In this document: one piece after another, positions 1 to 64,000 of the stretch
Layout: every line of letters starts with the position of its first letter
How positions within the stretch are numbered: position 1 is the stretch's first letter
NCBI RefSeq assembly: GCF_024029775.1
Contig: NZ_CP097122.1
Coordinates: 310,001-374,000, forward strand
DNA length: 64,000 nt
Direction of reading: 5' to 3'
From: Fructobacillus americanaquae
GTDB taxonomy: Bacteria > Bacillota > Bacilli > Lactobacillales > Lactobacillaceae
Notes under the pieces: generated by a model
What the model was told of the DNA's origin: nothing
What the model saw: the letters and a program-made list of their open reading frames with translations, nothing else
The model's database searches: none
Position numbers and translations under genes: made by a program

Positions 1-3000
1 AGTCTTTTTGAATTGACGGCTTTTTAACCCTTTGAATACGGTCAAGGTTAGTCGCCAAAGTCTTTCGGAAGCTGGCATTGGTTTTTGCTTGTTGCAATTC
101 CTGTAATCCTGTTGCTAAAACCGAGTCAAGAACTAATTTCTGAGCCTCTAATCTCTCTTGATCAACATGGTTAATGGCTGCAAAATCAGCTTTTTTCTCT
201 GTACAAGCATTTTGCAAGGTCCGTTGACCCAACAGGCATTCTTCTGACGTAACCGGCTGGTATTGATTTAAAATTTTTGGCACTGCAACTAAATTAAGCG
301 CCTTAGCTCCTTTATTGTAGGCATTCCGGATGTCTTTTTGAATCATTGATTGATTCAATTCGATTGTCGTGGCTTTCATAATGGTGTCTAACAGTTGCAT
401 TTGCTTAACCAAACTCATTGGATCAGCATGCAAAATCTGCTTAAACTTCTTCTGCTTAGCTGAAACAATGTCTAAAAGTTTGCTATAAGCCTGACTCACA
501 GCCTGAACATTGACCTCTTGGTAATCAAATTCCACCACTGGTTTGGCGACCGCCCTCACTGCGGTTAATGCCTGCTCGCTAGCCTTAGCAAAATCTCCCT
601 TTGTCTTTGCTTGGTTAATCAATTGAGTTCCGACTTTGAGAACCTCATCTAGGACCGACAGTTGTTGGTCCAGACTTTTTTGATCAACATGAGCAATTTT
701 TTTGAAAGAGTCACGCTGACGTTGAGCTGCTTGCTCTAAGAAGGCAACTGATTGAGTTTTCTCAGCTGCTGTTACCTTCTGCAGCTCTCTTCGAATTGTT
801 GGCTTGGCAACCGCGCGAATAGATTGGCAGATTCCTTGAAAACTCTGCTCAAATTCGCGGTTAGTTTCTGCCTGTTTTAATTGCACGATACCATTCGAAA
901 TTACCCGCTCCAATTCAGCTTGCTGTTTTGCCAGACTTCTTTGATCAATACCAATAATTTGATTGAAGAACTCGCTTTTTTCTTGCCCAATCTGTTGCAA
1001 AACCGCAAGCGCGTGACGAACGTCATTTGGGCTAACTGGCTGATAATCAATCAACTTAGCTGGATTAGCGACCGCATTGATTTCTTTGAACGCGTTAACC
1101 ATTATGCTAACTAGTTCCCGGTTTGTTTGAGCCTGCTGCAAAGAAATCATTGCTTTTTTCACTAGTTGATCAACAAAGTTGATCTGCTGATTTAAACTAT
1201 CAGGTTCAACGTGCACTACTTTCTTAAAAAGTTGCTTTTTTTGTTGACCAGCAGCTGCCACTGCATCAATGGCACGTTGACGATCAGTTGCTGCAACTGC
1301 TTGAAATTCTTTGATTAGCTGTGGCTGTGCAACCCCGTCAATTGCCCGCAATGCTCTGTCGAGTGCTTGCTGCAATTCTCGCTTAATTTGTGCTGCACGG
1401 ATAGCCATTAAGCCCCGGTTAATTTCCTCAGTCACGAATTTTTCTTGTCTGCGCAGACTCAGTGAGTCTGTATGGGCAATTTCGCGAAACCGTTTTTTGG
1501 TCCCCCACCCCTTTTCTTGAAGAGCCACAACTGCAATCTTTACTTCATCAGGACTGACTGGTTGATAATCAATTTGCAATTCAGGCTTGGCCACATCATC
1601 AATGGCCTGTAGGCCATCCGCCAATGACGGAGCTAAGTCAGCTACTGTTTGAGCTTGACTGACCTGTTGCCGATAAACGGTTACTTCATGGTCAACCCTT
1701 TTTCTTGTTCGTGTAAACTTTGTTGGTTAACATGAACAATCGCAGCAAATTCCTGTTTCTTTTTTGCCCAGCCTGTACCAAAGTCAACCGAGCGTCCTCC
1801 TTGCTGTCTTGACTGACAAAAATTGCTCGCAATGCTTCGACATTTCGTAGTAAAACACGACGCACTGCTGGCACATCGGGCGCAAGACCAATCTCATTCT
1901 TTCCAGTCTGAGCAACTGCTCCTACCTTGGCGAGCAAAGCTCGCTTTTGCTCTTGATTAAGCCTCTGAGCATTATTAATGCCGACCTTCGTTGAAAGTGC
2001 CTCTTGGTCAAGCTGTTGGTAAGCTAAATCACGATTTGTATTGAGTAATGCTGGAGCCAATGGTTGGTTTTGCGTTGCCTGATTTTGAATGACCATTAAT
2101 TGGTCAAGGTGGTCTTTTTGCACCAGCTGAATTTCAGTAGTTGTTTGACCTTGGTCTAATTTCTGGTTGGCATCACTTACCACTGTTTGAATTTTTTGAC
2201 CATAGTCAGCAGTCACTTGATCCAATAATTTTGGTTTCAAATGCTGAATCAAACTAAAGAGGTACTCTCCCTGCTTTTTGATTGTGGCAAAAGCAGCGCG
2301 CCGCTGACTATCTAGCGGTGATTGCTGGTCGAGATTTTCCTGAAAAACCGTTAATTGTGTTGGCCTCAATGGAATTGTTTCACCGTTGTTCAATGTCATT
2401 TCGCCGTGATAGTAAACCGTAAATGGACGATTATAAATAGCAAAATCCTGCCAGCTAGTTTTTTGACCCGCCGGATCCACTGACCGTACCAAACGGATCG
2501 ATTGTACATTTTTGCTGGGGTGAAAACCCTGATCATCGAGCAACACCTGGTGATCAAAATAGTCAATTACTCGGTCAAACCGCCCTGCTTGATCATAAAA
2601 ATTTTGCCCATTCGACAATTTGATAACGCGGTGGTCAAGGTCTTGACCAAGAAGAACTTGTTCTTGGTGTGGAACTTCTGCCCATTCTTCAGAATGCCCA
2701 GCTACTTTCTTTGTATTCAAAACTTTTTCTTTATCAAAGAGTGAAATATAGGCCCGCCATGTTGGTACCTTTGATAAAGGTAACGGATGGACGGTTTTTT
2801 GATCGGCCCGTCGCAGTGCGATATCACGACCCAAATCCCCATTTTCACCATAATCATGGCTTGAGCGACAAGCATATCATTACTATCCATTAGGTTTAAA
2901 GACAGAAAAGCATGACCAGATTCTTGTGGGGGTAGCTGGTGTCGCGTCAAAATTTTATATGGACTATCGTCAGCATAAAGCTCCATATCCGCCAGCTGTT

Positions 3001-4567
3001 GCTGGTGTTGACCATCGGCATTGTAACGTTTTTTTCATTTCTTGACTACTCATATTACCGGAGTAACGGTTTAAATCGAAGTTCAAGTAGCCATAAGCGC
3101 TACCCTGAATATTGCCAGCCCATGACAGTGTTTCCATAAAGAACTTCGTCAGTAAAATTTTTGCCTCAGTCACCGCACTGCTATAGTGATTCAATTCATC
3201 ACCTCGAACCAGTAAGTAGAGTGCATTGGGATCCTCTTGATCGTTGACCTTGGTTGCTTTTGGATAAATTGTAATTGGATAAAACGGGCTATCTGAATTT
3301 TTAAAGGACAAATTAGTGCCGTATTTTTCATTTAGCTGACTAACTGTATTCCCTAAGACCAAATCGACAATAGAACCAATATTCCCACTAACTGGCAAGC
3401 CCAAACCTTGCGACAAAATTTTGCTCAACCCTGGGATCGTACTGACTAACCGGTCAATGCCTAATGTTGCACTAAAATTCATTTCCGCCGCAAAACGGCT
3501 ACTGTCTAAGTTAAGGGTCTTCAGAAATTCATTTGGATCAACACCAGCTGGTACCGCTACACGTAAGTAAACTCCGTATTGACCCTGGTCGTAGTTATTT
3601 GTCAACTTATCATGAACCATACCAACACTGAGAACATTGGCAACGGCACTGAGGGTTGCCTGCAACATTTTATAATAACGTTCCGAATTTAAAGATGACT
3701 CATTTGAAGAATAAATATTGGCTGTTAATGGCATGCCGCCGCCCAAGACAAGAGCATTTTGATTTGGGAAATAACTCGTTCTCGATGCTTTCTGCTCTTC
3801 ACCAAGTAATGACCTGACTTGATCCGTTAATTTTTGGGTATATGAGTCATCAACCATTAATCGCATTTGGGAAACATTCGAGTAGTCATTTTTAGCACTG
3901 CCCAAGCCCAGTAACGAATTGTCTGGTTCACCAAAAATCATCTGGCCAGCTTTAGCAATGTGACGCTGGTCACTGTCTAACACGGCATCTCCACCGCCAT
4001 TTAAATTCGGTTCGCTTGTTTTTAAAGATCTGACTAATTTTTCATAAGCATCAGTTGTTTGCTCATACAATGAAAGTAATGGTTGCTTGGCTAAATTAGT
4101 TTCTCCTAAGTCCTTTTCCTGAGCTTTTGTATTGGATGGCTTTTGGTTCTGCTCTGGTCCTTGTTTATCTGACTCCAGTTCTATCTTATCCGTACTCTTT
4201 GTCGTAGCGGTTGCCCCTAAGGTTCTTCCCGGACCCTGGTGACGACTCTCAGGGCGACGTTGATCAAAGAGAAAATTAGTATGATCATCATTACCTTCAG
4301 CTCTTGGTTCTTTTGATTACTTTCTGTTCCGGAAACATTCATCCCCAAGTCAGCTTGATTCCAATCCTTCTTGGCAGCTTCCGGATACTTTTTTTGCTCC
4401 CGATTGTCATTGACTTGAATATTTTGTGCCGTCTGAACTTCTGCAGCATGGCCGTTAATTTGGTAATGGCCATCTACCACAGTTAAAACACTCGAAACGA
4501 AGATAGTCGATGCTACCAACCAGGCGTGCCGCGATTGATAGATTGTATACTTGTTATTGATATCCAT
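1..4567 (-). pseudogene. Giant repeat-rich cell-surface protein, 5' part, frameshifted
   Basis: The gene starts with ATG at 4567, behind AGGAA, and runs off the left edge, so its 3' end is not seen. The N-terminus (NNKYTIYQSRHAWLVAST) resembles the extended Gram-positive signal peptides of Leuconostoc-type secreted proteins. A polar linker follows (about 4070-4450), then a domain of about 350 residues of unknown function, then a second domain, then alpha-helical repeats of about 88 residues from about 2000 down to 1. Reading is continuous only if the frame changes near 4300, 3035, 2860, 1765 and 1705. Four of these lie in or next to A-runs. Between breaks the frames are long, open and similar in composition. 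Either this is a decaying adhesin-like gene, or the assembly has homopolymer errors; genes elsewhere in the window are intact, which favours decay. Function beyond surface location is not known. Confidence 0.7.
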
Positions 4568-4609
4568 TATTTGCTATTCCTTTACTTTATTTGCTTTTAT
4601 TACAATTTG

Positions 4610-4638
4610 ATTATATAAGCAGTTTGTATAAAATACAA
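4610..4638 (-). promoter_or_regulatory. Promoter of the giant surface-protein gene
   Basis: On the minus strand, TTGTAT, a 17-nt spacer and TATAAT lie about 45 nt upstream of the start codon. TTGTAT-aaa-ATACAA (4624-4638) forms a small palindrome over the -35 box that could be a repressor site. A weakly cre-like sequence, ATAAAGCGTTTTCT on the plus strand, lies just upstream at 4648-4661; CcpA binding there is only a guess. Confidence 0.6.
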
Positions 4639-4780
4639 ATTAATAAAATAAAGCGTTTTCTTTTAAAATATTAAAACAAAACTTTTGTTATCGTCTTGTT
4701 GGCATCCATAGTTAAGGAAGTCAGGCACTTAATTTTTATTTTTTATTAATTTAAATGAAGAAAATTAAAAAATAACAACA

Positions 4781-4810
4781 AAAAAAGATTGTCATCTGAC
4801 AATCTTTTTC
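4781..4810 (-). terminator. Intrinsic terminator after the YpsC-type methyltransferase gene
   Basis: An 11-12 bp stem (AAAAAGATTGTC / GACAATCTTTTT) with a 4-nt loop and a T-run on both strands sits 30 nt past the methyltransferase stop codon. Confidence 0.85.
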
Positions 4811-4839
4811 ACGGATTCTTTATTCTGATTTGGAATACT

Positions 4840-5982
4840 CTACTTTTTTTCAGCTTTATTAGCCCAATACTGGAAGTAATCAACCCGCAACTGCCCGTTA
4901 AACAGTTTGCGCTTTTTCGTTGCTTTTTGGCCAAACACTTTTTCAAATGATAAATCAGAAGTTAAAATATACTTCGACCAGTAAGGCAAACGACTATAAA
5001 CCGCTCCCATTTGCTGATAGAGACCCTCGGCTTCTTCGAGTTCCCCGAGTCGTTGACCGTATGGTGGGTTTGCTACTAAGACACCACGCTCTTCTTTTGT
5101 TTGCCAATCACCAGCAGCAAGGGTTTCAAAAGTAATGTCTTGCGACAAACCGGCATGCTTAGCGTTTTCTTGGGCAATTTTAACCATTCTCGGATCAATA
5201 TCATAGCCGAAAATATTCAATGGCGTGTCGTAATCGGCCTGTTCTTCGGCCTCATCCCGAATCGTATCCGAAAGGCTATGATCAAACCAATCCATCTTTT
5301 CGATATCAAAGTCACGAGTCAGACCTGGTGCTAAGTTACGACCAATCAAAGCAGCCTCAATTGGAATTGTTCCAGAACCACAAGTTGGATCGACAAAGGG
5401 CAAGTCCTTCTTCCAATTGGTCAGGAGCACTAAGGCCGCTGCAAAGTTTTCCTTCAACGGTGCCGGTCCCTTTTCAACTCGGTAACCACGCTTAAAAAGC
5501 GACGGTCCGGTTGTATCCAAAGTCAACATGACTTCATCTTTAGTCACCATAACTTCCAATTGTGCAAAAAAGCCGGTTTCTGGCAGACGAGTTCGAACGT
5601 GAAAGGCTTCCTGCAAACGGGAGACAATCGCTTTTTTCGTAATTGACTGGACATCTGGCACCGAGTGCAAGGCTGATTTTTGTGAACGACCGGCGACAGG
5701 AAATTCCGAATCATAATTGAGGTAATCTTCCATTGGCAAAGCTTTGATCCCCTCGAAAAGATCATCAAAAGTTGTCGCATGAAAGGAACCAATCACAATT
5801 TTCACTCGGTCGGCGGTCCGGAGCCATAAATTAGCCCGTAAAATATCGGCCTGAGTCCCTTCAAAGAAAACTCGGTAATTTTCAACCTGAACATCAAAGC
5901 CCAGGTCTTTTAATTCTTGGCCTAAGACAGACTCTAAGCCCGCTGCAACTGTTGCCATTAAACGATATTTCTTTTCCATCAT
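4840..5982 (-). CDS. ypsC: THUMP-domain class I RNA guanine-N2 methyltransferase (YpsC/RlmL family)
   Basis: 380-residue cytoplasmic protein. An N-terminal ferredoxin-like/THUMP RNA-binding region covers about residues 1-160. A Rossmann-fold methyltransferase domain follows, with the family signature DPTCGSGTIPIEAA at about 190-205 and the catalytic NPPYGQR at about 305. By family it methylates a guanine N2 in 23S rRNA, using S-adenosylmethionine; the exact target cannot be read from sequence. Length matches the Gram-positive single-domain form rather than the fused E. coli RlmKL. The start is ATGATG behind AAAGGAA. The gene stands alone, divergent from the small gene at 6006, and ends at a good terminator. 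Confidence 0.88.
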   Translation of the reverse strand: MMEKKYRLMATVAAGLESVLGQELKDLGFDVQVENYRVFFEGTQADILRANLWLRTADRVKIVIGSFHATTFDDLFEGIKALPMEDYLNYDSEFPVAGRSQKSALHSVPDVQSITKKAIVSRLQEAFHVRTRLPETGFFAQLEVMVTKDEVMLTLDTTGPSLFKRGYRVEKGPAPLKENFAAALVLLTNWKKDLPFVDPTCGSGTIPIEAALIGRNLAPGLTRDFDIEKMDWFDHSLSDTIRDEAEEQADYDTPLNIFGYDIDPRMVKIAQENAKHAGLSQDITFETLAAGDWQTKEERGVLVANPPYGQRLGELEEAEGLYQQMGAVYSRLPYWSKYILTSDLSFEKVFGQKATKKRKLFNGQLRVDYFQYWANKAEKK

Positions 5983-6005
5983 TTTCCTTTTATAATATAA
6001 ATACT

Positions 6006-6302
6006 ATGATAATCAGTGAATTCTTTGCCCTGACAACTTACCTACCAAATCAAACCGAAGTGTTTGGCCAAGTCAAAGACGACCGCGACCAAATCAGGCC
6101 CTTAGCGCAATTACGCTTTTTCAACCAACAAAGCGAAGTCGCCTTCGTTGTTGGGAAAAAACCATTGACGCTTGGACAATTGCAAACGAGACTGAGTCAA
6201 GTCAGCCCAAAAACAAAACTCGTTTGTCTGGTCGACCAGACTGGTCCCAGGCCACTATTAGGCTTTCACCAGGATAACCTCGGTCGCTTAATTTTACAAT
6301 AA
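6006..6302 (+). CDS. Small protein of unknown function
   Basis: 98-residue frame starting MIISEFFALTTYLPNQ, rich in Gln and polar residues, with no membrane segment or motif I recognise. It is divergent from the YpsC-type gene. A TATAAT box at 5991-5996 ends only 9 nt before the ATG and there is no Shine-Dalgarno, so the mRNA would have an extremely short leader. A longer start at 5952 (TTG) would overlap the neighbour's start and also lacks an RBS, so it is not used. Codon use looks like that of its neighbours. The frame is followed by dnaD on the opposite strand. Probably real, but unproven. Confidence 0.5.
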   Translation: MIISEFFALTTYLPNQTEVFGQVKDDRDQIRPLAQLRFFNQQSEVAFVVGKKPLTLGQLQTRLSQVSPKTKLVCLVDQTGPRPLLGFHQDNLGRLILQ

Positions 6303-6342
6303 AACCGACCGACTCTCAGCCTGTCCATTCGTTTTCAACCAT

Positions 6343-6380
6343 TTAGAGGTCATCTAACTTATTAGAGGTCATCTAACTTA
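6343..6380. repeat. Perfect 19-bp tandem duplication at the dnaD 3' end
   Basis: TTAGAGGTCATCTAACTTA occurs twice, back to back (6343-6361 and 6362-6380). On the minus strand one copy holds the last codons and stop of dnaD, and the other lies just past the stop. It looks like a recent slippage-type duplication. Confidence 0.95.
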
Positions 6381-7063
6381 AAGCTTGGCACAATTGGTTG
6401 CTTTTTTTCAGGTTGATTTTGGCCCTGACCATTGGCAGGTCTTGCTTGATAAACCACACCACGACGCTTTTCTTTAGCAATTTGGACCGCCTGGGGCGAA
6501 GTTAAATTATCACGTTGCCAATTCACCAGAATAGCCTCAATATAACGCAAACTCCGAGCATTGTTGGCTACTGCTTCTTGAATCGCCAAAACCATCATGT
6601 TTGGATCGAAATGATCTTGGTCAAACCACTGAGCCACCGTTTGCATTTCCAATGGTGACAGATTGCGGCCAAATTCGCCCTGTAAAATCCGAACCACTTC
6701 TTGACGACTTTTTTCACCGGCCGAAACAACATTATTGGCTGGTCTAAGCCCCTGACCATTGAGCAGGCGTTCGTAAAGTGGTAAGAAATCATAAATTTCG
6801 CCCTGACGTCCTTGACCGGCAACCTTCATTAAGCCTCGATCAACCATTGACATGAGCCGACTCACAACGGTTTTTTCTGTGGCCTTCATTATCCGGGCAA
6901 CTACCTTCGGATCGGCCTGGTCACCTTGATCTTGAAGGCGTTTAACCTGCAAAAAAAGGACCAAATCATCATTATCAAAACCCAAATCTTGATAATGCAC
7001 TAGTAAAGCGTTTTCAAGATTAGTGCTCCCAGCCTGCAAGAAGGCCTGTAATTTATTGTCCAT
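6362..7063 (-). CDS. dnaD: DnaD-family primosomal protein
   Basis: 233 residues. The N-terminal part (to about residue 100) has a winged-helix character, including the stretch KATEKTVVSRLMSMVDRGL. The C-terminal DnaB/DnaD domain includes LSPLEMQTVAQWFDQDHFD and the typical YIEAILVNW near residue 180. DnaD acts with DnaB and DnaI in loading the replicative helicase DnaC in Firmicutes. The start is ATG at 7063 because GAGGAGGG lies 4 nt before it; an upstream in-frame start at 7099 has no RBS. The gene follows asnS, the usual Firmicute order ypmB-aspC-asnS-dnaD, with a terminator between the two, so part of its transcription may be read-through. Confidence 0.92.
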   Translation of the reverse strand: MDNKLQAFLQAGSTNLENALLVHYQDLGFDNDDLVLFLQVKRLQDQGDQADPKVVARIMKATEKTVVSRLMSMVDRGLMKVAGQGRQGEIYDFLPLYERLLNGQGLRPANNVVSAGEKSRQEVVRILQGEFGRNLSPLEMQTVAQWFDQDHFDPNMMVLAIQEAVANNARSLRYIEAILVNWQRDNLTSPQAVQIAKEKRRGVVYQARPANGQGQNQPEKKQPIVPSFKLDDL

Positions 7064-7087
7064 CAAACCCTCCTCGTCAATCGTGAC

Positions 7088-7120
7088 AAAAGCGCCCAAG
7101 AAACCCTTGGGCGCTTTTTT
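7088..7120 (-). terminator. asnS: Terminator between asnS and dnaD
   Basis: A 10-bp stem (AGCGCCCAAG / CTTGGGCGCT) flanked by A and T runs lies just past the asnS stop. The T-run is T4 in the minus direction and T6 in the plus direction, so termination toward dnaD may be partial. Confidence 0.75.
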
Positions 7121-7127
7121 GTCTACT

Positions 7128-8438
7128 TTATGGACGCAAACGATGCGTCATCCGTGGAAATGGAATGGCTTCACGAATATGTTCTTCGCCAGTCACGAAG
7201 GTTACCATTCGTTCCAAACCAAGACCAAAACCTGAATGTGGTACAGAACCATATCTGCGCAAGTCTAAATACCAACCGTACTCATCCATGTCCAAACCTT
7301 CTTTTTCAATCTGAGCCTTCAAATAGTCGTAGTCAGTATCACGTTCCGATCCACCGATGATTTCACCATAGCCTTCTGGCGCCAACAAATCAGCGGAAAT
7401 GACCACGTCATCACGATCTGGATGGCGCTTCATGTAAAAGGCCTTGATTGCCTTGGGAAAGTTGACAATAAAGACGGGCTTTTGAAAGTGGTTGGCCAAG
7501 AATGTTTCTTCAGGTGAACCAAAGTCAACACCCCATTCCACGTCAAAATCGTTTTCTTGCAACAACTTAATCGCATCATCATACGAAACACGTGGGAATG
7601 GTAACTGCGTATAAGAACGCAACAAGTCCTTGTCACGATTTAACAAGTCCAATTCCTGTTCATTTCTTTCCAAAACCTTTTCAATCAAGAAAGCAACATA
7701 GCGTTCCTGCAATTCCAAGGATTCATCCTGGTGCATAAAGGCCATTTCAGGCTCAATCATCCAGAATTCTGTTAAGTGGCGACGTGTCTTTGACTTTTCG
7801 GCACGAAAGGCGGGTCCAAAAGTAAAGACCCTTGAGAAGGCCATGGCACCCGCTTCAGCATACAACTGTCCCGTTTGTGATAGATAAGCTGATTGACCAA
7901 AGTAATCTGTCTCAAACAATTCGGTTGTTCCTTCAGGGGCAGACCCTGTCAGCAAAGGAGCATCCAACTTAATGAAACCTTCCTGGTTAAAGAATTCGTA
8001 AGTTGCTGCAATCAAGGTATTGCGGATTTTTAATGTGGCAAATGGCTTGATGTGGCGCAAGTAAAGGTGGCGTTCATCAAATAAAAATTCCGTACCATGT
8101 TCCTTGGGTGTGATTGGGTAATCATGGCTCTCACCAATGACTTCTAAGCCAGTAATGCTAATTTCGTAGCCAAATGATGACCGATCGTCTGCATGAATCT
8201 CACCGGTCACATACAATGATGTTTCCTGTTTCAAATCCTTGGCTAAATTAAACAATTCCTCTGAAACGTCAGCCTTGGCAACCACACCCTGGAAAAAAGC
8301 AGTTCCGTCACGCAATTGCAAAAAGGCCATCTTTCCTGACCCACGCTTTTGCCGTAACCAAGCACCAATTTTTACTGTTTGGCCGACATACTTCGGTGCA
8401 TCAACAATTTGGATTGTTGGAATCGTTGTTTCACTCAT
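7128..8438 (-). CDS. asnS: Asparaginyl-tRNA synthetase
   Basis: 436 residues, the usual length. The N-terminal OB-fold anticodon-binding domain ([24 protein letters not shown]) is followed by a class II catalytic core: motif 2 [21 protein letters not shown] around residue 210-230 and motif 3 [15 protein letters not shown] near the C-terminus. It charges tRNA-Asn. No T-box element is visible in the short leader. The Shine-Dalgarno (GAGGAG) is unusually far from the ATG, with a stem-loop between them (separate entry). It has its own promoter and sits between aspC and dnaD. Confidence 0.97.
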
Positions 8439-8446
8439 AAATTATT

Positions 8447-8460
8447 CGGGCTAATGCCCG
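8447..8460 (-). promoter_or_regulatory. asnS: Stem-loop between Shine-Dalgarno and start codon of asnS
   Basis: On the minus strand the order is GTGAGGAGT, then CGGGC-ATTA-GCCCG (5-bp GC stem, 4-nt loop), then AATAATTT, then ATG. The linear SD-to-ATG distance is about 23 nt, too long for efficient initiation. If the hairpin forms, the effective distance falls to about 9 nt. Confidence 0.7.
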
Positions 8461-8487
8461 ACTCCTCACATTTTACTTATTAACTTT

Positions 8488-8516
8488 ATTATGATAAAAA
8501 TTTTGACAGCCGTCAA
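8488..8516 (-). promoter_or_regulatory. asnS: asnS promoter
   Basis: TTGACG, 17-nt spacer, CATAAT on the minus strand, about 50 nt upstream of the asnS start. Confidence 0.7.
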
Positions 8517-8529
8517 CTAGGACAAAAAC

Positions 8530-9720
8530 CTACTGAACAAAAGCCATGATGCGGTCGAGGGCTTCATTAATTGTTTCTTGGTCTTGCGCATATGATAGGC
8601 GCAAATAGCCCGGCATTCCAAAACCTTCACCGGCCGGAATAGCAACGTGGGCCTGTTTTAAGAGCGCAGTAGCAAAATCAAGCGTTGACTTTAGGCCCAA
8701 TTTGTCCAAAAGGTCTTGATCAACCTTAAAAAATAGGTAAAAGGCTCCTTCTGGTTTTTGCGCAACAGACAATCCTGGGATAGCTATCAGCTTAGCATAT
8801 GTTTCATTTAAGCGACTTTCAAAGGTAGCCCGCATATCCTCAACCATCTTTTGGTCAACTGTTAGGGCAGCCAAGGCAGCGTATTGACTAACGGCGGCTG
8901 GATTAGAAGTCATATGACCCAAAAGCTTATTCATTTCGGCAATGATTTTTTCATCGGCAATCGTCCAACCAATACGCCAACCGGTCATCGAATAGGACTT
9001 TGAAACCCCATCGACAATAATCAAGCGCGAATTCTTGATTTTTTTCAAAACTAAAGCTGAAGTAAACGTCTGCCCATTGTAAACCAATTGGCCATAAATT
9101 TCATCAGACAAGAGGAAACTATCGTGAGCATCAGCCCAGTCCAAAAGAGCCAACACTTCGGCTCGGCTATAAACCTGCCCAGTTGGATTTGCAGGATTAT
9201 TCAGGATAATCAACTTGACGGGTCCGGCTACATCATCGAGGTCTGCTGGCGTCAACTTCATCGCTGCCGTCTTAGGCTTCACGGTTGTGGCAACCCCACC
9301 CGCCAAACGAACCTGTTCAACGTAAGAAACCCAATAGGGTTCGGGCATGACAACTTGGTCACCAGGATTTAAGAGTACCTGCAGGATCGTGTACAAAGAC
9401 AACTTGGCACCGGAAGTAACCGTCACCTGGTTAGCCGACAAGGCCTGGCCCGTTTTCTTAGTTGTTTGTTCAGCAATGGCCTCTCTTAATGGCAAAATAC
9501 CACCAACGGGCGTATAGAAAGAAGTTTGGCCGCCTTTGATAGCTGCAATCGCCGCTTCACTAATGGCCTTTGGCGTCGTAAAATCAGGCTCCCCAACACC
9601 AAGGTTAATCACGTCGATTCCTGCGGCCGCCATCTGCTTCGCCTGTTTAGAAACGGCCAATGTGGCTGAGGGTTGGACGGCTTGAGTCCGTTTTGAAAAA
9701 TCACTTGCTTGCAACATCAT
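8530..9720 (-). CDS. aspC: PLP-dependent aspartate aminotransferase (fold type I, class I)
   Basis: About 396 residues. Typical features are VINLGVGEPDFTTP at about 35, NNPANPTG at about 175, the DEIYGQLVY aspartate/tyrosine segment, and the PLP lysine in VDGVSKSYSMTGWRIGW at about 235. It interconverts aspartate/2-oxoglutarate with oxaloacetate/glutamate and so supplies aspartate for asparagine, lysine and pyrimidines. The start is the ATGATG pair behind AGGGAG; an upstream in-frame start would overlap the preceding gene and has no RBS. It is 7 nt downstream of the YpmB-like gene, so the two are surely co-transcribed. Confidence 0.9.
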   Translation of the reverse strand: MMLQASDFSKRTQAVQPSATLAVSKQAKQMAAAGIDVINLGVGEPDFTTPKAISEAAIAAIKGGQTSFYTPVGGILPLREAIAEQTTKKTGQALSANQVTVTSGAKLSLYTILQVLLNPGDQVVMPEPYWVSYVEQVRLAGGVATTVKPKTAAMKLTPADLDDVAGPVKLIILNNPANPTGQVYSRAEVLALLDWADAHDSFLLSDEIYGQLVYNGQTFTSALVLKKIKNSRLIIVDGVSKSYSMTGWRIGWTIADEKIIAEMNKLLGHMTSNPAAVSQYAALAALTVDQKMVEDMRATFESRLNETYAKLIAIPGLSVAQKPEGAFYLFFKVDQDLLDKLGLKSTLDFATALLKQAHVAIPAGEGFGMPGYLRLSYAQDQETINEALDRIMAFVQ

Positions 9721-9727
9721 TTTCTCC

Positions 9728-10255
9728 CTAAATTCCATTAATTGCCCGATAAACGGTGCCGGTCTTGTAATCCATTGTCAAATAGTTCATGTCACCATTT
9801 TGGCTCTCGTAGATGATTTCCCAGACCAAAGTCTTTTGGTAAAGTGACAAGTTAGCCGAGTAAACCTTTTTTGGATTGTACTTGGCCTTAATCCGCTTTA
9901 ATAAATCAGTCCGTGACAGACCATTGCCAAAATCAAAAGTGGTCACAGTACCATGCTGCCCCTGAACGAGCGCCACCTTTTGTTGCCCAGCACTATCCTG
10001 ACCAAGAACGGCATAAACCATGCCATTGCGATCATCCACCGTGACATTATGTAGGTTGGTCAATGTGGTTTTTTGGCTAACCGTTTTTTGCACATTTGAT
10101 TCAGCCTTGGCCATCGGCTGTAACGCCATGTAGGCGTAAGCATAAATAGCACCGGCTACAATCAGGAAAATTGTCACCAAGACGATTAAAAATTTAACCC
10201 AAGAAAACCGTTTGGGCCGGGCCATTCTGACTCGTAAGTTATCGTGAACTTCCAT
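9728..10255 (-). CDS. YpmB-like membrane-anchored protein (DUF5590)
   Basis: 175 residues. A basic N-terminus is followed by one membrane segment (about residues 19-41) and an extracellular domain of about 130 residues. That domain has two half-repeats of a cystatin-like/PepSY-type fold; the end, MDYKTGTVYRAING, is typical. B. subtilis YpmB occupies the same place before aspB-asnS-dnaD. Its biochemical role is unknown; a link to cell-wall or membrane stress is only a suggestion from topology. Start ATG with GGAGAAAG 11 nt upstream. First gene of a two-gene unit with aspC. Confidence 0.8.
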   Translation of the reverse strand: MEVHDNLRVRMARPKRFSWVKFLIVLVTIFLIVAGAIYAYAYMALQPMAKAESNVQKTVSQKTTLTNLHNVTVDDRNGMVYAVLGQDSAGQQKVALVQGQHGTVTTFDFGNGLSRTDLLKRIKAKYNPKKVYSANLSLYQKTLVWEIIYESQNGDMNYLTMDYKTGTVYRAINGI

Positions 10256-10291
10256 AAAAATTCTTTCTCCGATTTGTCATAACTATTGTTT

Positions 10292-10300
10292 ATTATAGCA
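10292..10300 (-). promoter_or_regulatory. Extended -10 promoter of the ypmB-aspC unit
   Basis: TGCTATAAT on the minus strand is an extended -10 box with no convincing -35. It overlaps the T-run of the preceding patA terminator, so the two transcription units abut with almost no spacer. Confidence 0.6.
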
Positions 10301-10347
10301 AAAAAATAGCCAAGAAATTGGATAATATCCGAGCTCATGGCTATTTA
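10300..10347 (-). terminator. Terminator of the lysine/DAP operon
   Basis: On the minus strand AAATAGCCA pairs with TGGCTATTT across a 25-nt loop and is followed by T7, directly after the patA stop. Confidence 0.8.
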
Positions 10348-10351
10348 ATCG

Positions 10352-11560
10352 TTATTCTGCTGGTGAAAGTTCAGTTGCTTCCTTAACAGTCTTGGCATAA
10401 GCAATGACTCGTTGCATTGCCTCTTCTAATTTTTCAGTCGAAGTTGCGTAAGAAATACGAATATGCCCCTCTCCCCCAGCGCCAAAGACGGAACCTGGTA
10501 TCGTCCCCACCTGAGCCTTTTCACCTAATTCATAAACGAAGGCTTCGTCATCTTGTGGTAAAAAATCAGGAATCTTAGCAAAAATATAAAAGGCGCCCTT
10601 TGGTGTTGGTGCCGTAAAGCCCGCCTCCTGCAAGCCAGCCAGGACAATGTCGCGGCGCTTTTGATAGGTATCGCGCATTTTCTTTGGCGCGTCTTTAGCT
10701 ACCGTTAAGGCAGCCAGAGCACCAGCCATCATTGGTCCTGGTGCCGTCGTCACAACACCGGAATGCGCCAGGCCAACCATCTTCATCAAGGCCTTTGGAC
10801 CGGCAATAAAACCAACCCGGTATCCAGTCATCGCATGTGACTTGGACAAGCCACTAATCAAGATCGTTTGTTCAGGAATATATCTTGTAATCGACTGGTG
10901 TGTCTGGCCATAAGTCAACTCAGCATAAATTTCATCCGACAAAACTAAGACGTCCGTCTTCTTGATAGCTGCAGCAAGTTCCTGGAGCTCTTTTTCATCA
11001 TAGGTAACACCCGTTGGGTTACCAGGAAAGTTCAACACCAATCCCTTTGCTTCGGGGTGTTCTTGAATTGCCTTTTCAAACATTTCCGCCGTAAACAAGT
11101 AGGAAGGTGCCGTGTTGATTTCGACCACCTTCAAGCCAAGACGCAAGGCTTCAGCTTGGTAAAAGCAAAATGTTGGTGTTGGTACTAAAATCGTTTCGCC
11201 GCGGTTAAAGAGTGCGGACAATGAATCATAAATGGCTTCTGAAGCTCCGATAGTCACTGAAATTTCACTTTTTGGCTCATAAATCGGGCCAGACAAGCAT
11301 TCATGAATATAATCAGAAATGGCTTGACGTAAGGCTAAAGTTCCTTGTGAAGGCGCATAATGGGAGTCGTTATCATCAACTGCTTTTTTAACGGCTTCTT
11401 TGACGACATCCGGAACAGCAAAATCAGGCTCACCAAGGGTGAGTTTGATGATATCTGGAACTGCCGACAACTTAATGTCAACTGCTCTGATGGCCGCCGG
11501 TGGCACGATATCGAACAATTGGTTATACTGTTTCGACAAACTTTCTTTGACTTGAACCAT
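10352..11560 (-). CDS. patA: N-acetyl-L,L-diaminopimelate aminotransferase (PatA-like)
   Basis: 402-residue fold type I aminotransferase: LTLGEPDFAVP, the NFPGNPTG substrate loop, DEIYAELTY, and the PLP lysine in ISGLSKSHAMTGYRVGF. It is distinct from the aspC product in this window. As last gene of a cluster with dapA, dapB, dapH, dapL and lysA it fits the one missing step of the acetylase route, amination of N-acetyl-2-amino-6-oxopimelate. The start at 11560 has AGGAG 8 nt upstream; an earlier in-frame start lacks an RBS. It is 71 nt after dapB and ends at a terminator. Aromatic amino acid transamination is a possible side role. Confidence 0.85.
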   Translation of the reverse strand: MVQVKESLSKQYNQLFDIVPPAAIRAVDIKLSAVPDIIKLTLGEPDFAVPDVVKEAVKKAVDDNDSHYAPSQGTLALRQAISDYIHECLSGPIYEPKSEISVTIGASEAIYDSLSALFNRGETILVPTPTFCFYQAEALRLGLKVVEINTAPSYLFTAEMFEKAIQEHPEAKGLVLNFPGNPTGVTYDEKELQELAAAIKKTDVLVLSDEIYAELTYGQTHQSITRYIPEQTILISGLSKSHAMTGYRVGFIAGPKALMKMVGLAHSGVVTTAPGPMMAGALAALTVAKDAPKKMRDTYQKRRDIVLAGLQEAGFTAPTPKGAFYIFAKIPDFLPQDDEAFVYELGEKAQVGTIPGSVFGAGGEGHIRISYATSTEKLEEAMQRVIAYAKTVKEATELSPAE

Positions 11561-11631
11561 GAAAACCACTCCTATTCTAAACAATTTTTTTACATTGCTT
11601 TGCACCATTCTACCATATTATTAGAAAAAAA

Positions 11632-12396
11632 TTAGAGAACTTTATCTAAACCAATCTCTAGTCCAACAATTTCATTGACATTTCGAATCGAACGGGCAAC
11701 ACCGGTCATGAAAGACGAACGATTATTAGTTGATTGCTTTATTGTTAATGTTTCTCCAGCAGAACCAAAAACAACTGTTTCTTCGGCTAAGATACCTGGC
11801 AAACGCATCGCATGAATTGGCACTCCCTGACCTTGGTCACCACGAGCCAAGGCAGCCGAATGTGGAATAGCAGGTTCTTTTTGACGGGCAGAAACAATCA
11901 GATCAGCAGTCGCCTTTGCCGTCCCAGATGGTGCATCAACCTTATCCTCATGGTGAGCCTCGATAATTTCGGCAGCGGGCAAATATTTAGCCGCTTGGCC
12001 GGCAAATTGCATTAATAAGACTGCCGTCATTGAAAAATTAGGAACAACCAATGCCGATTGGTCGTTTTCCAAAGCCAACGCCCGTAATTTTTCCAAATCG
12101 TCTGCCTGTAAGCCAGACGTGCCCATCACCAAGTCAAAACCATGAGTTAAGGCGTATTGGCCATTTTCAAAGGCAGCTGCTGGATTGGTCACGTCAACCC
12201 AAACATCGGCACTGACATCAATGGCTGATAAGTCAGTAAAGGTTGGCACAGTCCTTGCTTGCTTTTTCGACTGTTGGTCCAATGCTTTTTTCGTCGTTAA
12301 GCGACCAGCCAATGAAAAATCGGCTTGTCCTTCAATCAGTTCTTCAATTGACTGACCCATTTTTCCTTGGGCTCCTGCGAGAAAGACGGTTTTCAT
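11632..12396 (-). CDS. dapB: 4-hydroxy-tetrahydrodipicolinate reductase
   Basis: 254 residues. N-terminal nucleotide-binding GAQGKMG at 8-14; the signature EAHHEDKVDAPSGTA near 150 holds the catalytic His and Lys. It reduces the DapA product to tetrahydrodipicolinate with NAD(P)H. Its start codon overlaps the dapA stop by 4 nt, so the two are translationally coupled. Length is normal for the family. Confidence 0.95.
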   Translation of the reverse strand: MKTVFLAGAQGKMGQSIEELIEGQADFSLAGRLTTKKALDQQSKKQARTVPTFTDLSAIDVSADVWVDVTNPAAAFENGQYALTHGFDLVMGTSGLQADDLEKLRALALENDQSALVVPNFSMTAVLLMQFAGQAAKYLPAAEIIEAHHEDKVDAPSGTAKATADLIVSARQKEPAIPHSAALARGDQGQGVPIHAMRLPGILAEETVVFGSAGETLTIKQSTNNRSSFMTGVARSIRNVNEIVGLEIGLDKVL

Positions 12397-13274
12397 GCGA
12401 TAACTCCTTGTCGGCCTAATACGGCTTCTACTTCTGCTGTTTGCTGCTCAGTCAAAGGCAGCAATGGTAAACGTAACTGATTTTCAACCAAGCCCTGCTT
12501 AGCTAAGATGGCCTTCACAGGACTTGGCGATGGATGAGAGAACAAAACGTTCATCTTCGGCGTCAAAAAACGTTGGTACTGACCTGCCAAGGCCACATCA
12601 CCAGCCTCAAGAGCCGTAAAGAGTGCCTGCATTTCCCGGCCATAAAGGTGGGAGGCGACTGAAATTGTCCCGGCACAACCAACAGCCTTCGCTGCCAATG
12701 TTTGGCTATCTTCGCCCGTGTAAACGGCAAAGTCCTCTGGCGCTTGATTGACCAAAACGGCCAAATCGTCGATCGAAGTCACTTGCTTCACCGCATTAAT
12801 ATTTGGGTGATGGGCTAAGAACAAGACAGAATCATTTGTCATCGAAACGCTTGACCGACCAGGGATGTTATACAACATCAATGGTACTTGGCTGGCATTG
12901 GCAATTGCCGTGAAGTGGGCAATCATGCCATCCTGATCAGGCTTATTGTAGTAAGGCGTAACCGCTAAAATACCAGTCACACCCTCAATTTGGCTTGCGA
13001 TTTCGGCTAAAGCCACAGACTCTGTCGTATTATTTGTGCCAACATTGGCAATCACAGGTCCTCGACCGTCCACGTACTGGGCAAAGTGACGGTATAGGGA
13101 AAGCCGTTCTTCCGTCGTTAACGTAGGTGACTCACCGGTCGTACCACCGATAACAAAGCCCTCCGTTCCTTCATTCAATAACTTGTCCGTTAAACGGTCC
13201 AAGGCCTCATAGTCAATTTCATTCTGACTGGTAAATGGGGTAATTAATGCGGTAATTAAATTTGCTGTCATCAT
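12393..13274 (-). CDS. dapA: 4-hydroxy-tetrahydrodipicolinate synthase
   Basis: 293-residue TIM-barrel lyase. GGTTGESPTL near residue 45 holds the conserved threonines, PYYNKP the catalytic tyrosine region, YNIPGRS the substrate arginine, and NINAVKQVTSID the Schiff-base lysine. It condenses pyruvate with aspartate semialdehyde, the committed step of lysine/DAP synthesis. The start is the ATGATG at 13274/13271 behind AGAGGA; the longer frame upstream has no RBS. Coupled to dapB by a 4-nt overlap. Confidence 0.95.
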   Translation of the reverse strand: MMTANLITALITPFTSQNEIDYEALDRLTDKLLNEGTEGFVIGGTTGESPTLTTEERLSLYRHFAQYVDGRGPVIANVGTNNTTESVALAEIASQIEGVTGILAVTPYYNKPDQDGMIAHFTAIANASQVPLMLYNIPGRSSVSMTNDSVLFLAHHPNINAVKQVTSIDDLAVLVNQAPEDFAVYTGEDSQTLAAKAVGCAGTISVASHLYGREMQALFTALEAGDVALAGQYQRFLTPKMNVLFSHPSPSPVKAILAKQGLVENQLRLPLLPLTEQQTAEVEAVLGRQGVIA

Positions 13275-13374
13275 CAAAAGCCATCCTCTCTCATCTCTAG
13301 CTATAGCGACTGCTTGCATCTCTTTAATCATTTTTTAACTGGCAAGCTGAAAAATCAGTTTACCTAGGTATTAG

Positions 13375-14526
13375 CTACTGGCCCATTTGCTGGTTAAAAT
13401 AAGCAACCATCGCTTGAACACCAGCATTTATGGCTCGTTCATCGGGATTTAACCGGGCATCATGGAGGCTGTGTTCGGGATCTCCAACCCCAAGCCAAAA
13501 CATCGTGCCTGGAAACTGCTGGAGTAAGAAGCCAAAGTCTTCGCCAGTCATTGCTGGTTGTGCTTCAACAAAGTCAACTTCCGGATTTTCTTCCATGAAA
13601 GCCATCAAGGCTGCCGTGGTCTTTGGATTATTTTCAACCGGATAGTAACCACCCTGAATGAGTTCCAAGTTCATTTGAACATCACAGGCCACGGCAATTC
13701 CCTCCGCAATCGCGCGGACCCGTTTTTGCATCAGCTCCAAGTCTGTTTGGGTAAAGGCCCGAATTGTGCCGGCCAACTTAGCTTCACCAGCAATAACGTT
13801 GCCAATGGTACCGGCGTGAAAGGAACCAATCGTCACGACCCCACCATGGATTGGATTAACATTACGGGAAACCACGGTTTGCACCTGATTGACAAAGGAG
13901 CAAGCGGCAAGCAAAGCATCCTTTGCTTGCTGTGGATAAGCCGCGTGGCCACCCTGGCCAACAACTTGTAGATGAATCTCCGTTGTTCCAGCAAAGAGCG
14001 TTCCCATTTTGGTCGCAATCTGACCGGCAGGCAAAGCTGGCTGGTCATGCAAAGCGTAGAGCTCATCCGGTTTAAAATCACCCGTGAGCGCACCGGCTTC
14101 ATACAAACGTTTACCCCCAGCCTCGGATTCCTCAGCCGGCTGAAAGATAAAAATGAGATTATCTTTCGGCTGATTTTTCGCAAAGTAAGCCAAAATTCCC
14201 AGTGCAACCGTCATATGAATATCGTGGCCACAGGCATGCATCACACCTGGATGCTTTGAAGCAAAGGGTAAGCCCGTTTCTTCCTTAATGGGTAAGGCAT
14301 CAATATCAGCCCGGTAACCGATTGTTTTTTGCGGATGCATCCCTGCTAAGCGAACTAGCAAGGCCGTTTCAACTTCCGGCACCTCTTTGATTGTTAAGAA
14401 GTCACTGGCAAAGGTGGCAATTGTTTTTTTCAAATATTGTTGCGTTTGCACCTCGTGCAAGGCCAACTCTGGAATGGCGTGTAAGTCACGCCGAACCTGC
14501 ACTAAATTAATGGTTGAATCGGACAT
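13375..14526 (-). CDS. dapL: N-acetyldiaminopimelate deacetylase (M20 family)
   Basis: 383 residues. Metallopeptidase family M20 features are RADIDALPI near 75, HACGHDIHM with metal-binding histidines near 100, and QPAEESEAGG with the catalytic glutamate near 130. It removes acetate from N-acetyl-L,L-DAP in the acetylase route (B. subtilis YkuR/DapL). The family also contains amidohydrolases for other N-acyl amino acids, but the operon with dapH and patA settles the role. The start at 14526 has AGGGAGG 6 nt upstream. Note that dapL is also used elsewhere for an unrelated aminotransferase. Confidence 0.9.
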   Translation of the reverse strand: MSDSTINLVQVRRDLHAIPELALHEVQTQQYLKKTIATFASDFLTIKEVPEVETALLVRLAGMHPQKTIGYRADIDALPIKEETGLPFASKHPGVMHACGHDIHMTVALGILAYFAKNQPKDNLIFIFQPAEESEAGGKRLYEAGALTGDFKPDELYALHDQPALPAGQIATKMGTLFAGTTEIHLQVVGQGGHAAYPQQAKDALLAACSFVNQVQTVVSRNVNPIHGGVVTIGSFHAGTIGNVIAGEAKLAGTIRAFTQTDLELMQKRVRAIAEGIAVACDVQMNLELIQGGYYPVENNPKTTAALMAFMEENPEVDFVEAQPAMTGEDFGFLLQQFPGTMFWLGVGDPEHSLHDARLNPDERAINAGVQAMVAYFNQQMGQ

Positions 14527-14616
14527 CAAAGCCTCCCTTTCATGGACCATGAAACTATCTCTCTAATCGGCTAAGGCGCGCGGCCAGCTCCCAGACTTTT
14601 GCAGCATCCCCCTTGT

Positions 14617-15327
14617 TTACAAATCGCGTAAGGCAGCAACCAAGGCCGTCTTTTGCTCAGTTTGAGCATCAATTTGCTTAATGACCCTAGCCGGTACACC
14701 GGCAACAACGGTTTTTTCAGGCACGTCTTCTGTCACGATCGCACCGGCGGCCACAACCGCTCCGGCACCAACTTGAACCCCTTCAATGACCACTGCGTTG
14801 GCACCAATCAAAGCCCCATCACCAACACGAACAGGTTCTGCTGAAGCAGGTTCAATCACACCCGCTAAGACGGCACCGGCACCAATGTGGCAGTTCCGGC
14901 CAACTTCAGCTCGGCCACCTAAGACAGCGCCCATATCAATCATTGAGCCGGCACCAATTTTGGCACCAATATTAATTATTGCCCCCATCATGACGACAAC
15001 CTGGTCATCAATTTGAACTCGGTCACGAATCAAAGCTCCTGGTTCAATCCGGGCATTCAAGTGTTGAGTGTTCAACAGCGGCACCCCGGAGTTACGGGCA
15101 ATTAATTCAACATGGTAGTCAGTAATGGCTGCTTGGTTGTCGTCCAAAATTGTTTGGATAACTTGCATATCACCAAAGACACTGCCAGTCTTCTCTCCAA
15201 TAAAGGCTTGTACATCATTTGGCCATGTAATTTGAGTCAAATCACCCGCTAAGGTCACCTTGGCCGGTGTCTTCTTTTGAGAAGTTGCCAGATAGTTAAT
15301 AATCGCTGCTGTGTCCATTTCAGTCAT
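14617..15327 (-). CDS. dapH: 2,3,4,5-tetrahydrodipicolinate N-acetyltransferase
   Basis: 236 residues. A short N-terminal alpha/beta domain is followed from about residue 90 by a left-handed parallel beta-helix of hexapeptide repeats (for example [18 protein letters not shown] and [19 protein letters not shown]), as in DapH/YkuQ. It acetylates tetrahydrodipicolinate with acetyl-CoA, and so defines the acetylase branch. Start ATG behind AAAGGAAA. Lies between lysA and dapL in the operon. Confidence 0.95.
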
Positions 15328-15433
15328 GTTTTGTTTTCCTTTTCCGGTTATTTTCTTTTTATTTAAATCCCATTGTTTCTTTCAGCCAAGCAAGGCAGGT
15401 TAATAAAATTAAGCATGCCCTACATACGCTTTT

Positions 15434-16735
15434 TTACCACTTACCAGGTAATTGGTAAGGCCGGTCATGGCTGGTTAAATCAGCTAGACTTTCGCCCCTA
15501 ACTACCAGTTGTGAAAGGCCGTTTTCAACAAAAACCACGGCCGGTACAGGATTGCGGTTGTAACGAGAAGCCATGGAATAACCATAAGCACCTGTATTCA
15601 AAACAGCTACCAAGTCGCCTGGCTCAGTGACGGGCAACTCCTGGTCCTGAATCAAGACATCGCCTGACTCACAATACTTACCAACTAAGCGAACATGTTC
15701 TGCCGGCTTTCCGTGAACATTGTTGGCCAAGACTGCCTGGTAGTCGGCTTGGTAAAGAGCCGGACGAATGTTATCACCCATCCCCCCATCAACAGCCAAG
15801 TAAGTCCGAACACCCGGGATATCCTTTCGTGAACCGACGGTGTACAAACTGTAACCGGCCGGTCCGGCAATTGATCGACCCGGTTCAATACAAATATCTG
15901 GTTGACGCATGCCCTTTTGAGCCGTTTGTTCCTGAACGCTGTTCAGCAATGCCAAAACGAGCTCTTCTGGTAAACGTGGCTGATCAGCATCCGTATAGGC
16001 GATTCCAAAGCCACCACCAAGGTCCAATACTTCTGGTTGGTAATCCCAAGAAGCACACAGGTCAACTAATTTCTGGCCGGCCAATTCAAAACCGTCTTCT
16101 TCAAAAATCTGAGAACCAATATGAGCCGATAAACCAAGGAGGTGCAAGCTTTGATCATTTTCAGCCAATTCATATGCCCGCTTAGCTTGACCGGATTCCA
16201 AATCAAAGCCAAACTTAGAATCAACTTGACCGGTTTGAATGTAATCGTGAGTGTGGGCTGAGACTCCTGGAACCACACGCAAGATGACGTTTTGCTGTCC
16301 CTTTCGGTCCGCCATTACCTGATGTAAAAGATCAAGTTCCAAAAAATTATCAATAATAATCGTGCCGACTCCGGATTCAACAGCAAAGGTTAAGTCAGAA
16401 AGTGACTTGTTATTCCCGTTATAGGAAACATTGTCCATCGGAAAGCCCGCAGCCACCGCTGTAAAAATTTCACCGGCGGAAACCAGGTCTAGGTGCAGAC
16501 CTTCTTCAGCAACCACCTGATACATTGCCTGACAAGCAAATGCTTTTGAAGCGTAGGCAACGGCTCCTTTTTGACCAGCTTGGTCAAAGGCCTTCTTAAA
16601 GGCGCGCATCTGCTTACGCATGGTCAATACGTCATAAACGTACAATGGCGTTTGATATTCCTTGGCCAAATCAGTGGCTAACACGCCACCAATGATGAGC
16701 TGGTCTTGGTCATTTACTTGCAAGTGGTTTGACAT
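15434..16735 (-). CDS. lysA: Diaminopimelate decarboxylase
   Basis: 433 residues, fold type III PLP enzyme. The PLP lysine lies in VAYASKAFACQAM near 62; the glycine-rich DLGGGFGIAY near 235 and EPGRSIAGPAG near 285 bind PLP phosphate; CESGDVL near 345 carries the intersubunit active-site cysteine. It converts meso-DAP to lysine. The start at 16735 follows AAGGAAAG; an upstream in-frame start lacks an RBS. It follows alr by 59 nt. Confidence 0.95.
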   Translation of the reverse strand: MSNHLQVNDQDQLIIGGVLATDLAKEYQTPLYVYDVLTMRKQMRAFKKAFDQAGQKGAVAYASKAFACQAMYQVVAEEGLHLDLVSAGEIFTAVAAGFPMDNVSYNGNNKSLSDLTFAVESGVGTIIIDNFLELDLLHQVMADRKGQQNVILRVVPGVSAHTHDYIQTGQVDSKFGFDLESGQAKRAYELAENDQSLHLLGLSAHIGSQIFEEDGFELAGQKLVDLCASWDYQPEVLDLGGGFGIAYTDADQPRLPEELVLALLNSVQEQTAQKGMRQPDICIEPGRSIAGPAGYSLYTVGSRKDIPGVRTYLAVDGGMGDNIRPALYQADYQAVLANNVHGKPAEHVRLVGKYCESGDVLIQDQELPVTEPGDLVAVLNTGAYGYSMASRYNRNPVPAVVFVENGLSQLVVRGESLADLTSHDRPYQLPGKW

Positions 16736-16794
16736 AAGAATCTTTCCTTCTTTTCTTTTTTCAATCAAAATATTATTAGGTGAAGCCTAGAGGT

Positions 16795-17907
16795 TTAATC
16801 AACCAGGTACCGTGCTAAGCGGTCTTGGAAGCCAATCGTGATTTCCCATGGATCAATTTCACAATAGTGGGAAAAAGCAATCAGCGTGTTTTCCTGGTCC
16901 CGATTTTTACCAATAAAAGTCACCTTAGTTCCAACCGGGACAGGTTCTTCAAGAGCAATCATTAGTTGGTCCATGGCTAACTTACCAACAATTGGCGCCT
17001 TTTGGCCATTAACCAAAACCTCAAAGCCAACAGCTTCTCTGGGTAGACCATCACCATAGCCGATTGGCAAAGTTGCAATCCATTGATCCTTGGTGGTTTG
17101 ATAAGTAGCACCATAGGAAACGGAAGCACCGGCCGGCAGTTGTTTAATCATCACAACCTCGGATTCAAGCGTCAAGACCGGTTCTAGGTAGTTGTCAGGC
17201 TTTAGCACCCCTTCGGAGGGCTCGATACCATAGACCGAAGTCCCTGCTCGAATGACATCCATTGGCATCTGGTCAACCCGGTATAAGGCTGCAGCCGAAT
17301 TAGCCAAGTGGACCATCGGTGGCATTGGCAGACCATCAGTGAGCTCGTGCCAAGTTGCCAACTGACCTTCAAAATATGTTGTGCCAACAGCATCAGCCGT
17401 GGCAAAGTGGGTCATAATGCCCTGGTAAAGTAAGAAATCAGCATCTTGTACATCGTCGATTGCTGCGCTCAAGTCTTCCCGGTCACGAAAACCAATCCGT
17501 CCCATGCCCGTATCAACCGCCAAGTTAACCGGAAGTTTAGGACCGCCAAGACGCAAATTTGCTTCGGCCCGTTTCAACGTTTCACGATCAGCAACTGTGG
17601 CAATAATTTGGTAATCGGCCATTAGTTGGGCAAAGTCAGGAGACGTGAGGCCCAAAACCAAGATTGGTTGGCAAAAGCCGGCTTTACGTAAGGCAATTGC
17701 CTCATCCATCACAGCCACAGCAAGGCCATCGGCACCGCCTTCAACGGCAGCCTGACTCATTTCTAACAAACCAAAGCCATAAGCATTGGCCTTCACCGTC
17801 ATGAAAATAAAGTTGGCGTGACTACTTTCACGCATGACTTGCAAATTTTTGGCCACCGCTGCCTTTGAAATCAATAAACGACTTGGACGGTGATTAGCGA
17901 CAACCAT
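16795..17907 (-). CDS. alr: Alanine racemase
   Basis: 370 residues, PLP TIM-barrel type. The PLP lysine is in FMTVKANAYGFG near 40, preceded by the usual RLLISKAAVAKNLQ; the catalytic tyrosine region is SYGATYQT near 260; DQLMIALE and GYGDGLPR are family motifs. It makes D-alanine for peptidoglycan. Start ATG at 17907 behind AAGGAGG. It is the first gene after the lysine riboswitch, so D-Ala supply appears tied to lysine/DAP status. The canonical placement of alr (near acpS or a toxin-antitoxin pair) is not seen here. Confidence 0.95.
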   Translation of the reverse strand: MVVANHRPSRLLISKAAVAKNLQVMRESSHANFIFMTVKANAYGFGLLEMSQAAVEGGADGLAVAVMDEAIALRKAGFCQPILVLGLTSPDFAQLMADYQIIATVADRETLKRAEANLRLGGPKLPVNLAVDTGMGRIGFRDREDLSAAIDDVQDADFLLYQGIMTHFATADAVGTTYFEGQLATWHELTDGLPMPPMVHLANSAAALYRVDQMPMDVIRAGTSVYGIEPSEGVLKPDNYLEPVLTLESEVVMIKQLPAGASVSYGATYQTTKDQWIATLPIGYGDGLPREAVGFEVLVNGQKAPIVGKLAMDQLMIALEEPVPVGTKVTFIGKNRDQENTLIAFSHYCEIDPWEITIGFQDRLARYLVD

Positions 17908-17925
17908 GTTAGCCTCCTTAGGCAA

Positions 17926-17969
17926 TAAAAAAATCCAAACAACGGGGGTTCATCCCTGTCGTTTGGATT
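17926..17969 (-). terminator. Attenuator terminator of the lysine riboswitch
   Basis: On the minus strand ATCCAAACGACAGGG pairs with CCCCCGTTGTTTGGAT and is followed by T7. It lies between the aptamer and the alr RBS, as expected for transcriptional control. Confidence 0.9.
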
Positions 17970-18002
17970 ATTGTCTAAAAATAGTCACAAAAAAAACAGT
18001 TG

Positions 18003-18150
18003 AATAGCTCCCCGCTGCATTAGCAGCGACAGTCCAATAGCTCTTAACTATTGGCCCAGCAAAATGGCTTTAACCCCATCAGCTTCGGCAACCGCCCCTT
18101 TCACGAACATTGTTCGGTACTCTTGTTGGTTGCGACCTCTATTACTTATT
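18003..18150 (-). promoter_or_regulatory. Lysine riboswitch (L box)
   Basis: The minus strand carries conserved L-box core blocks in order: AGAGGTCGC, AGAGTA, GTGAAAGGGG, GCCGAAGC, GCTGGG, GGACTGTCGCTG and GCGGGGAGCTAT. It is followed by a strong terminator before alr. High lysine should favour the terminator and shut off the seven-gene operon. Confidence 0.95.
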
Positions 18151-18161
18151 AAGTTGCCATT

Positions 18162-18190
18162 AATATACATGAGATTTTTTCTCATGTCAA
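18162..18190 (-). promoter_or_regulatory. Promoter of the lysine/DAP operon with palindromic spacer
   Basis: TTGACA, 17-nt spacer, TATATT on the minus strand. The spacer is almost entirely occupied by CATGAGA-TTTTT-TCTCATG (18168-18186), a perfect 7-bp inverted repeat that could be an operator. Confidence 0.8.
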
Positions 18191-18221
18191 CACTCCTAAC
18201 AAAATAAATTATCTTTTTAAC

Positions 18222-18253
18222 AAAAAAGACAGCCGAAAATGGCTGTCTTTTCT
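18222..18253 (-). terminator. Terminator after the DinG-like gene
   Basis: AAAAGACAGCC / GGCTGTCTTTT stem, 5-6 nt loop, T6 in the minus direction, just past the stop codon at 18259. Confidence 0.85.
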
Positions 18254-18258
18254 TAGTT

Positions 18259-20667
18259 TTATGAAAGATTTTTTTGATAAAAGTTCGCCTTTACCCGTTT
18301 ATACCGACTATTAACAGTTGCCAATCGATCCGAAAGCGCCTTAACCTGGTCCTGGTTAAAAGAAGCAAGTAAAACGGACTTTTCTTGTTTTTGAAGGGCA
18401 ATCAATAGTGGGGTGAGCGTGGTGACATCAACCCAGCGATGGGCCTGCGAAATCACGGCCACTGCCGGCACTTGCAAGCTTTGTTGCCAAATAGCCGACA
18501 AATATTCTGGCAGGACAATCAAAATCGACCGGGCCTCTTGACTGCTTTGCCGGACGGCCTTAATTAGGGGAGAAGAAAGGTCCTGAGCATAAACAACGTA
18601 GTCATCACCATACCGATCTGATAACTTATAATACCAATGCTTCAAAGCGGCATGATCCTCAACAATCAGAACTATGTGTTGAACCTTGGCTAAAATCAGC
18701 TGTCCAATTTGCTGGTCTTCGTTTCGGCTCGTGGTCAGCACTGTCGTTAATTGGTTATCCGTCGTCCCCTCGAATTCACTTTTTTCAGGCAAGAGAGCTC
18801 CTGGCGTCTGAGCGAGGAACGTTGCTAAATCATCCGGTAAATAAGACGAAACAACGAGGACTTTGTCGACCTGCTTTAAGAAATATTTTTGGTAAAGCAA
18901 GTCGTTCTTGACTTCAAAAATCAAGTTTTGAACAGCCGGTTCCTTTTGGAGATGCCACGAGATATGGGCCAGATATTCCTGGTGCGCCGATAACCAAGAC
19001 AGTTTGGCTAATTTAGCCGTCAAATCAGCTTGTGTTAATTTGTGGTGAAAATTAGCTTCGGCTGCCAAATCAACTAAGTCCAACAAGCGATTCAAGACCG
19101 CCTTACCGGTTTTCACCAGACCAATTTCTTCCGCTTGGCCATCAATCTTGTTGCTGGCCTCTTCCCAGTTGTGAAGGGCTACTTTCCACTGGCCCTGGGT
19201 CTTCTTCGGTAGACTAGCAGCCAAATCAGCTAAACGGGCTACTTGGTCTTGGTAGAAGCTCAAGGGCAACGTCAGACCAAAGCCCTCTTGAATAGCAGTC
19301 AAAAGCGCAATTGGCTTTTCCAGTATGGCTACGGGCCGATCCTGGTACTGGCTTGCCCTTTCCAGATTTTCCGAAGTGGCAAAAAATGCCGCAAAGGTCA
19401 AAAGAACCACATTCGCACGGGCCGCCTTGTCAAAGGCTTTGACAAAGGCCGGACCAGTTTCATCAGAACGAACGGCTGCTAAGCCAGGCTGATTTTGCAC
19501 ACCCTTTGGCAAGTCCACGAGGGCCAAGTCGGCACTTTCGGCTAACCAAACGAGGACTCGTGCTTGCCAAAAGATACCGCCTTGCTTTTTAGCCGCCTCC
19601 AAAACTTTTTGAAACTTTTTCTCGTCCAGATAATCTCGTGGCGCATAGAGTTTTGCAATCGACAAGTTGGCTCCAGGTAGCCGATCCTGCAATTCTGCTA
19701 AAATGGTCTCCTGGTGGTTCAAGAGCGTAATGTCGTGAGCCAGTAGGTAGGCCGCTTGTTGGCGATTTTGATAAAAGAGTGGCAATAGATACGACAACGT
19801 TTTCCGAACTTCTGGTGGTGTTGTTAACTGCCAAACCGCTCGTTTCCGCTGCTGCAAAAAGTGCTGCACCTGGTCCATCACCTGACTCTGGTCTTTTTCG
19901 ACCGCAAAACTAGGCCCTAAAGCGGCAGCTTTATCAGAAAGCGTCTTGGGATAAAGCAAGTTGCCAGCCGGTTTGTTCCGGTTGGTAACTTTTTGGTGAC
20001 CGGACTGGCGGCCCAAGTTCTCTATGCGTTCGGCTAAAAATTCCGGAGCCGAGGACCGGTCCTTCATGGCCATAGCCAAGAAATCCTGGCTTTGACGCAA
20101 CAGGTTCCAATCCACACTCAAAAGTTCCTTCTTCGTCTTGTCAGGTAGGCCCTGCGCCTTGTGCCAAAGCGAGAGCATCAGATACGCCGTAGCCTCTGCA
20201 TCAGCGTTGGCTCGGTGAGCCTGAACAAGAGGCAAATCGAGGTACTTTGTCAAATCAGACAAGCGATAGCCTGGGGCCGTTGGGTAAAGAATTTGGGCTA
20301 GTTGAACAGTATCGATTGCCATTAGGTCCAGTTCAGGCAAACCAACCCGGGCAAATTCGGCATTCAAATAAGGGTAATCAAAGTTCACGTTATGGGCAAC
20401 AAAAACCTGATCCTTTAATAACCCGCGCAAAGAGGGAGCAAGTTCCTCAAAGAAGGGTGCATCCCGCACATCTTTTTGGCTGATATGGGTTAATTGTTGA
20501 ATTTTTTTATCGATTGTTTGTCCTGGATTCACGAATGAATCGAAGTGTTCGACAATCTTTTTATTTTTTACAAAGGTCATCCCGATTTGAATAATCCGCC
20601 CTCCTTTTTCAACGGAGGGGTTAGTGGTTTCCAAATCGACAATCACAAAGGCGGCTGATTTTTTCAT
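18259..20667 (-). CDS. dinG: DinG-like protein: active-looking DEDD exonuclease, degenerate helicase
   Basis: 802 residues. Residues 1-170 form a DnaQ-type 3'-5' exonuclease with all motifs: VDLETT (Asp11, Glu13), HNVNFDY near 92 and HRANADAEA near 151. The remainder matches the length and general layout of a DinG/XPD-type SF2 helicase, but the ATPase motifs are gone. The P-loop position reads PPEVRKTLSYLLP near 284 (usual GTGTGKT), and the DEAH position after a long hydrophobic strand reads AILEKP near 447. No glutamine-arginine motif VI is visible near the end. S. aureus DinG is described as a helicase turned nuclease; this one seems to have gone further. The start is ATG at 20667 behind AAAGGAG. 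Divergent from mvk. Confidence 0.85.
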   Translation of the reverse strand: MKKSAAFVIVDLETTNPSVEKGGRIIQIGMTFVKNKKIVEHFDSFVNPGQTIDKKIQQLTHISQKDVRDAPFFEELAPSLRGLLKDQVFVAHNVNFDYPYLNAEFARVGLPELDLMAIDTVQLAQILYPTAPGYRLSDLTKYLDLPLVQAHRANADAEATAYLMLSLWHKAQGLPDKTKKELLSVDWNLLRQSQDFLAMAMKDRSSAPEFLAERIENLGRQSGHQKVTNRNKPAGNLLYPKTLSDKAAALGPSFAVEKDQSQVMDQVQHFLQQRKRAVWQLTTPPEVRKTLSYLLPLFYQNRQQAAYLLAHDITLLNHQETILAELQDRLPGANLSIAKLYAPRDYLDEKKFQKVLEAAKKQGGIFWQARVLVWLAESADLALVDLPKGVQNQPGLAAVRSDETGPAFVKAFDKAARANVVLLTFAAFFATSENLERASQYQDRPVAILEKPIALLTAIQEGFGLTLPLSFYQDQVARLADLAASLPKKTQGQWKVALHNWEEASNKIDGQAEEIGLVKTGKAVLNRLLDLVDLAAEANFHHKLTQADLTAKLAKLSWLSAHQEYLAHISWHLQKEPAVQNLIFEVKNDLLYQKYFLKQVDKVLVVSSYLPDDLATFLAQTPGALLPEKSEFEGTTDNQLTTVLTTSRNEDQQIGQLILAKVQHIVLIVEDHAALKHWYYKLSDRYGDDYVVYAQDLSSPLIKAVRQSSQEARSILIVLPEYLSAIWQQSLQVPAVAVISQAHRWVDVTTLTPLLIALQKQEKSVLLASFNQDQVKALSDRLATVNSRYKRVKANFYQKNLS

Positions 20668-20757
20668 CAGGACTCCTTTCTCATCTCGAGACCAAGACAT
20701 AATTGGGCCCAAAACTGTCTTTTTTAGACCTAAATTTCATTTTGCTCTAGTAGTTAT

Positions 20758-20787
20758 TTTACACTACTTAGCCCAGTGCGGTACAAT
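20758..20787 (+). promoter_or_regulatory. mvk: Promoter of the mevalonate operon
   Basis: TTTACA, 18-nt spacer, TACAAT, about 25 nt before the mvk start. Confidence 0.6.
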
Positions 20788-20812
20788 ATTAGCAGTAATT
20801 GGAGTCTTTTAT

Positions 20813-21754
20813 ATGGAAAAAAATCATGCCGGCTTTGGCCACTCACACGCCAAAGCCATTCTCATCGGCGACCATGCCGTTGTTTACCAACAACCGGCCG
20901 TTGCCATCCCCCTGTTAAATCTCGAAGTGACCGCCAGTGTGCAAGCGATTGCTAGCGGTCAAACGGTTATTTTAGGTGACCAAGCCTTTGACATTGCCAA
21001 CCTTGGTGCTGATTTAGAAGGCTTACGCCAGTTAATAGTTGCCTTACTGGCCAACCTCGTCGAACCTGACCAGCCCTTCTTATTAGAGGTGCAATCACTC
21101 ATCCCCCAAGAGCGGGGCTTTGGTGCTTCAGCCGCCCTGGCAACTGCCATTACCCGGGCCTTCTTTGATTGGACCGGGCAAGGCTTGAGCCAGGACCAAC
21201 TGAATTTTTATACGAATTTAGCTGAAAGTATTTCCCACGGTTCACCTTCCGGCATTGATGCGGCCACAGTCTCGGCCGTTGAGCCCGTCTGGTTTCATCA
21301 GCAACAAATCGATTCCTTCCAAACAAACTTGGAAGCAACCCTTGTCCTTGCAGACACTGGCGTTCGTGGTCAAACTGTTCGAGCCGTTAATATCGTTAAG
21401 GACCAGCTCAAGAAAAATTATGAACCAACCTGGGGAGCCATTAACCATCTCGGACAGCTAGCTTTCTTGGTTAAAGAAGCTTTGGCCAATAACGATCCCA
21501 AAACTTTGGGCCAGCTCTTTACCGACGCCCACAAGGACCTACAAACCCTTCAAGTTTCACACCCCAAGCTCGATACCCTCGTCAATGCCGCACTAGCGGC
21601 AGACGCACTGGGTGCCAAATTAACCGGGTCTGGCATTGGTGGGGCCATGTTTGCTCTGGCAAAAAATAACGACCATGCACAAAAAATTGCGACCGCTCTC
21701 AAGCGGGCTGGTGCCAAGGAAACTTGGATTCAACCGCTGTCAGCAGCCCATTAA
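20813..21754 (+). CDS. mvk: Mevalonate kinase
   Basis: 313-residue GHMP kinase: GDHAVVYQQPAVAIPL near 20, the ATP-loop ERGFGASAALATA near 100, SPSGIDAA near 145, and LTGSGIGGAMFAL near the C-terminus. It phosphorylates mevalonate in isoprenoid synthesis. The start at 20813 has TGGAGT 8 nt upstream; a much longer in-frame extension (from 20624) overlaps the divergent dinG-like gene and is rejected. First gene of the mvk-mvaD-mvaK2-fni operon. Confidence 0.95.
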   Translation: MEKNHAGFGHSHAKAILIGDHAVVYQQPAVAIPLLNLEVTASVQAIASGQTVILGDQAFDIANLGADLEGLRQLIVALLANLVEPDQPFLLEVQSLIPQERGFGASAALATAITRAFFDWTGQGLSQDQLNFYTNLAESISHGSPSGIDAATVSAVEPVWFHQQQIDSFQTNLEATLVLADTGVRGQTVRAVNIVKDQLKKNYEPTWGAINHLGQLAFLVKEALANNDPKTLGQLFTDAHKDLQTLQVSHPKLDTLVNAALAADALGAKLTGSGIGGAMFALAKNNDHAQKIATALKRAGAKETWIQPLSAAH

Positions 21755-21871
21755 AAATCAGATTAAGGTCCCTCCTTGCTCAACTGCGTTTTTTCAAAAC
21801 AAATAAGCACGGACCGTTTTTTAACTACTGATAAACCACTAATAAATTTAAATTTTACCAAGGAAAGCACT

Positions 21872-22831
21872 GTGACCGATAAAACAACTACTGCCAAAGC
21901 GCACACCAATATTGCTCTCATCAAATACTGGGGCAAAAAAGATAAGATACTCAACCTACCAACCACCTCATCATTGTCATTAACCCTGGATGAATTTTAC
22001 ACTGAGACCATGGTTACGGCCGGTAAAGAAGATACGTTGTTGATTAACAACATGATGCAGGACCCAACTCGGATCCACAACTTTCTCGACTTTTTACGTG
22101 AGGAAATTGAGGACTTTGGTCCCCTCACGGTTGTTTCCAAGAATACTGTTCCGACAGCTGCAGGTCTCGCCTCTTCGGCTTCATCCTTTGCAGCCTTGAC
22201 AGCCGCCGTCGCTCGTTACCAAAACTGGGATTTGTCCTTAACTGACCTATCTCGCCTGGCGCGCCGTGGGTCTGGCTCAGCAACCCGGTCATTTTTCCCT
22301 GGTTTTGCCGTCTGGCACGAAGGACATGATAACCAGTCTTCTTTTGCCGAGGCATTACCGGCAACTGATTTACCAATTGCCCTGGTGGTTTGTGAAATCG
22401 CCGGAACTGTCAAAAAAGTTTCTTCTTCTGACGGCATGCTGCGGGCGATGACTTCACCCAAGTACTCAGAATGGGTTGAACAATCACATGTCCAATTTAC
22501 GGCCATGCAGGAAGCCATTGCCAATCAGGATTTGCACAAAATTGGCGAACTAGCCGAAGAAAACGCCTTAGCCATGCATGAGTTAAATATTACGGCGACT
22601 GACCGGCGCTTCACTTACTTTAACCAAATGACTCTCGATGTTTTGGACTTCGTTAAGGCACTCCGGGCTGAAGGCTTCCTGGCCTATGCCACAATTGATG
22701 CCGGACCAAACGTTAAGATCATTACCAACCAAAATCAGGCTGAAACCATCAAAGACAAGCTTCAAGAAAAATTCCGCAAGTTGCGCCTCCAAATCGCAAC
22801 ACCGGGTCCGGGCATTAGCTTTGAAGACTAG
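21872..22831 (+). CDS. mvaD: Diphosphomevalonate decarboxylase
   Basis: 319 residues, GHMP superfamily. KAHTNIALIKYWGKKD near the N-terminus, PTAAGLASSASSFAAL near 100, and RRGSGSATRS near 140 are diagnostic; the catalytic Asp lies in TIDAGPNVK near 275. It converts mevalonate diphosphate to isopentenyl diphosphate with ATP. The start is GTG at 21872 with AAGGAAAG 4 nt upstream; an in-frame ATG-like extension upstream has no RBS. A 117-nt gap separates it from mvk. Confidence 0.95.
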   Translation: MTDKTTTAKAHTNIALIKYWGKKDKILNLPTTSSLSLTLDEFYTETMVTAGKEDTLLINNMMQDPTRIHNFLDFLREEIEDFGPLTVVSKNTVPTAAGLASSASSFAALTAAVARYQNWDLSLTDLSRLARRGSGSATRSFFPGFAVWHEGHDNQSSFAEALPATDLPIALVVCEIAGTVKKVSSSDGMLRAMTSPKYSEWVEQSHVQFTAMQEAIANQDLHKIGELAEENALAMHELNITATDRRFTYFNQMTLDVLDFVKALRAEGFLAYATIDAGPNVKIITNQNQAETIKDKLQEKFRKLRLQIATPGPGISFED

Positions 22832-22843
22832 AGGACGTCCACT

Positions 22844-23914
22844 ATGAAAACAACCACCGTCAAAATTCCCGGCAAGCTTTTTTTAGCCGGCGAATATGCT
22901 GTCACCGAACCCGGTCAACCGGCTCTTTTGGCTGCTATTGACCGTGGTTTAACCATTCATGTCGCAGAAACCGACCGCCTCATGCCGGGTTCCTTGGTTG
23001 TTCAATCGGACGCCCTGCCAGAACCACTCGTTTTGACCTGGGCTGCCTTAGCTGAACTGACAAAGGAAACAAATAGCTCATTTTTGGGGGCTTGGTCCTT
23101 TGTCAAGGCGGCTTTGGTCCTTTTCTACCAAGAGCACCTAGACCTTAAACTCACCAAGCAACCTGGTTTATCGTTGACCATTTCCTCGCAAATGGCGGTT
23201 GACCACAATAAGCTTGGTTTAGGTTCATCTGCTGCCGTTTCGGTCGCAATCTTCAAGGGCTTGGTCGCTTACTTTAATCAAGAAGACAGCCTACAAGCAG
23301 TTTTCCGCCAAGCAGCCTTCGCCCACTACTTTATTCAAGGTTCAGGTTCCCTTGGCGATTTAGCATCGGCTACTTTTACCGGTGTGATTTTCTATCAGGC
23401 TCCTGACTGGCTGAAGCAAGTGGAAGCAAAGACCCTCACCCTAGCTGATTTTTCCAAGCTCGACTGGTCGAAGCTCGCTATTAAGCCGCTTCCTTGGCCC
23501 CAAAATTGGCAAATTGGCATCGTTGCCACTTTCCAACCCGCTTCAACAAAAAAAGCGCTCGCCAAGGGCTTTTGGCAGACTGACTTTGCCCGTCAATCAA
23601 AAGAAGCTGTGACTCAGGCAGCCCTCGCGATTGAAAACCACGATTACCATGGTTTGCTACAAGGGCTCAAGAACAATCAGGACCTCTTGAAAAAGGTCTT
23701 GCCAACCGGCTACCTGACCCCTGCCCTTCGTCAATTTTTAACGCTCTTAGGACAAAGGAGCCTCGCCGGTAAGGTCTCTGGTGCCGGCTATGGCGACAAT
23801 GGCTTTGTCATCTTTGAGAATGAAACTCAAGGACATGGTTTTCAACAAGCTAGCCAAGGAACCACCCTCCACCTTCTCTTACCAGCACTCTGGCAAGATT
23901 CCGTGTTACTGTGA
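22844..23914 (+). CDS. mvaK2: Phosphomevalonate kinase
   Basis: 356-residue GHMP kinase of the bacterial ERG8 type. PGKLFLAGEYAVTEPGQPA near 10, KLGLGSSAAVSVA near 125, and SGAGYGDNGFV near 305 mark it. It phosphorylates phosphomevalonate. Starts 12 nt after mvaD with GAGGA just upstream of ATG, and is followed after 12 nt by fni, so the last three genes are tightly packed. Confidence 0.94.
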   Translation: MKTTTVKIPGKLFLAGEYAVTEPGQPALLAAIDRGLTIHVAETDRLMPGSLVVQSDALPEPLVLTWAALAELTKETNSSFLGAWSFVKAALVLFYQEHLDLKLTKQPGLSLTISSQMAVDHNKLGLGSSAAVSVAIFKGLVAYFNQEDSLQAVFRQAAFAHYFIQGSGSLGDLASATFTGVIFYQAPDWLKQVEAKTLTLADFSKLDWSKLAIKPLPWPQNWQIGIVATFQPASTKKALAKGFWQTDFARQSKEAVTQAALAIENHDYHGLLQGLKNNQDLLKKVLPTGYLTPALRQFLTLLGQRSLAGKVSGAGYGDNGFVIFENETQGHGFQQASQGTTLHLLLPALWQDSVLL

Positions 23915-23926
23915 AAGATTTTTAAG

Positions 23927-24967
23927 ATGGCCACTACTCATTCAAACCGTAAAAACGAACACCTGTCGCTTGCAACCAAGTTTTGGCGAGACCAGGAAAA
24001 CCCAGTAATCGGACCTGGCTTTGACGCTGTCCGTTGGGTTCCAGGACCCCTGAAAAACAGCGCGGTCGCTGACGTTCAAACAACCACTCAGATCCTCGGC
24101 GCAGACTTTACCTGGCCCTTTTATATTGAGGCCATGACTGGCGGATCTTCTGCTAGTACCAAGGTTAATGCTGATTTAGCCACCGTTGCCCAAAAAACGG
24201 GCTTAGCGATGGCAGTCGGTTCCCAATCCGTGGCCTTAAAGGATAGCAGTCAAGTTGAATCCTACCGGGTTGTTCGGCAAAATCATCCCGAAGGCTTTTT
24301 AATTGCCAACCTCGGCGCTGACCACCCCATTCAAAACGTCCAAGCGGCGATAGACATGATTGATGCCAATGCCATCGAGCTCCATGTCAATTTAGGCCAA
24401 GAATTGGCCATGGCGGAAGGTGACCGACGCTTTTACTGGATCGATAATTTGGCTACCGTGATTGCTAAATCGTCCGTACCCGTCATCATCAAGGAAGTTG
24501 GTTTTGGCATGGGCCCAGACCTCCTGAAACAGCTCTCAGCCCTCAAACCAGCGGCCATTAACGTCGGTGGTGCTAATGGAACAAATTTTGCCCAAATCGA
24601 GCAACGCCGTGACCGGCAAAATGAGAACCCTTTAGATCTGAGTCCCTTCGGGCTCAGCACGGTTGAATCACTCTTGGCGGGGCAAAAGGCAGCGATTAAT
24701 TCACCGTTAATTGCCACAGGTGGAATTCAGACCATTAACGATGTTGTCACCGCCCTGATTTTAGGAGCAAAAACAACCTCATCTGCCGGTCACTTCCTGC
24801 AAGTCTTAATGACGGAGAGCCCCTCAGCCTTACAAAAAGAAATCACGAACTGGCAACAGGCCTTACCAGAACTAATGACCCTCTTGGGCGCCAAGACTGT
24901 TGCTGATCTCAGTCAAGTTCCACGGCTGTATCGAGCAGACCTACAAAATTTCTCTGACCAGCTTTAA
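23927..24967 (+). CDS. fni: Type 2 isopentenyl-diphosphate delta-isomerase (FMN)
   Basis: 346 residues. FMN-binding TIM barrel with MTGGSSASTKVN near 65, LHVNLGQELAMAEGDR near 145, VIIKEVGFGMG near 190 and INVGGANGTNFAQIEQRRD near 205. It interconverts IPP and DMAPP, using reduced FMN. It closes the mevalonate operon and is followed by a terminator. The cluster lacks mvaA/mvaS, which must lie elsewhere. Confidence 0.95.
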   Translation: MATTHSNRKNEHLSLATKFWRDQENPVIGPGFDAVRWVPGPLKNSAVADVQTTTQILGADFTWPFYIEAMTGGSSASTKVNADLATVAQKTGLAMAVGSQSVALKDSSQVESYRVVRQNHPEGFLIANLGADHPIQNVQAAIDMIDANAIELHVNLGQELAMAEGDRRFYWIDNLATVIAKSSVPVIIKEVGFGMGPDLLKQLSALKPAAINVGGANGTNFAQIEQRRDRQNENPLDLSPFGLSTVESLLAGQKAAINSPLIATGGIQTINDVVTALILGAKTTSSAGHFLQVLMTESPSALQKEITNWQQALPELMTLLGAKTVADLSQVPRLYRADLQNFSDQL

Positions 24968-24993
24968 CAAAGCCAAACATCCTATTTTCAAGT

Positions 24994-25037
24994 AAAAAAG
25001 AAGTTAGCCGCAATATTTTTCGACTAACTTCTTTTTA
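24994..25037 (+). terminator. Terminator of the mevalonate operon
   Basis: AAAAGAAGTTAG / CTAACTTCTTTTT stem with a 16-nt loop, 27 nt after fni. Confidence 0.8.
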
Positions 25038-25252
25038 ATTTCATTATCTATTATGAACAGGCTACCTAACTAATCTTAATTGCTAAATCGGCTAAAATTT
25101 GAGAATAGCGAAAACTGTTCAAACGGACCGTTTAGATAACCCTGGTAGTTTTTCTCGTTAGTTTTAATTTTATTCCTGCACTGGACCCAGATAGCCCATC
25201 ACTGGTACAATTCGAACAAAAAAGCCCCACCAATAATGGCAGAGCAACTCAG

Positions 25253-25510
25253 TTATTGCTTTTGTGTGACCAAATCTAGCAAGCGCAAAACATCTGCTTG
25301 ATTAACCAAGCGATGTTCGGCCACGTTATAAAACATTGGTTGATAACGAGCAATCTGTTGTAAATCATGCTGGTTGGTCGTGCTATATTGCACATCACAG
25401 GCATCTTCAATTCCAGCCAACGCTGGGAAATTAGCTGCACTCATAATCGATCCCATCACAGTATCGGCTGATTCATATTGCAAGGCCTCCAGATACTTTA
25501 AAACTTCCAT
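25253..25510 (-). CDS. Small protein of unknown function
   Basis: 85 residues (MEVLKYLEALQYESADTV...), soluble, mixed composition, ending in a probable helix (QADVLRLLDLVTQKQ). I do not recognise a family. It starts 23 nt after the aldo-keto reductase stop, with a strong GGGGGG-type Shine-Dalgarno before ATG, which supports translation and co-expression with that gene. No terminator was recognised in the next 200 nt. Confidence 0.6.
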   Translation of the reverse strand: MEVLKYLEALQYESADTVMGSIMSAANFPALAGIEDACDVQYSTTNQHDLQQIARYQPMFYNVAEHRLVNQADVLRLLDLVTQKQ

Positions 25511-25533
25511 TGAACCCCCTTCAGCCGTTATGC

Positions 25534-26457
25534 TTATTGAACGGGCTTATTCAGATATTCTTCAACATCGTCCCAGTGAGAAACTTCGTCCTTTACGCCA
25601 GTTGCTTCACTACCCTTATGCCAAGCAAAGTTTTGGTACCAGATACTGTGCTTTTCTTGGTTCAATGCCTTAATTTCAGCCATTTCATCAGGTGACAAAG
25701 CAAAGTCATCAATTTGACTGTTGGCAATAATCCGCTCTTCGTGGGCAGACTTTGGAATCGTGATGGCCCCCATTTGGTAGTCAAAACGTAAAATCACCTG
25801 AGCAACTGATTGGGCATGGGCTTGCGCAATCTTTTCGACAACTGGGTTTGCGAGTGCTTCACCACCACCCAATGGTCCCCAGGCTTCCATTGCCATCCCG
25901 ATTCCGTTCATATAGGTGAAGAGTGATTCTTCTTGAACCAATGGGTTAAATTCCATTTGGTTGACTTGTGGCATCACGGTACCGGCTTCCAACAATTCCT
26001 GAATTTTTTCTTCGTTAAAGTTTGAAATTCCAATGGCACGAACTTTGCCTTCACGGTAAAGCTTTTCAACAGCGTGCCAAGTGTCGACATACTTGCCATC
26101 AACCGGCCAGTGAATCAACAATAGGTCCAAGTAAGTTAAACGCAATTGCTTCAATTGCTCTTCAAAGACTTTCAAAGTACTTTCATAGCCTTGGTCACCG
26201 TTAAAGACCTTGGTGGTAATAAACAAGTCCTTACGATTCAAACGGTTGTCCTTCAAGGCCTGTTGAATCCCATAACCAACACCTGCTTGGTTACCGTACT
26301 GCTTAGCTGTATCAATCAGCCGGTAACCATTTTTAATTGCTACCTGGACGGAATCGGCGGCCTCCTTATTAGAAGAATTCCAAACACCGAGACCAAAAAC
26401 CGGCATTTCAACACCGTTAGCGAGCTTCGTTGTTTCTTGCAAAATTGACTTTTCCAT
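25534..26457 (-). CDS. Aldo-keto reductase (AKR5-like, 2,5-diketo-D-gluconate reductase family)
   Basis: 307 residues; NADPH-dependent carbonyl reductase barrel. The catalytic tetrad is visible as Asp49 and Tyr54 (IDTAKQYGN), Lys83 (TTKVF) and His116 (LLIHWPVD). VGISNFN near 155 and IPKSAHEERI near 250 are NADP-binding family motifs. The substrate is not readable; methylglyoxal, diketogluconate and other aldehydes are handled by relatives. The C-terminal tail after about residue 280 (WHKGSEATGVKDEVSHWDDV) is longer than in the core family. Start ATG behind GGGGA. Followed by the 85-residue unknown gene. Confidence 0.85.
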   Translation of the reverse strand: MEKSILQETTKLANGVEMPVFGLGVWNSSNKEAADSVQVAIKNGYRLIDTAKQYGNQAGVGYGIQQALKDNRLNRKDLFITTKVFNGDQGYESTLKVFEEQLKQLRLTYLDLLLIHWPVDGKYVDTWHAVEKLYREGKVRAIGISNFNEEKIQELLEAGTVMPQVNQMEFNPLVQEESLFTYMNGIGMAMEAWGPLGGGEALANPVVEKIAQAHAQSVAQVILRFDYQMGAITIPKSAHEERIIANSQIDDFALSPDEMAEIKALNQEKHSIWYQNFAWHKGSEATGVKDEVSHWDDVEEYLNKPVQ

Positions 26458-26574
26458 TGAACAAATCCCCTCTTTTTTTACTTTTGTAACTACCCTTAGT
26501 GTAAATCAAAACCACCTCCAGTTTCAAACCGAAGTCAGTAATTCTGACTGCATTCTGCGCAGATGAAGTCTTTT

Positions 26575-26890
26575 CAATCCAATTCAGCTATGATCATCAT
26601 TACCAAAGAAGTGGCTGCTTCAATAATCATTTCCCTCACAAAACTGTAAAACGGTAACTGGCTAATTTTTTGACTACCAATGTTTTGGATTCGATCAATT
26701 ACCGTAATAATCACTTTAAAATCAGCATTCCAAGGGGAATAGTATCATGATAATTTCCGTAACGGATACCTGGCTGTTCCTTTTTCAAGAATGTGCATCA
26801 ACAGTTGGCCCACCATCAACACCCCCCACTTTGAACAGGACAGTCACACCTTCACTCGTTTCTGATCCTGATGTCATATCATCAACATCA
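26575..26890 (-). pseudogene. Possible gene remnant in the 466-nt gap
   Basis: The 466-nt gap between the SDR and AKR genes has no intact gene. On the minus strand, short stretches in different frames read like protein (for example TVLFKVGGVDGGPTVDAH near 26800, then VIITVIDRIQNIGSQ near 26690), broken by stops and frame changes. I cannot name the ancestor. The weak evidence is coding-like composition only. Confidence 0.25.
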
Positions 26891-26924
26891 ATTCAAAGGA
26901 TTTTTTATTAAAAAAGTCCATTAT

Positions 26925-27665
26925 TTAATGACCGAGTGTCCAACCGCCATCGAGCGTCACAACCGTGCCATTCATATAACTCGCTTGTGGGCTGGTTAGG
27001 TATAGGGTCAAATCAGCGACTTCCTGAGGGTCTGCCCAGCGCTGTGCTGGCGTCTGTTTGGCGACCTCTTGTGCTATCTTTCCCTCACCGGCAAAATCAG
27101 CTGCATTCATCGCAGTTTTAATCGCACCTGGAGCAATGGCATTCGCCCTGATGCCGTCTTTGGCATAATCAAAGGCCACCTGCTTCGTTAAACCAATCAG
27201 GGCATGTTTTGCCATGGTGTAAGCAGCCCCGCCGCCACCAGCCTGCAGACCGGCAATGGATGCCATATAAACCAAGATACCATGCCCTTGACGAATCATC
27301 TTTGGTAAAACAGCTTGTGTTAAAGCAATGGCCGGCTGCAGATTAATTGAAAGAACTTGATCAATGGTTGCTTGGTCTTGATTTAGCAGTGGTTGAAAGC
27401 CATCCAAGACGCCGGCCGTATTCAAGAAGATATCAAAGGCTTCTACCCGCGCTGAAAGCTGATTTACCAAAGCGTCCAGTTCCTCTTTCTGGCCTAAATC
27501 CGCCTGAATTTTGGTTAACCGGTCTGACTCATAATCAATTTCTTGCACATCGACCGCCACAACTTCGGCACCAGCAGCTAAATAGGTCTTCATTTGGCAA
27601 AAACCGATGCCAGAAGCGGCACCGGTTAGGAATACTTTTTGATTGTGATAATTTTGTTCAATCAT
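26925..27665 (-). CDS. Short-chain dehydrogenase/reductase (FabG-like)
   Basis: 246 residues, classical SDR: TGAASGIG near 15 for NAD(P) binding, NTAG near 83, catalytic Ser in MASIAG near 134 and YTMAK near 149, and the C-terminal DGGWTLGH. An acidic residue at the end of beta-2 (VAVDVQEID) suggests NAD(H) preference. The substrate is unknown; annotation as 3-oxoacyl-ACP reductase would be over-specific. Its ATG overlaps the queT stop (TAATG), so it is translationally coupled to queT although no functional link is known. Confidence 0.85.
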   Translation of the reverse strand: MIEQNYHNQKVFLTGAASGIGFCQMKTYLAAGAEVVAVDVQEIDYESDRLTKIQADLGQKEELDALVNQLSARVEAFDIFLNTAGVLDGFQPLLNQDQATIDQVLSINLQPAIALTQAVLPKMIRQGHGILVYMASIAGLQAGGGGAAYTMAKHALIGLTKQVAFDYAKDGIRANAIAPGAIKTAMNAADFAGEGKIAQEVAKQTPAQRWADPQEVADLTLYLTSPQASYMNGTVVTLDGGWTLGH

Positions 27666-28222
27666 TATTTCTTTAAATTAACGACCTTTGACAAGGCGTA
27701 GATGACAATTCCACCAACAACCAAGGAAACTAACTCGCCCGGAACTAATGAAACATAGTAAGAGAGCCAGTTAGTCAGTAATGAAGCTGATGAGTGATCC
27801 GGAGCGAAGGCCCCGTGTGCCTGAATGGCAAAGGCAAACGTAAATTCTGCCGCCAAAATCCCCATTCCAATCGTCAAAACAACAATCGTTGAGATAATAA
27901 TTTTGACCAATGGCTTTTGTACCTGACGAGTTAGCAAGTAAGTCAACCCGGTCATAATCACTGTCCCCAATGTTCCAAAGACCCAATCAATCCAGCCCAA
28001 AGGTGAAACCAGATTGGCAATCAAAACCCCTAAGCCAAGGGCAACAACATAGCGTTTATTCCAAGCTGCTAAATGGTTCAGCCCTTCGGATAAACGTAAT
28101 TGGACAGGACCAAAGCCGATGGGGGCGACTAGCATTGTGATTGCCGCATAAAGGGCAGCCACAACGGCAGTTAGTGTGAGGCTTAACGCTTTGGAAGTTG
28201 ATTTTTGGTTAAATTCGTTCAT
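27665..28222 (-). CDS. queT: QueT-family ECF transporter substrate-binding component
   Basis: 185 residues with about five to six membrane segments. GPVQLRLSEGLNHLA near 38-52 is the QueT hallmark. QueT proteins take up queuosine precursors with a shared ECF energising module (not in this window). A probable preQ1 riboswitch overlaps the Shine-Dalgarno, which supports the assignment. Start ATG at 28222 with TAGGAG 6 nt upstream. Coupled to the downstream SDR gene. Confidence 0.88.
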   Translation of the reverse strand: MNEFNQKSTSKALSLTLTAVVAALYAAITMLVAPIGFGPVQLRLSEGLNHLAAWNKRYVVALGLGVLIANLVSPLGWIDWVFGTLGTVIMTGLTYLLTRQVQKPLVKIIISTIVVLTIGMGILAAEFTFAFAIQAHGAFAPDHSSASLLTNWLSYYVSLVPGELVSLVVGGIVIYALSKVVNLKK

Positions 28223-28229
28223 ATTGTAC

Positions 28230-28267
28230 TCCTAGTTTTGTTCAAGCGGGATGGTTGATGAACCGCT
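28230..28267 (-). promoter_or_regulatory. Probable preQ1-I riboswitch upstream of queT
   Basis: On the minus strand AGCGG, a 13-nt pyrimidine-rich loop and CCGCT form the 5-bp P1 stem. They are followed by TGAACAAAACTAGGAG, close to the A-rich tail of the Thermoanaerobacter aptamer (TTAACAAAACAAGG). CC in the loop can pair with GG of the Shine-Dalgarno as P2. The size and layout fit a translational preQ1-I switch; loop details diverge. Confidence 0.6.
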
Positions 28268-28317
28268 AATTGTTTGATTAGTGCCAATTTGCCAGCCGGT
28301 TAGCTGGCGCTTGACAT

Positions 28318-28345
28318 GAAAAAAATTCGGTAAAATACCGAATCT
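28318..28345 (-). terminator. Terminator of dnaG-rpoD
   Basis: ATTCGGTA / TACCGAAT stem with a 2-4 nt loop and T7 in the minus direction, 40 nt past the rpoD stop. Confidence 0.85.
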
Positions 28346-28385
28346 TATCAAAAATATTCTAACGGATTGATGGGTAAATAAAGTC

Positions 28386-29675
28386 CTAGTTTTCGTCCAT
28401 AAAATCCTTTAAGTGCTTTGACCGCGATGGGTGGCGCAACTTACGCAACGCCTTGGCCTCAATCTGACGGATACGTTCGCGGGTAACCCCGAAGACTCGC
28501 CCGACTTCTTCCAAAGTCCGTGTCCGTCCGTCTTCCAAACCGAAGCGCAAACGCAAGACGTTTTCTTCACGGTCAGTTAGCGTATCCAAAACAGACTCCA
28601 ATTGGTCACGAAGCATCTCATAAGCAGCAGAATCTGCTGGCGAAACGGCTTCATTATCCTCAATGAAGTCACCCAAGTGGGAGTCATCCTCTTCACCAAT
28701 TGGTGTTTCCAATGAAACAGGCTCTTGAGCAATCTTCAAGATTTCGCGAATCTTGTCAGCCGTCAAGTCCATTTCAGCTCCAATTTCTTCAGGGAGTGGT
28801 TCACGCCCCAAATCTTGCAGCAATTGGCGCTGAATTCGGATTAACTTATTAATCGTCTCAACCATGTGAACAGGGACTCGGATTGTCCGGGCCTGGTCGG
28901 CAATGGCACGTGTAATGGCCTGACGAATCCACCAGGTGGCATAAGTTGAAAACTTAAAGCCCTTAGTGTAATCAAACTTGTCTACAGCCTTCATCAAGCC
29001 CATGTTCCCTTCTTGAATCAAGTCCAAGAATTGCATACCACGGCCAACGTAACGCTTAGCGATGGAAACAACCAAACGCAAGTTAGCTTCCGCTAATTCC
29101 TGCTTGGCTTCTTCATCCCCAGCTTCAATTCGCTTAGACAATTCAATTTCTTCATCACCTTGCAAAAGGTTAACACGACCGATTTCCTTCAAATACATCC
29201 GGACAGGGTCATTAATTTTAATGCCAGAAGTATCTTCAGCGTTATCTAGTTCATCTTTCGATGGCTTGTTTTGCTTGGCTTGCAGAACTTCTGGTGCGGG
29301 CTCACCTTTTTCATCAACAATGGCAATACCAGCATCTTCAACCTTTTCCATCAAACGTTCAATGTTTTCAGTATCCAGGTGGAAAGGTTCCGCAATTTTT
29401 TCAGACAATTCACGGTATTGAATTTGCTTAGCCGGCTTGTATTCCTTCAATAATTCACGAACAGCCTTGTCATAGGCAGCCGACTTAATTGGGCCAGACT
29501 TCTTGGCTGGCTTTTTAACAGGTTGCTTGGCAATTTCAGCCGCCTCTTCAGGCGTCTTACCTTCAGCTAAGGCCAACAGTTCCGCTTTACGAGCTCGACC
29601 ATGGTAAGCAATATGCTGCTCATCAAGGTAAGCTTTAATTTCGGAAATTTTACTTGAACTTGAAATTTTTGCCAT
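28386..29675 (-). CDS. rpoD: Primary sigma factor SigA with an N-terminal HeH/SAP-like domain
   Basis: 429 residues. Regions 1.2 to 4.2 are canonical: [11 protein letters not shown] near 155, the region 2 block [20 protein letters not shown] near 197, [16 protein letters not shown] in 2.3-2.4, and the region 4.2 helix-turn-helix [20 protein letters not shown] near the end. A region 1.1-like segment (about 65-125) is preceded by residues 8-38, [30 protein letters not shown], which reads as a HeH/SAP-type helix-extension-helix fold. It follows dnaG by 8 nt, the classic macromolecular-synthesis arrangement. Confidence 0.96.
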
Positions 29676-29683
29676 TATATCTC

Positions 29684-31618
29684 CTATTGCTGGGAATACT
29701 TTCTTCTTAGGTTAATAAGCTCTGTCCCTAGTTGAATCAGAGCCATTTCATCGTGCTGATTTTTAGCTAAGGCAATCTTCTTATTTAACGCCTCAACTTG
29801 GCTTTCATAAGGAGCCTCTTTCATAATCACACGAAGATAGTCATTAACCGAATCCCGTTGAACTTCTAGTGTACCAAATTCTCGATCGATTGCCATCATT
29901 TTTTGGTTTAAATCAGGCTTTTGAACAAAGTCTAAAAAGCTGGCTAAATCAAAACTTTGCTGCCCCTGTTTCACATATGCTTCATACAGCATCATTAACA
30001 GTTGATATTCTGGATGGACAAAGGCAAAATCAGGCACCCCCTTGACCACATTCATGGCCACTGGTGACTTAATCATTGCCATTAAGAGCCCCTGCTCTGC
30101 CCGCTCCGTCCGGGATAACCCGGCATTTAAATGCCCAGCTAAATCATCAGCAGAAGCTGTTTTGCTGGTCGGTGTGCCAAGAGCAGCTAACGATTCAAAG
30201 CCATCCGAATAATCCGGTTGCCATGCAGCATCCGCCCAGCTATTCTGATCAGTTTCAGGCTGTGGCCATTGCTTCTTTGATGGCGCCTGTTGAACAGCCT
30301 GTACCGGTCGATGAGCAATAAACTCCTGGAACTCTTGCCGGAGTGCCGCAAGGTCAGACCCATATTCTTCACTGAACTGCCGTAAAAAATAATCCTGTTC
30401 AACCGGACTTGCTGCAGCCAAAATCGGCCATGTCTCTTTTAAGAAATCGAGATACTGAGACTGATTTTCCAGGTTTTTACCATTTTTAGCTGCTTGAATC
30501 AAAAATTCAGTCGGTGTCAAAACACTGTGGCCAAGATCTTGCTTTAAGACCTCTAACCCCTGGTCACGCCGGACCTCATCAGGGTCACGGCCATCCGGTA
30601 AAGAAACAACCCCAATTTCAACTTGAGGGGCAACTTGACGAATTAGCGGTATCGAACGTTTAGCTGCCTTTTGGCCAGCCGCATCACCATCATAGACCAA
30701 GAGAATTTTATCCGTGATTTTACTTAAATCAGTCACATGGTGCTCGGTTAACGCCGTTCCCATTGTGGCAACGGCACCAGTTGCCCCTGCCAGAGCGGCC
30801 GAAATCACATCCATAAATCCTTCAAAAATCATGGCCGGTTGACCAGATCGAATAGCCGGTTTGGCTTGATCAAAATTATACAGCAAGTCTCCCTTATTAA
30901 AAAAGGGCGACTCTGGTGAGTTCATATACTTAGCTGGGTTATTCGGATCGAGTGACCGGCCCGAAAAGCCCCGAACCTGACCTCTAACATCCTTAATTGG
31001 CCAAACAATTCGATTATTAAAGCGGTCGCGGCTGATTTCACCATCCTGATCAATAAATAATTGACTTTCTAAGAGGAGCTTATCAGCCAAATTATGTTCC
31101 TTGGCATAAGCCAATAACACATTGTTCGCTGGGACAAAACCCAACCCATACCGTTTGATCGTCTCATCATCGAGCTGACGGTCATCATGCAGGTAAGCCA
31201 AAGCCTGTTCACCCGCCGTTGTATTTAACAGAATATGCGTATACAATCGCTCGGCGTTTTGATATAAATCGAAAATCGCGGCAAACTGTTCTTGTCGCGC
31301 CGACGGCTGCCCCTGGTACTTATCTAAACCAGATAAGTTAAGATCCTTCGCCAAGGATAGGACAGCTTCCGGATAGCTATAACCATCTTTTTCCATTAAA
31401 AAAGAAAAAACGGTTCCCGAGCGTCCACAGGAGAAACAATGAAAAACCTGCTTTTTATCATCAACAAAGAGTGAAGGGCGCCGATCCTCGTGAAATGGGC
31501 AAGACCCGTTCCATTCGCGACCGCGCTTCACTAACTGGGTATAATTTTGAATGACATCGACGATGTTGGTTTGCGACCGAACTTCATCGATTACACTTTG
31601 TGGAATCCGTTCTGCCAT
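29684..31618 (-). CDS. dnaG: DNA primase
   Basis: 644 residues. The N-terminal CHC2 zinc finger is [10 protein letters not shown]...[10 protein letters not shown] (residues 40-66). The TOPRIM catalytic domain has [11 protein letters not shown] near 265 and [12 protein letters not shown] near 310. The C-terminal helicase-binding region from about 480 is divergent. It makes RNA primers on the lagging strand. Start ATG behind GGAGG. Has a consensus promoter and is followed by rpoD. Confidence 0.96.
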
Positions 31619-31681
31619 AAGCCTCCTTCAAACTGGCAACTACGCCAGTCCGCACTTCTACCCAATACAATGTTGTCTACT

Positions 31682-31710
31682 ATTATAGGAAGATTTCGAG
31701 TATTTGTCAA
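31682..31710 (-). promoter_or_regulatory. dnaG: dnaG-rpoD promoter (full consensus)
   Basis: TTGACA, 17-nt spacer, TATAAT on the minus strand: a perfect match to the vegetative consensus. Confidence 0.9.
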
Positions 31711-31722
31711 AGTTTTTTGTTC

Positions 31723-31751
31723 AAAAAAAGACCAGTTTAGCCCCCGGTCTT
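31723..31751 (-). terminator. Terminator upstream of dnaG
   Basis: AGACC / GGTCT stem with T7 in the minus direction. It would end transcripts from the remnant region 31.9-32.25 kb before the dnaG promoter. Confidence 0.6.
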
Positions 31752-31899
31752 CCTAGCTGTGACACAGGATTCACTGGATTAAATCAGCATTGATTTTCTC
31801 GTACCATTAGTGTTGACAGCCAAAAGTTTTCTTACTTGCCAAGCCACACGAGAGCATGATCGGGTTATAGCTATCAACATTTTTCGCCAAAATAAATTA

Positions 31900-32250
31900 A
31901 CCAGTCTTTGTGTGTTAAAGTGGTTGGCCATATAATACAAGCTTTTGTTTCACTAATCGATCACTAGCCGGAATAAAAAACGGTACCAGCAGTCCTGCTC
32001 ACCCCCGAACGATATATTGTTGATCGACCATTTGAATTTGCTTAACAGCTTGAAAAGCATTAGGCAGGCTTTTTTTAAAATTTGATTTTTAACATTGAGC
32101 GCTCCAGTGCCTAAAATAACCAGACTGCTCCTTTGATTAAGAGGACAAAAAAGTGTCCAGAAACTACTAGCAGTTGTCGCTAGCACCATACCTTCCGACC
32201 ATCCCCCTGCTGATTGGTCGTGACTCAGCAGGGCCTCTTTCACCATTCAC
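31900..32250 (-). pseudogene. Probable decayed gene between dnaG and citP, with strong hairpins
   Basis: The 700-nt gap holds no credible intact gene. Minus-strand stretches in shifting frames read like protein (AFQAVKQIQMVDQQYIVRG, a stop, then AGLLVPFFIPASDRLVKQ, ending near 31930). A single 97-codon frame (31953-32246) cuts across these and looks accidental. The region also holds a 9-bp perfect hairpin, CCCTGCTGA / TCAGCAGGG, at 32205-32233 and a smaller one at 32167-32183. The ancestor gene is not recognised. The stretch 31753-31900 shows nothing. Confidence 0.35.
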
Positions 32251-32267
32251 TCCGGTCTGATCACAAC

Positions 32268-32302
32268 AAAAAAACCATCTTCACATAATGTGAGGACGGT
32301 TA
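32268..32302 (-). terminator. Terminator after citP
   Basis: On the minus strand ACCGTCCTCACAT pairs imperfectly with TATGTGAAGATGGT, then T7, 20 nt past the stop codon. Confidence 0.8.
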
Positions 32303-32320
32303 ACAAAGCAATTTTGCAAA

Positions 32321-33643
32321 TTAATGCAAAACCGTAATCAAGAGGCCACCTAAGATCAAGATGATAGCGCCACCGATTCGGTTACCCATTTGGGCGAAGG
32401 CAATCAAGCCCATCCGGTCAGAAGCTGACAACACAGCAACGTTTCCGGTTCCACCCATTGAGTTGTTAATCATACCGGCTGCAACTGCTGATTCAACTGG
32501 GTACAAGCCAAAGAGCTTACCCAAAAGACCACCCGCAATTCCAATCGTTACTACTGAAACTAAAGCACAAACAACCAACTGCCATGACAAAGTGGCCAGC
32601 AACTTGTTCATATCCACCAAAGCTAATCCGATACCAGCCAACAAAGCTTGTGTTGTTGTCGAAACGATCAGATTTCCAAACATCACGGCTGATTCTTCGT
32701 AAAACTTAGGAACTAAGTTCAAAGCCTTGGCGACAATAACTGCTAAGATCAAAAATGCGAAAGCGTTAATACTTGGTACCAAAGCGTGTAACAAAGTACC
32801 AACCATGTAAAATGACAACGCCACCATCATTCCAACTAACATTTGTGAGTAGTTGAGGGCTGGGGTATCATTTTTCTTGTCGGCGGCCATGTCACCTGCT
32901 GTTTTCAACAATTGACCTTGACCATTCATCTTTGACTTGGCGGTAAACTTAACCAACAATGACGAACCGATAATGGCCATCAAGTTTGCCAGAACAACGG
33001 CTGGGAACAATTGGTTCAAGATTGTACCGGCTGAAACATGAAGGGCTGACCCGTAAATGTTTGACAGTGGCACAATACCGGCTCCAATTCCACCGGCCAT
33101 CATTGGGAAGGCAACGTACAACGCTGTGTGATTAAAGCCAAGACCGAGCAATTGCCCAACAAAGCTAACCACAAAGAATGAAATAATCATTGCCCCAAAG
33201 GCTACTGGTAAGAAACGCACAGCTGATTTCAACAACAACTTACGGTCCATCTTCAAAATGGCTGAGGTAATCAAAGCCACGATATAGAACTCCAAGAAGT
33301 TGACATCAGAGACAAAGGTATGAATACTTGTTACGGCTTCCTTAGGCACAATCCCTGTACCGGCTAAGATCGAACCGGCAACAACGGCGAAGGCTGACCC
33401 TCCACCAAGGTATGAGCGCATGATTGGTAGGTTGTTTCCAACATAGAAGAAAACACCACCAAGCATAACTAAGGAAAACATCGCGCCAGCAATGTTATTT
33501 GGCAACAAACGTAGGCTCAAGACGGCCACCAACAAAATAGCCATCAGGATAAAGGCAGCACCGCCAATACCCGCTACTTGAAACTTGCTTTCGATTTTTG
33601 AAAAGATTCCGGTGCCTTGCGACGCCTGTGATTCTTCAGACAT
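32321..33643 (-). CDS. citP: 2-hydroxycarboxylate transporter (CitP/MleP type)
   Basis: 440 residues, about 11 membrane segments. Both GGxG re-entrant-loop motifs of the 2HCT family are present: MMAGGIGAGIVPLS near 190 and NNSMGGTGNVAVLSAS near 400. The substrate-binding arginine lies in AQMGNRIGGA near 422. Relatives exchange citrate or malate for lactate and so generate proton motive force. The start at 33643 follows AAAGGAG. As the last gene of the citrate cluster it is the best candidate for the citrate/lactate exchanger. Confidence 0.9.
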   Translation of the reverse strand: MSEESQASQGTGIFSKIESKFQVAGIGGAAFILMAILLVAVLSLRLLPNNIAGAMFSLVMLGGVFFYVGNNLPIMRSYLGGGSAFAVVAGSILAGTGIVPKEAVTSIHTFVSDVNFLEFYIVALITSAILKMDRKLLLKSAVRFLPVAFGAMIISFFVVSFVGQLLGLGFNHTALYVAFPMMAGGIGAGIVPLSNIYGSALHVSAGTILNQLFPAVVLANLMAIIGSSLLVKFTAKSKMNGQGQLLKTAGDMAADKKNDTPALNYSQMLVGMMVALSFYMVGTLLHALVPSINAFAFLILAVIVAKALNLVPKFYEESAVMFGNLIVSTTTQALLAGIGLALVDMNKLLATLSWQLVVCALVSVVTIGIAGGLLGKLFGLYPVESAVAAGMINNSMGGTGNVAVLSASDRMGLIAFAQMGNRIGGAIILILGGLLITVLH

Positions 33644-33769
33644 TATAATCTCCTTTAGCAAAGCAACTTTTTAATAATACCACTCTTTAATTCAGATTTA
33701 AATAAAAAATGCAAGTTTTTTTTCACAAAAAATGCAAACATAAGATTTGATTAGATTTATTTTAAATTA

Positions 33770-35089
33770 TTAAGCAAAAACCGTAATAAAAAACCCAGCA
33801 ATGACCAAAACGATGGCACCACCAATTCGATTTCCCATCTGTGCAAACGCAATCAAATTCATCCGGTTAGCGGCCGCAAGAACTGCAACATTACCGGTTC
33901 CGACCATTGAATTGTTAACCAAACCAGCAGTTACAGCCGACTCAACTGGGTAGAGACCAAAGATTTTACCTAGGTAGCCCCCTGCTAATGCAATCGTTAC
34001 GACTGAAACAATCACACAGATTGCCAATTGCCAAGTCACCGTCTTTAGTAAGGCGGACAAATCAAGTAAGGCCAATCCAACACCAGCCAATAATGCCTTG
34101 GTCAGTGTCTGCACAATTAGTTGACCAAAGAGGACTGCAGACTGTTCATAGTAAGTTGGTACCAAGTTACTAGCCTTAGCAGCAATTGCCACCAAAATCA
34201 GAAAGGCAAAGGCGTTGACGCTGGGCAGCAAATGGTGGAGCATCAAACCAATTAAATAGAAAGCCATGGCCACCATCATCCCCACCAATAGTCGGTTAAA
34301 TTCAATTTTATTGGTCAGCGTCTCGGTAGATCGCATCTCACCCGGCGTCTTTAATAGATCGCCATGACCATTCCAAGTAGATTGCTCGGTATTTTTAACT
34401 AAGAGACCGGCACCGATAATGGCCAGCAAATTCGATAACACGAGGACTGGGAAAAGCTGCGATAAGATGGGACCGGCTGGTATTCCCAGCGCAGAACCAT
34501 AAATGGTCGATAGCGGCACAATGCCAGCTCCCACACCACCGGCCATGACCGGGAAGGAAATATAGAGTGACGTATGCACGAATCCTAACCCTAACAACTG
34601 CCCCACCAGGCCAACGACGAAGAAATTAACGACCATTGCCAAGAAGGCAACTGGTAAAAACCGTACCGCTGATTTTAATAATAGTTGTCGGTCCATTTTT
34701 AAGATAGCCGAAATAATCAGCGACACAATATAAAATTCCAAAAAATTGGAGGTCGAAATAAAGTTGTGCACTGTGCCAATCGCGCTATTCGGTACCAAAC
34801 CCAAGCCAGCGATAATAGCTGCGCCCACAGTGGCAAAAACCGATCCACCACCCAAATAGGACTTAAAAATTGGCAAATGACTACCAAGGTAGTACAGGGC
34901 GCCACCGAAAATAACCAGAGTGAACAGTGCCCCGCCCATATTATCGGGTAAGACATCCTTCCAAAGAACCACAAATAATAAAAGGGTCATCAAAAAGAAT
35001 GCTGTTCCCCCTAAACCAACGATTTTCAGCTTGGCTTCGAAATTCGAAAAGAAGCTGATAGCACCAAACGGTTGTCTATCTTTCTTCAT
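33770..35089 (-). CDS. Second 2-hydroxycarboxylate transporter, paralogue with altered second GGxG
   Basis: 439 residues, clearly homologous over its whole length to the product of the gene immediately downstream, so a tandem duplication that has diverged. The first motif is intact (VMAGGVGAGIVPLS) and the binding arginine is kept (AQMGNRIGGA), but the second motif reads NNSMVGTGN, so the first Gly of GGxG is Val. Substrate could be malate, another 2-hydroxy acid or citrate. Start ATG behind GCAGGAGA. Lies between the alpha/beta hydrolase and citP, 126 nt before the latter. Confidence 0.87.
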   Translation of the reverse strand: MKKDRQPFGAISFFSNFEAKLKIVGLGGTAFFLMTLLLFVVLWKDVLPDNMGGALFTLVIFGGALYYLGSHLPIFKSYLGGGSVFATVGAAIIAGLGLVPNSAIGTVHNFISTSNFLEFYIVSLIISAILKMDRQLLLKSAVRFLPVAFLAMVVNFFVVGLVGQLLGLGFVHTSLYISFPVMAGGVGAGIVPLSTIYGSALGIPAGPILSQLFPVLVLSNLLAIIGAGLLVKNTEQSTWNGHGDLLKTPGEMRSTETLTNKIEFNRLLVGMMVAMAFYLIGLMLHHLLPSVNAFAFLILVAIAAKASNLVPTYYEQSAVLFGQLIVQTLTKALLAGVGLALLDLSALLKTVTWQLAICVIVSVVTIALAGGYLGKIFGLYPVESAVTAGLVNNSMVGTGNVAVLAAANRMNLIAFAQMGNRIGGAIVLVIAGFFITVFA

Positions 35090-35156
35090 CTACATTCTCC
35101 TGCAACAATGGCATCTGTTATCGTATCTAGAGGTATTTTATCATAATTTTATAAAT

Positions 35157-35945
35157 TTAATCAATAAATTCAAAAAATACTTGATTAAATTCTTCAGGAA
35201 TTTCTAAATGAGGCAAATGACCTGCTTTTTGGATAATTTTTAAAGAAGACTGGTGGTTCAATAGCTTTTCGAAATCATGGTAATAACCGATTTTACATAA
35301 AGGCGAAGACCCACCAGCAACAAAAAGTGTTTTCAACGTACAATCAGCTAGGTCCTGGCGCCAATCTTCCAGCAAGTGGTTTTTCATCAAAGGATAGGCC
35401 AAATCAAAATCGAAAGGATTTTTCAGCTTATCTTCTTTCAACAAAGCTTTAAATTCTGGCGCAACCGGCACAGCGGTCAAGTGTTGTTTAATAAAGGTTT
35501 TAGACACTGTTCCAAAAGTCGACCAAGTCAGATTGCGGATGCCGGCCGTCCAGTTTCCTTCGTTGAGCAGCTTGGGGCTTTCATCAACAATAACCAACTG
35601 TTTCAACTTTTCTTGTCCAAATAGCGACAGATAGGCCCAAATAACCGATCCACCCATCGAGTGGCCAACCAAAGTCACTTGATCAATTTTTAATAATTCA
35701 AAGAGTTCCTGTAGATCAGCCGCTAGGCGAGAAACACGCAAGTTTTTCGTTGTTCGTTCCGATTGCCCGTGTGACCGCCAGTCCATGGTCACGACCCGGT
35801 AACCACGCGCTGTTAATCCTGGAATTTGATAAGACCATTCGGCTTGAATGCCTGAAAATCCCGACAGTAAAACTGCAACGGGACCAACCCCCGCTCGATC
35901 AGTGTAATTAATTTGAACACCATCACTCGTTGTAAAAAAAGCCAT
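35157..35945 (-). CDS. Alpha/beta hydrolase
   Basis: 262 residues. VLLSGFSG (oxyanion region) near 26, nucleophile elbow GHSMGG near 95, and the C-terminal catalytic histidine in AGHLPHLEIPEEF near 243; the acid is probably in the loop before the final strand. No signal peptide, so cytosolic. It starts 26 nt after citXG behind AAAAGGGG and is followed by the two transporters, so it is placed inside the citrate gene block. Its substrate is unknown; it is not part of the standard cit operon as I know it. Confidence 0.82.
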   Translation of the reverse strand: MAFFTTSDGVQINYTDRAGVGPVAVLLSGFSGIQAEWSYQIPGLTARGYRVVTMDWRSHGQSERTTKNLRVSRLAADLQELFELLKIDQVTLVGHSMGGSVIWAYLSLFGQEKLKQLVIVDESPKLLNEGNWTAGIRNLTWSTFGTVSKTFIKQHLTAVPVAPEFKALLKEDKLKNPFDFDLAYPLMKNHLLEDWRQDLADCTLKTLFVAGGSSPLCKIGYYHDFEKLLNHQSSLKIIQKAGHLPHLEIPEEFNQVFFEFID

Positions 35946-35971
35946 TTTCCCACATTCCCCTTTTCTTTTGC

Positions 35972-37387
35972 TTATGATGACAACAATCCCGATAAGCGAC
36001 CAATAAAAATAGTTAAAATCAGGTAATCTGCCGCCCCACCAATGCTCAAATTTTGTTCAATCATCGTTTGATTCAACGTCGTTAAGTATTTTTGACCGGC
36101 TGCTGTCTCAGCACCACCCAGGGTGAAAAATTCATCGACCCAGTCTTGCATTTGTTGAACAATTGCTTTCGTCTTGGCACGTTTAATCAGCGTCGAATCC
36201 TGTATTGCTCCCGCCAGTGCCATTAGCGTATCCAAAAGACGATTTGTCATGGAGCCCGGCCGATCCCGTAATGTCGGCAGACCAACCTGTGCTAACGCTT
36301 TCAGGCCGGCAGCAACCTCACCCCGAACTCCTGTTAACTGGTAAGTCCGGTATTGGTAGGAGCCAGCTGTTTCTGCTTTCCAGTCACTGGGGTTCGGGCT
36401 AACCAGGTCATTCTCTAAGATATTGGCGCTGATTTTTCGAACAAAATGTAAGACCTTGTGCAAGGTCGTTGCTTCTTTACCTTGAATTGCCAAGCCATAA
36501 GCGGCAATGAGAATCCCCAACGTAAAAATCGCACCCTTATGCGTATTCACCCCGTTTGTGGCCAGATACATGGCCTGTTCGGCTTCAACACCTGCTGGGC
36601 GCAGGAGCTTTAACAAATCCATTGCCTCCGCCTGACTACAGTCTTGTCCCAATTGAAAAGCCCGCTCAAAGTATGGCCTTAGTGCTACGGCTGAATCAAC
36701 AAAGGTCATCACCGTCATGTCGTGATGGGCCCCGGCTGAAAGCGGGTCAACCAAACCTGGCTTTGGTGCTAAAACAACTTCTTGCAAACAAGCAGCAAGC
36801 GCTGCATCCGCCACAAAATCTTGCGACCATTTTGGCAAGATTAAATCAGTCACAAAATAATTTCTATACAACTGATTGCTAGCAGCCTGAACAGCAGCAA
36901 GCGAGTGACGCCCTTTTTTAGCGCAGACCTTGGCATCGTCATCACAAACCAGACAAGGCCGAGGAGATAAACCAAGGTCTCGGCGTGAAAATTGGTAGCT
37001 TTCCGCCGAATCAGTCATAACATCACAATCAAACAAACGGCCAAGAGCAAAGTTGTCCTCGAAGTGCACCAACTTCTGCTTCCATTTTTTTATCTGGCCG
37101 TCTAGAACCAAAAAGGCCTCGGGACCGGTTATGCGCTGTTCATCCACATAAACTTTTTTAATGGCAGCATCCGCGCAAGCCCGCTGAATGACCTGCCAGC
37201 CAGCCATAAAAACTTGCTGAATCTTTGGACTATTTTTAATTGGGCCGGCGATATTTAGCTTCACCGCCAAAACAACCTGGTCAGGAAAATCAATCGCCAA
37301 TTGTTGCTGTACGGCTGACCGCCACTCGCGATTAGTTAAAACTTGGTCTAAGGTAACTGCCTGACCATCGGCAAACAATTCCAGCAT
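35972..37387 (-). CDS. citXG: CitXG fusion: holo-citrate lyase synthase plus triphosphoribosyl-dephospho-CoA synthase
   Basis: 471 residues. N-terminal CitX half: GPEAFLVLDG near 89, FALGRLFDCDVM near 117, and the Cys-rich RPCLVCDDDAKVC...GRHS near 145-165. C-terminal CitG half from about 190: APKPGLVDPLSAGAHHDM near 213, NGVNTHKGAIFTLG near 285, GVRGEVAAG near 355. CitG makes the prosthetic group and CitX attaches it to CitD. Fused forms are known in several bacteria, including lactic acid bacteria. The start at 37387 follows AAGGAAAG. Confidence 0.93.
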   Translation of the reverse strand: MLELFADGQAVTLDQVLTNREWRSAVQQQLAIDFPDQVVLAVKLNIAGPIKNSPKIQQVFMAGWQVIQRACADAAIKKVYVDEQRITGPEAFLVLDGQIKKWKQKLVHFEDNFALGRLFDCDVMTDSAESYQFSRRDLGLSPRPCLVCDDDAKVCAKKGRHSLAAVQAASNQLYRNYFVTDLILPKWSQDFVADAALAACLQEVVLAPKPGLVDPLSAGAHHDMTVMTFVDSAVALRPYFERAFQLGQDCSQAEAMDLLKLLRPAGVEAEQAMYLATNGVNTHKGAIFTLGILIAAYGLAIQGKEATTLHKVLHFVRKISANILENDLVSPNPSDWKAETAGSYQYRTYQLTGVRGEVAAGLKALAQVGLPTLRDRPGSMTNRLLDTLMALAGAIQDSTLIKRAKTKAIVQQMQDWVDEFFTLGGAETAAGQKYLTTLNQTMIEQNLSIGGAADYLILTIFIGRLSGLLSS

Positions 37388-37491
37388 CTTCTTTCCTTCC
37401 AAACTGATTTCTATTGTCTATTCTAACAAAAACAACAAGCACCGACTGCAATAGAAAAGAGGGCCGGTTTCCCAGCCCTCGAATCTAACTG

Positions 37492-39030
37492 TTAATCTTG
37501 CACTTCCTTAATAACATCAATTAAAGTGCCATCACGATATTCAGCCAAGGCTACCACCCGGTCTTTGAAGACCAGTGGCTTAGGTCGACCAACCAATTTC
37601 TCCGCGCGTTGTTGCAGCTCTTCAATTGAATAGATTGGCAGACCCGGCACCTTTGCCAGAGCGTCCTTTAAATCCTGACGTTTTGGATTAATCGCAACGC
37701 CAATTTCAGTCACCAAAACATCAATTGAATCACCCGGTGTAATCACCGTAGTGACCGCTGGAACGACCGTGGCAATCCGACCGCGGACCAAGGGAGCGGA
37801 GATAATCGTCAACTTAGCCGTTGCCGCATCCTGATGGCCACCGATTGCTCCGCGGATGACGCCATCGGAGCCTGACATCACGTTCACGTTAAAATCAGTA
37901 TCGATTTCCAAGGCTGAAAGGATAGCCACATCCAACCTATCAACCATGGCGCCCTTGTTAGCCGGGTCAGCATACCATGATGCATCGATTTCCTGCTGAT
38001 TAGGGCTCTCTCGCATCGAGAAAGCAGCCCCCTTGTCAAAGTCTTGAACGTCCATAACTTTAGCAACTAGGCCCTCTTGCAAGAGGTCAACCGTTGGCTT
38101 GGTAATGCCACCCAGAGCAAAGGATGCCTTAATTTGCTTTTCAAGCATTGACTGACGCAAAAAACGGGTCACGGCCAGCGCCGCTCCACCAGAACCAGTC
38201 TGAAAAGAAAAACCATCTTGGAAATATGGTGAGTGTGTGATAACTTCGTTCACCATTTTAGCAATTTGCAGTTCCTTTGGGTCCTTGGTAAAGCGGGTCG
38301 CCCCAGAACCAATCTTATCGGGGTCACCAACCTTGTCCACCTTGACCACATAATCAACCTGCGTTTGCTGAATGGAGGCCGGGGTATTGGGATAAGGCTT
38401 TAAATCATCTGTGATCAAAACTAATTTATTGGCATAACGGGCATCCATCAGGGCATAACCCAAAGAACCAAAGGCAGTTTCCCCATCCATTCCATTGGCA
38501 TTCCCCATTTCATCAGCATTCGGCACACCTAAAAAGGCAACGTCGATTTGAATGTCACCGGACTCAATTGCCCGTGCTCGGTTTCCATGTGAGCGGAAAA
38601 TCACAGGATTTTTAAGGGCGCCGTGGGAAATGGCATTCCCCAAAGTCCCCCGCATCCCAGAAGAAGTAATATTGGTGACCACACCCTTCTCGATTGCTTC
38701 CACCACAATATCATTCATCACATTCGTCAATGATGAAGGGGCTAACGAAAGATTTTGATAACCGGCATCAATAATTTCGCGCATCACCATGTTAAAGACA
38801 AAGTCACCTTCACGAAAATGGTGATGAAAAGAAATTGTCATGCCATCATGAACAGTATCATGGACAACCTGGTGAATTGAATCAACAACCTTACTAGGGC
38901 CAGTCTGTGCTTGCACCTTTGGTGCCACCCTTTGAATTGTTGGATGACCAAAGTCAACTGATTCAAAACCACCATCATGGTATTGGTTCAAAGTTTCATC
39001 TGGAATTTCACGCTGAACTTTATTCTTCAA
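37492..39030 (-). CDS. citF: Citrate lyase alpha subunit
   Basis: 512 residues, the citrate:acetyl-ACP transferase subunit. Signature stretches include [12 protein letters not shown] near 66, [15 protein letters not shown] near 125, [12 protein letters not shown] near 240, [15 protein letters not shown] near 275, and [15 protein letters not shown] near 395. The start is taken as TTG at 39030: AGGAGGG lies 8 nt upstream and there is no nearby in-frame ATG. It overlaps the end of citE by 11 nt. Confidence 0.94.
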
Positions 39031-39931
39031 TGTTATTTCCCTCCTGATCAACAAGGTGGTTTGCCTGCGCCAACGCCATTACTCGTTTTGCTCGTAACGC
39101 AACCGGTCGGTCAACCATCTGACCGTTAATGGCGATCACACCTGATCCCTTTTGTCGGGCAGCCTTAATGGCCATAATCACATTTTGTGCGTTAGCAATT
39201 TCCTTTTGACTTGGTTGATAAACTTGGTTCACTAAAGGAATCTGCCGCGGATTAATCACTGATTTGCCATCAAAACCAAGCTGATGAATCAGCTTGGTTT
39301 CCCGGATAAAGCCTTCCTCATCATCTAAGTTCGTAAAGACTGTATCAAAAGCTGCAATCCCTGCTGCTCGAGCGGCATGCAAAATAACATTGCGGGCGTA
39401 CAATAATTCTTGGCCATCCGGATAGCGGTGGGTCTTCATATCAGTCGTATAATCTTCGGCAGACAGTGCAATCCCAATCATTCGATTAGAAGCAGCAGCA
39501 ATTTCATTGGCATTGACAACCCCCTTGGCCGATTCAATTGCGGCCATCAAGTTCGTCGAGCCAACTTCTTTGCCAAATTCCTGTTCTGCCGCCGCTACCA
39601 AGTTTTCAAGTTCTTGGACCATCTCAGCCGATTCCGTTTTTGGCAGACGAATCACGTCAATGCCGGCCTTGACCATCGCTTTAATGTCGTTTTGATAAAA
39701 GGGGGTATCCAAACCGTTGATGCGGACAACTCGTTCAGCATCACCGTAATCAAAACGGGATAATGCCTCATAAACTAGGTAACGGGCAGCATCTTTTTCA
39801 GGCAGTGAAACCGCGTCCTCCAAATCAAACATAATCGAGTCCGCCCCAAAGATTCCGGCATCCTTGATTAATCCCGGATTATTACCAGGAACGAACATCA
39901 TGGTTCTTCGTAAACGTTCACTTGTAACCAT
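39020..39931 (-). CDS. citE: Citrate lyase beta subunit
   Basis: 303 residues, HpcH/HpaI TIM barrel. [13 protein letters not shown] near 9, [13 protein letters not shown] with metal-binding acids near 37, RINGLDTPF near 71, [12 protein letters not shown] near 135, and [14 protein letters not shown] near 225 mark it as the citryl-ACP lyase that releases oxaloacetate and acetyl-ACP. The ATG at 39931 is preceded by GGGAGG and shares a base with the citD stop (TAATG). Confidence 0.95.
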
Positions 39932-40224
39932 TAGAGCACCTCCCACTGTGGCTGGTCAACTTGGTTCAAAGCCCGTTGACAAACAGTAATCGCCCGCGCC
40001 TTAATAACAGGATCTAAAGCCCCCTGGTCAACGACCTTAATGACAGCATTTTGAATATCATAGGCAGCAAACACCGCTTCAATTGTTGCTTGAATTTGAT
40101 CTCCAAATTGCTTGGCGACAGCTGAAACCAAGTCAAATTCCAGGCCATTCGTGCCTTGACTGACCACGATTTGAACATCCGAAGATTCGAGCGTTCCTGC
40201 TAAGGCAGTTTTCTTAATTTCCAT
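39931..40224 (-). CDS. citD: Citrate lyase gamma subunit (acyl carrier protein)
   Basis: 97 residues. The prosthetic-group serine is in AGTLESSDVQI at residue 14, the family position for the phosphoribosyl-dephospho-CoA attachment. The ATG at 40224 is chosen because it gives the normal family length and N-terminus (MEIKKTALAG) with AAAGGAC upstream; a longer frame up to 40311 lies inside citC. Overlaps citC by 11 nt and citE by 1 nt. Confidence 0.94.
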   Translation of the reverse strand: MEIKKTALAGTLESSDVQIVVSQGTNGLEFDLVSAVAKQFGDQIQATIEAVFAAYDIQNAVIKVVDQGALDPVIKARAITVCQRALNQVDQPQWEVL

Positions 40225-41275
40225 CGATTTTTTGTCCTTTCTTGATTCTTGCTTGTAAGTCGGTAAGGTGATTTTCGATAAAAGAGACACTCGACGCTGG
40301 TAACATATCAACTACCTCCTGAACCCGTCCAGCTGCAATCGCCTTTCTTACTGTTCGGGCACTAATGACTTGCTGACTACCTGCCGGTTCCAGCATTCTA
40401 GGCACCAGCACAAGTTGAACTTCGGGCGGCAAGACTTCTTCTAACGCCTGGTTATATTGACCCGTTGTTTGCGATAACGGTTCCGTGCCAACATAACGGC
40501 TTGTGATGGCCAGTGGTTTGGCAATTTGTTCTTTAAACAAAGCGGCATCGAGCCGAGTTTGATAAAAAACCCGCTGACTATCGTCTTTTAGAAAATAAGC
40601 CGGAAAAGATAGGCTGGAGACCATGTAGGGGCCACCGGTTGCCACCACAATATTAGTTAAATCGCTCGTCCCTTCTTGAACTAAGCCCAATCGTTCTTCA
40701 GTCGTGAACAATGATTGGTCTTCCTCAACCACAAAAACATACACGAAGTCATTCTGCTGCGCCGCTTTTTCGATCAAGTACCGGTGTCCCTTGGTAAACG
40801 GATTGGCATTCAAAACAACCGCTGCTACCCGCATTGCTGATGCTGGTTTTTTAGGTAGTGCTGCCCGAAAACTAGCGACATTGGGTAAGCCCTTTTCTAA
40901 AATCAGACCCGTATTCGTCTTCGCCAAAGTCGTAAAGCCAACATGGACAAAGCTTTGTTCATATTCCACTTTGGTGAAAACAAATAAATGAAAGATTCCT
41001 TCTTGCGCTAAAGTCGTTTCTAACATTGAAACCAAGCGATTAAACCGAGCTCCCTTGGAGGCACCAGCCGTCGAAACGGCCAAATATTTTAGCGTTTGCC
41101 CAGCAATCGAGCCAGTTCCAACCATTTGTTCTTGGCCATCATAGATTGCAAAGGTTTGATCGAGTCCAGCCAATTCTTGGTTGAAAAAGTTATCAAGGCC
41201 TTGACTGGTCAAAAACTGTTGCCAAGCTTTTTTCGTCGCTGGATTAGTCAAATAAATTTGTTGAATATTTTCCAC
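40214..41275 (-). CDS. citC: [Citrate (pro-3S)-lyase] ligase
   Basis: 353 residues. N-terminal GNAT-like domain (to about 145), then a nucleotidyltransferase domain with the HxGH-type motif NANPFTKGHRYLIE near 153 and the C-terminal ISARTVRKAIAAG near 310. It acetylates the CitD prosthetic group with ATP and acetate, activating citrate lyase. It starts 36 nt after citM and overlaps citD. Confidence 0.94.
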   Translation of the reverse strand: MENIQQIYLTNPATKKAWQQFLTSQGLDNFFNQELAGLDQTFAIYDGQEQMVGTGSIAGQTLKYLAVSTAGASKGARFNRLVSMLETTLAQEGIFHLFVFTKVEYEQSFVHVGFTTLAKTNTGLILEKGLPNVASFRAALPKKPASAMRVAAVVLNANPFTKGHRYLIEKAAQQNDFVYVFVVEEDQSLFTTEERLGLVQEGTSDLTNIVVATGGPYMVSSLSFPAYFLKDDSQRVFYQTRLDAALFKEQIAKPLAITSRYVGTEPLSQTTGQYNQALEEVLPPEVQLVLVPRMLEPAGSQQVISARTVRKAIAAGRVQEVVDMLPASSVSFIENHLTDLQARIKKGQKIDGN

Positions 41276-41311
41276 GATTGGCGCCCCACCTTTTTCCCTG
41301 AGCTTGCTACT

Positions 41312-42463
41312 TTAATGTTCCTGTTTGGCAAAAGCCAAGACCGCCTTTTCAACTGCTGCAACCACACCAGCATCAAAGACAGCGGGCACAATTTTTCCCG
41401 CCCTTGGCTGTTCGACCAAGTTAGCCAAGGCAGTCGCAACATGGAGCTGCAGTGCGATTGAAACTGATTTTAAATCAGTCGCCAAGAGGCCCTTAAACAG
41501 ACCTGGTAAGGCCAAAATATTGTTCACCTGGTTAGCCCATTGAGAAGACCCAGTCGCAACCACAGCAGCACCACCCGTCTTGGCTTCCTCTGGTAAAATT
41601 TCAGGTACCGGATTGGCTAGCGCCAAAATAATGGCCTTGTCGGCCATCCGGCGAACTTGGTTAGTCGACAAAAGATGTTCATCTGACAGACCAATAAAGA
41701 CGTCTTGTTGGTCGATAACATCATCTAAACTTTCCCCCTGGACTTGCTCAACTTGCTTTGCTAAATCGCGTTGAAAACGGTTATAAACTGAATTATCTGC
41801 TCGAATGACGCCATGAATGTCAACGAGCGTTTGCTTTTTTATTCCCGCAGCTAATAAGAGTTTGGCAGTCGCAACCCCGGCAGCACCGACACCATTGATC
41901 ACTATTTTCAATTCTGTCAAGGGCTTGCCCACGACCTTAGCAGCGTTAATCAAAGCCGCCAGCACAACAATGGCCGTGCCAGTCTGGTCATCATGGTAAA
42001 CAGGAATATCCAAAGCCTTTTGGAGTTGTTGCTCAATTTCAAAAACACGCGGTGCAGCAATGTCTTCCAAATGAATGCCTGCAAAGGATGGTGCCATTGC
42101 CTTAATTGTTGCCACAAATTCTTCGGTTGACACCTGGTTCAAAGCTAGCGGTATCGCATCAACACCAGCAAACTCTTTATAAATCAGTGCCTTCCCCTCA
42201 ACAATTGGTAACCCAGCCCCAGGGCCAATATTTCCCAGCCCCAAAACGGCCGATCCATCGGTAATGACCGGTACTAATTTACCCGAAATGGTGTACTTCT
42301 TTTGGTCCGCCGGATGACGCTCAATTTGTTTGGCTAAAGCTGCCACCCCTGGCGTGTAAGCCTTGGCTAAATCAGTCGCATTCTTAATGGAAAAGGTCCC
42401 TTGAATCGTCAGGGCTCCTTGGTGGTGCTCATGAAGTGCAAAGACTTCATTCATATCTACCAT
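41312..42463 (-). CDS. citM: Malic-enzyme family oxaloacetate decarboxylase (CitM)
   Basis: 383 residues. Malic enzyme signatures are YTPGVAALAK near 35, the catalytic lysine region VEGKALIYKEFAGVDAI near 88, HLEDIAAPRVFEIE near 132, HDDQTGTAI near 156, and the NAD(P)-binding INGVGAAGVATAKLLL near 187. In Weissella and Leuconostoc, the CitM in this operon position decarboxylates oxaloacetate from citrate lyase to pyruvate; no biotin-dependent OadAB is present here, in keeping with that role. The start has AGAGGAGG 5 nt upstream. First gene of the cit operon, divergent from citI. Confidence 0.92.
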   Translation of the reverse strand: MVDMNEVFALHEHHQGALTIQGTFSIKNATDLAKAYTPGVAALAKQIERHPADQKKYTISGKLVPVITDGSAVLGLGNIGPGAGLPIVEGKALIYKEFAGVDAIPLALNQVSTEEFVATIKAMAPSFAGIHLEDIAAPRVFEIEQQLQKALDIPVYHDDQTGTAIVVLAALINAAKVVGKPLTELKIVINGVGAAGVATAKLLLAAGIKKQTLVDIHGVIRADNSVYNRFQRDLAKQVEQVQGESLDDVIDQQDVFIGLSDEHLLSTNQVRRMADKAIILALANPVPEILPEEAKTGGAAVVATGSSQWANQVNNILALPGLFKGLLATDLKSVSIALQLHVATALANLVEQPRAGKIVPAVFDAGVVAAVEKAVLAFAKQEH

Positions 42464-42508
42464 ATTGGCCTCCTCTGTTTTTGAAGACTTGAATTAAATC
42501 CTAAATTC

Positions 42509-42537
42509 ATTTTAAATTGTGCATTGTCGATTGTAAA
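42509..42537 (-). promoter_or_regulatory. citM: Promoter of the citM operon
   Basis: TTTACA, 17-nt spacer, TAAAAT on the minus strand, 46 nt upstream of the citM start. Confidence 0.75.
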
Positions 42538-42538
42538 G

Positions 42539-42557
42539 AAAAATATTTAATATTTTT
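42539..42557. promoter_or_regulatory. Probable CitI operator at the citM promoter
   Basis: AAAAATATT-T-AATATTTTT is a perfect 9-bp inverted repeat with a one-base centre, abutting the citM -35 box. CitI is known to activate cit genes from AT-rich sites between citI and citM. Confidence 0.55.
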
Positions 42558-42586
42558 ACAAAAAAAATGTATAATTAATCTTTTTT

Positions 42587-42640
42587 CAATATTTTAAGTT
42601 TTTTGCCATCTTTGAATTTATCTTACTTTTAAAATATTTG
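42587..42640. promoter_or_regulatory. Second AT-rich inverted repeat near the citI promoter
   Basis: CAATATTTTAA (42587-42597) and TTAAAATATTTG (42629-42640) are inverted copies of each other apart from one extra T, and their half-sites resemble the operator at 42539. The right arm overlaps the citI -35 box (TTGACA, 42638-42643), so binding there could autoregulate citI. Confidence 0.4.
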
Positions 42641-42666
42641 ACACTTTGATTGTAAATATCTTGAAT
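42638..42666 (+). promoter_or_regulatory. citI: Candidate citI promoter
   Basis: TTGACA, 17-nt spacer, TTGAAT. The -10 is weak, as may be expected for an activated or autoregulated promoter. Confidence 0.45.
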
Positions 42667-42760
42667 TTTGTAGTAGAATCAATTTAATGATTTCTTGTTT
42701 AAGCCAAAAATCACGGATTAAATTAAAGAAAATCAATAATAGAAGGAAAAGGATGACAAT

Positions 42761-43708
42761 ATGTCCGCAACGGATCCAAATTTACTGGCGCAAATTTCTG
42801 AAGACTACTATTTAAACAAGTTGTCCTTTGGTGAAATTTCGACCAAGTACGACGTTTCCCGGTACCTCATTAACAAGTACCTGACAGAAGCCGTGAAAAC
42901 CGGTGTTGTGAAGATTGAAATTGCCACCTCTGCTAACCGTAATTCACAGTTAGAGCAAGTTTTTAAGGAAAAATTTCCAAACACAAATTGCTACATCATT
43001 CAAGATGACACCACGACCAGTGCCACTGAAGACCTGATTTCAAACTACGCAGCCAATCTAGTGGTCAAACACTTGGAAAATGGTCCCCATATCGTCGGTA
43101 TGACTTGGGGTGACACGATGTACTCACTGATTGATGCCATCACGTCCAATCCCTTAGATCAGATTAAGTTTACCCAATTCGTCGGGGAAAACATGAAGTA
43201 CAATTCCACGGCCGGTTCCGTACGCATCGTCGAACGGGCTGCCAAAAAGGTTGCCGGTGAATTCTTAACGCTCCCTGCTCCACTCTATTTAGCCGATGAT
43301 GCTGTTCGCGATGGTCTGTATGAGGCCGTTTCAATCAAACAGACCATCGACTTGGCCAAACAAATGGATACAGTTTTGACTGGCATGGGCACAATTGCTT
43401 CGCTTGAATCCATCGCCATTTGGAACCAAAACATCAACCGTCTCTTCCCCAACGTTAAGTTAGGCGAAGTTGCGGGCATGATTTACGGTCGTCCATACGA
43501 CATCAATGGCAATATCTTAAACGTTGGTTCCGACAAAGTCGTTGGTTTGGATATGAATTCTATCCTTGCAACACCAAAGCGAATTGGTGTGGTCCGTTCT
43601 AAGGCGAAATCAAAAGCAGCCCTTGGTGCCCTTCGTGGTGGCTTTTTAACTGACTTAGTGATGTCAGAATCGTTGGCATACCGAATTATCAACGAAGAAA
43701 CTGAATAA
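42761..43708 (+). CDS. citI: SorC/DeoR-type citrate-responsive regulator CitI
   Basis: 315 residues. An N-terminal helix-turn-helix (about 14-45, with LSFGEISTKYDVSRYLINKY) precedes a SorC-type ligand-binding domain with VGMTWGDTMYSLIDA near 110, TQFVGEN near 142, and MGTIAS near 212. Position divergent from citM and family both match CitI of Weissella paramesenteroides and Leuconostoc, which activates cit transcription when citrate is bound. Start ATG at 42761 with AAGGAAAAGG upstream. Has its own terminator. Confidence 0.92.
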   Translation: MSATDPNLLAQISEDYYLNKLSFGEISTKYDVSRYLINKYLTEAVKTGVVKIEIATSANRNSQLEQVFKEKFPNTNCYIIQDDTTTSATEDLISNYAANLVVKHLENGPHIVGMTWGDTMYSLIDAITSNPLDQIKFTQFVGENMKYNSTAGSVRIVERAAKKVAGEFLTLPAPLYLADDAVRDGLYEAVSIKQTIDLAKQMDTVLTGMGTIASLESIAIWNQNINRLFPNVKLGEVAGMIYGRPYDINGNILNVGSDKVVGLDMNSILATPKRIGVVRSKAKSKAALGALRGGFLTDLVMSESLAYRIINEETE

Positions 43709-43717
43709 AGCACGACA

Positions 43718-43744
43718 AAGTCTATCCCAGTGATAGTCTTTTTT
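43718..43744 (+). terminator. citI: citI terminator
   Basis: AAGTCTATC / GATAGTCTT stem with one T-T mismatch, then T6. Confidence 0.65.
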
Positions 43745-43767
43745 ACTGGACAATTATTCCAATGCAC

Positions 43768-43808
43768 AAAAAAGGAGTGAAAACGAAATCGTTTTCACTC
43801 CTTTTTTT
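43768..43808. terminator. Strong bidirectional terminator between citI and brnQ
   Basis: Near-perfect 17-bp stem (AAAAAGGAGTGAAAACG / CGTTTTCACTCCTTTTT) with a 4-nt loop and T-runs on both strands; it overlaps the brnQ stop codon. Confidence 0.92.
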
Positions 43809-45174
43809 ATGACTTTGTTTTTGTTTCAAAAAACTTTTGACAAACCAGGCCAAGCACAATACCAAAGAAGGCAAAGCCAATCCAACCAAAGCCGGCACCA
43901 GCACCAAAAATATGGGCCTGGTACCAACCGACATGAGTCGTTGTCCCAACATTATAGGAAACTAGTCCGCCGAGGTCCTTAGCAAAAGGTGCGTTTGACA
44001 AGCCGTCAAACACAGCCGCAATCAACGTCAAGCCCAGTGCCCAACCGTAAAGCAAGCGGCCTTGACCAAGCCATGGTGACAGCAGGCTCAGTAGAATCAG
44101 CACAATCGCAATGGGGTAGAGGAACATCAAGATAGGCACAGCCCAAACAATAATCTTGTCAAGACCTAATGTTGCGACAATAAAGGCCAAGAGTGAGGCA
44201 AAAGCCAACCATCCCTTATAAGAGACCTTCGGCCAAACGCGGTTTAAATCGTGTGCAAAGGATGCTGTCAGACCCATGGCAGTGGTAAAAACAGCCAGAG
44301 TTCCCATCACAGCGATAAAGATTTGACCAAAGCGACCAAAATAATACAGTATCACATTGGTCAAAGCAACGGCACCGTTACTAGAAATCGGCATATGGGC
44401 TAAGGAAGTGGTTCCCAGCAATATCAACCCAATATAAACCACAGCCAAAACAACCATCGATAAGGTGCCAGTCTTAATGATGACCTTCGCGATTTCACCA
44501 GGCTTTTTGTAACCTAATTTTTGAATAGAATGCACAATCGTCACCCCAAAAATCAGCGCTGCCATCGCATCAACCGTGTTGTAACCCTCAATAAAGGCCG
44601 GTGCAATCGCATTGCCTTGGTAGGCCGTCGTCACCATTTGGTGGGTGGAACCCATTGGTGCGATAATGGCCAAAATAAAGATAAATGCTAACATAACCAA
44701 GAAAATTGGGTTTAAGTAACGGCCAATAATATCCAATAGCTTCGTTGACTGAGTTGATGACCAATAAACGAGGATAAAGTAAATCAAGGTAAAGACAATC
44801 AGACCAATTTGTTGCTGACCCTTTGGCAGCCAATTAGCAAAGGAAAACGAATAAGCAACCGTTGCCGTTCGCGGCGCCACGATGATTGGTCCCAGGCAAA
44901 GCTGTAAGGCAACCAAGAAAATTGTGGCTGGTCTGTGTCCTAATGGTCGAATCAAATCAAAAACGGATTCAGACCGAGTAACGGCTAAAGCAACCAAAGC
45001 TAACAGCGGCAAGAAAACCGCACTCAGCAAAAAGCCAACCGTAGCCGGGCCCCATTGCGCACCTGCAACTTGTCCCAAGTGAACCGGGAAAATCAGGTTC
45101 CCGGATCCAAAGAACATTCCAAAAATCAATGAAAACAAGAGTAGCGCTTGTTTCCAACTAAGTTTCTTTTCCAT
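43807..45174 (-). CDS. brnQ: Branched-chain amino acid transporter (LIVCS family)
   Basis: 455 residues, about 12 membrane segments. FGMFFGSGNLIFPVHLGQ near 18 is the LIVCS signature; GYNTVDAMAALIFG near 215 and GLTASFAHDLNRVWP near 310 are also conserved. It imports Leu/Ile/Val with Na+ or H+. Start ATG at 45174 with GGAG about 11 nt upstream; a longer frame begins in the leader hairpin and is rejected. A 10-bp inverted repeat lies just upstream. No T-box was found. Confidence 0.93.
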   Translation of the reverse strand: MEKKLSWKQALLLFSLIFGMFFGSGNLIFPVHLGQVAGAQWGPATVGFLLSAVFLPLLALVALAVTRSESVFDLIRPLGHRPATIFLVALQLCLGPIIVAPRTATVAYSFSFANWLPKGQQQIGLIVFTLIYFILVYWSSTQSTKLLDIIGRYLNPIFLVMLAFIFILAIIAPMGSTHQMVTTAYQGNAIAPAFIEGYNTVDAMAALIFGVTIVHSIQKLGYKKPGEIAKVIIKTGTLSMVVLAVVYIGLILLGTTSLAHMPISSNGAVALTNVILYYFGRFGQIFIAVMGTLAVFTTAMGLTASFAHDLNRVWPKVSYKGWLAFASLLAFIVATLGLDKIIVWAVPILMFLYPIAIVLILLSLLSPWLGQGRLLYGWALGLTLIAAVFDGLSNAPFAKDLGGLVSYNVGTTTHVGWYQAHIFGAGAGFGWIGFAFFGIVLGLVCQKFFETKTKS

Positions 45175-45195
45175 TAATATTAAACTCCATTCATG

Positions 45196-45227
45196 GTTAT
45201 CTAAACAACACAAGTTTTTTAGATAAC
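45196..45227 (-). promoter_or_regulatory. brnQ: Perfect 10-bp inverted repeat in the brnQ leader
   Basis: GTTATCTAAA and TTTAGATAAC separated by 12 nt, ending about 21 nt before the brnQ start. It may be an operator for a dimeric repressor or an mRNA hairpin next to the RBS. No T-run follows, so it is not a terminator. Confidence 0.6.
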
Positions 45228-45302
45228 AAAATACCTATCAATTTTACAAGAAAAAGTCTTGACTGGCTAGTAAAAAATTATTTTGAACTGCTTAAGAACA
45301 CT

Positions 45303-45328
45303 AAAAAAAGACCAAAAATTGGTCTTTC
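45303..45328 (-). terminator. Terminator of the prs-SGNH-AKR operon
   Basis: AAAGACCAA / TTGGTCTTT stem with a 3-nt loop and T7 in the minus direction, 13 nt past the AKR stop. Confidence 0.88.
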
Positions 45329-45340
45329 AATTTTACAAAA

Positions 45341-46333
45341 TTACTGGTTAATAATTTGGTCAATTTGTGCCAATTCATCAGCAGAAAAGTCCAAGTTTTT
45401 CGTAAATTCAAGGTTGTCCATCAAATGATCAACGGATGATGTTCCAATCACCACGGAAGCAACCCGCTTGTCTTGGAGCAACCAGGCCAATGACATTTGG
45501 GTCAGCGTCTGTTGGCGACCTTGGGCTAATTCATTGAGCGCCCGCAACTTAGCGGCCAAAGCATCGCGACCATTTTCAAACAAGAAACCATTCGTCTTGT
45601 GGATTGGGAAGTCCTCTGGCACACCGTTTAGATAACGATCGGTTAGCAAGCCCTCTGCCAATGGCCCATATGCAAAGAGTCCGGCATGGTGCTGGTCCAA
45701 GGTGTCCAGCAAGCCTGAGTTCTTTTGCTCCTGATTTAACATGTTATAAGAAACTTGGTTTCCGATGAAGGGTGTCTTCAGTTCCTTGAAGATTTCAGCA
45801 ATGGCTTGCGTTTGTGCTGCGGTATAGTTGGACACCCCAACATACAGGGCCTTTCCCTGGCGAACCAAGGTATCTAAGGCCAGAGCAGTTTCTTCCAAGT
45901 TCGTATTTGGATCAAAACGATGAGCATAAAAAATGTCTACGTAATCCAAGTTCATCTTTTGCAGTGAGGTATCTAAGGCGTTAATCAACGTCTTTCGACC
46001 AGAAAATTCGCCCATTGGTCCAGGCCACATATGGTAACCAGCCTTCGTTGTAATCACCAATTCATTTCGGTAAGGCTTCAAATCTTGCTTGTAGACCTGG
46101 CCAAAAGTTTCTTCAGCGGTTCCGTTGTTGGGCCCGTAATTAAAGGCATTATCAAAAGAGAAAATCCCTTCATCAAAGGCTTTTAAAATGACTTTACGAG
46201 AATTTTCCAGTGGCTTGGTATCGCCAAGGTTACGCCACAGGCCAAAGGAAACGGCGGGGACAATCAAGCCAGAATCAGCGACTCGACGATAAGGCAACTT
46301 TTCATAACGATCTTCTGCTGCTTGGTAAACCAT
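45341..46333 (-). CDS. Aldo-keto reductase, YghZ/L-glyceraldehyde-3-phosphate reductase type
   Basis: 330 residues. The N-terminus EDRYEKLPYRRVADSGL..PAVSFGLW and NYGPNNGTAEETFGQ near 64-79 are typical of the AKR14 (YghZ) branch; VITTKAGYHMWPGP near 94 holds the catalytic lysine and FYAHRFDP near 135 the histidine. Members reduce aldehydes such as methylglyoxal with NADPH. It starts 2 nt after the SGNH gene behind GGAGGAA and closes that operon. Confidence 0.88.
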   Translation of the reverse strand: MVYQAAEDRYEKLPYRRVADSGLIVPAVSFGLWRNLGDTKPLENSRKVILKAFDEGIFSFDNAFNYGPNNGTAEETFGQVYKQDLKPYRNELVITTKAGYHMWPGPMGEFSGRKTLINALDTSLQKMNLDYVDIFYAHRFDPNTNLEETALALDTLVRQGKALYVGVSNYTAAQTQAIAEIFKELKTPFIGNQVSYNMLNQEQKNSGLLDTLDQHHAGLFAYGPLAEGLLTDRYLNGVPEDFPIHKTNGFLFENGRDALAAKLRALNELAQGRQQTLTQMSLAWLLQDKRVASVVIGTSSVDHLMDNLEFTKNLDFSADELAQIDQIINQ

Positions 46334-46335
46334 GT

Positions 46336-47262
46336 CTATTCCTCCAATACTGCTACTAACTGTTCTGCAATTTTCTGATGAGCTAACACATCAGGGTGAT
46401 AGGGTCGTGTCTGAATCCCCCACTGGTCCGCTCGAACAACGGTAAAGTTACTAAAGCGAGCAACTTCTGCCAAAACGATGTCCACAAAGGCACCATTCCA
46501 AGGGGTTAATAAATAAAAATTAGCACCATGGAACCGTTTTACTAATTCTAACAAATAGACGCGCAAACCAAAAGCGAATTCTTGGTCACTAGCGCCATAG
46601 TTAGCATCGTTTAATCCGTAGGCCACGATCACTCGGTCCGTTGCCACCCGTCGGCGGCTAATGCCTTCACCGACTTGCCAGAGGGCATCAATGGCCTTTG
46701 GTTCCTGGAATGGCGCTCGGGCGGTCAACCCTGTTCCGCCATAGGCGATTCGGTTTAACGGACGGTCAAAGTGCTCGGCCACCAAAGCCGGAAACGATAA
46801 CACCGGTTGGTGGTGGTCATGATTGGAACCGGACATTGATTCACCGGCAACAATTGAATCACCAACAAAAGTCAAATAAGGCCTTGTGACCGAACCATCC
46901 TTTGGCAAAACTGTCAAAAGATCTTCGTCACCCGACCAAACGAGATTGGTTAATACCAGGCCCGTCCGCCAAAAATCAACCTGCCCCGTCTCCCACTGGT
47001 CCAAAGTGAACTGGTAGTCGTGACCAGCCTGCAGATGAACGCTAACGTGGTCAGCAACGACCAAGAGGTCTTCTGATTTTTCACCGTCAATCGTCACCGT
47101 CCAAATCAGGTTAGGATAATGCTTTGCAAAAGTCAGTGTCAACGTCCCCTCATCTTGGGTTTTCACGAACAAATACGCACCATACTGTGAGGTCAATACC
47201 CCACCCTCTTCTAGCGCCGACCATTCCGGCGAGGCAAACTGTAATAAATCAGTTTTTATCAT
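46336..47262 (-). CDS. SGNH/GDSL-type hydrolase with atypical block V
   Basis: 308 residues, no signal peptide. A beta-rich N-terminal domain (about 1-125) precedes the SGNH domain: block I TFVGDSIVAGES near 132 (Ser), block II YGGTGLTA near 170 (Gly), block III AYGLNDANY near 213 (Asn), block V TRPYHPDVLAHQKIAE near 288 (His). In block V, Arg stands where the usual DxxHP has Asp, so the triad may be a dyad or use another acid. Substrate unknown, probably a carbohydrate or other acyl ester. Its ATG overlaps the prs-like stop by 4 nt. Confidence 0.82.
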   Translation of the reverse strand: MIKTDLLQFASPEWSALEEGGVLTSQYGAYLFVKTQDEGTLTLTFAKHYPNLIWTVTIDGEKSEDLLVVADHVSVHLQAGHDYQFTLDQWETGQVDFWRTGLVLTNLVWSGDEDLLTVLPKDGSVTRPYLTFVGDSIVAGESMSGSNHDHHQPVLSFPALVAEHFDRPLNRIAYGGTGLTARAPFQEPKAIDALWQVGEGISRRRVATDRVIVAYGLNDANYGASDQEFAFGLRVYLLELVKRFHGANFYLLTPWNGAFVDIVLAEVARFSNFTVVRADQWGIQTRPYHPDVLAHQKIAEQLVAVLEE

Positions 47263-48227
47263 TCGGCATCCTCACGTTGATCTGGGCTCAACAAGACCTT
47301 GGCCATCGATTTGTGGGCAATCACTTGACCAATTGCTTCAGCAAAGAGCTTAGCCACTGTAATGACCGTCAATTTATCAAACTGCTTTTCAGCTGGAATT
47401 GGTACTGTATCAGCGACAATTACCCGATCAATCACTGACTCCTGAAGTTTCTGAGAAGCATCTCCTGATAAGACCGCGTGGGTTGCCAAGGCATCAATTG
47501 TCTTTGCGCCCGCTTTTTGAACGGCAATGGCCGCCTTGACCGTTGCCTCACCAGTATCAATCATATCTGACAAAATGATGGCATGCTTACCAGCAACGTT
47601 TCCAGTTACCGCGGCCTTCACCCGCGGATCCCGGTCTTGATCGACAATCGCCCATTGAGCGTGCAAGACTTCAGCCAATCGCTGAACTAATTTCAAAGTC
47701 GACGAACCAGAGGCAACCACGACAACATCCGGCCCAACCAAGCCTTGATCCTCGTAAAATTTGGCTTGGACAGGCATAGCAATTAGATGGTCAACAGGAA
47801 TGTCGAAGAATCCCTGCACCTGACTGGTATGGAGGTCCATCGTCATGACGCGCTTAACACCTTGACTTTCCAACATATTGGCCATCAGGCGGGCAACAAT
47901 TGGTTCTCGCGACCGCGTCTTGCGGTCTGAGCGAGCGTAGCCAAGATAAGGAATAATCACGTTGATTGACTTGGCTGACGTTCGCTTTGCGGCATCGATA
48001 AAAATCATCAACTTAATAAAATTATCATTGACTGGTTCACTGATTGGTTGGACAACGTAAACGTCAATTCCGCGGACAGAATCCACGATTCTTTCATAAA
48101 TCTCGTTGTCAGCAAAAGTCTGAATCTCTACAGGTGCAATAGGCGTGTGCAATTGTTTCGCAATCGCCTCAGTTAAAGCTGGGTTGGTACCCAAATCAAA
48201 GAGACGGTATTTCGGATTGGCGGTCAT
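47259..48227 (-). CDS. prs: Ribose-phosphate pyrophosphokinase homologue with altered active-site motifs
   Basis: 322 residues aligning over the whole PRPP synthetase. ETQ-like FADNEIYERI near 38, YLGYARSDRKTRSREPI near 94, and MTMDLHTSQVQGFFDIPVDHL near 128 (catalytic His) are normal. Three conserved parts are not: the SPDxGG motif reads ASGSST (172-177), the flexible-loop KRRP reads QDRD (197-200), and the PRPP loop DDMIDTGG reads SDMIDTGE (220-227). It may be a divergent or regulatory paralogue rather than the main enzyme, which would then lie elsewhere. First gene of an operon with an SGNH hydrolase (4-nt overlap) and an AKR. Confidence 0.85.
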   Translation of the reverse strand: MTANPKYRLFDLGTNPALTEAIAKQLHTPIAPVEIQTFADNEIYERIVDSVRGIDVYVVQPISEPVNDNFIKLMIFIDAAKRTSAKSINVIIPYLGYARSDRKTRSREPIVARLMANMLESQGVKRVMTMDLHTSQVQGFFDIPVDHLIAMPVQAKFYEDQGLVGPDVVVVASGSSTLKLVQRLAEVLHAQWAIVDQDRDPRVKAAVTGNVAGKHAIILSDMIDTGEATVKAAIAVQKAGAKTIDALATHAVLSGDASQKLQESVIDRVIVADTVPIPAEKQFDKLTVITVAKLFAEAIGQVIAHKSMAKVLLSPDQREDAE

Positions 48228-48325
48228 AAATACTCCAAAAAATTCAAGTTTGTTATGTTATTGACTGTGACCACTGCCAAAAGCAATCTGGTCGAAGACT
48301 TAATCTGCTTCTATTATACAAAAAT

Positions 48326-51028
48326 TTATCGCAATTCGGGCATAAAATCAGCCGGCTTTAAATCGGCCATGCCAATCATTGGATTGGCCATGGCCTGTGT
48401 CAAAGTTGCCGCTGTCAACTCACTTTCGCCAACAACTTGGTCGGTAGCCAGTGACGCTTGAGCTGCTGATTTTTGCTGGGGGGAAGAAGTTAGTGATTGC
48501 TGGTCCATTTCGACAAGACTAGCAGTCACTGCTTGAGCCTGCGAGGCGAATTCCCGCTTAACTGCTACTTCCTTAACTCTTTGCTTGGCCGGCTGACCAC
48601 CACGAGTAGGAGATTGATGATGAGAACTAACCGGTTGACCGTCACCAGAAGTTAATCGTTCATCTAAATGAGACTCTTGGCTACCAGATTGTGCTCTTTG
48701 TTCAACACGGTCAACCGTTTCCCCCTGACGCTTCACTGTTCGCTGGTTATGGCGATCTGCCTGCAAGGCCTGGGTACCTTGGTGACCATTGTGCCGGTCG
48801 ATCAGCAACCCCTGTAAGAAGGTTTGCCGAACCGGTACTGGGTGAGTGGCAGCGTAATCGTATGCACTGTAATCGCCCACCATGACCAAGGACTCCTTGG
48901 CCCTGGTAATGGCAGTATAGACTAAGTTTTGATTCAGCATGATTTTAAATTGACCGGTTAAAACCAAAATGACCAACTTGAACTCATTTCCTTGCGCCTT
49001 ATGAATCGTTGTGGCATAAGCGAGGGTCAGCTGATTTAAAGTCTTACTGGTATACCAGACCTCTTGACCAGCAAAATCAACGACCAATGAATCAGCAGCT
49101 ACGCCAGGTTCCTTCTTATAGTGGATGGCAATTACCTGGCCCATGTCGCCATTATAAATGTCTCGTTCCGAATCATTTTCCAACTGAAGAACCTTGTCGC
49201 CCAGGCGAAAGATAGTCTCCCCCTGTTGTAAGGTCTTTTGACCAGGCTTAACAGGGTTAAAGAGGTCCTGGGCAATTTGATTTAAAGCCAAGACACCGGC
49301 CGACGTCTTATACATCGGTGCCAAAACTTGGACCTGATTGGCCGTAAACCCCTTCTTAACCGCCGCCTGCAATACCTGGCTAACAGCTCGTGGTACTTGG
49401 TCAGCTGTTGTTAAGAAAGTTGACCGGTCCAACTGATTTTCCTGAAAGTCCGGTGGTAAAATCCCAGCATTAATCGACTGGGCCAAAGTTGAAATACTGG
49501 AGCCCTTACCCTGACGGTAAATTCGTTCCAAGGCAATGTGTGGTACGGCCTGGCTTTGAATCAAATCATACAAGACGTTACCAGGACCAACGGAAGGCAA
49601 TTGATCTGCATCCCCAACTAAGACGAGATGCATGTCCTTTGGCAGAGCAGCAAAAAGGCTTTCTGCCAAGGAAATATCCAGCATGGAGGCCTCATCAATG
49701 ATTAAAAGGCCACCAGAAATCGGGTTATTGGCATCAAATTCGGCGTCATCGCCATCTGTAATACCGAGCAAGCGGTGAATGGTAGTCGCCTCATAACCCG
49801 TAATTTCGGTCATCCGCTTGGCCGCCCGACCTGTCGGCGAAGCCAGCCGGACACGATTTTGCTTAACCCAGTCTTTGTCGCGCCCTTGGCCTTTTGCCTG
49901 GTGGCGCACCAAAGCTTCCCAGGTCGCAACCAGCGTTTTCGTAACTGTTGTTTTACCCGTCCCCGGACCGCCTGTTAAAACAAAGACTTGGTTTGTCAAA
50001 GCTGCTTCAACCGCCCCCCGTTGGACCGCATCTAAGTTCAGGTTTTCTGGGACCACAAAGGTGGTATCAACCAAGTCCGGAGTCGTCAGAACGGCCGATT
50101 TAGCCTTTAATAGACTGTTGACCTTTGAGCTGACCAGGACTTCCGCTCCTTTTAAATCCGTTGGGCTGTAGTTACCGTCCTCATAGACCAACCGCTCTTG
50201 GCTCACCAAAGCCCCCAAGGCCTGGTCAATGGCCGCTTGCATGCCTGAGCCATTGTTCTGCAAGGTCGATTGGGCAGCAAAAAGCGCCTGGTCAACCGTT
50301 AGATAGGTGTGGCCAGCCGAGTAACAGGCATTTAAAATTCCAGCGTAGACACCGGCTTGAATCCTATCTGGATGATCGTCAGCAAAACCAGCCTGTTTAG
50401 CAATCGCGTCAACTTTTTTAAAGGGCAAACCATCAAATTCATATACTAAACGATAGGGGGTCTTCTGCAGAACTTCCTGTGCTTCCTCTCCATAATGATC
50501 AAAGAGCCGCCCCGCTACGTCTGCGGAAAGTCCAATTTGGTGACCAAGCAAAAATAGTTTCTCCAAGCCCAGGTTTTCCTGGATCTTTTCGGCCAAATCA
50601 GCGGCAACTTTTGGCTTAACGATGCCCTTTAAAACACTCGAATCGGCCAAAATTAAGTCAATTGCATTCTGACCCAAGTGGTCAACGATTTTTTCCGCAG
50701 TTTTCTTCCCCACGCCCGGAAAATCACCGGATGCAAAAAAGGCCACAAGTCCTTTCTCATCCGCTGGCATCTGATTTTCATAGCGAGCGGCTTGGAACTG
50801 TTGACCATATTTTGGATGCGTCACTAGTTGCCCATAAAAGGCATAGGTCGAACCGGGTTTAACCGAGGCGAAGGTTCCGGTAACAATGATTTCTTCTTCG
50901 TCCCAGTCCTCTAAATCAGTCTCGTCAACCGTAACAGACAAAATCTTAAAGTAGGAATCACTGGCCGAAAAAATCACATTTTGCAAGGTAGCCGTTATTT
51001 GATTGTCCTCTCGCATTGTCCTTACCAT
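48326..51028 (-). CDS. recD2: RecD2-type ATP-dependent DNA helicase with long C-terminal tail
   Basis: 900 residues. An N-terminal OB-like and helix-hairpin-helix region (FPGVGKKTAEKIVDHLG near 105) is followed by SF1B motor motifs: Walker A VLTGGPGTGKTTVTKT near 353, LLIIDEASMLD near 445, GDADQLPSVGPG near 477, and the C-terminal YTAITRAKESLVMVGD near 732. A tail of about 150 polar, Gln- and Ser-rich residues follows, ending in NPMIGMADLKPADFMPELR. RecD2 acts in DNA repair and replication restart. Start ATG at 51028, or ATG at 51016, which has AAGG just upstream. Follows the phosphatase gene by 82 nt. Confidence 0.93.
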   Translation of the reverse strand: MVRTMREDNQITATLQNVIFSASDSYFKILSVTVDETDLEDWDEEEIIVTGTFASVKPGSTYAFYGQLVTHPKYGQQFQAARYENQMPADEKGLVAFFASGDFPGVGKKTAEKIVDHLGQNAIDLILADSSVLKGIVKPKVAADLAEKIQENLGLEKLFLLGHQIGLSADVAGRLFDHYGEEAQEVLQKTPYRLVYEFDGLPFKKVDAIAKQAGFADDHPDRIQAGVYAGILNACYSAGHTYLTVDQALFAAQSTLQNNGSGMQAAIDQALGALVSQERLVYEDGNYSPTDLKGAEVLVSSKVNSLLKAKSAVLTTPDLVDTTFVVPENLNLDAVQRGAVEAALTNQVFVLTGGPGTGKTTVTKTLVATWEALVRHQAKGQGRDKDWVKQNRVRLASPTGRAAKRMTEITGYEATTIHRLLGITDGDDAEFDANNPISGGLLIIDEASMLDISLAESLFAALPKDMHLVLVGDADQLPSVGPGNVLYDLIQSQAVPHIALERIYRQGKGSSISTLAQSINAGILPPDFQENQLDRSTFLTTADQVPRAVSQVLQAAVKKGFTANQVQVLAPMYKTSAGVLALNQIAQDLFNPVKPGQKTLQQGETIFRLGDKVLQLENDSERDIYNGDMGQVIAIHYKKEPGVAADSLVVDFAGQEVWYTSKTLNQLTLAYATTIHKAQGNEFKLVILVLTGQFKIMLNQNLVYTAITRAKESLVMVGDYSAYDYAATHPVPVRQTFLQGLLIDRHNGHQGTQALQADRHNQRTVKRQGETVDRVEQRAQSGSQESHLDERLTSGDGQPVSSHHQSPTRGGQPAKQRVKEVAVKREFASQAQAVTASLVEMDQQSLTSSPQQKSAAQASLATDQVVGESELTAATLTQAMANPMIGMADLKPADFMPELR

Positions 51029-51110
51029 TGCCCCTTCACCATCTTATGTATCCGCTCCAATCAGAGCGGAACCAGTTTTAATTTGCCAAATGTTGGCCCG
51101 ATTCCCCAAC

Positions 51111-51764
51111 TTAAATAGTTGTACCGGCATCCTGGTCTTTATGCAAATAACTGGTTTCATTCCATTTTACCAAGTCAAAATCTTGGCCGTTCTTTGTTTC
51201 AATAATTGTCGTCGACGTATTCGACAGGCCACCCAAAGACCTAATTTGGTCACGAGGGATTCCCAGCAAGCTTGTCACCCCAAAAGTTAAAATCAGCCCA
51301 TGGGCAACCACTAAAACGGCATCTTCTGGATGGTTGGCGATAATCTCTTGCATCATCTTTTGAAAACGAGTAACCGCCTTTGTATAGCCCTCACCGTTAA
51401 AGCCCTGGCCTTCAAAACTCTCCAAATGGTTCTTATAAACATCATAAGCTTCCGGATAGTTTTTCTGCACGTCCGCCATGGCCTGGCCTTCCCATTCGCC
51501 CAAGCCAACCTCAACGATGTTGGAATGCAAAGAAAGCCGTGGCTCGTTTGGCAAATCAGCCTGAATCCGTTCGGCAGTAACCTTCGCTCTTGGTAATGGT
51601 GAAGCGTAAACCCGGTCGATGTGCTTGTCTTTTAAGAAACCGGCAACCTTCTTCATATCCTCATAAGAACCAGGCAAAAGTGGAGAATCCCCCTGTGCCC
51701 CTTGAAAGCGCCGTTCCAAATTCCATTCAGTTTGCCCGTGACGGACGAAATAAAAAGTTGTCAT
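51111..51764 (-). CDS. Histidine phosphatase family protein (phosphoglycerate-mutase-like)
   Basis: 217 residues. FYFVRHGQTEWN with the phospho-accepting His at residue 9, the second Arg near 59 (YASPLPRAKVTAE), Glu in VEVGLGEWEG near 87, and the second His in VVAHGLIL near 155. Such proteins are phosphatases with varied substrates; dPGM activity is less likely from the sequence. Its start overlaps the DUF1831 stop by 4 nt, so the two are coupled. Confidence 0.87.
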   Translation of the reverse strand: MTTFYFVRHGQTEWNLERRFQGAQGDSPLLPGSYEDMKKVAGFLKDKHIDRVYASPLPRAKVTAERIQADLPNEPRLSLHSNIVEVGLGEWEGQAMADVQKNYPEAYDVYKNHLESFEGQGFNGEGYTKAVTRFQKMMQEIIANHPEDAVLVVAHGLILTFGVTSLLGIPRDQIRSLGGLSNTSTTIIETKNGQDFDLVKWNETSYLHKDQDAGTTI

Positions 51765-52102
51765 GATTGCTTTTTTAATACCTGCCGGTCTTCTAATTCT
51801 TGTAAGTAGTAGCGATAAATCTTCACCACTTCGTCTTTATCTGTGCGAGCAAAGATGTCGACTGGGGCGGCAGCACCGGCTGACACCACAACCATCTTAA
51901 AGCCGGTCAAATCTTGATTAACGGTCACCTTCAGTCTAATTGATTGATCGACCGGAAGGTCTGGCTGCAATGGCCGCTTTAAAACAAATGCACCAGCATT
52001 GTTTGTCAAAAAGCCAAGATCCAATAAGGCAAATTTTTTAATTTGCGGATTAATTTCATATGTGCCATCGTGGGGGATGGTCACAGACTTTGCAAAAGCC
52101 AT
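51761..52102 (-). CDS. DUF1831 family protein
   Basis: 113 residues. The pattern IKKFALLDLGFLTNNAGAF, LKVTVNQDLTGFKM and the C-terminal VVKIYRYYLQELEDRQVL fit PF08866 (DUF1831), a small lactobacillal family often beside cysteine desulfurase, recD2 and phosphatase genes. The function is not established. Start ATG behind AAAGGAG. First gene of a run leading to recD2. Confidence 0.8.
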   Translation of the reverse strand: MAFAKSVTIPHDGTYEINPQIKKFALLDLGFLTNNAGAFVLKRPLQPDLPVDQSIRLKVTVNQDLTGFKMVVVSAGAAAPVDIFARTDKDEVVKIYRYYLQELEDRQVLKKQS

Positions 52103-52226
52103 TGTTTTCTCCTTTAATAACTTTTATTTATTCAGCTAATTTCTTGACTGAGTTTGAGTCTGAGTAGGTCGAGCGAGCCACCAGTCCAGACTAGCTCCTC
52201 TGAATCACTACCCTTTCACGACAAAA

Positions 52227-53600
52227 TCAGTAACGCAATCCCTTCGGAAAAAAGTTTTTCAACTGACCATTAACAAACTTGGCCCAGCCTAGTCCGTTAC
52301 CATTGGCCGTCATCAACACAAAACCCTTTTGCAGCTTCTCTTTTGTATTGATCACATCACCATGAATGTAGGTTGCCAAGTCGTTATGAGCATCGAGGTC
52401 ATAAACCTGCTGACCCGCCTGGCTCGGATCAACTGCCAAAGCCAGGGCGTGGTCTGGTTCAAAACGATTCTTCTTTAGGGTTCCTAGGCACAAGCCAGCT
52501 CGCAAAACCTTTGTCTTACTCAAATCAGGGCAGTCAACTGGCAGCAAGAATACCCGATCACCAAACGTCCTTAGTCGACTTTCATCTAGGTCAAAGCCAG
52601 GCAACGATTCTTGAAAGAAGTGTTCGATCAACGTCACATCGGCTTGAGACATCTTACTTGGTTTTTGTACCCTTGGCGGCTTAACGGGGCTTTCATCCTC
52701 CGCCAGCTCAGCCTTCTTCATCCGAGCCACAAAGTGACCCTCGCCAGGCAAATCTTGCGGCCATAAACGGGCAGTCTTTGCTAAATCAGGGTTGTCGTCA
52801 GCCCATTGTGGCCGCCCAGCCTGAATACCAGATCCGGCCGGCCGGTCAATCATCTCAATCATAAATTCTGGATAGTGTTCAGCCAACCAAGCGATTGTTT
52901 GTTCGTCCTCTTCTGGCGCGAAGGTACAAGTTGAATAAATCAGCTCACCACCAGGCCGAACCAGTTTCACCGCCGCTGTCAAAATTTCATGCGAGCGAAT
53001 GGCACATTCCGTCGGATAATCAGCCGACCAGTATTGGATGGCATCATGATCCTTACGAAACATCCCTTCACCCGAGCAAGGGGCGTCGAGAAGCACCTTA
53101 TCAAAGTATGCTGGTAAAGCCTTGGCAAGGTCGCTGGCATCCATCGATGAAACCACGGCATTTTTCACGCCAAACCGTTCAATATTTTCAGACAAAATTT
53201 TGGCTCGAGCAAAAAAAATTTCATTTGTCCATAATAATCCCTGGCCATTAAGTTGGCTAGCAATATGCGTTGACTTGCCACCAGGAGCGGCAGCCAAATC
53301 TAAAATTTTTTCACCCGGTTGTGCGTTGACTACTTCACCAACAAATTGAGCCGATGGCTCTTGTGAATAAACCAGGCCGGTTAAATGATCAATCCCTTTG
53401 CCAGCCACTTGACCAAAGTACCCCCATTGACCATATGGAACCTTCTTGGTCAGCGATAAATCTCTTGGTATCTGCTGGGCCTTCAAGGGGTTAATCCGAA
53501 AACCCTTCTGACCGGGTTCTTGGAGTGCCTGCAAAAAAGGCCCACTGGCGCTCCCGAGCAGGTCTTGGTATTTATCAATAAAGGCTTGCGGTAAGTCCAT
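52227..53600 (-). CDS. rsmF: 16S rRNA (cytosine-C5) methyltransferase, RsmF-like
   Basis: 457 residues. SAM-binding domain with LDLAAAPGGKSTHIA near 100, catalytic cysteines in LLDAPCSGEGMFRKD near 170 and YSTCTFAPEEDEQ near 223. The C-terminal region from about 300 carries the RsmF_B/FAU-type RNA-binding domains, with GTLKKNRFEP near 373. It uses SAM to methylate C5 of cytosines in 16S rRNA. Start ATG behind AGGCCCC is weak. Lies 48 nt after map. Confidence 0.9.
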   Translation of the reverse strand: MDLPQAFIDKYQDLLGSASGPFLQALQEPGQKGFRINPLKAQQIPRDLSLTKKVPYGQWGYFGQVAGKGIDHLTGLVYSQEPSAQFVGEVVNAQPGEKILDLAAAPGGKSTHIASQLNGQGLLWTNEIFFARAKILSENIERFGVKNAVVSSMDASDLAKALPAYFDKVLLDAPCSGEGMFRKDHDAIQYWSADYPTECAIRSHEILTAAVKLVRPGGELIYSTCTFAPEEDEQTIAWLAEHYPEFMIEMIDRPAGSGIQAGRPQWADDNPDLAKTARLWPQDLPGEGHFVARMKKAELAEDESPVKPPRVQKPSKMSQADVTLIEHFFQESLPGFDLDESRLRTFGDRVFLLPVDCPDLSKTKVLRAGLCLGTLKKNRFEPDHALALAVDPSQAGQQVYDLDAHNDLATYIHGDVINTKEKLQKGFVLMTANGNGLGWAKFVNGQLKNFFPKGLRY

Positions 53601-53648
53601 TGGGGCCTCTTTCTTTTACATGTGATTTGCACGGATTAACCAAATTGT

Positions 53649-54437
53649 CTACAAATACTTGGCATCCTCTACTTCATCCTGACTGGTCAAAATCTTTGGA
53701 CCATCCTTGGTAATCGCCAATGTATGCTCGTATTGAGCTGACCATGAGCCATCCAAGGTACGCACCGTCCAACCATCTTCTGGCGTATCATCGGTTTCGA
53801 CTTCCCAGCCACCCAAGTTGATCATTGGTTCAATGGTAATCACCATTCCTTCCTTAAGGCGCAAGCCATGACCTGGTTTGCCATAATGAGGCACCTGTGG
53901 GTCTTCATGCATCGTTGGACCAACCCCGTGACCAATATACTGGCGAACATCACCATAGCCATTCTGATTTTCAGTGTAGTCCTGAATGGCCCAACCAATA
54001 TCACCAATTCGATTACCAATCACTGCCTGGTCAATACCCAGATACAGTGATTTTTTTGCAACTTCCATCAACTTTTTAACTTCGGGTGAAACATTGCCGA
54101 CAGCGTATGTCCATGCTGAGTCGGAGACAGCTCCATCTAAGCCAACAACCGTATCAACTTTGACCAAGTCACCATCTTTTAATTTCAGGCCCTTACGAGG
54201 TAGACCATGAGCGACTTCGCTATTGACCGAAATCGTCGTTGCATACTTAAAGCCTTCAAAACCAATTTGCAGTGGCACACCACCATGATCTTCAATGTAA
54301 GCTTTACACTTTAATTCAATGTCCCAGGTATCAACGCCCGGCTTAATAAAGTCGCGCAACATCAAGTGCATTCCGGCAATAATTGCACCGGATTTCTTCA
54401 TGGCCGCAATTTCTCGCGGTGACTTCAAACTAATCAT
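53649..54437 (-). CDS. map: Type I methionine aminopeptidase
   Basis: 262 residues. All five metal ligands are visible: two Asp in VKVDTVVGLDGAVSDSAWT near 93-108, His in YIGHGVGPTMHEDP near 168, Glu in ITIEPM near 201, Glu in QYEHTLAI near 236; the substrate His is in NSEVAHGLP near 77. Removes initiator Met. A short insertion near 210-228 is common in Gram-positive forms. Start ATG behind AAAGGGG. Confidence 0.96.
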   Translation of the reverse strand: MISLKSPREIAAMKKSGAIIAGMHLMLRDFIKPGVDTWDIELKCKAYIEDHGGVPLQIGFEGFKYATTISVNSEVAHGLPRKGLKLKDGDLVKVDTVVGLDGAVSDSAWTYAVGNVSPEVKKLMEVAKKSLYLGIDQAVIGNRIGDIGWAIQDYTENQNGYGDVRQYIGHGVGPTMHEDPQVPHYGKPGHGLRLKEGMVITIEPMINLGGWEVETDDTPEDGWTVRTLDGSWSAQYEHTLAITKDGPKILTSQDEVEDAKYL

Positions 54438-54472
54438 CAGGTACCCCTTTTTTCCAATGTTAAACTATTTTC

Positions 54473-54478
54473 ATTATA
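54473..54478 (-). promoter_or_regulatory. map: map -10 box
   Basis: TATAAT on the minus strand, 35 nt before the map start. The -35 (ACTCAA) is poor, so only the -10 is claimed. Confidence 0.4.
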
Positions 54479-54535
54479 TCATTTTCCGGACCCTTTTGAG
54501 TCCTTGTCGCTTTTGACATTTTTTTGTAATATTGG

Positions 54536-54564
54536 TTGACAATCTCTGGGCACTTGTCGATAAT
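54536..54564 (+). promoter_or_regulatory. Promoter of the YtxH-like gene
   Basis: TTGACA, 17-nt spacer, GATAAT, followed 35 nt later by the start codon. Confidence 0.78.
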
Positions 54565-54598
54565 GGAGCTAAGAATAAGAAATAAAGGAGATACCGTT

Positions 54599-54886
54599 AT
54601 GAAGAACTTTTTATTGGGCGCTTCCCTCTTTGGTAATGCCGCCCTCGCTTATCTTTTATTGAAGGATGACGATCGCATGGCTGACTTGAAAAAGAAGGCC
54701 AACGAATTCACTGAAGCTGGCAAACAAAAGGGAGAAGAACTCGTTTCCCTTGGCAAGCAAAAAGCCAGTGAGCTTTCAGAAGCTGGTAAGGAAAAAGCAG
54801 AGCAAGTAGAAACTGCTGCTGCTGATTCTTTGGATGAACAATTGGCCAAGTTAAAGGAACGTGCCGGTATCAACCAAGCAAAATAA
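54599..54886 (+). CDS. Small YtxH-like membrane-anchored helical protein
   Basis: 95 residues. One N-terminal hydrophobic segment (MKNFLLGASLFGNAALAYLL) and then about 70 residues of charged amphipathic helix rich in Lys, Glu and Ala with an approximate 11-residue periodicity (EAGKQKGEELVS / LGKQKASELSE / AGKEKAEQVET). This resembles YtxH/LEA-like general stress proteins. Start ATG behind AAAGGAG; an upstream in-frame start lies inside the promoter. Monocistronic, with promoter and terminator on both sides. Confidence 0.75.
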   Translation: MKNFLLGASLFGNAALAYLLLKDDDRMADLKKKANEFTEAGKQKGEELVSLGKQKASELSEAGKEKAEQVETAAADSLDEQLAKLKERAGINQAK

Positions 54887-54891
54887 GCAGT

Positions 54892-54922
54892 AAAAAAGGA
54901 GCTCGAAACGGCTCCTTTTTTT
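54892..54922. terminator. Bidirectional terminator between the YtxH-like gene and dacA
   Basis: AAAAGGAGC / GCTCCTTTT stem, 8-nt loop, A-run and T7 on either side. Confidence 0.88.
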
Positions 54923-54927
54923 GATGC

Positions 54928-56340
54928 TTACCAGAACTTCAACCAGTGATAAATCTTTTGCCACCAGTGTCCAAGATGATATGTTTGTTGATTGACCAAT
55001 TGAAGCGTCTGCTCCTTTGCACTTACCTCTGGTAAGAACTCGGCCTTCAGAGTTGGCTGAACAGTCAGGACTGTCGCCTGTTTCTTGGTAACAGTCGATT
55101 GCAGACGACTTGGTCTTTGGTAGCCCAATGCAGTCTGATTTTTGGTTAACCAAAAGGTCCTGTTTTGTCCGATAACTAGGCTTTGATGACCACCAGCCAA
55201 ATTTTTATTTTTGAACTGATTTTTTGTTACCGCTTGCCCCTTTTGATAGGTAACAGGCGTGTAGTGATCGAGGGCTTGGTTGACCACATCAATCGTATTT
55301 TGGTAGCGTTGTACCTGGTCCGTATAGCGACCAGCGCCAGAAACCACGGTGATAAATTCATGACCACTTTGATCTTTAATCAACCCAGTTAGCGCACCAC
55401 CTGATGCCGGCGTCGAACCAGTCTTCAGCCCCTCAAAAGTCAGATTTTTAGAATTCGTCAGTTTTGACTTGATTTCTTGATCAAACTTGGCCCCCTCCGT
55501 CAGCTTAATCTTGGTTTCATTGGCCGATGGATGGTAAACCAAGCCCCGTTTCTCATAGTAAGAGCGAATCTTCGGATCTGCTCGAATCACTTGATAGGCT
55601 AAGATAGCCAGCTGTTTCACGGAAGCGGTGTTCTCTGCATCCGGATTGGCATCTTGAACTTGATAGTCAAAGGCGTCCTTGTTAACTTGACCTGCGGCAT
55701 TGTACCACTTTGATCCAGTTAACTTCAAATCCTTTGCCCAGCCCTCAAGGGCCTGCTGCTGTGTCTGGTTTTGTTCTTTGGCAAAATCAGCCAAGGCCAA
55801 GGCCGCATCATTCGCACTGGAAGTAAACATTGCTGCAAAAAGCTCCTTGACAGCTAACTTTTGACCTACAGAGATTTCTAGGTGGGCGAAAGTTGCGGTA
55901 TCCTTTTGTGACCAATCGGACTGCTGAGTGATCGTCACCAGACTGTCCCAGGTAAAGCGCTTCTGTTTTATTCCTTGCAAAATACCATAAGCGGTTAACA
56001 TCTTACTTTGGGAGGCAATACCAATTTTTTTGTCAGCTCCCTTTTCACCAAGAACTTGTCCCGTTTGTGCGTCAACCACAATGGCATTTCTGGCAGCAAC
56101 CTGAAGCGTCATCGGTAAAGCTGTCTGCTTTGGCCCAATAGATTGTATTTGAACGTTATTTTCTAATGCAACAACCGTTAGAAAGAGCGATAATATTAGC
56201 ACCAAGATGGCACCAATGGCTGCCATCTTTTTTGGCGCTGTAAAATCAGTTCTAACTTGTTGCTGAAAAAGGGCTAATCGGGAAGACGGTCGGACAAGGG
56301 CAGCGTCTTCATCATGTTTATGCTTTCGTTTCCACATCAT
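54928..56340 (-). CDS. dacA: D-alanyl-D-alanine carboxypeptidase (S11, DacA type)
   Basis: 470 residues. A cytoplasmic basic segment and a membrane anchor (about 38-60, IGAILVLILSLFLTVVAL) lead to an S11 transpeptidase domain: SxxK in IASQSKMLTAYG near 108, SxN in TSSANDAAL near 172, KTG in LKTGSTPASGG near 307. A C-terminal beta-rich domain follows. It trims peptidoglycan stem peptides. The membrane anchor is N-terminal and internal rather than a cleaved signal, and the last 20 residues are Trp/His-rich (HLGHWWQKIYHWLKFW), a possible amphipathic anchor. No clear Shine-Dalgarno; it follows upp by 12 nt. Confidence 0.9.
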   Translation of the reverse strand: MMWKRKHKHDEDAALVRPSSRLALFQQQVRTDFTAPKKMAAIGAILVLILSLFLTVVALENNVQIQSIGPKQTALPMTLQVAARNAIVVDAQTGQVLGEKGADKKIGIASQSKMLTAYGILQGIKQKRFTWDSLVTITQQSDWSQKDTATFAHLEISVGQKLAVKELFAAMFTSSANDAALALADFAKEQNQTQQQALEGWAKDLKLTGSKWYNAAGQVNKDAFDYQVQDANPDAENTASVKQLAILAYQVIRADPKIRSYYEKRGLVYHPSANETKIKLTEGAKFDQEIKSKLTNSKNLTFEGLKTGSTPASGGALTGLIKDQSGHEFITVVSGAGRYTDQVQRYQNTIDVVNQALDHYTPVTYQKGQAVTKNQFKNKNLAGGHQSLVIGQNRTFWLTKNQTALGYQRPSRLQSTVTKKQATVLTVQPTLKAEFLPEVSAKEQTLQLVNQQTYHLGHWWQKIYHWLKFW

Positions 56341-56352
56341 TTAATTCAATTT

Positions 56353-56982
56353 TTAGTGCGTACCGAAGAGACGGTCCCCTGCATCCCCAAGACCGGGAAC
56401 AATGTAGCCATCCTCATTTAGGCCTTCATCAATCGAAGCCGTGTAGACATCAACATCAGGGTGGGCAGAAGTAACTGCTTGAATTCCTTCTGGTGATGAA
56501 ACAAGGGTAATCAACTTAATCTGTTCAGCGCCGCGCTTTTTCAAAGCAGAAATCGCATCCTTAGCTGATCCACCAGTTGCTAACATTGGATCGACCAACA
56601 AAACTTCACGTTGGTCAATGTCTTCTGGCAGCTTAATGAAGTATTCTACCGGTTCCAATGTTTTTTCATCGCGGTACATCCCAATATGACCAACCTTAGC
56701 AGCCGGAATCAATTGCAAAATCCCATCAACCATACCCAAACCAGCACGTAAAATTGGCACAACGGCTAATTTCTTACCAGCTAATTGTTTCTTAGTTGTT
56801 TCTTGAATTGGTGTTTTTACCTGAACTTTTTCCAGTGGCAAGTCGCGACTGGCCTCATAGGTCAACAACATCGCCAATTCATCGACTAATGCTCGAAAGT
56901 CCTTTGTTCCGACCTTCTCATCGCGAATGATTGTCAACTTGTGTTGGATCAATGGATGGTTTACTTCAACGACTTGTCCCAT
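56353..56982 (-). CDS. upp: Uracil phosphoribosyltransferase
   Basis: 209 residues. [12 protein letters not shown] near 80, [17 protein letters not shown] near 98, the PRPP loop [13 protein letters not shown] near 130, and the uracil-binding C-terminal [19 protein letters not shown]. Makes UMP from uracil and PRPP. The start is ATG at 56982; a longer frame upstream lacks an RBS. Divergent from tRNA-Arg. Confidence 0.96.
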
Positions 56983-57103
56983 GATTGTAACTCGCTTTCC
57001 AAATAAATGTGAATTTAACTCATATCCATTATAGCAAAAACTAGGCATTCACTTTAATCTTTTTAAAAATCAACAACCGAACTTTTTTCCGGTCTGATTT
57101 AAA

Positions 57104-57132
57104 TTGAAAGGCCCCCTCTTTTTTTGTATAAT
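57104..57132 (+). promoter_or_regulatory. tRNA-Arg promoter
   Basis: TTGAAA, 17-nt spacer, TATAAT, 10 nt before the tRNA 5' end. Confidence 0.8.
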
Positions 57133-57142
57133 AATAGAGTTC

Positions 57143-57215
<73 letters not shown>

Positions 57216-57285
57216 TAGATACCGTTAATATATCAACGTTTATAAGTCATCTGCACGACTTTCGCACGACAATACGAACTGTCAA

Positions 57286-57331
57286 TTAAAAAACACCCCA
57301 ATCTCAATCGCGAGACTAGGGTGTTTTTTAT
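57286..57331. terminator. Terminator downstream of tRNA-Arg
   Basis: AAAAAACACCC / GGGTGTTTTTT outer stem and TCTC / GAGA inner stem, T6. Works in either direction. Confidence 0.85.
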
Positions 57332-57374
57332 TGTCATATGGAAGCCGACACAACAGTGCCCACAAGATTATTAT

Positions 57375-57406
57375 AAAAAAATAGCCAAGCAAAATGCTCG
57401 GCTATC
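57375..57406 (-). terminator. Terminator of the plasmid-like small gene
   Basis: ATAGCC / GGCTAT stem extended by AGC / GCT, with T7 on the minus strand, 60 nt past the stop of the gene at 57465. Confidence 0.75.
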
Positions 57407-57464
57407 TCTCGGACAGTTTTTGTTATTCAATAACTAAATTATATCATAACCACTAAATGGCGAT

Positions 57465-57674
57465 TTATTTTGTTCGCCTTTCCTGAATAAGTTGTTCTAA
57501 CTCATTGAGGTCGTCTTCTGTTGCTAACTTGCGAATGAACGATCGTGAATAGGTTCTATATGATAGATACTTTTTGTGTTCTTTGTTCTTTTCAGCCCAG
57601 CGCTTATTAGCTTCATTTTGTGCAGTCGTTGAACTCTCATAAACTGCAGGACGACCCATTTTTTTATCTGCCAT
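57465..57674 (-). CDS. Small basic protein of plasmid/phage type
   Basis: 69 residues, highly charged: MADKKMGRPAVYESSTTAQ, then a Lys/Glu-rich helix, then TRSFIRK-like RSFIRKLATEDDLNELEQLI and RRTK. Proteins of this pattern are common next to parA or rep genes on lactic acid bacterial plasmids and in integrated elements, where they may be ParB-like or copy-control proteins; this is from memory of the pattern, not a search. GGTGGTGAT serves as RBS. It overlaps the remnant immediately upstream by 11 nt and has its own terminator. Confidence 0.65.
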   Translation of the reverse strand: MADKKMGRPAVYESSTTAQNEANKRWAEKNKEHKKYLSYRTYSRSFIRKLATEDDLNELEQLIQERRTK

Positions 57675-57768
57675 TTACATCACCACCATTATTATTTTCA
57701 TTACTAAAGTTATCAAAGCCAGTACGAATAATGTTAACCAAGTCTTTGTATTTCTTTTCATAACCATG
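57664..57768 (-). pseudogene. 3' remnant of a longer gene (possibly parA)
   Basis: An open frame of 34 codons without a start ends just inside the next gene: YEKKYKDLVNIIRTGFDNF then an Asn/Gly-rich tail. It has an in-frame stop at 57769-57771 and nothing related further upstream, so it looks like the C-terminal end of a truncated protein. A ParA-type partition protein is a guess from the neighbouring small gene. From here to 57946 I see only a short GC hairpin (AGCCC / GGGCT near 57789-57802). Confidence 0.4.
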
Positions 57769-57946
57769 TTAAGATAAGTGTACAGGAAAAGCCCTTGCGG
57801 GCTCTTGACTATCTAAGATATATAATCTTATTGATAAAGCCAATCAAAGTATTTGCAAAGTATAGGATAACCATTGACCCGGTAAGCCATATTAGCAAAT
57901 GCTTTTTTGTTTCCTTTTTGCTTGACATACCTGGTCATTTGCTTAT

Positions 57947-57974
57947 GAAAAAAGCAGCCACTGCTCTGGCTGCA
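57947..57974 (-). terminator. Terminator of the ECF S-component gene
   Basis: GCAGCC / GGCTGC stem with an 8-nt loop and T6 on the minus strand, 12 nt past the stop. Confidence 0.85.
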
Positions 57975-57986
57975 GAAAAATCAAAA

Positions 57987-58592
57987 TTATTCAGGGCGCA
58001 AGTTTGGTAACTTGGCCACAAGAACTCGACCAATCAAGAGTACTAACAGGCCGTTGGCGATCATTTCAAAACCAGCGTTAAATCCCAGAATACCAACTAA
58101 CCAGGTAAACAGGTGAGCATGTGGAATGCCCATACCACTAACAGGAAAGAGCTTAAAGGCCACTGTCGTACTCGCAATTACTAAGGCGGTGTTCAAAAAA
58201 GATCCAAAAGCGCCAAGGAGGAAGAATCCCCACCATGGCGACCGGGCCTTTTTCATCACTAAGAAAGCTAAGTAACCGGACAAAAGACCAACTATTAATC
58301 TTGGTACTAAAGCCGTCACTGGATTGGAAAAAATTAGTGAACCAATGGTTCCAGGGTGCATTAAATTGCGAATCCAAGACGTCATCCCCCAAAAGAGACC
58401 AACCACTAGCCCCGAACGTGGGCCAAGTACTAGACCCGCTAAAACGGCGGTCATCGGTACAATCGTGACCGAAGCACCAATAATGAAAGCTCCTAAAGGT
58501 AAGGAGCCTAAGAATGGCACGAAACTTTGTAATAGTACGATGGCCACAAAAACTGTTGTCGCCACAAAACGCTTCGTTTTCATTGTTGACAT
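57987..58592 (-). CDS. ECF transporter S component, PanT-like (pantothenate?)
   Basis: 201 residues, about six membrane segments. The run LPLGAFIIGASVTIVPMTA, LGPRSGLVVGLFWGMTSWIRN and PRLIVGLLSGYLA matches the vitamin-uptake S components of the PanT/PF12822 group; pantothenate is the most likely ligand but others are possible. It would need the shared EcfAA'T module, not present here. The start at 58592 has GAGGAG 10 nt upstream; the longer frame runs through the promoter. Monocistronic. Confidence 0.75.
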   Translation of the reverse strand: MSTMKTKRFVATTVFVAIVLLQSFVPFLGSLPLGAFIIGASVTIVPMTAVLAGLVLGPRSGLVVGLFWGMTSWIRNLMHPGTIGSLIFSNPVTALVPRLIVGLLSGYLAFLVMKKARSPWWGFFLLGAFGSFLNTALVIASTTVAFKLFPVSGMGIPHAHLFTWLVGILGFNAGFEMIANGLLVLLIGRVLVAKLPNLRPE

Positions 58593-58626
58593 AACTGATT
58601 TTCTCCTCACTTTGGACGTCCCAGAA

Positions 58627-58655
58627 ATTATACAGACTGCCCGAAAAGATGTCAA
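58627..58655 (-). promoter_or_regulatory. Promoter of the ECF S-component gene (consensus)
   Basis: TTGACA, 17-nt spacer, TATAAT on the minus strand, 35 nt upstream of the start. Confidence 0.9.
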
Positions 58656-58679
58656 CAATACGGTCTCATGTTGTTCCAC

Positions 58680-59534
58680 TTAGAAAGTGATCAATAACCG
58701 GTTTAATCGTGGTGCATAGATGTCACCAAAACGGACAAAATGAAGTAAAACATAATAAAATTCATACCACTTGAACCGCTCTTGATAACCATCCTCGAGC
58801 GGATAAACGGCTTCATAAGCACTATAAAAGTCTTCATTAAAACCCGGAAAGACTTTCGAAACGGCCAAATCGTATTCACGATCACCGTAAAAAGAGTTTG
58901 GATCAATGAATACTGGCTGGTCATTGGTATCAAACATAAAATTCCCAGCCCACAAATCACCATGTAACAATGATGGTTCTACCTGGCAAACATGGTCATC
59001 TGCCAAAATCGTTTTTTTAAGATTTTCAAAGTGATCACCGCGTTGACTTAACCATAAGGCTTTCTTCTGTGCTAGAGCCATTAAAGGTTCTAGGCGTTGA
59101 TGCACAAAAAATCCCCCCCAAGAGCTTGACCAAGCGTTATTCTTTGGAAAATAATCATGATCCGCATTAACTTCAAAACCAAAGGCTTTCCCTTTCACGT
59201 GATGAAGCTTAGCCAAAGCCTCTCCTAGGGCCGACTGATTGTTCGAACCGGCTTCAATCCAATTCATTAACAAGTAAGCACTTCCTTGGTTTTCTCCCTG
59301 CTTGATTACCTTTGGCACTTTGACCCACTCACTCAAAGCTTTCAAAGAAGTCACTTCGTGGTCAAAATAATGTCGGTCTTGATTAGGTTGAACCTTCAAA
59401 AAGTACCGCTTGTCACCCGAATAAAGTGAGTAGGTTGTGCTGGTATCGACACCATTAACCGGCTTTACGTCGTTGGGATTTTGCAAATTTAATCGGGTGA
59501 TGAAATCCATGCTAATTTTACTAACTGCTGCCAT
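58680..59534 (-). CDS. Fructosamine kinase family protein
   Basis: 284 residues, protein-kinase-like fold. YFLKVQP near 44 (ATP lysine), LLMNWIEAG near 92, LAKLHHVKG near 110, and the catalytic loop LLHGDLWAGNFMF near 190 with FIDPNSFYGDREYDLA (DFG-like Asp) near 210 are typical of fructosamine-3-kinase/ketosamine kinases. Family members phosphorylate ribulosamine or fructosamine adducts on proteins or metabolites, a deglycation step. Start ATG behind TAGGAGG. It has an unusual leader with an upstream frame and two terminator-like hairpins. Confidence 0.88.
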   Translation of the reverse strand: MAAVSKISMDFITRLNLQNPNDVKPVNGVDTSTTYSLYSGDKRYFLKVQPNQDRHYFDHEVTSLKALSEWVKVPKVIKQGENQGSAYLLMNWIEAGSNNQSALGEALAKLHHVKGKAFGFEVNADHDYFPKNNAWSSSWGGFFVHQRLEPLMALAQKKALWLSQRGDHFENLKKTILADDHVCQVEPSLLHGDLWAGNFMFDTNDQPVFIDPNSFYGDREYDLAVSKVFPGFNEDFYSAYEAVYPLEDGYQERFKWYEFYYVLLHFVRFGDIYAPRLNRLLITF

Positions 59535-59661
59535 CGTATCCTCCTAAATCAAATAAAAAAAACAGCTTTCCATTAAAACGGAAAACTGTTTTTGAGAAAA
59601 AAGAGGCCTGTAAAGTCTGATCAGTAACTGGTAAAAATGTCTGCCACACAAATTCGACCAT
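59521..59661 (-). CDS. Upstream ORF in the fructosamine-kinase leader
   Basis: 46 codons beginning MVEFVWQTFLPVTDQ, preceded by a very strong AAAGGAGG 6 nt before ATG. Nine of 46 residues are Phe, partly because the frame runs through T-runs of two hairpins. It ends 14 nt inside the fructosamine kinase gene in another frame. It may be a regulatory leader peptide whose translation opens the hairpins; the product itself matches nothing I know. No independent evidence that the peptide is made. Confidence 0.45.
   Translation of the reverse strand: MVEFVWQTFLPVTDQTLQASFFSKTVFRFNGKLFFLFDLGGYDGSS
59553..59595 (-). terminator. Terminator hairpin directly before the fructosamine kinase RBS
   Basis: On the minus strand AAACAGTTTTCC pairs with GGAAAGCTGTTT over an 8-nt loop and is followed by T8. 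It sits inside the leader, 20 nt before the start codon. It could be the nadV operon terminator or an attenuator. Confidence 0.7.
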
Positions 59662-59671
59662 CAGGTTCCTC
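59597..59671 (-). promoter_or_regulatory. SD-sequestering, terminator-like hairpin in the same leader
   Basis: On the minus strand GAGGAACCTG, which contains the upstream ORF Shine-Dalgarno, can pair with CAGGCCTC (2-nt bulge), and that arm is followed by T6. Folding would both hide the upstream RBS and resemble a terminator. Confidence 0.4.
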
Positions 59672-59767
59672 CTTTGTTGTTCGTGACTTAACTGTACCAC
59701 ATTTATTGCACTAGCAACACTCAATTTCACTAATTTAGTCTCACTGATCTGATCCATTCAAACGAAT

Positions 59768-61159
59768 TTACATTAAATCAGCACCAGCAGCACGGTTAAC
59801 AATCGTTTGACCATCTTCCATTGTTAGTCGGCCATCCTCATAAACTGTTTGCAGTAAATCTTGTCCTGGTGTATCGAGACTAACCGTGTGGATTCGGCCC
59901 TTTTCATCGGCCACAACCTTTTGCAAACCAGCCTTCGAGGCCTTTGACGGATCAGTCTTTGGCTGCTTTTGAATAACTAAATTCTGACCATCGGTCGTAT
60001 GCGCATAGGCTGCCTTAATGGCAAAGCGTTCGGTATCACGAGTAAAGCCCTCTTGGAGCAAACCGCCACCAGAACCAACCACCAAATTATCCGTGGACCA
60101 ACCATGTTTAATCAGCGCCTCGTACAATGCAATAATGGTCTCGGCCTTCATCCCATCTCCCTGAATCAAACCAACATTGTGCTTCAAAACTTTATAACCT
60201 TTATCGTTGGCTTCCGTACCAAAAATTTCGGCCAAAAGCTCCAAAACAGCTAAGTCGATTGTTTCGGGGTCGCCCGAATCAGGACGCAAAACCACCCGCC
60301 CAGCTCGGTTCTTAATCCGTTCCACCAATTGTTCAGACCCAATGACGTTCCGAACAAAATTAAAGGTATCGTAGGAATCAATCACAATTGAAACCAATGC
60401 GTCGTCTGGCGTACGATCCAATTGAGCATTGACATAGTTGAACTCTCCTTCACCAGGACCATAAGCAGTTGCCACCGAATGCTCCGTTGCCCAAATTGAT
60501 AAGGCCCGACCCGCAACACCATACACATGCTCAAAGTAGTTTGAAGCCAAGAGGTTATCTGAGCCACGGAAGTGCAATAAGTGAGCAGCACCTCCTTGAG
60601 CGCCAGCCTCCACGCCTGTTGCGCCACGAAAACCAAAGTCGTTCACCATCAAGGGAAGCGAGGTCACGGTTCCCGTCTTCTCAACCAGTGGTAACAAACG
60701 CTTTTTGATATACATCGAATTGGTCGCAATCGTGGTTGGATACCAAACATGCATCAACAGTGATTCCAAAGCATTTAGTGAAGTGGCAAACCAATCACGA
60801 GTTGACTCCAACGTGAACAAGGCGTTTCCTGCAGGAACTTCCATCCCTTCTGGCAGAGCCTTAATTTTAACCGGGAAATAACCCAAATCACGGACCCTTT
60901 CCCAAACTTCGCGGTTAAAGTATTTCTTGGTTCCAAAGGTTTCTTCTGAAACCCGCTCCGCCTCGTCAATCATCTCATCCGTCACCGGCGTTTGAAAGTA
61001 GTCATGAAGAATCATCGAGAGTCCAAACCAGGATACAGTTGGGTATTTGCCACCAATTCGAGCTTCCCCATAAGAATACAACTTATCGATGTTTTGTGGG
61101 TACTGTAAATGATGAGTCAACTTATAGGCGTCAGTTGCTAAAATCAAATTAATGGTCAT
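59768..61159 (-). CDS. nadV: Nicotinamide phosphoribosyltransferase
   Basis: 463 residues. The N-terminus ILATDAYKLTHHLQYP, YSYGEARIGGKYP, PLMVNDFGFRGATGVEAGAQ near 172, GAAHLLHFRGSD, and VVLRPDSGDPE near 285 match NAMPT/NadV rather than nicotinate phosphoribosyltransferase. It makes NMN from nicotinamide and PRPP in NAD salvage. The ATG overlaps the stop of the upstream HTH-like gene by 4 nt, so the pair is coupled. Confidence 0.92.
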   Translation of the reverse strand: MTINLILATDAYKLTHHLQYPQNIDKLYSYGEARIGGKYPTVSWFGLSMILHDYFQTPVTDEMIDEAERVSEETFGTKKYFNREVWERVRDLGYFPVKIKALPEGMEVPAGNALFTLESTRDWFATSLNALESLLMHVWYPTTIATNSMYIKKRLLPLVEKTGTVTSLPLMVNDFGFRGATGVEAGAQGGAAHLLHFRGSDNLLASNYFEHVYGVAGRALSIWATEHSVATAYGPGEGEFNYVNAQLDRTPDDALVSIVIDSYDTFNFVRNVIGSEQLVERIKNRAGRVVLRPDSGDPETIDLAVLELLAEIFGTEANDKGYKVLKHNVGLIQGDGMKAETIIALYEALIKHGWSTDNLVVGSGGGLLQEGFTRDTERFAIKAAYAHTTDGQNLVIQKQPKTDPSKASKAGLQKVVADEKGRIHTVSLDTPGQDLLQTVYEDGRLTMEDGQTIVNRAAGADLM

Positions 61160-61716
61160 GCTTCAATCTCCTTTAGTGGCGTATTAGCAAGTTCATTCGT
61201 AATATCTTGAAAATCAGCCTGCGACCGATATCGTAAAATCCGCCAATCATAATGAACATTGTCATGGATTTCATCAATATAGGGGGTAAATTCACCCTCA
61301 AGGGCTAAAATTAGGTAACCAGCAAAGGCCTTGGTAAAATCAGCTGAATTTGCCACAACTTTGACCAAGGTCTGGTCCGCAGTGAAGAAGCCAACGGCTA
61401 ACTGATCGCCGGCCCAATTAACCTCCAAAGCCCAACGTAGTGAAATCCAGTCCGAAAGGCTAATTCCTAGATTTAACAGGTAATCGGTTGTCAACCGAAT
61501 ATGAATCGGATGTTTTGACAAGTTAGCCTGATTGGCGTTCCCCAACTGATCCAAACAATGCGAAAAGTAAAGACAGAGCCGCTCCAAATCAGCGACTGCT
61601 AATTCCTTTTGTCCATCGGCGAAGGCTTGTAAATCACTCATTTGCAGACCAGTCGCTGTCCCAACTTGTTCGATACTTTGTTGACTTAATTGTTGTAAAA
61701 TTCGAAAATTATTCAT
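61156..61716 (-). CDS. Unrecognised protein with HTH-like N-terminus, coupled to nadV
   Basis: 186 residues. Residues 1-55 (NFRILQQLSQQSIEQVG..TGLQMSDLQAFADG) resemble a Cro/C1-type helix-turn-helix, though degenerate. The remaining 130 residues form an acidic, Trp-containing domain that I do not recognise (SLRWALEVNWAGDQLAVGFF, HDNVHYDWRILRY). Co-translation with nadV suggests a role in NAD metabolism, perhaps regulation. The ATG at 61716 has no Shine-Dalgarno and lies 6 nt after a TATAAT box, so the mRNA appears leaderless. Confidence 0.7.
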   Translation of the reverse strand: MNNFRILQQLSQQSIEQVGTATGLQMSDLQAFADGQKELAVADLERLCLYFSHCLDQLGNANQANLSKHPIHIRLTTDYLLNLGISLSDWISLRWALEVNWAGDQLAVGFFTADQTLVKVVANSADFTKAFAGYLILALEGEFTPYIDEIHDNVHYDWRILRYRSQADFQDITNELANTPLKEIEA

Positions 61717-61722
61717 GGTTTT

Positions 61723-61731
61723 ATTATAACA
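61723..61731 (-). promoter_or_regulatory. Extended -10 promoter of the HTH-nadV operon
   Basis: TGTTATAAT on the minus strand, with no good -35. Only 6 nt separate it from the ATG, so transcription should start at or next to the start codon. Confidence 0.7.
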
Positions 61732-61744
61732 AGTTTTGACCAAA

Positions 61745-61777
61745 GAAAAAGCAGGTCGACGAACGTCGAACCTGCCT
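61745..61777 (-). terminator. dedA terminator
   Basis: GCAGGTTCGACG / CGTCGACCTGC stem with a tight loop and T5 on the minus strand, 14 nt past the dedA stop. Confidence 0.88.
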
Positions 61778-61790
61778 AAGAACTAATTTT

Positions 61791-62450
61791 TTACTGTTGC
61801 TTTTTCTTTTTCATCAATGATCGTAATACACCAATAACTGAAGGTAACAACGTCACTAAAACAATGCCCATAATAATCAATGAGAAATGTTCGCGGACGA
61901 AGGGAATGTTACCAAACAAAGCACCAGCACCGGTTGCAATGAAAGTCCATGAAAGCGCAGCAATCATAGTAAATTCAAGAAACTTACGAAAGTTGTACTT
62001 TGATAAACCAGCCACAGAAGGGACGAATGTTCGCACGATTGGAATATAGCGGCCTAAGATGATGGCCATCGCGCCTCGCTTCGCAAAGAATTGCTCAGCT
62101 TCTTCAATATATTTAGGCTTAATCATAATTGAAAACGGCCGGTGATTTAACAACTCGCGCCCGCCAGTTCGTAGAATCCAATAATTCATTGAATCACCGA
62201 CAACAGAGGCAATAAAGAAAACCACCATAAAAACCCAATGATTCAAACCGGCTTCTTGGCCAGCTGGTGTCATTGAAATGGCACCAGCAGCAAACAACAG
62301 TGAATCACCTGGTAGAAATGGCAAAACCACTGCCCCAGTTTCAATCAAAACAATCACAAATAAAATCAAATAGGTCCAGATACCAAAGTGGGAAACCAAG
62401 TTTGCCAGGTGGACATCAATGTGCAAGGTAAAATCAATTATGCTACTCAT
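61791..62450 (-). CDS. DedA-family membrane protein
   Basis: 219 residues with about five membrane segments. The family signatures are LPFLPGDSLLFAAGAI near 45, VVGDSMNYWILRTGGRE near 85, and the conserved arginine segment ILGRYIPIVRTFVPSVAGLSKY near 130. Members are linked to membrane homeostasis and polyprenyl-phosphate or lipid flipping; the exact substrate here is unknown. The start at 62450 follows GGAG; the longer frame is untranslated leader. Confidence 0.9.
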   Translation of the reverse strand: MSSIIDFTLHIDVHLANLVSHFGIWTYLILFVIVLIETGAVVLPFLPGDSLLFAAGAISMTPAGQEAGLNHWVFMVVFFIASVVGDSMNYWILRTGGRELLNHRPFSIMIKPKYIEEAEQFFAKRGAMAIILGRYIPIVRTFVPSVAGLSKYNFRKFLEFTMIAALSWTFIATGAGALFGNIPFVREHFSLIIMGIVLVTLLPSVIGVLRSLMKKKKQQ

Positions 62451-62666
62451 TCTTTTCTCCGTTTTGTAAGGCTCAGCATCACGCTGTACTAGCCAGTGAC
62501 ATTCAACAAGCATAAGCCTATTGGGTGGTGGTTGTTGACAGGTTCTACTTTCTTACTAGGATACTGTTTTTTGGACTCAGCAACCATACCAATCAAATCT
62601 AAGCTTCTTCTGATTTATTTTCAGAATCCAAAGATAAAATTAGTCTCGTTTTTTCATCAAAACACG

Positions 62667-64000
62667 TTAAGCCTTTTTAAAGGCCTGGACAGTCGTAAAG
62701 ACAATTAACCAGATAGTAGCGCCAATTGCGGGTACCATCGCACTTTGGTTAAAGAACAACGTCAGGTAAATCAGGACAAAGCCGATAATGGCAATTGGCA
62801 CAAAGAACTTTGGCGCAATCATCAAGAAACCGTCCTTCAAGTAGTCGTTTGACTTACGGTACTGCCAGTAAGTTACCAGCGTCAACACATAAATCATGAT
62901 AAACAGATCTGTTGAGGCAGAGGTAACGAAAGTAAAGGCATCCGAAATTTGTGGTAAAACGGCAATAATGGCAGAACAAGCCACCAAAGCTGCTGTAATC
63001 AAAACAGCATTAGCAGGCAACTTGTGCTTTGACATCTTGGTAAACGGCTTCAAGGCCTTGTTCTTTGATTCAACAGCCAATGAATAGAAGTTTCGTGAAG
63101 CTGAGAAAATCACAGAGTTCAAAGCAGAAGCAGCAGATGTCAAAACAACAAAGTTAACTAAAGCTGCAGCCCAGTTAACCCCAGCTAACTTAAAGACGAC
63201 CACAAAGGGACTTTGGTTAGCTGGAATTTGTTGCCATGGATAGATAACCATGATGGTTGCCAAGGCGCCTAAGTAGAAAAACAAAATTCGGAAAGGAATT
63301 TGGTTAATTGCCTTTGGCAAAACCTTACGAGCATCCTTTGTTTCGGCTGCTGTCATTCCGATAAATTCCATTCCAACGAAAGCAAACATAACCATCTGGA
63401 AACTATTAATAAAGTTACCGACACCATTTGGCATCAGTGAGAAGTTACTAACCAAGTTGTTAACCGAAACTGGTCCTTGGCTCGTCTTAAAGCCGGTCAA
63501 CAGCATGATAATTCCAGTAGCAATCAGTGACAAAATAGCCACAATCTTAATCATCGCAAACCAGAATTCAGCTTCACCATACAATGCTACCGCAATCAAA
63601 TTAACTGAAGTTAAAATCACGAGAATCACAATTTGGATTAACCAAGCTGGCCATGATGGAAACCAAAATTGCACGTACTTTCCAATCGCTGTTAATTCGG
63701 CCATTCCCATGAAGGCAACGGTCAACCAATAAGACCAGGAAGCAAAAGTTCCAGTTTTCTTGCCCAAGTACTTAGACATGAAGGCAATAAACGTATGCTG
63801 GGTTGGGTCAGCATACAGCATTTCCCCAATCGCACGCATCACAACAAACATTAATAGGCCAATAACGGCATATGTTAGCAAAATTGCTGGTCCAGCAAAG
63901 TGAATCGAATCCCCGGCACCCATGAAAAGTCCGGTTCCAATCGTTCCACCGATGGCAATCAGCTGAACATGACGGTTACTGAGCCCTTTATCTCCCTCAA
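62667..64000 (-). CDS. Amino acid permease (APC/AAT family), partial
   Basis: The gene runs off the right edge; its N-terminal codons are beyond 64000. The visible part begins in the typical EGDKGLSNRHVQLIAIGG and IGTGLFMGAGDSIHFAGP, followed by about 11 to 12 membrane segments and ending FTTVQAFKKA. The pattern is that of the AAT subgroup of H+/amino acid symporters (neutral or basic amino acids, D-Ala/D-Ser type included). A specific substrate is not readable. No clear terminator follows; a small TTCTGA / TCAGAA hairpin near 62610 has no T-run. Confidence 0.88.
   Translation of the reverse strand, partial: EGDKGLSNRHVQLIAIGGTIGTGLFMGAGDSIHFAGPAILLTYAVIGLLMFVVMRAIGEMLYADPTQHTFIAFMSKYLGKKTGTFASWSYWLTVAFMGMAELTAIGKYVQFWFPSWPAWLIQIVILVILTSVNLIAVALYGEAEFWFAMIKIVAILSLIATGIIMLLTGFKTSQGPVSVNNLVSNFSLMPNGVGNFINSFQMVMFAFVGMEFIGMTAAETKDARKVLPKAINQIPFRILFFYLGALATIMVIYPWQQIPANQSPFVVVFKLAGVNWAAALVNFVVLTSAASALNSVIFSASRNFYSLAVESKNKALKPFTKMSKHKLPANAVLITAALVACSAIIAVLPQISDAFTFVTSASTDLFIMIYVLTLVTYWQYRKSNDYLKDGFLMIAPKFFVPIAIIGFVLIYLTLFFNQSAMVPAIGATIWLIVFTTVQAFKKA

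Follow-up and report, generated by a model that had tools for sequence, protein, structure and literature searches.

The routes to nucleotides, NAD, histidine and tryptophan are all entered through PRPP. The active site of its synthetase (Prs, or PRPS) is shared between subunits, with a trans-acting FLAG and cis-acting loops (PMC12238573, PMC9232217), such that the FLAG is contributed by one subunit and the RF, PP, CF and R5P loops by the other (PMC12238573). Inactive helper subunits derived from this enzyme are described for animals and yeast. The mammalian proteins PRPSAP1 (PAP39) and PRPSAP2 (PAP41) are class I Prs paralogues that stand beside an active copy, are known to associate with Prs and carry NHR insertions in the catalytic loop; PRPSAP2, as described in PMC12238573, has lost the equivalents of D171, K194 and N200. 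Yeast Prs1 and Prs5, which have long disabling NHR insertions and a link to cell-wall-integrity signalling, make no PRPP alone and yet are needed in the Prs1/Prs3, Prs2/Prs5 and Prs4/Prs5 units (PMC9221600).

For bacteria, a 2025 study states that a single PRPS is typically expressed (PMC12238573). A preprint of June 2026 counts 37 PRPS pseudoenzyme events, all of them eukaryotic, and contrasts these with bacteria, describing the catalytic residues as retained across the major prokaryotic classes; the terms lactobac-, Firmicutes, Bacillota and streptococc- do not occur in its main text (PMC13252144). The literature searched, a body from which most subscription journals and preprints are absent, yielded no study of a Prs pseudoenzyme from bacteria. 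Relative to these eukaryote-only reports, a widespread bacterial PRPS pseudoenzyme would be new. Here we describe a degenerate second Prs, termed Prs2, encoded within a 64,000-nucleotide stretch of a Fructobacillus genome (the window).

A degenerate prs beside a canonical copy

The features considered are as follows:

47259-48227, minus strand: prs2, degenerate PRPP-synthetase paralogue, 322 aa (Pfam, NCBIfam, motif losses and AlphaFold2 model)
46336-47262, minus strand: SGNH/GDSL hydrolase gene (Pfam PF13472, 33.6 bits against a cut-off of 32.9), overlapping prs2 by 4 nt
45341-46333, minus strand: aldo-keto reductase (AKR) gene, L-glyceraldehyde-3-phosphate-reductase-like subfamily (Pfam PF00248)
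45306-45328, minus strand: possible intrinsic terminator just past the AKR gene, with a 10-pair stem, 3 G-C pairs and a T run
48326-51028: recD2, upstream of prs2, named by eye from sequence

The relationship of Prs2 to Prs is evident at the level of both sequence and predicted structure. The protein matches Pfam PF13793 and PF14572 above their cut-offs and scores 327.8 bits against NCBIfam NF002320 (cut-off 297), its nearest relatives are the Prs2 proteins of Lactobacillales, and among named organisms Fructobacillus tropaeoli (95% protein identity) and Fructobacillus sp. EFB-N1 (94%) come closest. An AlphaFold2 model built from 22 sequences (mean pLDDT 84.9, uncertain in the regulatory loop at 98-110) matches Prs structures from B. 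subtilis and E. coli over approximately 305-312 columns, with B. subtilis Prs (1dkr) as the best PDB match and a Foldseek TMq of 0.86 to 1dkr_A. On the basis of this model, the two-domain Prs fold appears intact.

The genome, one contig of 1.41 Mb, contains two Prs genes. A canonical prs, on whose presence elsewhere in the genome the first-pass annotation had made its reading depend, was found with all motifs present (L001:877-1866, 329 aa; SPDHGG, KRRP and DDMIDTAGT intact; also located at G000:C1:714711-715061 with full motifs), and the idea that prs2 is the sole prs of the genome was therefore rejected. The two proteins are 44% identical, and their alignment bears out the description of Prs2 as a Prs homologue with altered motifs. 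As had been noted from the sequence, SPDxGG is replaced (VVSPDHGGMTRAR in the canonical protein, VVASGSSTLKLVQ in Prs2), as are KRRP (IDKRRP to VDQDRD) and the first Asp of DDMIDTGG (canonical VDDMIDTAGT to LSDMIDTGEA), while the catalytic His is retained within MDLHTSQVQGFFD and the overall length is similar (322 against 329 aa). The gene arrangement likewise agrees with the original description, with 4 nt (47259-47262) common to prs2 and the SGNH gene and the AKR gene starting 2 nt past the SGNH stop.

Distribution across Lactobacillales

When 395 Lactobacillales genomes were searched at the protein level, at least one Prs homologue was recovered in every genome (395/395) and two in 69 of the 73 Lactobacillaceae genomes, the window's own included, by a hand count in which motifs were checked for only part. 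Both copies were then retrieved and classified for 29 genomes, one per genus. A canonical prs is present in all 29, and a degenerate copy without the DKRR catalytic loop is present in 25, made up of 17/20 Lactobacillaceae and 8/9 genera of other families; among the relatives are genomes that we take to be Streptococcus and Enterococcus. An oddity confined to Fructobacillus was rejected on these counts. A nucleotide pattern written for the canonical loop matches 311/395 genomes, but the pattern is blind to GTG-Val codons and to a KRRS loop (L077, family f4), and its misses include the window's own genome, where the canonical copy is known; these misses were not taken as evidence of loss.

The degenerate second Prs of other Lactobacillales families corresponds to the NCBIfam model NF002686 (PRK02458), named ribose-phosphate diphosphokinase. 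Two such copies, from L130 and L134, exceed its cut-off of 506, whereas the window copy scores 300 and the Leuconostoc copy 338. The name asserts an activity which the residues do not bear out. A UniProt remark reportedly describes second Prs copies (KPRS2) as being without conserved residues.

Catalytic residues are lost and nucleotide-binding residues retained

For residue scoring, 146 Prs proteins were reduced to 109 by removal of near-identical ones, giving 54 degenerate, 47 canonical and 8 actinobacterial sequences, the last being set aside from the residue counts. Numbering follows E. coli Prs, with residue roles taken from PMC9232217 for E. coli and from PMC4363470 and PMC10227994 for the human enzyme. 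The alignment is that of MAFFT; HMMER alignments to the E. coli chains set the PP-loop gap elsewhere. Eleven cis-acting catalytic or sugar-binding residues were scored (D170, G172, G173, K194, R196, N200, D220, D221, T225, G227 and T228). All 11 are present in 47/47 canonical proteins, and 3-7 of them are kept in the degenerate proteins (n = 54).

In the window Prs2 just three remain, R196, D221 and T225, and K194, D170, G172, G173, N200, D220, G227 and T228 are gone, a loss wider than that first described, since N200, G227 and T228 are affected too. Within the catalytic flexible loop, K194 is replaced by Q in the QDRD motif, N200 is replaced by V and one column is a gap; the third letter of QDRD aligns with E. 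coli R196, which refines the earlier reading of this motif in that R196 may be retained. Of the eight PP and R5P loop positions, D221 and T225 alone are present. Both K194 and R196 have equivalents that are essential in human PRS1, where K194A or R196A leaves no detectable activity (PMC4363470).

Across the 54 degenerate proteins the loss is uneven, with G172 kept in 1, G227 and N200 in 4 each, R196 in 6, K194 and T228 in 11 each, G173 in 27, D170 in 38, D220 in 50, T225 in 51 and D221 in all 54. The adenine-binding residues behave differently from the loops. F35, D37, E39, R99 and H131 are all present in the window Prs2 (5/5), the trans-acting FLAG residues F35, D37 and E39 are retained in all 54 degenerate proteins (162/162), and retention is 210/216 for the other ATP residues (R96, D98, R99 and H131) and 213/216 for the allosteric-site residues (R49, R105, Q136 and D144). 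More generally, columns invariant among canonical proteins are kept at 0.51 in the PP, CF and R5P loops (26 columns) versus 0.81 elsewhere (96 columns; permutation p 5e-5, a test that takes columns as independent although the sequences are related, and that measures pattern rather than event count). Filament contacts vary among the canonical proteins also.

The altered loops differ between genera and do not converge on a new conserved motif, and erosion is graded within the window's own group. Leuconostoc copies mostly retain PDH and DDIIDTG, and the Fructobacillus copies (n = 5) have ASG in all and the first Asp changed to S or A in 4/5. The catalytic death of Prs2 is well supported by these comparisons. 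For degenerate copies outside Fructobacillus, some of which hold K194 (11/54), D170 (38/54) or D220 (50/54), weak or altered activity could still be accommodated.

Placed beside the described systems, Prs2 resembles the PRPSAPs in being a class I paralogue accompanying an active copy and in its pattern of loop-residue loss, which is similar to that given for PRPSAP2 in PMC12238573; two PRPSAP structures (PDB 2c4k and 2ji4) are sequence matches. It differs from them in that residues of the catalytic loop are lost and the loop shortened, in place of an NHR insertion, and in that T225, absent in PRPSAP2, is present. Association with Prs, established for the PRPSAPs, is presumed for Prs2. Nor does descent from the opisthokont PRPS1 apply, as the PRPSAPs have a separate origin and the bacterial degenerate copies group with Lactobacillales Prs. 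The insertions of yeast Prs1 and Prs5 are likewise absent from the window protein. With canonical Lactobacillales Prs, Prs2 shares fold, length, and nucleotide-binding and allosteric residues; the canonical proteins have all 11 cis residues and are usually glmU-linked, and the degenerate copies are neither complete in these residues nor so linked.

Selection and ancestry

prs2 is under strong purifying selection, with an intact frame and a dN/dS of 0.033-0.041 against four other Fructobacillus genomes (dS being saturated in two of the four). The SGNH gene gives higher values (0.066-0.098) and the AKR gene lower ones (0.015-0.025 in usable comparisons, those with F. ficulneus, L034, being dropped for undetermined bases and a broken frame). 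The low dN/dS, together with a model that matches Prs structures, indicates that prs2 is selected as a Prs fold and is not decaying. As the same degenerate class recurs in 25/29 genomes and is under purifying selection, the altered motifs go beyond chance.

Two trees bear on the origin of the degenerate copies. With Actinomycetota included (89 of the 109 proteins), the degenerate state requires 2 changes and the canonical copies form one group (support 86); without Actinomycetota (84 proteins), all 51 degenerate rows fall on one side of a branch with an SH-aLRT of 77. Many degenerate copies have longer end branches than canonical ones, and some rows lie on long branches. The degenerate clade may thus have arisen once, though support for this is weak.

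Genomic neighbourhood

The first-pass annotation had suggested examining conservation of the three-gene order. All 17 loci (L033-L049) from Leuconostoc, Fructobacillus, Convivina and two unclassified relatives have the order recD2-prs2-SGNH-AKR, although L034 has a split recD2 and a disrupted AKR frame; the prs2-SGNH junction is a 4-nt overlap in 15 of the 17 and a 2-nt gap in 2. The three-gene order is nevertheless restricted to that group, with the AKR link alone extending beyond it: in four Furfurilactobacillus loci an AKR gene, but no SGNH gene, follows prs2. Around the degenerate copies of the sampled Lactobacillaceae (17 loci), recD2 occurs 10 times, AKR 6, MnmA 5 and SGNH once; one of these loci (L092) has the Leuconostoc arrangement. 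None of the four occurs near the 20 canonical-prs Lactobacillaceae loci, where glmU is found instead (17/20, and 8/9 loci elsewhere); glmU adjoins the degenerate prs in 0/25 loci. In 2/8 loci from other families, prs2 adjoins a cysteine desulfurase gene and a DUF1831-like homologue of the small window gene at 51761-52102. No neighbour is common to all prs2 loci, and in several genera the surroundings are unrelated.

The two companion proteins are, apparently, enzymatically intact. SGNH relatives have the GDS, Asn and His blocks in 18/18, with a block-II Gly motif that reads GGTG in 16 and GGSG in the other 2, and no signal peptide was seen by eye in the SGNH protein. The AKR is similar to L-glyceraldehyde-3-phosphate reductases, its best NCBIfam model being NF007388 (376.5 bits, below the cut-off of 448), and its tetrad regions are conserved in most of 30 cluster members. 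The terminator past the AKR gene is weak on its own, as only 2 terminator-like sites were seen versus 3.9 in shuffles.

A proposed role as a regulatory subunit of Prs

We propose, with a probability of about 0.6, that Prs2 is a pseudoenzyme of the PRPP-synthetase family and serves Prs as a regulatory subunit. The genome holds an active-looking canonical Prs, and prs2 has lost catalytic residues while remaining under selection, as would be expected of a pseudoenzyme. Prs2 would fold like Prs and retain the adenine-nucleotide-binding parts, namely the FLAG F-x-D-x-E motif, His131, Arg99 and the ADP allosteric-site residues, whereas its own pyrophosphate, catalytic and ribose-phosphate loops are probably lost as working elements. 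As in Prs, the FLAG would reach into the active site of the adjacent subunit. With flag and allosteric site kept and the loops not working, it follows that Prs2 would make no PRPP itself and yet could fill in the ATP site of an adjacent subunit and signal the presence of ADP. Most likely, then, it would join canonical Prs in mixed hexamers, where it would complete the ATP site of the neighbouring catalytic subunit, carry ADP or nucleotide sensing and thereby set the activity or feedback inhibition of the Prs complex.

It is the shared active site, the reasoning applied to PRPSAPs and the inactive partners of yeast that together favour a regulatory subunit of Prs. The loss of activity, the mixed hexamers and the direction of regulation are all predicted from sequence, with greater confidence in the loss of activity than in the partnership with Prs; against the latter, retention of the FLAG and H131 would also be expected if Prs2 formed an ATP/ADP-binding homo-oligomer. 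Of the two roles originally envisaged, a regulatory subunit resembling the PAPs fits best, given the canonical prs, the kept nucleotide residues, the lost catalytic loops and a pattern like that of PRPSAP2 (PMC12238573). More tentatively, and at slightly less than even odds, it could be speculated that a Prs pseudoenzyme arose once or a few times in Lactobacillales, enters mixed hexamers, lends its flag and tunes PRPP as a convergent counterpart of the PRPSAPs in organisms credited with a single PRPS, and is kept in most Lactobacillales lineages, probable Streptococcus and Enterococcus relatives included.

Alternative explanations

It is conceivable, if unlikely, that Prs2 binds nucleotide as a pseudoenzyme but has a partner other than Prs1, such as the co-encoded SGNH hydrolase or AKR, or some product of the recD2/MnmA/cysteine-desulfurase neighbourhood. 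Such a partner would account for the prs2-SGNH-AKR order in 17/17 Leuconostoc/Fructobacillus/Convivina loci, for AKR near 6/17 and recD2 near 10/17 degenerate loci versus 0/20 canonical ones, and for the cysteine desulfurase and DUF1831-like neighbours in 2/8 other-family loci. The surroundings change, however, while the residue pattern stays, no neighbour accompanies every prs2, and the trans-acting FLAG residues are kept in 54/54, as interaction with Prs itself would demand. Slightly less probable is the other role first envisaged, in which Prs2 would be a functioning diphosphokinase or similar transferase that accepts a different sugar phosphate and shares a pathway with the SGNH hydrolase and the AKR. 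The kept nucleotide site and Mg ligand His, the high retention of D221 (54/54), T225 (51/54) and D220 (50/54), and an operon that encodes enzymes with intact SGNH and AKR catalytic blocks would all suit it. The losses nonetheless take in the catalytic Lys and the PP loop besides the sugar contacts (G172 1/54, G227 4/54), the altered loops vary by genus and share no new motif, and most prs2 genes outside the clade have no SGNH partner. As that partner is confined to one clade, a three-gene pathway was rejected as the main explanation.

That Prs2 might be a weak but genuine PRPP synthetase seems improbable. NCBIfam does name it ribose-phosphate diphosphokinase above the NF002320 cut-off, and R196, D221 and T225 are present, but eight of the scored residues are gone (K194, D170, G172, G173, N200, D220, G227 and T228), and human PRS1 can dispense with the equivalent of neither K194 nor R196 (PMC4363470). 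Very improbable is a decaying duplicate without function, for which the faster evolution and longer end branches of many degenerate copies might speak; the intact frame and the dN/dS of 0.033-0.041 across four Fructobacillus genomes contradict it, as does retention of the degenerate copy in 25/29 genera and of two Prs homologues in 69/73 Lactobacillaceae (by hand), and a relic gene was rejected on the dN/dS of 0.03-0.04.

Conclusions

Prs2 is probably a bacterial counterpart of the inactive helper subunits of animals and yeast. Labelling of prs2 genes as ribose-phosphate diphosphokinase by annotation models is a naming error, and because of it an enzyme that is absent may figure in metabolic models of lactic acid bacteria. 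If the proposed reading is true, a pseudo-PRPS conserved in lactobacilli, leuconostocs and other Lactobacillales would be a simple genetic system for PRPS regulation.

Annotation of degenerate Prs2 proteins and extra Prs copies

The degenerate Prs2 proteins of two loci from other Lactobacillales families, L130 and L134, both match NF002686, the curated NCBIfam equivalog "ribose-phosphate diphosphokinase", above its cut-off of 506 bits, and the alignment shows the catalytic loop to be missing from both.

L130:5075-6031, degenerate Prs2 gene, 623 bits
L134:5011-5994, degenerate Prs2 gene, 508 bits

Judged from sequence, the name given to these loop-less proteins is probably an over-naming in public annotation. 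Among Bacilli outside Lactobacillales, two or three Prs homologues, counted by hand and irrespective of motifs, are present in 38 of 183 genomes, many of which belong to one family with large genomes (f12). It is possible that Prs pseudoenzymes are found among these extra homologues.

Genomic surroundings of prs2

In Fructobacillus ficulneus JCM 12225 (locus L034), recD2 is broken into two open reading frames and the AKR frame is disturbed close to undetermined bases, both of which probably reflect an assembly fault.

L034:3272-5913, split recD2
L034:7886-8921, disrupted AKR gene

In Leuconostoc loci (L041-L049 and L092), rsmF is separated from the small conserved gene by a gene of approximately 370 to 400 amino acids that is missing from the compared Fructobacillus loci; by eye, its product resembles a BMP-family lipoprotein.

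Elsewhere in the window, three genes, the first two named by eye, look like a citrate/malate cluster (40214-43708) on the basis of their sequences.

40214-41275, citrate lyase ligase-like gene
41312-42463, malic enzyme-like gene
42761-43708, divergent regulator with a sugar-binding domain (Pfam Sugar-bind)

In the window, the small conserved gene, which we take to be DUF1831-like, as are its L130 and L134 homologues, lies upstream of recD2.

51761-52102, small conserved gene

In L130 and L134, these homologues have both prs2 and a cysteine desulfurase as neighbours. As, in addition, MnmA is close to prs2 in five Lactobacillaceae loci (protein names by eye), the surroundings of prs2 suggest an old tRNA-thiolation neighbourhood.
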